16,517 nt of DNA, taken from the NCBI GenBank assembly GCA_016291725.1, contig JAEEYJ010000101.1, positions 1 through 16,517 of the forward strand, given 5' to 3'. A model generated the notes under the pieces. It made no database searches. It had not been told where the DNA came from and worked only from the letters and a program-made list of their open reading frames with translations. A program made the translations under genes and the position numbers. Shown piece by piece: positions 1 to 16,517 of this stretch. Each line of letters opens with the position of its first letter. The first letter of the stretch is position 1. This stretch comes from Solobacterium sp. (GTDB taxonomy: Bacteria > Bacillota_I > Bacilli_A > Erysipelotrichales > Erysipelotrichaceae).

Positions 1-19
1 ATAATCAAACAGGGATTCT

Positions 20-361
20 ATGACAAAGCAACTGCGCAGAGCACTGTCCTGGATTATCATCGGCTTTGATGCACTGATGATACTTTTCTTTGTCAGCGAC
101 GCTGTATCCAGCTATCCGATCGATTTCCGCCTGGATGCGTTTGCCGCTTTCATTTTTGCGCTGAACGCGATCATGACAAAGGATTACATCAACTATCTGA
201 GCAAGGATATCAAGGCAGAAGAACAGGAAGAACGGGACATACCCCGCTATGAGAGCAAAGTGAACTATACACCGCAGCCGAAGGAAGACGAAATCGACAC
301 AGAGGAGCTCATCCGGATGCTGCAACAGAAAAAGGAAGAGTATACCCATAAAACACAGTAA
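20..361 (+). CDS. Small two-helix membrane protein of unknown function
   Basis: 113 residues. Two hydrophobic segments (about residues 9-30 and 37-53) form a likely hairpin in the membrane, followed by a very charged cytoplasmic tail (residues 60-113) rich in Glu and Lys with a probable helical end. The start follows an AGGGA site 4 nt upstream, and an in-frame stop lies at positions 2-4, so the gene is complete. It lies 9 nt upstream of the cyclophilin gene, whose ribosome binding site begins on its stop codon, so the two are probably cotranscribed. I do not recognise the family. A membrane anchor with a soluble tail is all that can be seen. Confidence 0.75.
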   Translation: MTKQLRRALSWIIIGFDALMILFFVSDAVSSYPIDFRLDAFAAFIFALNAIMTKDYINYLSKDIKAEEQEERDIPRYESKVNYTPQPKEDEIDTEELIRMLQQKKEEYTHKTQ

Positions 362-370
362 GGAGAACAC

Positions 371-841
371 ATGATCGTAATTGAAATGGACAACGGCGGA
401 ATCATCCGCATCGAACTCGACGAAGAAAACGCGCCGATTACCTGCGCCAACTTCCGCAAACTGGTCAACAGTGGATTCTATGATGGTCTGACCTTCCACA
501 GGATCATCAAGGGCTTCATGATCCAGGGCGGAGATCCGCTGGGCAACGGCACCGGCGGCAGCAAGGAGCGCATTCCCGGTGAATTCCAGGCCAACGGCTA
601 CAGCAACAACCTGAAGCACACCCGCGGCGTGATTTCCATGGCCAGAGCGATGCATCCGGATTCTGCTTCCAGCCAGTTCTTCATCATGCACCAGGATGCG
701 CCGCATCTGGACGGACAGTACGCTGCCTTCGGGAAGGTTACCGAGGGAATGGATGTCGTAGATGAGATCGCCTCTGTCAGGACCGGCTTCCAGGACAGAC
801 CGATCACACCGGTCGTCATCAAGAGAATGTACGAAGAATAG
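371..841 (+). CDS. Cyclophilin-type peptidyl-prolyl cis-trans isomerase
   Basis: 156 residues, the normal size of a single-domain bacterial cyclophilin. It catalyses cis-trans isomerisation of X-Pro bonds during folding. Seen directly: the [13 protein letters not shown] block (residues 42-54) with the catalytic-type Arg44, Phe49 and Gln52; the [15 protein letters not shown] block (90-104); and [10 protein letters not shown] (112-121). The position that is Trp121 in human cyclophilin A is His112 here, as in many bacterial members with low cyclosporin sensitivity. There is no signal peptide or lipobox, so it is cytoplasmic. AAGGAG 5 nt upstream supports the ATG. It is the last gene of its unit: a strong terminator begins just after the stop codon. 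Confidence 0.95.
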
Positions 842-861
842 ACTGCCGCAAGGCAGTTTTT
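842..861 (+). terminator. Intrinsic terminator after the cyclophilin gene
   Basis: ACTGCC (842-847), GCAA tetraloop, GGCAGT (852-857), then a run of T to 861. It starts one base after the stop codon. Confidence 0.9.
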
Positions 862-869
862 CCATAGAT

Positions 870-897
870 TTGCCTTTCTCACGAATCGTGCTATAAT
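870..897 (+). promoter_or_regulatory. Promoter for the Lys/Ala-tailed protein
   Basis: TTGCCT (870-875), 16-nt spacer, TATAAT (892-897) with an extended -10 TG at 889-890. It stands directly after the cyclophilin terminator and 40 nt before the next start codon. Confidence 0.8.
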
Positions 898-937
898 CCT
901 GCCTTAGAGTGTTAAAGACTCGAAGGGAGGGCTTAGA

Positions 938-1378
938 ATGCCAGCAAAGAAAAAGGCAACAACGGAAGCTGCTGCAGTTGAGGTCACACCTGAAAAGAAA
1001 CCCGTAAGAAAAAGAACTGCAAAGACAGCTGCCGTAAAGCCTGCGGAAACAACCGCAAAGAAGACGACCAGGAGAACAAAGAAAACCGCTCCTGCCGCCG
1101 AATACCTGTCTGTACAGAAATATAAGGACGTCATCAACTGGAAGAAGGGAGAAGCACACGCCTGGAACTGGCTCTATATTGAAGTCAATGCCGGGGATCT
1201 GCTGACGGAACTCGAAGCAGGAGCCGACAATATGGCGGTCTGCATCGAAGCGATCAAGGACTGCATGCTGGAAGGCGATTACTACATCGTTGAAGCAGAT
1301 GATGCAGCTCTGACTGTGCGCTACTACACCGACAACCTCAATGAATGGCGCCGCAAGTACAGCGAAGTCAACGGGTAA
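938..1378 (+). CDS. Protein with histone-like Lys/Ala N-terminal tail and unknown C-terminal domain
   Basis: 146 residues in two parts. Residues 1-52 are low complexity, rich in Lys, Arg, Ala, Thr and Pro with about 16 basic residues, including KKPVRKRTAK and KKTTRRTKKT. This resembles histone H1-like or HU C-terminal tails that bind nucleic acid without sequence preference. Residues 55-146 look like a compact domain with an aromatic patch (HAWNWLYIEVNAGD, 74-87), a conserved-looking MAVC (99-102) and an ending ALTVRYYTDNL (124-134). I cannot name this domain. An AAGGGAGG site 7 nt upstream and its own promoter and terminator show a monocistronic gene. Nucleic-acid binding through the tail is inference from composition. 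A basic linker to a protein partner is an alternative. Confidence 0.75.
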   Translation: MPAKKKATTEAAAVEVTPEKKPVRKRTAKTAAVKPAETTAKKTTRRTKKTAPAAEYLSVQKYKDVINWKKGEAHAWNWLYIEVNAGDLLTELEAGADNMAVCIEAIKDCMLEGDYYIVEADDAALTVRYYTDNLNEWRRKYSEVNG

Positions 1379-1380
1379 CA

Positions 1381-1407
1381 AAAAAAGATCACTGGAGTGA
1401 TCTTTTT
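1381..1407. terminator. Bidirectional terminator between convergent genes
   Basis: GATCAC (1387-1392), TGGA loop, GTGATC (1397-1402), flanked by six A on the left and five T on the right. It can therefore stop transcription from both the plus-strand gene ending at 1378 and the minus-strand gene ending at 1411. Confidence 0.9.
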
Positions 1408-1410
1408 CTT

Positions 1411-2358
1411 TTATTCCTTCAGCAGCCAGGCAGCGCAGGCAAGATCTTCCGCTGCAAGCCCGAGCGCTTCGAATACCGTGATGTCTTCATCATTCTGTCT
1501 GCCCTGCACTCTGCCGCTGACCAGATCCGCCAGTTCCCCCAGCAGATGATCTTCCGCGATCAGACCTTCCTGCACCGGGAACAGGAAGTCTCCGCTCTCC
1601 GCCATGCAGGATCCCCTGCTGTCGCAGAAGAACCGGGACTGCACCGTGCAGGCACTGTCCAGCTCCCTGTCCTTGGCAGCACAGGCGCCGACCGCATTGA
1701 TATGCGTGCCCTTCTTCACCCATTCACCCTTCAGTACAGGCGTGTGGCTCGGGGTCACCGTGCAGATGATATCCGCGTTCTTCGCCGCATCCTCTCCCTG
1801 CTCACAGGGAATGAATTCGATGCCCGGGTACTGTTCCCTGTGGGCTTCTGCAAATGCCTCGCTCTCTGCCAGCGACGGACACCAGACGTACACTGCATCG
1901 ATCCTGCGTACGCACGTCAGGCTCTTCAGATGCATGTCGGCCTGTACACCGCCGCCGAACAGGGCCAGTGTATGTGCATCCTTCCTGGCCAGCAGATCCG
2001 TTGCCACGGCACTGACGGCGCCTGTGCGGACGGCTGTGATGGCTGTCCCGTCGCAGATGCCTTTCAGCGTGCCGTCCTCGGTGGAAAATACGGCAACGAT
2101 GCCCTGATGGCTGGGCAGGTGCTTTTTATAGTTGTCATGGAATACGGTGATGAGCTTGGCACCGACCGCTTCTTCATAGCTGATCAGACCGGGCATGATG
2201 CCGAGCAGTTTTCCGGGTTCCACGGGCAGTACACTCCGGATCTTGTTTTCCAGCCGGCCATCCGCGAAAGCCTGGAATACATCCCGCATCAAAGTGATGC
2301 ATACGGGCATCTCCAGTTTCTGCAGGACTTCTTCCCTGGAAAGGTACTTCAGGTCCAT
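1411..2358 (-). CDS. Ornithine cyclodeaminase / mu-crystallin family NAD(P)-dependent enzyme
   Basis: 315 residues, the usual length. The family reduces or deaminates amino/imino acids with NAD(P); members include ornithine cyclodeaminase, archaeal alanine dehydrogenase, ketimine reductase and iminosuccinate reductase. Visible family features: Arg41, Lys68 (VGAKLITVFHD), Arg111 in AVRTGA, the dinucleotide loop GGGVQA (135-140), Lys229 in NAVGACAAK, and the terminal block VFEALGLAAEDLA (295-307). The usual DAPGK after NAVG reads CAAKD, so substrate use may differ from true ornithine cyclodeaminase. I chose the ATG at 2358 because GGGAG lies at an ideal distance. Longer starts at 2364 and 2379 place that site too close or downstream. 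The gene begins 2 nt after the racemase stop, so the two are translationally linked. The exact substrate cannot be read from sequence. Confidence 0.88.
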   Translation of the reverse strand: MDLKYLSREEVLQKLEMPVCITLMRDVFQAFADGRLENKIRSVLPVEPGKLLGIMPGLISYEEAVGAKLITVFHDNYKKHLPSHQGIVAVFSTEDGTLKGICDGTAITAVRTGAVSAVATDLLARKDAHTLALFGGGVQADMHLKSLTCVRRIDAVYVWCPSLAESEAFAEAHREQYPGIEFIPCEQGEDAAKNADIICTVTPSHTPVLKGEWVKKGTHINAVGACAAKDRELDSACTVQSRFFCDSRGSCMAESGDFLFPVQEGLIAEDHLLGELADLVSGRVQGRQNDEDITVFEALGLAAEDLACAAWLLKE

Positions 2359-2360
2359 GA

Positions 2361-3056
2361 TCATTCTCCCAGGGCGCAATCCACGGCTGCGAGGGCATGC
2401 AGCTCCGTTGTGTCAAACACAGGAAGCGGACTGTCCTTCTGCTTGATGAGCATCTGGATCTCAGTGCAGCCGAGGATGACACCCTGCGCCCCTCTCTGCT
2501 GCAGTTCCTTGATAACGTTGACATAGTATTCCCGGGAAGAATCCTTGATGATGTTGAAGGTCAGCTCTTCCTCGATGACCCGCATGATTTCCGGCATCTG
2601 TTCCTTCCTCGGTGCGATGCACTCAATGCCGTAGTCTTCCTTGAGCTTTCCCATGATGAAGGGCTGGGTCATGGTGAACGTTGTACCGAGGATGCCCACT
2701 TTGGTCAGTCCCTGCTTTTTGATTGCCGCAGCAGCCGCGTCCGTGATATGGATCATGGGAACATCCACATTCTTCTGGATTTCATCGAATACCGTGTGCA
2801 TCGTGTTCGTGCACATCAGGACGACGTCTGCGCCGGCCTTCTCCAGGCTCTTCGTAATCTCCGTAAACTCCCTGGCCAGTGTCTCCATATCATTCTTCAT
2901 GACCAGACCGTACTTCTCTTCCAGATCCGTCGAGTAGATGATGGACTCCACAGTGGATTTGCCTCCGAGCCTCCTGTTGGACTCCTCGTTGATAATCCTG
3001 TAGTAGTCTACTGTGGACTGCCAGCTGAGTCCGCCGATCAAACCGATTTTCTTCAT
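2361..3056 (-). CDS. Aspartate/glutamate racemase family protein
   Basis: 231 residues. This PLP-independent family interconverts L- and D-amino acids with two Cys acting as acid and base. The N-terminal IGLIGGLSWQST (4-15) is typical of the RacD/RacX/YgeA group. Both catalytic-type cysteines are present: Cys82 in MCTNTMH and Cys197 in GVILGCTEI. FDTTELHA (214-221) is the usual C-terminal block. No signal peptide, so cytoplasmic. AAGGAG 8 nt upstream, within a 16-nt gap from the HAD gene. It is followed after 2 nt by the OCD-family gene. Aspartate is the commonest substrate of the family, but RacX/YgeA types prefer other amino acids, so the substrate is open. A D-amino acid for the wall or a racemase-reductase pathway are both possible. 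Confidence 0.9.
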   Translation of the reverse strand: MKKIGLIGGLSWQSTVDYYRIINEESNRRLGGKSTVESIIYSTDLEEKYGLVMKNDMETLAREFTEITKSLEKAGADVVLMCTNTMHTVFDEIQKNVDVPMIHITDAAAAAIKKQGLTKVGILGTTFTMTQPFIMGKLKEDYGIECIAPRKEQMPEIMRVIEEELTFNIIKDSSREYYVNVIKELQQRGAQGVILGCTEIQMLIKQKDSPLPVFDTTELHALAAVDCALGE

Positions 3057-3072
3057 GTTCCGTTCTCCTTCT

Positions 3073-3876
3073 TCATTCTTCCAGCAGATGGCTGTTCAGC
3101 CATTCTGCGAATCCGTTCTCATCAACGCTTCCGGCTGTATACTGTGCCGCAAGCAGTGCATCTTCCGAACCGTTCTCCATGCATACACTGCAGCCCGCCT
3201 GCCGGAACATGGGGATATCGTTCGAATTGTCCCCGAAGGCAACAGCTTCCTCCGGAGAGATTCCTTCCTTTTCCATCACCCAGGCAAGGCCGGTTCCTTT
3301 GTCCAGCGAAGGATCGGTCATTTCCAGCAGATCCAGCGCTGTTTTGAATGCGGTATAGCGGGGATCGGGATGATCCGCTGCGAACTGCAGTGCTTTTTCC
3401 ATATTCTCCGGTTCCAGGATGAACATGTACTTGGCCTGCGGCTCTTTGAGCAGCTCCCGGATATTTCCCTGTTCCAGCCCGGCTCCGACCCGCTCAGCGA
3501 CCCGTACCGCGTCCGGTGTGATCTTCTCTGCCCGGATGGTACTTCCCGTGTACAGCGTCGGAATCAGGCCCTGGGGCTCATATAGATCAATGATATCCCG
3601 TACAGTATCAACACTGAGCGCTTTCAATACCGTCATCTCCCCGGTGGAGATGTCCAGCACCTCACCACCATTGGAGCCCACAATGTAGTCCGTATACACT
3701 TCAATGCCCCAGCCTGCCAGCATATGCCGCATCGAGGATACCGGACGTCCGGTACAGACCGCAAACAGGATGCCTCTTTGCTTCAGACGATTCAGTGTCT
3801 CTGCGACCGAAGGATCGCACACATTTCCGTCCTGGATGATTGTACCGTCCAGGTCTGCCGCAACCAGGCGGATCAT
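3073..3876 (-). CDS. HAD-superfamily Cof-type phosphatase
   Basis: 267 residues, normal for the Cof/type IIB HAD hydrolases, which dephosphorylate sugar phosphates, nucleotides or cofactors with Mg2+. Motif I is DLDGT (8-12; nucleophile Asp8, general acid Asp10), motif II is CTGR (41-44, Thr42), motif III is Lys193 in SLDKGTGL, and motif IV is GDNSND (215-220). The middle (about residues 85-185) is the cap domain. Its ATG overlaps the stop codon of the patatin gene by 4 nt (ATGA), so it is translationally coupled. Substrate unknown. Confidence 0.92.
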   Translation of the reverse strand: MIRLVAADLDGTIIQDGNVCDPSVAETLNRLKQRGILFAVCTGRPVSSMRHMLAGWGIEVYTDYIVGSNGGEVLDISTGEMTVLKALSVDTVRDIIDLYEPQGLIPTLYTGSTIRAEKITPDAVRVAERVGAGLEQGNIRELLKEPQAKYMFILEPENMEKALQFAADHPDPRYTAFKTALDLLEMTDPSLDKGTGLAWVMEKEGISPEEAVAFGDNSNDIPMFRQAGCSVCMENGSEDALLAAQYTAGSVDENGFAEWLNSHLLEE

Positions 3877-4730
3877 TGCCTGTTGAGGAAAGCCATGATC
3901 TCTCCTCTTCTTCTTTCTGCATCCTGGTAGCCCAGTTCATACAGTTCCCTGCACTTGACCGGGTCACCCTTGAACCGGCTGACCTCAATCGTGCGTGTCG
4001 GCCGCATCAGTACCGCTTTGCCCTCTTCCACCAGAGAATCGATCAGATTCATCTGCTTGTAGTAGTTTTCATGCCGTACACAGTAGTCTTCATAGATCTG
4101 CGGGCACTGGGCATACAGGGTTTTCATCATCATCTTCAGAACGGCCGGTGCCGGCTTTCGCACATAGCCCTCCGGCTTGGTTGTAATGACCATGCAGCGG
4201 GTGCATCCCTGCTCCAGCGCGCGCTCGATGGGGATCATCTTCGTTACACCGCCGTCCAGGCATGGATGCCCTTTGAACTCAACAATCGCAGACGCAATCG
4301 GGAGCGCACAGGCTGCCCGCAGCAGCGTCAGCTTGTCATCGATTTCTCTTGCCGGGTAAAACAGCGTCTTTCCTTGATCCAGGTCATAGACACCGACTTC
4401 CATGTCCGGATCCAGTTCACGCAGCCTGGCCGCATCAAAGTGCTCCTTGCCGAGCAGATCATCCTCCACAAGATGCCGGTAGGCTACATAGTGCCCTTCC
4501 TTCAGCAGCGCCTTGATTCCGATGACCTCATCACTGACCGCATAGTCCACTGCCAGGCGGTAGCCGATATCCGGCCGTTTCAGTTCATAGCAGGCCAGAT
4601 ACATCGCACCTGAGGAGATGCCTGCACTGTAGTCAAACTCTATATTCTGGTCATTCAGCCAGGCAAGCACACCAACTGAATACGCACCCCGGAGACCGCC
4701 GCCTTCCAGTACCAGTCCGTATTTTTCCAT
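3873..4730 (-). CDS. Patatin-like phospholipase family protein
   Basis: 285 residues of the bacterial patatin type (YjjU/RssA-like), predicted lipid acyl hydrolase with a Ser-Asp dyad. Visible: oxyanion-hole motif GGGLRGAY (10-17), nucleophile elbow GISSG (37-41; Ser39), and the catalytic Asp motif LDGG (158-161; Asp159). The C-terminal third (about 185-285) matches the length of the extra domain in this subgroup. No signal peptide, so probably cytosolic or membrane-peripheral. GGAGG 5 nt before the ATG overlaps the end of the amidase gene, and the 3' end overlaps the HAD gene by 4 nt. True lipid substrate unknown. Confidence 0.92.
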   Translation of the reverse strand: MEKYGLVLEGGGLRGAYSVGVLAWLNDQNIEFDYSAGISSGAMYLACYELKRPDIGYRLAVDYAVSDEVIGIKALLKEGHYVAYRHLVEDDLLGKEHFDAARLRELDPDMEVGVYDLDQGKTLFYPAREIDDKLTLLRAACALPIASAIVEFKGHPCLDGGVTKMIPIERALEQGCTRCMVITTKPEGYVRKPAPAVLKMMMKTLYAQCPQIYEDYCVRHENYYKQMNLIDSLVEEGKAVLMRPTRTIEVSRFKGDPVKCRELYELGYQDAERRRGEIMAFLNRQ

Positions 4731-4739
4731 GCAATCCTC

Positions 4740-5381
4740 CTATTGTTCCACCAAAGCCAGATCATCCCTGACCATCTGCAGGAACTCTTCCACTCTGCCA
4801 TCGCTGATCAGACGCCGCGGGCAGAGCTTTTCCATGAAATCCGCATGGAAGCGGATATCATCCACGGTGAGTCCATAGTTATGCAGCAGCTGTGCGCACA
4901 GCACTGCCGTATTCCGCAGCGTCTGCTCATAGTCACTGCCTTCGTTCACGCACATCTCAATGCCGATGCCGTTCATATTCCCGCCGCCCGGTGTTCTGCC
5001 GTCACCGGCATTCCAGGCCACTTCATTGTCCGGCAGGTGATGATACACACAGTGATCATCCACGGTATAATGCCAGCTGTTCGGGCTGTCCGTGCTGCTG
5101 TGCAGCCAGGCATCGTGAGCAGAGGCGTCCGCCGTACCCGACCAATTGTCCGTTTCATGGATGGTCAGATACATAATATCACGTATTTCACCGGGCCTTC
5201 TTACATGGTCCCAGGGCAGATAGTCATTGATGACGGGTATATCCCCTGCCTGTTCCATCTCGATATTGACGCTCATATAGACCCGTTCCTTCTTCTTCCA
5301 CGGTGACCATACCAGCAGTACAGCCAGCACCAGAAGCTGAAACAGTACAAACAGTATTTTTCCTTTTGCTTTGCGGTCCAC
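4740..5381 (-). CDS. Membrane-anchored N-acetylmuramoyl-L-alanine amidase (Amidase_2 type)
   Basis: 213 residues from the chosen start. A short basic N-terminus and a hydrophobic segment (about 8-25) with no clear cleavage site suggest a type II membrane anchor with the enzyme outside. The catalytic domain has the Amidase_2/T7-lysozyme pattern: YLTIHETDN with zinc ligand His75, SWHYTVDDHCVYHHLPDNEVAWNAG (about 102-126), GIEMCVN with Glu142, and FHADFMEKLCPRRL with ligands His179 and Cys187. It would cut the amide between MurNAc and L-Ala in peptidoglycan. I chose GTG at 5381, preceded by GGAGGGG at 5 nt, over the GTG at 5396 that touches the GNAT stop codon, because the latter has no ribosome binding site. 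Wall turnover is the likely role. A bacteriocin or phage origin is less likely given the anchored form. Confidence 0.88.
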   Translation of the reverse strand: MDRKAKGKILFVLFQLLVLAVLLVWSPWKKKERVYMSVNIEMEQAGDIPVINDYLPWDHVRRPGEIRDIMYLTIHETDNWSGTADASAHDAWLHSSTDSPNSWHYTVDDHCVYHHLPDNEVAWNAGDGRTPGGGNMNGIGIEMCVNEGSDYEQTLRNTAVLCAQLLHNYGLTVDDIRFHADFMEKLCPRRLISDGRVEEFLQMVRDDLALVEQ

Positions 5382-5395
5382 TGTCCCCTCCGGCA

Positions 5396-5851
5396 CTACA
5401 GCTGATAGAGATAGATATTCTTCACCGGTTCACCGCGCTGGTAGAGCCAGTGGTCCTCCGGGACATCCTTGGTGCCCAGCAGAATGCCGTTCAGCTTCTC
5501 CAGTGTCCGCCTGGAAGGCAGATTGTCCGGTGAACAGGTAATAATGAGTTCCTTCATTCCGAAAATGTCCCGGGCAGCCGGAAAGAGCACCTTGCACGCT
5601 TCATAGGCATAGCCGTGTCCCCGGTATCCCAGGTCCACCCGGTAGCCGATATTCCCGGCGTAGTACAGTTCCCGGTTCATACCGATGCGCAGATCGATCT
5701 TCCCGACCCGTTCCGTTGTGCCGTGCAGGTAGATGGTGAAGTAGACCGAGCTGACATAGTCATTGGACCTTGACGGTACCGTACGGTAATCCTCCACCAG
5801 ATCCACGGCATCACCCGATAGTCTTTCCTTTTTCCGGAACAGTCTGAACAT
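5396..5851 (-). CDS. GNAT-family N-acetyltransferase
   Basis: 151 residues. Resembles RimJ/RimL-like GNATs, which move an acetyl group from acetyl-CoA to an amine. The acetyl-CoA pyrophosphate loop is RVDLGYRGHGYA (71-82), and the C-terminal block SPDNLPSRRTLEKLNG (107-122) is the typical Asp-Asn-x-x-Ser-x-Arg pattern. ATG at 5851 is preferred over an upstream TTG at 5869 that lies against a terminator stem. Neither has a good ribosome binding site. A TATAAT sits only 6 nt before the ATG, so the message may be leaderless. It heads the six-gene run ending at 1411. Acceptor substrate unknown. Confidence 0.85.
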   Translation of the reverse strand: MFRLFRKKERLSGDAVDLVEDYRTVPSRSNDYVSSVYFTIYLHGTTERVGKIDLRIGMNRELYYAGNIGYRVDLGYRGHGYAYEACKVLFPAARDIFGMKELIITCSPDNLPSRRTLEKLNGILLGTKDVPEDHWLYQRGEPVKNIYLYQL

Positions 5852-5857
5852 AATCCC

Positions 5858-5863
5858 ATTATA
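5858..5863 (-). promoter_or_regulatory. Possible -10 box for the six-gene minus-strand unit
   Basis: Perfect TATAAT on the minus strand, 6 nt before the GNAT ATG and just after the terminator of the previous gene. No convincing -35 at 16-18 nt, so support is partial. Confidence 0.4.
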
Positions 5864-5867
5864 TTGC

Positions 5868-5892
5868 AAAAGGCGGCTTATTCCGCCGCCTT
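5868..5892 (-). terminator. Terminator overlapping the stop codon of the lipoprotein gene
   Basis: On the minus strand AAGGCGGC pairs with GCCGCCTT around a 7-nt loop that contains the TAA stop codon (5878-5880). A short T run follows (5871-5868). Strong stem, short U-tail. Confidence 0.75.
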
Positions 5893-6447
5893 CCTGAACA
5901 AATCAAGGTAAATGTTCTGCAGTTCCTTCTTCTGCGATGCATTCATCTGGGAATCATCGCTCTCAATGGTGTAGCCGTCCACCAGTGCCAGCTGGCTGCC
6001 GACGATTTCACCGTCATTGACCGCAATGACCAGGGGAACCTTGAATGCTTTCCCCTTTTCGGTTTCCACCATCACCGGATCAATGTACTGGAAGAGAACC
6101 TGATAGTCATCATAGGTGTTCACCGGGCTGTAGACATCGATGTAGTACACTGTCACTCCTGCCGCAAGCGCTGCTTTGGAGAGTTCCGGGACCGCACGCT
6201 CACAGAACGGACAGCCGACATAGCCGTAGTACAGCATGCCGCTGCCGCCTTCTTCGAAGAGCCGTATGGATTCCGCAACACTGACCTCAATGAAGGGATG
6301 GTCTCCTTCCTCCAGCCAGTAGTAGCCGCCCATATCCGCCTTTTCACCGTGGAGCTCGACAGTACTTTCAATGACAATCGGTTCAATTTTCGAAGAACAG
6401 CCCAGGAGTGTACAGATCACTGCCAGCGCTGCCAGTCTTTTCATCAT
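5878..6447 (-). CDS. Thioredoxin-fold lipoprotein with CPFC active site
   Basis: 189 residues. N-terminal MMKRLAALAVICTLLGCSS is a lipoprotein signal with lipobox LLGC (Cys17), so the mature protein is anchored on the outer face of the membrane. The thioredoxin-like part has YVGCPFCERA with Cys79 and Cys82 (CxxC) and the matching cis-proline at Pro138 (FKVPLVIAV). It looks like the thioredoxin-like accessory proteins of Gram-positive bacteria that exchange disulfides at the cell surface. The actual partner is unknown. A longer open frame to 6657 exists, but it runs inside pepT in another frame. The ATG at 6447 has GGAAGG 8 nt upstream and gives the signal peptide. It starts 4 nt after the pepT stop and is probably cotranscribed with it. 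Confidence 0.85.
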   Translation of the reverse strand: MMKRLAALAVICTLLGCSSKIEPIVIESTVELHGEKADMGGYYWLEEGDHPFIEVSVAESIRLFEEGGSGMLYYGYVGCPFCERAVPELSKAALAAGVTVYYIDVYSPVNTYDDYQVLFQYIDPVMVETEKGKAFKVPLVIAVNDGEIVGSQLALVDGYTIESDDSQMNASQKKELQNIYLDLFRKAAE

Positions 6448-6451
6448 GGGT

Positions 6452-7669
6452 TCAGCCTTCCGCCAGTACTTTGGCGATGACTTTGCGGACCAGTTCGGAT
6501 GCCTGGCGCATTTCCTCCACAACGACGAATTCGTAGCGGCCGTGGGCGTTGCGGTCTCCTGTGCCGAGATTCGGGCACGGCAGGCCCCGGAAGCACAGCT
6601 GGGCACCGTCTGTACCGCCCCGCGCTGCTTCGATCCCCGGTTCATAGCCCAGTTCACGGATGCTCTCCATCGCGAAGCGGGAGACTTCCGGGTACTGGTC
6701 CACGATTTCCTTCATGTTGCGGTACTGCTGCGTCAGCGTCAGCGTGCAGGTGCCTTCCCCGTACAGTCCGTTGATGAACTTTTCCGCCCTCTGCATCAGT
6801 TCTGTCTTTTCATCCAGCTTCTTTGCGTCATGATCACGGATGATGTATTCCATCACCGCATGGTCGGTGCTGCCTTCGAACTTTGTCAGGTGAATGTATC
6901 CTTCCCGTCCTTCGGTGTGTTCCGGACGCATGTGCGCCGGGAACAGTCCATGGAATTCCATGCCGACATTGGACGCATTGATCATCTTGTCCTTTGCTGC
7001 ACCGGGGTGGATCGAGAATCCCTGGATCTCTACGACCGCAGAGACTGCATTGAATGTCTCATCGCAGTACATCCAGACCTGGCCGCCGTCCAGCGTGTAG
7101 GCAAACTTCGCATCGAACCGGGCAATGTCGAATCCGTGGATTCCGGTGCCGATCTCTTCATCGGGCGTGAACGCTACTGCAATTCTTCCGTGCTTCTCTT
7201 CCGGATGGTCCTGATAGTACTGCAGGGTATCCATGATTGCCGCAATGCCGGCCTTGTCATCTCCACCGAGCAGTGTATTGCCGTCCGTAACGATCAGCGT
7301 TTTCCCCTTCAACGCTTTCATGCCGGGGAAATCGGCTGTTCTCGTAACGGTGCTGCCGAGATCAATGTCTTCCCCGTCATAGTTCTCGATGACCCTCGGA
7401 TTCACGCCTGTACCGCTGTATTCCGGTGCGGTATCCATGTGCGCAATGAATCCCACGGTCGGGGCTTTCGTCTCTGTATTGGCTTCCAGGTGGCCGTAGA
7501 CGAAGCATTTCTCATCCACTGCAGCATCCTTGATGCCGAGTTCCTTCAGTTCCTCCACCAGGACCTTTGCCAGATCGAACTGCTTCATGGTTGAAGGCCT
7601 GGTGGTTGAATAAGGATCACTGGTGGTATCGATCCTTGCGTAGTTGATGAACCGTTCAACGATATCCAT
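6452..7669 (-). CDS. pepT: Peptidase T (tripeptide aminopeptidase), paralogue 1
   Basis: 405 residues, normal PepT length (M20B metallopeptidase). It removes the N-terminal residue of tripeptides in the cytosol using two zinc ions. Metal ligands and catalytic residues are visible: His77 and Asp79 in GFIAHMDTAP, the bridging Asp in LGGDDKAG (134-141), Glu171 and Glu172 in FTPDEEIG, Asp194 in YTLDGG, and His376 in NAHGRYE. The lid (dimerisation) domain lies about 205-320. GGGAGG lies 7 nt from the ATG. It has its own extended -10 promoter and precedes a lipoprotein gene by 4 nt. A second, clearly diverged PepT lies at 9202-10446. Confidence 0.95.
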   Translation of the reverse strand: MDIVERFINYARIDTTSDPYSTTRPSTMKQFDLAKVLVEELKELGIKDAAVDEKCFVYGHLEANTETKAPTVGFIAHMDTAPEYSGTGVNPRVIENYDGEDIDLGSTVTRTADFPGMKALKGKTLIVTDGNTLLGGDDKAGIAAIMDTLQYYQDHPEEKHGRIAVAFTPDEEIGTGIHGFDIARFDAKFAYTLDGGQVWMYCDETFNAVSAVVEIQGFSIHPGAAKDKMINASNVGMEFHGLFPAHMRPEHTEGREGYIHLTKFEGSTDHAVMEYIIRDHDAKKLDEKTELMQRAEKFINGLYGEGTCTLTLTQQYRNMKEIVDQYPEVSRFAMESIRELGYEPGIEAARGGTDGAQLCFRGLPCPNLGTGDRNAHGRYEFVVVEEMRQASELVRKVIAKVLAEG

Positions 7670-7707
7670 ATGTGTACCTCCCTGGATTCATTTCCGTAAC
7701 ATCTGTC

Positions 7708-7716
7708 ATTATAGCA
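7708..7716 (-). promoter_or_regulatory. Extended -10 promoter of pepT paralogue 1
   Basis: Minus strand TGC-TATAAT, about 40 nt before the pepT ATG. The -35 region is poor, as expected for an extended -10 promoter. Confidence 0.6.
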
Positions 7717-7723
7717 CCTGATC

Positions 7724-7750
7724 AAACAAAAATACGGATCTCTCCGTATT
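7724..7750 (-). terminator. Terminator of the MATE gene, overlapping its stop codon
   Basis: AATACGGA (7731-7738), TCTC loop, TCCGTATT (7743-7750), with a T-rich tail on the minus strand (7732-7724). Two of the three stop-codon bases form the base of the stem. Confidence 0.9.
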
Positions 7751-9110
7751 ATGCCTGTTTCATTTCCCTGTGCCGTACCACAACCCACAGAATGCCTTCC
7801 ACGATGGACGTAATCAGCCAGCTCAGCGCGTAGACGATCAGTACCATCTCTATGGTTCTGTGCTTCGGGAACACCGTCCAGAGCCAGCCAAGGCGGAAGC
7901 CGCAGATGCCCAGCACCATCAGCAGCGTCGGCATGGAGGAATAGCCCATTCCCCTCAACGAACCGACAATAATATCCAGCACACCGTTCATGAACAGGTA
8001 CTTTGCAACGACATTCAGACGGATCTGACCGATTTCCAGCACCGTCTCCGAGTCTGTGTAGAAGCCCAGGAAGAACGGACCGTAACGCACCACGAGCAGC
8101 GAAATAGCCAGGCCGAACACCGTACTCAGTGCCAGAGCGGTAAACATGATCCGGCCGATGTTCTCCTTCCGGTCTGCACCGATGTTCTGGCTTGTAAAGG
8201 TCACGACCGCCTGGGAGAAGCCGCCCATACCGATGTACACAAAGCTCTCGATGTTCGAACCGGCACTGTTGCCGGCAATGATATCCGCCGAATTGAACGA
8301 ATTGATGCTCGACTGCATGACCACATTGGACAGTGCAAACATCATGCCCTGTACGCCGGCCGGAATACCGATCCTCATCATTTCCTTCACCATGCCCGGA
8401 TCGGCCTTCAGCTGATGAAGATCCAGCCGGGTCGCGTCCGTTTCATGGATCAGCGCAGAGGTCACCATCCAGGCTGCAAGCGCCCGGGAAATCACCGTCG
8501 CCAGCGCAACGCCGACCACGCTCAGTCGGAACACAATGACAAAGATCATGTTCAGTGCGACATTGAGGATTCCGCTGATGGTCAGGTATTTCAGCGGGCG
8601 CTGTGTATCACCCTTGGAGCGCAGGATCGCACTGCCGAAATTGTAGACCACCATGAAGATGCAGCCGGCAAAGCAGATAGCCATATACTGGTTGCTCAGG
8701 CGGATGATCGACTGCGGCGTACCGATCAGCTTCAGCAGCGGCATGGACAGCGCAAGACCGACCACCGACATCAGCAGACCCGAAACAATCGCTACCGCAT
8801 AGGACGTATGCACTGCCCGGTGCAGCCGCTCATCGTCCCGGCTTCCCAGGCACCGCGCAACCACAACGTTTCCACCGATGGACAGTCCGTTGAACAGCGA
8901 TACCAGCAGGAAGAACAACGATCCGGTGCTGCCGACCGCAGCCAGTGCCTCGCTGCCGGCGAATTTGCCAACAATAATCGTATCCGCCGCATTGAACAGC
9001 ATCTCCAGCAGCATCGAAAACATCAGCGGCAGGGAAAAACGGGTCATATTCGCCAGCAGCGGTCCGTTGACCATATCCATACCGATGGACTTCTTCGTGG
9101 TATCGCTCAT
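7749..9110 (-). CDS. MATE-family multidrug efflux transporter
   Basis: 453 residues with about 12 hydrophobic segments, the normal size and shape of MATE (NorM/DinF/MepA-like) exporters that expel drugs or metabolites in exchange for Na+ or H+. The start pattern NGPLLANMTRFSLPLMFSMLLEMLFNAADTIIVG is typical of the first helices, and the second half repeats it (MIRIGIPAGVQGMMFALSNVV). ATG at 9110 is chosen because AGGAG sits 6 nt upstream. The ATG at 9116 is directly against that site, and a start at 9173 would lie in the terminator tail of the previous gene. It is transcribed alone, between two pepT genes. Substrate unknown. Confidence 0.93.
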   Translation of the reverse strand: MSDTTKKSIGMDMVNGPLLANMTRFSLPLMFSMLLEMLFNAADTIIVGKFAGSEALAAVGSTGSLFFLLVSLFNGLSIGGNVVVARCLGSRDDERLHRAVHTSYAVAIVSGLLMSVVGLALSMPLLKLIGTPQSIIRLSNQYMAICFAGCIFMVVYNFGSAILRSKGDTQRPLKYLTISGILNVALNMIFVIVFRLSVVGVALATVISRALAAWMVTSALIHETDATRLDLHQLKADPGMVKEMMRIGIPAGVQGMMFALSNVVMQSSINSFNSADIIAGNSAGSNIESFVYIGMGGFSQAVVTFTSQNIGADRKENIGRIMFTALALSTVFGLAISLLVVRYGPFFLGFYTDSETVLEIGQIRLNVVAKYLFMNGVLDIIVGSLRGMGYSSMPTLLMVLGICGFRLGWLWTVFPKHRTIEMVLIVYALSWLITSIVEGILWVVVRHREMKQA

Positions 9111-9146
9111 ACGCATCTCCTGTTCCTGTGCAGCGCACTGCTGTTC

Positions 9147-9173
9147 ATTGTATTTGAAAAGACGGAAAAACAA
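9147..9173 (-). promoter_or_regulatory. Possible promoter of the MATE gene
   Basis: Minus strand TTGTTT (9173-9168), 15-nt spacer, TACAAT (9152-9147). The spacer is short and the -35 overlaps the terminator tail of pepT paralogue 2, so this is a weak call. Confidence 0.35.
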
Positions 9174-9201
9174 AAGAGAAAACGATTCTCTGCAGAACCG
9201 T
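9172..9201 (-). terminator. Terminator of pepT paralogue 2
   Basis: Minus strand ACGGTTCT, GCAG loop, AGAATCGT (one G-U pair) at 9201-9182, followed by a T-rich tail. It begins one base after the stop codon. Confidence 0.75.
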
Positions 9202-10446
9202 TTACTCTTCTCCGTAAATCTCCCACAGGCGCAGGAGAATCTCTACGTTCTTCTCCATCGCCTGTACCGGTACATACTCAAAGCGGCCGTGCGCATTCTC
9301 ATATCCGGCGGAAAGGTTCGGTGTAGGCAGGCCCCTTTGCGACAGGGCAGAGCCGTCCGTGCCGCCTCTGAAGGCAGAGACCCTGGGCTCTACACCACAG
9401 TCCTGGATTGCCCTCTTCAGGTATTCTACAGTATGCGGCACCTTGTCCACTTCGTGCTTCATGGACAGATAGCCGTTCGTAAAAATCACGCTGACCGTAC
9501 CTTCCCCGTATTTTTTATTCAGCGCTTCCACGCAGCGCTCGATGTAGTTCCGCCGCATCCGGAAGTTCACATCATCAAAGTCGCGGATCAGGCAGTGCAC
9601 CATAGCATGTTCAACACCGCCCTGGATCGTATGCGGGAAATAGTAGCCTTCCCTGCCTTCCGTGTATTCCGGACGGTCCATCTTCGGCAGCATCCCTACG
9701 AATTCACAGGCGATTTCCGCCGCATTGATCAGGATGCCCTTTGCAGTACCCGGATGCACCGCCAGGCCGCGGATGGTCAGCTGGGCTTCCGTCGCGTTGA
9801 ATGTCTCGTAGGAATAGACACCCAGGTAATCACCGTCAATCGTATAGGCCGTCTCGGCACCGAAGCGCTCCAGGTCCAGATCCTTCGCCAGTCCGGCAAC
9901 CTCTTCATCCGGGGTGAACGCAATCTGCACCGGTCCGTGCTTGAATTCCGGGTGCTGTACGGCGTATTCCGCTGCGGTTACCAGCGCGGCAACTGCAGCC
10001 TTGTCGTCCCCGCCCAGCAGCGTCGTTCCATCCGTCAGGACAAGGTCCTGTCCGACATAGTTCATCAGATTGGGATAATCCGCTGTCCGCATGACAATGT
10101 TCTGCTCCTTGTTCAGAACGATGTCGCCGCCGTCATAGTTCTCCAGCACCCACGGCTTCACTTCTGTCCCGGAAGCGTCCGGTGCGGTATCCATATGCGC
10201 CACATAGCCGACGGAGCGTCCCTTCCCCTCCGGCAGATTGGAAGGCAGTGTTCCGTAGACAACACAGTGCGCTTCATCGAGCCAGACATCCGATACCCCG
10301 ATCTCCAGCAGTTCATCCCGGAGAACCCGGGCAAGATCGTACTGCTTCTCCGTGGATACGACCTTTCCTGTATTCGGGAGCGACTGTGTATCGATCCTTG
10401 CGTATCTGATCAGCCGGTCTCTGACCTTATCGTGGAATTCACCCAT
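9202..10446 (-). CDS. pepT: Peptidase T (tripeptide aminopeptidase), paralogue 2
   Basis: 414 residues from the ATG at 10446, chosen because GAGG lies 8 nt upstream and the longer frame runs back through the typA terminator. All PepT residues are present: His84 and Asp86 in GYVAHMDTAP, LGGDDKAA (144-151), Glu181 and Glu182 in FTPDEEVA, Asp204 in YTIDGD, and His386 in NAHGRFE. It shares the whole fold with the copy at 6452-7669 but differs at many positions throughout (e.g. VRDRLIRYARIDTQS against IVERFINYARIDTTS), so it is an old paralogue, not a recent duplication. Cytosolic tripeptide breakdown is the expected role. Substrate preference may differ between the copies. Confidence 0.95.
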   Translation of the reverse strand: MGEFHDKVRDRLIRYARIDTQSLPNTGKVVSTEKQYDLARVLRDELLEIGVSDVWLDEAHCVVYGTLPSNLPEGKGRSVGYVAHMDTAPDASGTEVKPWVLENYDGGDIVLNKEQNIVMRTADYPNLMNYVGQDLVLTDGTTLLGGDDKAAVAALVTAAEYAVQHPEFKHGPVQIAFTPDEEVAGLAKDLDLERFGAETAYTIDGDYLGVYSYETFNATEAQLTIRGLAVHPGTAKGILINAAEIACEFVGMLPKMDRPEYTEGREGYYFPHTIQGGVEHAMVHCLIRDFDDVNFRMRRNYIERCVEALNKKYGEGTVSVIFTNGYLSMKHEVDKVPHTVEYLKRAIQDCGVEPRVSAFRGGTDGSALSQRGLPTPNLSAGYENAHGRFEYVPVQAMEKNVEILLRLWEIYGEE

Positions 10447-10472
10447 ATTCCTGTCCTCACATTCTTTCGTAC

Positions 10473-10481
10473 ATTCTAACA
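10473..10481 (-). promoter_or_regulatory. Possible extended -10 promoter of pepT paralogue 2
   Basis: Minus strand TGT-TAGAAT just after the typA terminator and 26 nt before the ATG. No clear -35. Confidence 0.4.
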
Positions 10482-10482
10482 G

Positions 10483-10507
10483 AAAAGATCCGGCCTGCAC
10501 CGGATCT
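10483..10507 (-). terminator. Terminator of typA
   Basis: Perfect 8-bp stem AGATCCGG / CCGGATCT (10507-10500 and 10493-10486, minus strand) with a 6-nt loop and a TTTT tail, 4 nt after the stop codon. Confidence 0.9.
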
Positions 10508-10511
10508 CCTG

Positions 10512-12353
10512 CTATTCGTCGTCTTCGTCCTCGATCCTGCCGAGCTCGCGCATATGCCTGCGCCTGTCCAGCATGGTCAGGTACTTCTTGCGGATCCTGA
10601 TGTCCGCGGGTGTGATCTCGACCAGTTCGTCATCGTTGATGAACTCGATCGCTTCCTCCAGGGAAAGGATCTTCGGCGGCACCAGCTTCATCGCTTCATC
10701 GTTGCCGGTGGAGCGGATTGCGGTCATCTTCTTGTTCTTGATGGGATTTACGTTCATATCCCGGTTCTTGCTGGCCATACCGATGATCATGCCCTCATAA
10801 ACCGGAACACCGGCATCGATGAACAACTGGCCTCTTTCCTGGATATTCCAGAGCGCATAGGTCATCGAACCGCCGTTTTCCGTGGAGATCAGCGCACCGT
10901 TCTCACGCTGGGGGATATCGCCCTTCCAGGGCTCATATCCGGCCAGACGGCGTACCATGGTGCCTTCGCCGCGGGTACTGTTGATGAACTCGGTGCGGTA
11001 GCCGATCAGGCCTCTGGTCGGTGCCAGATAGGTGATCCTGGTATAGGTGCCGATGTCTTCCATGTTCTGCAGCATGCCTTTGCGGATGTTCAGAGCCCCG
11101 ATGACGGTACCGGAATACTCGTTCGGCACATCACACACCACTTCCTCCATCGGCTCGCAGGTGACACCGTCAATCTTCTTCAGAATGACTTCCGGACGGG
11201 ATACAGCGATTTCATAGCCTTCCCTGCGCATCTGCTCCAGCAGAATCGTAAGATGGAGCTCTCCTCTGCCGGAGACCTTGAAGGTATCGGTGGAATCCGT
11301 TTCCTCGACCCGGAGTCCGACATTGACTTCCAGCTCCTTCTCCAGACGTTCCCTGATATTGCGGGAAGTCACATACTTTCCGGACTTGCCGGCAAACGGA
11401 GAGTCATTGACCATGAAGTTCATGGACAATGTCGGTTCTTCTATACTGATCATGGGCAGTGGATCCGGAGCGCCTTCCGGACAGATGGTATCACCGATGG
11501 AAATGTCCGGGATGCCCGATACGATGACAATCTCACCGCACTGCGCTTCCGGTACAGGCACTCTGTTCAGTCCTTTGTAGACAAACACCTGATTGATCTT
11601 GCCGCGGTAATCCTTCCCTTCTGCATCGCACACTTCGTAGAAGGACGCTTCCTTTACGGAGCCGGAGTACACCCTGCCGATGCCCAGTCGTCCGATGTAG
11701 TCATCGTACGCAAGAGCGCTGATCTGCAGCTGCAGCGGCTCCGCTGTCAGGTCCGGGAAGACCTGGGTGTGCTCCAGGATGGTCTCGAAGAGCGGTTCGA
11801 TATCATTGTTGGTATCATTGTCCCAGTCATAGCGGACAACGCCCTCTCTGGCAATGCCGTAGAGGATCGGGAAATCCAGCTGGTCATCGGCTGCGTTCAG
11901 TTCCAGGAAGAGTTCATAGACCTCATCGATGACCTCCTCTGCCCTGGCTTCCGGCTTGTCCATCTTGTTGATGAGCAGGACCGGGCGCAGTCCGCATTCC
12001 AGGGACTTCTGCAGCACAAAGCGCGTCTGCGGCATCGGTCCTTCGGCAGAATCCACCAGCAGAATGACCGTATCCACAGTACGGATGATGCGCTCCACTT
12101 CCGAAGAGAAATCCGCATGGCCCGGTGTATCCACAATGTTGATCTTATAGTCCTTGTACTGGATCGAGCAGTTCTTGGAATAGATGGTGATGCCGCGTTC
12201 CTTCTCCAGAGCGTTGCTGTCCATGATCAGGTCGCCGACCTTGGAGTTGTCCCTGAATACATGGCTCTGCTTCAGAAAAGCGTCCACCAGCGTGGATTTG
12301 CCCGCGTCTACATGAGCGATCACAGCAATATTGATAATCTTCTGGTATTCCAT
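10512..12353 (-). CDS. typA: Ribosome-associated GTPase TypA/BipA
   Basis: 613 residues, normal length for TypA/BipA, a translational GTPase of the EF-G type that acts on the ribosome and is linked to 50S assembly and stress or cold adaptation. G motifs: AHVDAGKST (13-21), RGITI (53-57), DTPGHADF (75-82), NKMDKPEAR (129-137). The C-terminal half carries the TypA-specific blocks, including GRGELHL and APTRGLIGYR. The ATG at 12353 gives the family's standard N-terminus (KIINIAVIAHVDAGK) and follows an AGAGG site. The longer frame to 12437 crosses the promoter. Monocistronic: clear promoter before, terminator after. Divergent from tRNA-Leu. Confidence 0.98.
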   Translation of the reverse strand: MEYQKIINIAVIAHVDAGKSTLVDAFLKQSHVFRDNSKVGDLIMDSNALEKERGITIYSKNCSIQYKDYKINIVDTPGHADFSSEVERIIRTVDTVILLVDSAEGPMPQTRFVLQKSLECGLRPVLLINKMDKPEARAEEVIDEVYELFLELNAADDQLDFPILYGIAREGVVRYDWDNDTNNDIEPLFETILEHTQVFPDLTAEPLQLQISALAYDDYIGRLGIGRVYSGSVKEASFYEVCDAEGKDYRGKINQVFVYKGLNRVPVPEAQCGEIVIVSGIPDISIGDTICPEGAPDPLPMISIEEPTLSMNFMVNDSPFAGKSGKYVTSRNIRERLEKELEVNVGLRVEETDSTDTFKVSGRGELHLTILLEQMRREGYEIAVSRPEVILKKIDGVTCEPMEEVVCDVPNEYSGTVIGALNIRKGMLQNMEDIGTYTRITYLAPTRGLIGYRTEFINSTRGEGTMVRRLAGYEPWKGDIPQRENGALISTENGGSMTYALWNIQERGQLFIDAGVPVYEGMIIGMASKNRDMNVNPIKNKKMTAIRSTGNDEAMKLVPPKILSLEEAIEFINDDELVEITPADIRIRKKYLTMLDRRRHMRELGRIEDEDDE

Positions 12354-12378
12354 AGTCTGCCCTCTCCAAAACGTTGTA

Positions 12379-12407
12379 ATTATACGGTTACCCAATGAAA
12401 AATACAA
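12379..12407 (-). promoter_or_regulatory. Promoter of typA
   Basis: Minus strand TTGTAT (12407-12402), 17-nt spacer, TATAAT (12384-12379), about 25 nt before the ATG. Confidence 0.85.
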
Positions 12408-12427
12408 CAGCCGTACAGGAAAAACAG

Positions 12428-12455
12428 TTGATTTCAAGGGAATCCATTGTATAAT
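12428..12455 (+). promoter_or_regulatory. Promoter of tRNA-Leu
   Basis: TTGATT (12428-12433), 16-nt spacer, TATAAT (12450-12455), 10 nt before the mature tRNA 5' end. Divergent from the typA promoter. Confidence 0.85.
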
Positions 12456-12465
12456 TACTTAGCAT

Positions 12466-12547
12466 GCACCAGTGGTGGAATCGGCAGACACGTACGCTTG
12501 AGGGGCGTATGGGGCGACCCGTGCAGGTTCAAGTCCTGTCTGGTGCA
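12466..12547 (+). tRNA. tRNA-Leu, anticodon GAG
   Basis: Class II tRNA of 82 nt. Acceptor stem GCACCAG (12466-12472) pairs with CTGGTGC (12540-12546), discriminator A at 12547. The anticodon stem TACGC/GCGTA encloses the 7-base loop TTGAGGG, giving anticodon GAG (reads CTC and CTT). A long variable arm and a T-arm GCAGG/CCTGT with TTCAAGT loop fit leucine. The 3' CCA is not encoded (CTG follows), so it must be added by the nucleotidyltransferase. Single tRNA with its own promoter and terminator. Confidence 0.95.
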
Positions 12548-12553
12548 CTGAAG

Positions 12554-12573
12554 ACCGCAGAAATGCGGTTTTT
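12554..12573 (+). terminator. Terminator of tRNA-Leu
   Basis: ACCGCA (12554-12559), GAAA tetraloop, TGCGGT (12564-12569), then T run. Confidence 0.9.
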
Positions 12574-12590
12574 CTGTTCTGTACTCTTCA

Positions 12591-12619
12591 TTGAAACCGG
12601 GCGCTGACATCTCTACAAT
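12591..12619 (+). promoter_or_regulatory. Promoter placing the transcript start at or near the ATG of the membrane-protein gene
   Basis: TTGAAA (12591-12596), 17-nt spacer, TACAAT (12614-12619). The -10 ends only 6 nt before the ATG at 12626, which predicts a leaderless or near-leaderless mRNA. Confidence 0.75.
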
Positions 12620-12625
12620 AGAAGT

Positions 12626-13144
12626 ATGAAAAAGTCATTTATTATTGAACACATTAAAAGAAACAGAACGGTCTACCAGATCTGCCTGTTCATCTTCCGG
12701 ATGTTCATCGCCGGACTGCTCTGCCTGTATTTCCTGCGGGCATCCGGGAAAATGCAGGGTTCCGTTGGTTTTTTTGACGTGCTGATGCTCGCTGCCTTTA
12801 TCTTCAATACACTCTACATGAAGCGTCTGGTGGAATTCAGTGATACTGCCCTGGAGGAAATCGGGGCCAATCTGCCCTACTCGGAAGGCACAAAGATCGT
12901 CCTGAAGCTGATCATCCGGGATCCGAAGCGTCTGCGGGCATACGCTGCTCTGATGTTCCTGATGGCCTTCCTGGTGGAAGCAGGCGCTGTATTCATTCTG
13001 TGGACCATTCATGAAAATGCCCAGATGCTGGAGATCATCGTTGCCATCAGTTTCATGCTGATCGGCATTCCTCTCTTTGCTCTGGGGGTCACCTATAAAA
13101 AGGATGCAGATTCTCTGAAGAAGGACAATGGACAGGACGCTTGA
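12626..13144 (+). CDS. Four-helix integral membrane protein of unknown function
   Basis: 172 residues with a basic N-terminus and four hydrophobic segments (about 17-38, 48-66, 105-127, 135-156), a charged loop at 67-104 and a charged C-terminal tail. I recognise no family. The ATG has no GGAGG-like site upstream. Instead the promoter -10 lies 6 nt away, so the message is probably leaderless. The gene sits alone between tRNA-Leu and ssrA, and its stop codon is in the loop of a hairpin that also carries the ssrA -35. Confidence 0.75.
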   Translation: MKKSFIIEHIKRNRTVYQICLFIFRMFIAGLLCLYFLRASGKMQGSVGFFDVLMLAAFIFNTLYMKRLVEFSDTALEEIGANLPYSEGTKIVLKLIIRDPKRLRAYAALMFLMAFLVEAGAVFILWTIHENAQMLEIIVAISFMLIGIPLFALGVTYKKDADSLKKDNGQDA

Positions 13145-13159
13145 AATCGTCCTGTCCAT
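13128..13159 (+). terminator. Terminator-like 12-bp hairpin around the stop codon, overlapping the ssrA promoter
   Basis: ATGGACAGGACG (13128-13139) pairs perfectly with CGTCCTGTCCAT (13148-13159) around an 8-nt loop holding the TGA stop. The following tail is only moderately T-rich, so termination may be partial. Confidence 0.6.
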
Positions 13160-13169
13160 ATGCTATATT
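13141..13169 (+). promoter_or_regulatory. Promoter of the tmRNA gene
   Basis: TTGAAA (13141-13146), 17-nt spacer, TATATT (13164-13169) preceded by an extended TGC. The tmRNA 5' end follows 15 nt after the -10. The -35 overlaps the hairpin loop and the stop codon of the preceding gene. Confidence 0.8.
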
Positions 13170-13184
13170 GCTTTTGCTTCAAAC

Positions 13185-13533
13185 GGGGCTGTCATGGTTT
13201 CGACAGGTTTATGTTTGATCCGGACTGCAGTGGTGCGGTGACCTAATCACCACCTAAATTTAAACGCTAGAAATAGTTTTGCTTTCGCTGCTTAATCCGG
13301 CCTGAGTGGCCCGCAGCGCCCGCTCCGGTATGTGTCTGCCGTACCTGAGTGCGTATTCTGCAGAATAAGGTGATTCCGAAGCCTGTAGGATGATCCCGAC
13401 AATCAACAGGCAGATTCCGTATGCTGATCGCTCACTCTCATGCATACGGTCTTATCAAGCAGTGGGATAAACTGTAGGCGTTCGGATGTGGGACAACTCT
13501 TGGACACGGGTTCGACTCCCGTCAGCTCCACCA
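13185..13533 (+). ncRNA. ssrA: Transfer-messenger RNA (tmRNA)
   Basis: One-piece tmRNA of 349 nt, which with SmpB rescues stalled ribosomes and tags the unfinished protein for degradation. 5' GGGGCTG (13185-13191) pairs with 3' CAGCTCC (13523-13529), including the G3-U70-type wobble (13187 with 13527) recognised by alanyl-tRNA synthetase. The T-arm is ACGGG/CCCGT with loop TTCGACT (13506-13522). The 3' CCA is encoded (13531-13533). The tag reading frame lies at 13266-13295. The 3' end is the site of a 46-nt direct repeat found again at 14269-14314. Confidence 0.97.
13266..13295 (+). other. tmRNA tag-peptide reading frame, ARNSFAFAA
   Basis: From the likely resume codon GCT (13266-13268) the frame reads Ala-Arg-Asn-Ser-Phe-Ala-Phe-Ala-Ala then TAA (13293-13295). 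The length and the Phe-Ala-x-Ala-Ala end match short tags of many Bacillota. The resume codon is inferred from that similarity; the stop and the terminal FAFAA are seen directly. Confidence 0.8.
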
Positions 13534-13564
13534 TTGACAAACAGGACTGCAATGGTCCTGTTTT
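13519..13564 (+). repeat. Direct repeat copy 1: ssrA 3' end plus terminator
   Basis: 46 nt covering the last 15 nt of tmRNA and its terminator. It matches 14269-14314 at 45 of 46 positions (single difference at 13525, G against T), with a spacing of exactly 750 nt. This copy completes the functional tmRNA. Confidence 0.9.
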
Positions 13565-13566
13565 TT
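13540..13566 (+). terminator. Terminator of ssrA
   Basis: AACAGGAC (13540-13547), 7-nt loop, GTCCTGTT (13555-13562), T run to 13566. An identical stem recurs at 14290-14312. Confidence 0.9.
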
Positions 13567-13605
13567 ATATAATACAGACAGAAAGACAAAACAGGATCTG
13601 TGATA

Positions 13606-14193
13606 ATGACTGTGTATTGGAATCATAATTCGGCATATTATCCCTGGATACAGAGGAAAACGGCAGACTGCCGGACCATTCTTGACGTCGGCTGCGGCGA
13701 TGGTTCTCTCGCGTTTTTCCTCAATGACGGTGCTAAAAGGATCACAGGAATCGATTCTGACAGTTATTGTATAGGGAAGGCATCCGCGGCGAAAAGCGGA
13801 GAAAACCTGACTTTTTCGTGCCGGAGTTTTGAGGAATATGCTCCGGGCATGACATTTGATGCCATTGTTTTTGTGGCCTCCATCCATCACATGGATATGA
13901 CAAAATCATTGAAGAAAGCAAAATCCCTTCTTTCTTCTTCCGGCAGGATTCTTATTGTCGGAATTGCAAAACCCGCGACAATAATGGACTGGATATTGGA
14001 AGTTTCAAGAGTGATTCCTTCAAAAGTAGCATCAGTTCTTCATCATATGTATACACCTGAAGAACTAAAAATTACCACTTCATACGATTTCCCGGACATG
14101 AAGGTTATACGCAGTATAGTTAAGAAGGAACTTCCCGGTGCGGAAATACATTATGGATTACATTACAGATACCTGGTTGAATGGTCTGTATGA
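13606..14193 (+). CDS. Class I SAM-dependent methyltransferase
   Basis: 195 residues. SAM-binding motif I is ILDVGCGDGSLAFFL (25-39), the acidic end of strand 2 is GIDSD (48-52), the motif IV region is FDAIVFVASIHHMD (84-97), and the later strand LLSSSGRILIVGIA (108-121) completes a Rossmann-type methyltransferase. This resembles small-molecule methyltransferases (ubiE/biotin-synthesis-like group), but the substrate cannot be told. The C-terminal part (122-195) is unassigned. ATG at 13606 with AGGA 9 nt upstream is preferred over GTG at 13600. Base composition is visibly lower in GC than the housekeeping genes nearby. It is the only gene between the two ssrA-derived repeats, which suggests acquisition by transfer. 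Confidence 0.85.
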   Translation: MTVYWNHNSAYYPWIQRKTADCRTILDVGCGDGSLAFFLNDGAKRITGIDSDSYCIGKASAAKSGENLTFSCRSFEEYAPGMTFDAIVFVASIHHMDMTKSLKKAKSLLSSSGRILIVGIAKPATIMDWILEVSRVIPSKVASVLHHMYTPEELKITTSYDFPDMKVIRSIVKKELPGAEIHYGLHYRYLVEWSV

Positions 14194-14268
14194 TGAATTC
14201 GGGTCTATCATATTATTCTGTGAAGTATCAGATAATCTCTGGTGATGATCAGGGGTTCGTCTGAACTG

Positions 14269-14314
14269 CCGTCATCTCCACCATTGACAAACAGGACTGC
14301 AATGGTCCTGTTTT
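14269..14314 (+). repeat. Direct repeat copy 2: displaced ssrA 3' end plus terminator
   Basis: 45 of 46 positions identical to 13519-13564, including CTCCACCA and the whole terminator stem. Upstream of it only a degenerate T-arm-like stretch remains, so no functional RNA end is formed here. The stretch 14194-14268 between the methyltransferase stop and this copy holds no gene I can see. Confidence 0.9.
14290..14314 (+). terminator. Duplicated terminator after the methyltransferase gene
   Basis: Same AACAGGAC / GTCCTGTT stem as the ssrA terminator with a four-T tail. It now serves the methyltransferase transcript. Confidence 0.8.
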
Positions 14315-14334
14315 ATTGTGTGTTCCGGCAAAAT

Positions 14335-14398
14335 TGTTAAATTATCTTTACATTTGATGGTCCACATTGTAGGATGAAATTGTAAATAGTATTTAACA
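14335..14398. promoter_or_regulatory. 18-bp imperfect inverted repeat, likely operator of the XRE regulator
   Basis: Left arm 14335-14352 (TGTTAAAT...TTTACA) and right arm 14381-14398 (TGTAAA...ATTTAACA) match at 15 of 18 positions with a 28-nt centre. The left arm contains the -35 and the right arm covers the predicted transcript start, the expected place for autorepression. Confidence 0.55.
14347..14375 (+). promoter_or_regulatory. Promoter of the small membrane protein / XRE pair
   Basis: TTTACA (14347-14352), 17-nt spacer, TAGGAT (14370-14375). It lies inside the inverted repeat. Confidence 0.5.
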
Positions 14399-14416
14399 TT
14401 TCACGGAGGCATGGTT

Positions 14417-14656
14417 ATGAAGAAGAATATTGCGAAAGCGGATGAAATGGAAATGGCGGTGAATTATAAAGCAGCCCGGAATACCTATGTGTTTCTGGAA
14501 GCTGCGCTTGCTGTATACTGCCTGATTTATCGTCTGAAAACAGGCGAACTGCCCTGGGTATGGCTGATCTTCATCGGTTCAGGCGTAGTATTCTGGGCTA
14601 CAAAATGGATGGAAACAAGGCGCCTCACTGCACCGGGAGAATCCGATGAAGAATAA
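14417..14656 (+). CDS. Small two-helix membrane protein paired with an XRE regulator
   Basis: 79 residues with two hydrophobic segments (about 22-38 and 46-63), a basic N-terminus and an acidic C-terminal tail. ATG at 14417 is chosen over 14411 because GGAGG is 7 nt from it and only 1 nt from the other. The gene overlaps the following regulator by 11 nt in another frame. Small membrane proteins next to compact YozG-like regulators are a common arrangement in Bacillota. The function of this one is unknown. Confidence 0.75.
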   Translation: MKKNIAKADEMEMAVNYKAARNTYVFLEAALAVYCLIYRLKTGELPWVWLIFIGSGVVFWATKWMETRRLTAPGESDEE

Positions 14657-14837
14657 TGTCAAGGAGCTTCGGAAGAACAAGAATCTGCGGCAGGAAGATC
14701 TGGCAGAGATTCTCGGCGTTACCAGGCAGACCATTATTGCAATAGAAAACAATAAATACGATCCGACACTGGAACTGGCAATGAAAATTTCTGAATACTT
14801 CGGATTGAACGTGAATGAGATCTTCCGGCTGAAATAA
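14646..14837 (+). CDS. Compact XRE/Cro-type (YozG-like) transcriptional regulator
   Basis: 63 residues, only a helix-turn-helix domain. MKNNVKELRKNKNLRQEDLAEILGV followed by TRQTIIAIENNKYDPTLELAMKISEYFGLNVNEIF is the classic pattern, with the recognition helix about residues 26-35. GGGAGA lies 5 nt before the ATG, inside the upstream gene, so the two are translationally coupled. It probably represses its own operon through the inverted repeat at 14335-14398 (inference). Confidence 0.92.
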   Translation: MKNNVKELRKNKNLRQEDLAEILGVTRQTIIAIENNKYDPTLELAMKISEYFGLNVNEIFRLK

Positions 14838-14895
14838 GATATATGCCGGGAAAGACGGCAAATAAACCGATTGTCATAAAGATATGTATCATGCA

Positions 14896-14924
14896 TTTAC
14901 CGGATCAGGCACCTGAATTATAAT
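14896..14924 (+). promoter_or_regulatory. Promoter of the ArsR-CHR operon
   Basis: TTTACC (14896-14901), 17-nt spacer, TATAAT (14919-14924), 30 nt before the ArsR start. No obvious long palindrome was found for an ArsR operator. Confidence 0.75.
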
Positions 14925-14954
14925 TAAGCCATTACTGAATCAAAGAGGTGGCCT

Positions 14955-15281
14955 ATGAGTATATCCATCATGCTGAAAGCCTTGGGGGAACCGACAAGGT
15001 TTTCTATTTTCCAGCAGCTCCTGATCCGGAAGCACTGTGTCCGTTCTCTGTCAAAGAAGCTTGGAATCACCGAGTCAGCAGTATCCCAGCACATGAAGGT
15101 ACTGAAGGAAGCGGGGATGGTTTACGGTGAACGCTTCGGATACCACATTCATTATCTTCCCAGGCAGGAGGCACTGGATGAACTATGCACTGCCTTTTCA
15201 GAAATGAAGCAGATGTCTCTCGGTCTATGCAGCAGCCCTCAGACCTGCCAGTGTGAATTCCGGAGGGAGGAAGATCAATGA
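14955..15281 (+). CDS. ArsR/SmtB-family regulator with C-terminal Cys cluster
   Basis: 108 residues. Winged helix-turn-helix typical of ArsR repressors: LKALGEPTRFSIFQQLL (7-23), recognition helix region ITESAVSQHMKVLKEAGMV (38-56), and wing YGERFGYHIHYL (57-68). There are five cysteines, three clustered at the end as Cys92-x5-Cys98-x-Cys100, plus Cys28 and Cys78. In the family, Cys thiols often bind metal or metalloid and release DNA. The usual CVC motif of ArsR in the DNA-binding helix is absent, so the C-terminal cluster is the candidate sensor. AGAGG 7 nt upstream. It overlaps the first CHR gene by 4 nt, which strongly suggests it controls that transporter. Confidence 0.9.
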   Translation: MSISIMLKALGEPTRFSIFQQLLIRKHCVRSLSKKLGITESAVSQHMKVLKEAGMVYGERFGYHIHYLPRQEALDELCTAFSEMKQMSLGLCSSPQTCQCEFRREEDQ

Positions 15282-15853
15282 TGCTCCTGATAGATCTCTT
15301 TCTGAGCTTTGCAAGAATCGGTCTGTTCACCTTCGGCGGTGGATACGCTATGATCGCGCTGATTGAAAACACCTGTGTCGAGAAAAAGCAATGGATTACC
15401 CAGGATGAAATGATGAACATTACTGTAATCGCTGAATCCACACCGGGTCCGATCGCCATCAACTGCGCGACTTATGTCGGCTATCAGCAGAAAGGCTTTG
15501 CAGGAGCTTCTGCGGCTACGCTGGGCATCGTTCTGCCGTCCTTCTGCATTATCTTTTTGATATCCAGGTTTCTGGATCATTTTCTGGAAATCACATGGAT
15601 CGCCCACGCCTTCCAGGGCATCAAGATTGCTGTCGGCATTCTGATTCTGGATGCGGCACTCAAAATGCTGAAAAAGATGCAGAAGAAGCCGGTGCCGAAA
15701 GCATTCATGCTCTGTTCGTTTGCATCCATGATTCTGATCAACATCTTTTCGCTCAGAATCTCCTCCATCATTCTGATGCTGTGCGCAGGCATGATCAGCC
15801 TGATCATCTATATAGCTGAAAAATCTGCTTTGGAGGGAGGTGGAGGACGATGA
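15278..15853 (+). CDS. Short-chain CHR (chromate-type) transporter, first half
   Basis: 191 residues with about six hydrophobic segments: one CHR domain, half the size of the two-domain ChrA. Signature motifs are LFTFGGGYAMIALI (16-29) and ESTPGPIAINCATYVGY (53-69). Short CHR proteins occur as adjacent pairs (B. subtilis ywrB/ywrA type) that work together, expelling chromate in tested cases. GGAGG 7 nt before the ATG. It overlaps arsR-like by 4 nt and the second half by 4 nt (ATGA at 15850-15853). Chromate as substrate is family knowledge, not shown here. Confidence 0.92.
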   Translation: MMLLIDLFLSFARIGLFTFGGGYAMIALIENTCVEKKQWITQDEMMNITVIAESTPGPIAINCATYVGYQQKGFAGASAATLGIVLPSFCIIFLISRFLDHFLEITWIAHAFQGIKIAVGILILDAALKMLKKMQKKPVPKAFMLCSFASMILINIFSLRISSIILMLCAGMISLIIYIAEKSALEGGGGR

Positions 15854-16410
15854 TCCTTCTGGAATTGTTCTTCGGTTTCCTTAAAGTCGGCTGTTTCGCT
15901 TTCGGCGGTGCATACGGGGCAATTCCGCTGATCCGCGATGTAGTTCTTTCCTACGGCTGGCTGGACGAAGAAATGCTGACCTACATGATCGCTGTCAGTG
16001 AAAGCACACCGGGACCCATTATGGTGAATCTGGCAACTTATGTCGGAAGCCTGAAGGCTGGAATGCTCGGTTCCGCTGCTGCTACGATTGCTGTTGTACT
16101 CCCGTCCTTTATCATTATTCTTCTGGTTACGGAACTATTGAAAACGGTTCTTCGGAACCCCTATGTACAGGCGGTTCTGCGCGGTCTGAAGCCATGTATG
16201 GTCGGCATCATTCTTGCAACAGGCATCTGTATGATTGTCCGGAATGGTATTGTCATCCAGGACAGTGCTTTGCTGGCCCGACCCTTGATCCTGACGCTCA
16301 TACTCTCAGCAGTCTACTTCGGTTCCCGGAAGATGAAGAAAGGCGGCATTTCACCGGTTCTGCTGATCTGCCTCTCTGCCCTGGCCGGAATCGCCGCATA
16401 TGGATTATGA
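15850..16410 (+). CDS. Short-chain CHR (chromate-type) transporter, second half
   Basis: 186 residues, one CHR domain with about six hydrophobic segments. Motifs CFAFGGAYGAIPLI (15-28) and ESTPGPIMVNLATYVGS (51-67) mirror the first half but differ enough to be the partner rather than a repeat copy. Translationally coupled to the first half by ATGA overlap. Known pairs insert with opposite topologies to form one transporter. No clear terminator follows within the remaining 107 nt. Confidence 0.92.
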   Translation: MILLELFFGFLKVGCFAFGGAYGAIPLIRDVVLSYGWLDEEMLTYMIAVSESTPGPIMVNLATYVGSLKAGMLGSAAATIAVVLPSFIIILLVTELLKTVLRNPYVQAVLRGLKPCMVGIILATGICMIVRNGIVIQDSALLARPLILTLILSAVYFGSRKMKKGGISPVLLICLSALAGIAAYGL

Positions 16411-16493
16411 TCTGCGCAGGTGCTTCAGAAACGATGCAGCACGGAATCATCAGACCCTGCAGGCAGCAGAAGAATGGCAGATTCCTGTTCTGA

Positions 16494-16512
16494 TATAATA
16501 AGCAGGAGGAGG
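16494..16512 (+). promoter_or_regulatory. -10 element and ribosome binding site of a gene beyond the window
   Basis: TGA-TATAAT (16494-16499, extended -10 type), then AGGAGGAGG (16504-16512) only 5 nt later. The start codon must lie just past the window end. With this spacing the transcript leader is very short or transcription starts further upstream, so the -10 is uncertain. Confidence 0.4.
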
Positions 16513-16517
16513 CAGCA

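Follow-up and report, generated by a model that had tools for sequence, protein, structure and literature searches.

A single-gene insert beside the tmRNA gene of a Solobacterium sp. and related small units in Erysipelotrichaceae

The tmRNA locus and its insert

The window, which is the whole 16,517-nt stretch of DNA analysed, comes from a draft genome of a Solobacterium sp. (G000; 1.67 Mb, 218 contigs, 80.9% complete) and contains a tmRNA gene whose 3' end is repeated downstream. The two copies of this direct repeat (13515–13564 and 14265–14314) are 50 nt long and 96% identical, with a start-to-start spacing of 750 nt, and their inner 46 nt, which the first-pass annotation had reported as a repeat with one mismatch, do differ at a single position. 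The same annotation described an AT-richer methyltransferase gene and no integrase between the copies, and this description holds: the methyltransferase ORF is the sole gene recognised in 13534–14283, no integrase is found there, and the GC content of the gene is 42.9%, compared with 54.2% upstream and 47.6% downstream. GC as low as this occurs in 2 of 294 windows of 588 nt elsewhere in the stretch. The features of the locus are as follows.

13185–13533, + strand: tmRNA gene (ssrA), the target (ARAGORN; Rfam RF00023, 100.3 bits)
13534–14283, + strand: inserted unit, 750 nt, from just past the CCA of the tmRNA to the CCA of site R (from the repeat and the empty site)
13539–13566, + strand: left-end terminator of the unit, ACAGGACTGCAATGGTCCTGTTTT, which the tmRNA now uses (from the sequence)
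13568–13573, + strand: TATAAT, a −10-like box of the unit, interpreted as a putative promoter
13606–14193, + strand: cargo gene for a class I SAM methyltransferase of 195 aa (PF13649)
14222–14254, + strand: site R, conserved arm upstream of the T-loop motif (from R alignments)
14255–14283, + strand: site R, 29-nt core GTTCGTCTGAACTGCCGTCATCTCCACCA, proposed attP half joined to a tmRNA 3' end (from the 29-nt geometry)
14284–14314, + strand: original tmRNA terminator, displaced downstream (flank matches the single terminator of G036)
14411–14837, + strand: neighbouring two-ORF HTH operon (from comparison with G020)

The methyltransferase ORF matches PF13649 (E 3e-12), and its likely start is the ATG at 13606, which gives the 195-aa protein of record P0001; among the 25 NCBIfam matches listed, none to this protein lies above its cut-off. 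The gene is patchily distributed, being found in 5 of 244 genomes of the family at E 1e-30. In one of the genomes compared (G103), a copy with 84% identity is the second gene after the tmRNA, behind another single-gene unit. The similarity of this copy takes in the left repeat and ends ~20 nt past the stop codon, and no site R follows it. A search of viral_contigs with a methyltransferase pattern matched three stretches, none of which was confirmed.

An integrated element at the tmRNA 3' end had been proposed, together with a search of relatives for a single repeat copy and no methyltransferase, and the genome G036, from the same genus, provides exactly this arrangement. It aligns with the window at 96% identity over 3260 nt, up to 13565, past which it has a single terminator and then the homologue of 14315 onward. 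Its right flank is 82.6% identical over 576 nt from 14265, and no methyltransferase lies within 2222 nt downstream of its tmRNA. Therefore, the unit in the window is an insertion. Identity is 96.4% in bipA, 100% in tRNA-Leu, 92.7% in the membrane gene and 99.1% in the tmRNA, and 84.5% and 82.3% in the two ORFs of the HTH operon, a drop that may mark a recombination break near the islet. By its sequence, the insert looks like an integrative element of tRNA and tmRNA 3' ends, with an intact tmRNA gene, a repeat of the 3' end at the far edge and an empty site in a relative, and it lacks the integrase of its own that such elements carry.

The left edge of the insert probably lies at the CCACCA of the tmRNA, judging from units in other genomes. 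The two terminators in the window are near-identical, which hides the exchange point there and points to gene conversion or to exchange past the CCA. The extension of the repeat past the CCA, which had been remarked on as longer than a usual att core, is real and corresponds to the tmRNA terminator, which any inserted unit has to provide anew; in three related cases the exchange maps to CCACCA rather than to the distal end of the repeat. Terminators similar to the one at 13539–13566 were found after tmRNA, after tRNA-Ala and after other R sites, and the TATAATACAGACAGAAAGACAAA of the putative promoter region of the unit recurs before other cargo in G100 and, with small changes, in G103. The terminator followed directly by TATAAT (ACAGGACTG..GTCCTGTTTTTGTATAAT; 13539–13573 in the window, L088–L106) recurs between genes in several genomes of the genus, often with a leader like AAATCGGGATTTGTGAGG. 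It was rejected as a mark of the units, as it is present at many places that have no site R.

Other observations concern the surroundings of the insert. The HTH operon is perhaps an older unit; in G020 it is located between the tmRNA and a degenerate R. Farther downstream (14955–16410), an ArsR-type regulator is followed by two chromate-transporter genes, a stretch that is unmatched in the G036 contig compared. The tmRNA loci of the genus (L107–L142 and others) are a hotspot with various other inserts, and 7 of 41 genomes (G004, G005, G014, G040, G043, G044 and G051) have one other element type, which starts with TACCTAATAAAGGGG; contigs end within 1.5 kb downstream of the tmRNA in 15 of the 41. 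In L225 (G038:C18), another copy of a tmRNA-like 3' end, spaced at the usual 24 nt, is found at 4530–4563, ~3 kb upstream of the tmRNA.

Small units that end in site R

Sequence comparison indicates that the islet is not a lone relic, as units with other cargo recur in related Erysipelotrichaceae genera, mostly after tmRNA, once after tRNA-Ala, and sometimes in arrays. A relic left after integrase loss, as first suggested, is thus not the whole story: units with the same end sequence and different cargo form cassettes and arrays in several genera. What had been read as a decayed T-arm before the second copy is instead a conserved motif, 5 nt longer than a T-arm, that is common to these units. 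The distance from T-loop motif to CCA end is 29 nt in R and 24 nt in tRNA and tmRNA genes. In the window, GTTCG to CCA spans 24 nt in the T-arm of the tmRNA (an attB-type half) and exactly 5 nt more in the core at 14255–14283.

The consensus of 11 R sites is nATnAnATAATCTCTnGTGAnnATnAnGGGTTCGTCTGAACTCTCCTCAGCTCCACCA. A model built from these sites and run on 315 genomes of the order, like all genomes compared here assemblies and mostly drafts, found 14 places in 13 genomes at E < 1e-6, 11 of them the training sites and the others in G149, G256 and G146, with the match in G149 a close copy of a training site. The 29-nt pattern with up to two mismatches gave 47 matches in 43 of the 315 genomes and 10 in a reversed control, so matches at this level are partly chance; with zero or one mismatch there were 15, one of which (G021) is inside a long ORF. 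As the sites used to train both model and pattern measured 29 nt, the 29-nt length of their matches is partly by construction. Another pattern search gave 12 matches, comprising six R sites, four that look like chance matches inside protein-coding genes by eye (L156–L159), and those in G032 and G104. The end-sequence pattern also matched 12 times in genome_contigs, eight times in Solobacterium sp. or Erysipelotrichaceae and four times in what the titles give as Planctomycetes, Microgenomates and Cyanobacteria, which we took as chance. The R patterns had no match in viral_contigs, and a phage origin of the units was set aside on this result.

The cargo next to R is varied. Besides the methyltransferase in the window, it includes a 93-aa ORF and, after tRNA-Ala, a 203-aa ORF without a Pfam match (G103, G041); GNAT genes in G013, G030 and G051 (Pfam was run on G051 only); DUF3784 (G255, G258), radical SAM (G258, G149) and DUF4303 (G254) genes; and, in genus g61, a RelBE-like pair (G249, G247) in which the antitoxin alone matches Pfam, and does so below the cut-off. 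Units range from 448 to 2467 nt (n = 13). When R sites with different cargo were aligned upstream of the T-loop motif, all nine chosen pairs beat all 1000 base shuffles, and the conservation of R extends over 57–88 nt upstream, beyond what the half-site of a large serine integrase (LSR) needs. This arm is not evidently decayed LSR coding sequence (3 of 60 pairs at p < 0.01). A hairpin or attC-like single-stranded form of R was rejected: the consensus holds one hairpin, of 5 bp and with no two-sided changes, and five single folds look ordinary (z −2.0 to 0.5).

R-type sites also form arrays. Three follow the tmRNA of G258, including two strong ones. Of the three in G255, one is strong and another very weak, and the three of G247 are weak by the model and match the 29-nt pattern with one or two mismatches, with no tmRNA in the stretch examined. 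The stretches examined around the R sites of G051, G254 and G256 likewise contain no tRNA or tmRNA, and the only tRNA upstream of the R site in G030 is a tRNA-Lys 7 kb away. In genus g61 (L222, G247:C25; L326, G249:C223), the R variant GTTCGTCTATTTTTTCATCGGCTCCACCA bounds a DUF4143-like ATPase, identified by eye, and RelBE-like units. Just upstream of the R site in L219 (G256:C38, 29–5868) is a series of codirectional small genes separated by short leaders, which by eye encode GNAT, TfoX-like, NUDIX-like and acetyltransferase-like proteins.

Comparison between genomes places the left edge of units at CCACCA in three cases, one of them between genera. Between G255 and G258, 348 of 351 tmRNA positions are identical. 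The DUF3784 unit directly follows CCACCA in G255. Its counterpart in G258 (97.0% over 598 nt) lies 1216 nt farther on, separated from the tmRNA by a radical-SAM unit that has an R of its own, and these extra 1216 nt start after CCACCA and end with R. This radical-SAM unit adjoins the tmRNA in G149, which belongs to another genus: it is identical at 1098 of 1214 positions (90.4%), compared with 250 of 340 aligned positions (73.5%) for the two tmRNAs. Finally, the RelBE-like unit of G249 and G247 (979 of 1006 positions identical, 97.3%) begins at CCACCA and follows a tmRNA in one genome and an R in the other, with a 5-nt gap in the T-arm of the alignment.

The 29-nt geometry and large serine integrases

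Among 80 distinct tRNA and tmRNA genes in the loci compared, 50 have a span of 24 nt between the G of GTTCG and CCA, none has 29 nt only, and 30 have neither. We compared this with the 3' ends of LSR genes from the family in 20 distinct windows, leaving out one duplicate window and eight LSR loci without a tblastn match. A TTCG-to-CCACCA-type span was present in seven, at 29 nt in six and at 20 nt in one, where base shuffles led us to expect ~0.014 windows per span length. This count was set up after 29-nt sites had been seen by eye, and the G003 window that prompted it is one of the six. Relatives of the G003 LSR are found in 16 of 272 genomes of the family. In G003:C11, a partial LSR overlaps a 29-nt site, and a left end of the unit type comes next, in tandem.

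Five LSR elements were examined with their flanks. Three are anchored, at tmRNA in G242 (10.7 kb), at tRNA-Ala in G244 (9.9 kb) and at tRNA-Thr in G127 (10.0 kb), and in each the LSR is the last gene, with a 29-nt site at its end; for the other two (G238 and G227), no tRNA or tmRNA lies upstream in the stretch examined. These 9.9–10.7 kb elements are larger, bear an integrase and have the same kind of right end, and so resemble the elements for which a search had been advised. Four full-length LSRs contain Resolvase, Recombinase and zinc-ribbon domains. One module, made up of a small ORF, an ORF that is ParB-like by eye and the LSR, recurs in the LSR elements of L323, L324 and L328. At their left ends, the three anchored elements carry an exact inverted motif 11 nt after CCA, so their attP appears palindromic, with its centre near T|CCACCA. 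At the corresponding place, the small units have 3–7 mismatches of 7 in 13 of 13 cases, some of them copies of one unit; the unit in the window has 4 of 7 at +11 and a near match, with one mismatch, at +2.

Rutherford et al, in the part of their paper drawn on here, find that the zinc-ribbon motif of attB is 5 bp closer to the centre than that of attP (PMC3783163). By this shift, the 5-nt longer T-arm of R is the expected look of an attP half. In its geometry R thus resembles attP, with the motif 5 bp farther out than in attB and the left half-site absent, and an LSR probably acts on it. LSRs were detected (PF07508, E 1e-5) in four of 15 genomes with R-type sites and in one of five without; the 11 of 15 with none detected are mostly incomplete drafts, and the window genome, 81% complete, has no match at this threshold. 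A trans-acting LSR resident in all R-bearing genomes was looked for and not found.

Possible routes of movement and known systems

We propose, with a probability of roughly 55%, that the islet is a single-gene, non-autonomous, cis-mobilisable cassette in which R is half of an LSR attP, and that it moves by tandem accretion with LSR elements. The proposal builds on the insert and its empty site, the recurrence of R with other cargo, the CCACCA left edge in related units and the 29-nt geometry common to LSR genes, all read from sequence; the action of an LSR on R and accretion itself are the steps that we infer. An LSR family would target tRNA and tmRNA 3' ends, and R would be half of its attP joined to a tmRNA 3' end. 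An LSR element would insert between the tmRNA and the cassette, so that the attL of the element and the R of the cassette form a valid pair and the two could excise together. The composite would integrate at another tmRNA, and the LSR element could later excise alone, leaving the cassette. Accretion would need no left half-site in the cassette because attL comes from the LSR element. Its predictions are a left edge at the core, arrays that grow next to the tmRNA, units in genomes with no resident LSR, and LSR–unit tandems; the first two of these are observed, and G003:C11 shows one tandem of the predicted kind. Several findings count against it: the scarcity of LSRs in genomes with R, the missing left inverted motif, the long arm of R, the methyltransferase copy of G103 without R, the R sites with no tRNA or tmRNA nearby, and the near-identical terminators in the window. 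An integrase supplied from elsewhere, mentioned at first as a possibility, has become the best explanation; that it would probably be an LSR was not foreseen.

Alternatively, the unit itself could circularise and be moved in trans by an LSR, like a MITE or an integron cassette, and never be in tandem with an LSR element. Small units with conserved right ends, their arrays and the extra unit next to the tmRNA would suit such a circle, which we nevertheless judge unlikely: units lacking the left inverted motif of the three anchored elements would form a circle with only half an attP, and 11 of the 15 genomes with R-type sites have no detected LSR. We give a similarly low chance to the idea that the units are the remains, in place, of full LSR islands after internal deletion, with nothing small ever moving. 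Islands of 9.9–10.7 kb with a like right end do exist, and 15 of 31 ssrA islands in Dehalococcoides have no integration module in the part of the survey used here (PMC3146451). Yet one unit is found with both its edges in two genera and at different array positions, and independent deletions would not yield the same left edge at CCACCA.

The recurrence of terminator and TATAAT modules in the genus raises the prospect that repeated modules of tmRNA end, terminator and promoter let the units spread by homologous recombination or natural transformation, with R kept for another reason. The identities in G036 (92.7–100% in the upstream genes, 82.3–84.5% in the HTH-operon ORFs) also suit a break near the islet. 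This account is improbable given a CCACCA junction between genomes whose tmRNAs are 73.5% identical and a 29-nt geometry common to R and LSR genes. Tyrosine integrases are known at ssrA, and one that uses the tmRNA 3' end could in principle move the units: each of the 18 genomes searched has tyrosine recombinases, and in G030 and G051 one lies downstream of the tmRNA on the same contig. The contigs of 14 strong R sites contain no PF00589 match (E up to 1e-8), however, and such an enzyme would leave the 5-bp shift and the overlap with LSR genes unexplained, which makes it very improbable. A regular expression for tyrosine recombinases was uninformative, as it flagged no ORF in the tmRNA loci although two are present. 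Lastly, the tail of the tmRNA could merely have been duplicated in tandem in this lineage. Such a duplication would give two near-identical 50-nt copies, but it is already largely refuted by the empty site in G036 and by the R that the second copy shares with units of other cargo, and is scarcely credible.

A broader and more tentative picture, possible in our view, is integron-like gene capture without integrons in the Erysipelotrichaceae. Arrays of single-gene cassettes would be anchored at tmRNA and tRNA-Ala genes. Each cassette would end in a conserved half-site of a serine integrase, newcomers would enter next to the tmRNA with a terminator and a promoter, and visiting LSR elements would be the shared engine. 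Small genes do seem, from the comparisons above, to be passed around as single-gene units beside tmRNA. To our knowledge, integrons have hardly been reported in gut Firmicutes. If the picture is right, serine integrases with tmRNA and tRNA anchors would join the short list of systems that collect single-gene arrays in bacteria. Such cassettes could be searched for as copies of a 3' end with the T-loop motif 29 rather than 24 nt from CCA, and 'decayed' tRNA fragments downstream of tRNA genes may be attP halves.

No report of such tmRNA- or tRNA-anchored cassettes was found in openly licensed PubMed Central papers. Several known systems share some of their features. Integron cassettes have mixed cargo, including GNAT and toxin–antitoxin-like genes, and integron attC sites contain R'' and R' (GTTRRRY) boxes. 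By eye, no GTTRRRY box is present in 14222–14283, and an integron origin was rejected; the contig of the window (C130) has no PF00589 match. Integron cassettes and CALINs, in the portion of the source used, combine one gene with one recombination site, form arrays and rely on an integrase elsewhere (PMC11389934). The units described here resemble them in having one gene and one site, arrays, mixed cargo and a presumed helper integrase elsewhere. In contrast to integrons, R is not an attC, the arrays are anchored at tmRNA or tRNA genes and a serine integrase is the likely enzyme; the units also seem to bring a terminator and a promoter.

CIMEs, in the passages drawn on here, have no integration or transfer genes, keep their att sites, occur in tandem with integrase-bearing elements, move by accretion and are described as decayed ICEs or IMEs (PMC5704250). 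The unit in the window is like a CIME in lacking integration and transfer genes and in keeping a right att site, if R is one, and differs in that its left att has no half derived from the element. The units as a whole are mostly single-gene, have a putative right attP half only and seem to spread as a family, unlike CIMEs as portrayed there. The proposed 5-bp shift between attP and attB is shared with serine integrases such as A118 and LI, where it is a shift of the zinc-ribbon motif (PMC3783163). In the part of the source used, that rule comes from phage integrase sites, whereas here it is read off the sequence of tRNA and tmRNA T-arms.

The closest precedent that we found, by analogy, is the ssrA islands of Dehalococcoides. 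According to the sections of the study used here, these are tandem insertions bounded by repeats of the ssrA 3' end, with a CcrB-like large serine recombinase whose gene overlaps att at its 3' end; the integration module, absent in 15 of 31 islands, includes a ParB-domain gene, and the best-described islands are multi-gene, as in the ~12 kb vcrABC islands, with a 20-bp repeat and a 15-bp motif (PMC3146451). The Erysipelotrichaceae units similarly lie in tandem after ssrA, the LSR elements overlap an att-like site, and the module of small ORF, ParB-like ORF and LSR resembles the Dehalococcoides integration module. A DsiB-type LSR beside att, as in Dehalococcoides, was not found in the window genome at the PF07508 threshold given above; the overlap of LSR gene and site is seen in separate elements. 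Compared with the islands as described in that study, the units here are smaller (0.45–2.5 kb), usually consist of one gene and use tRNA-Ala as well, once, and they have a longer conserved R arm, a visible 5-bp shift and one intact unit in two genera.
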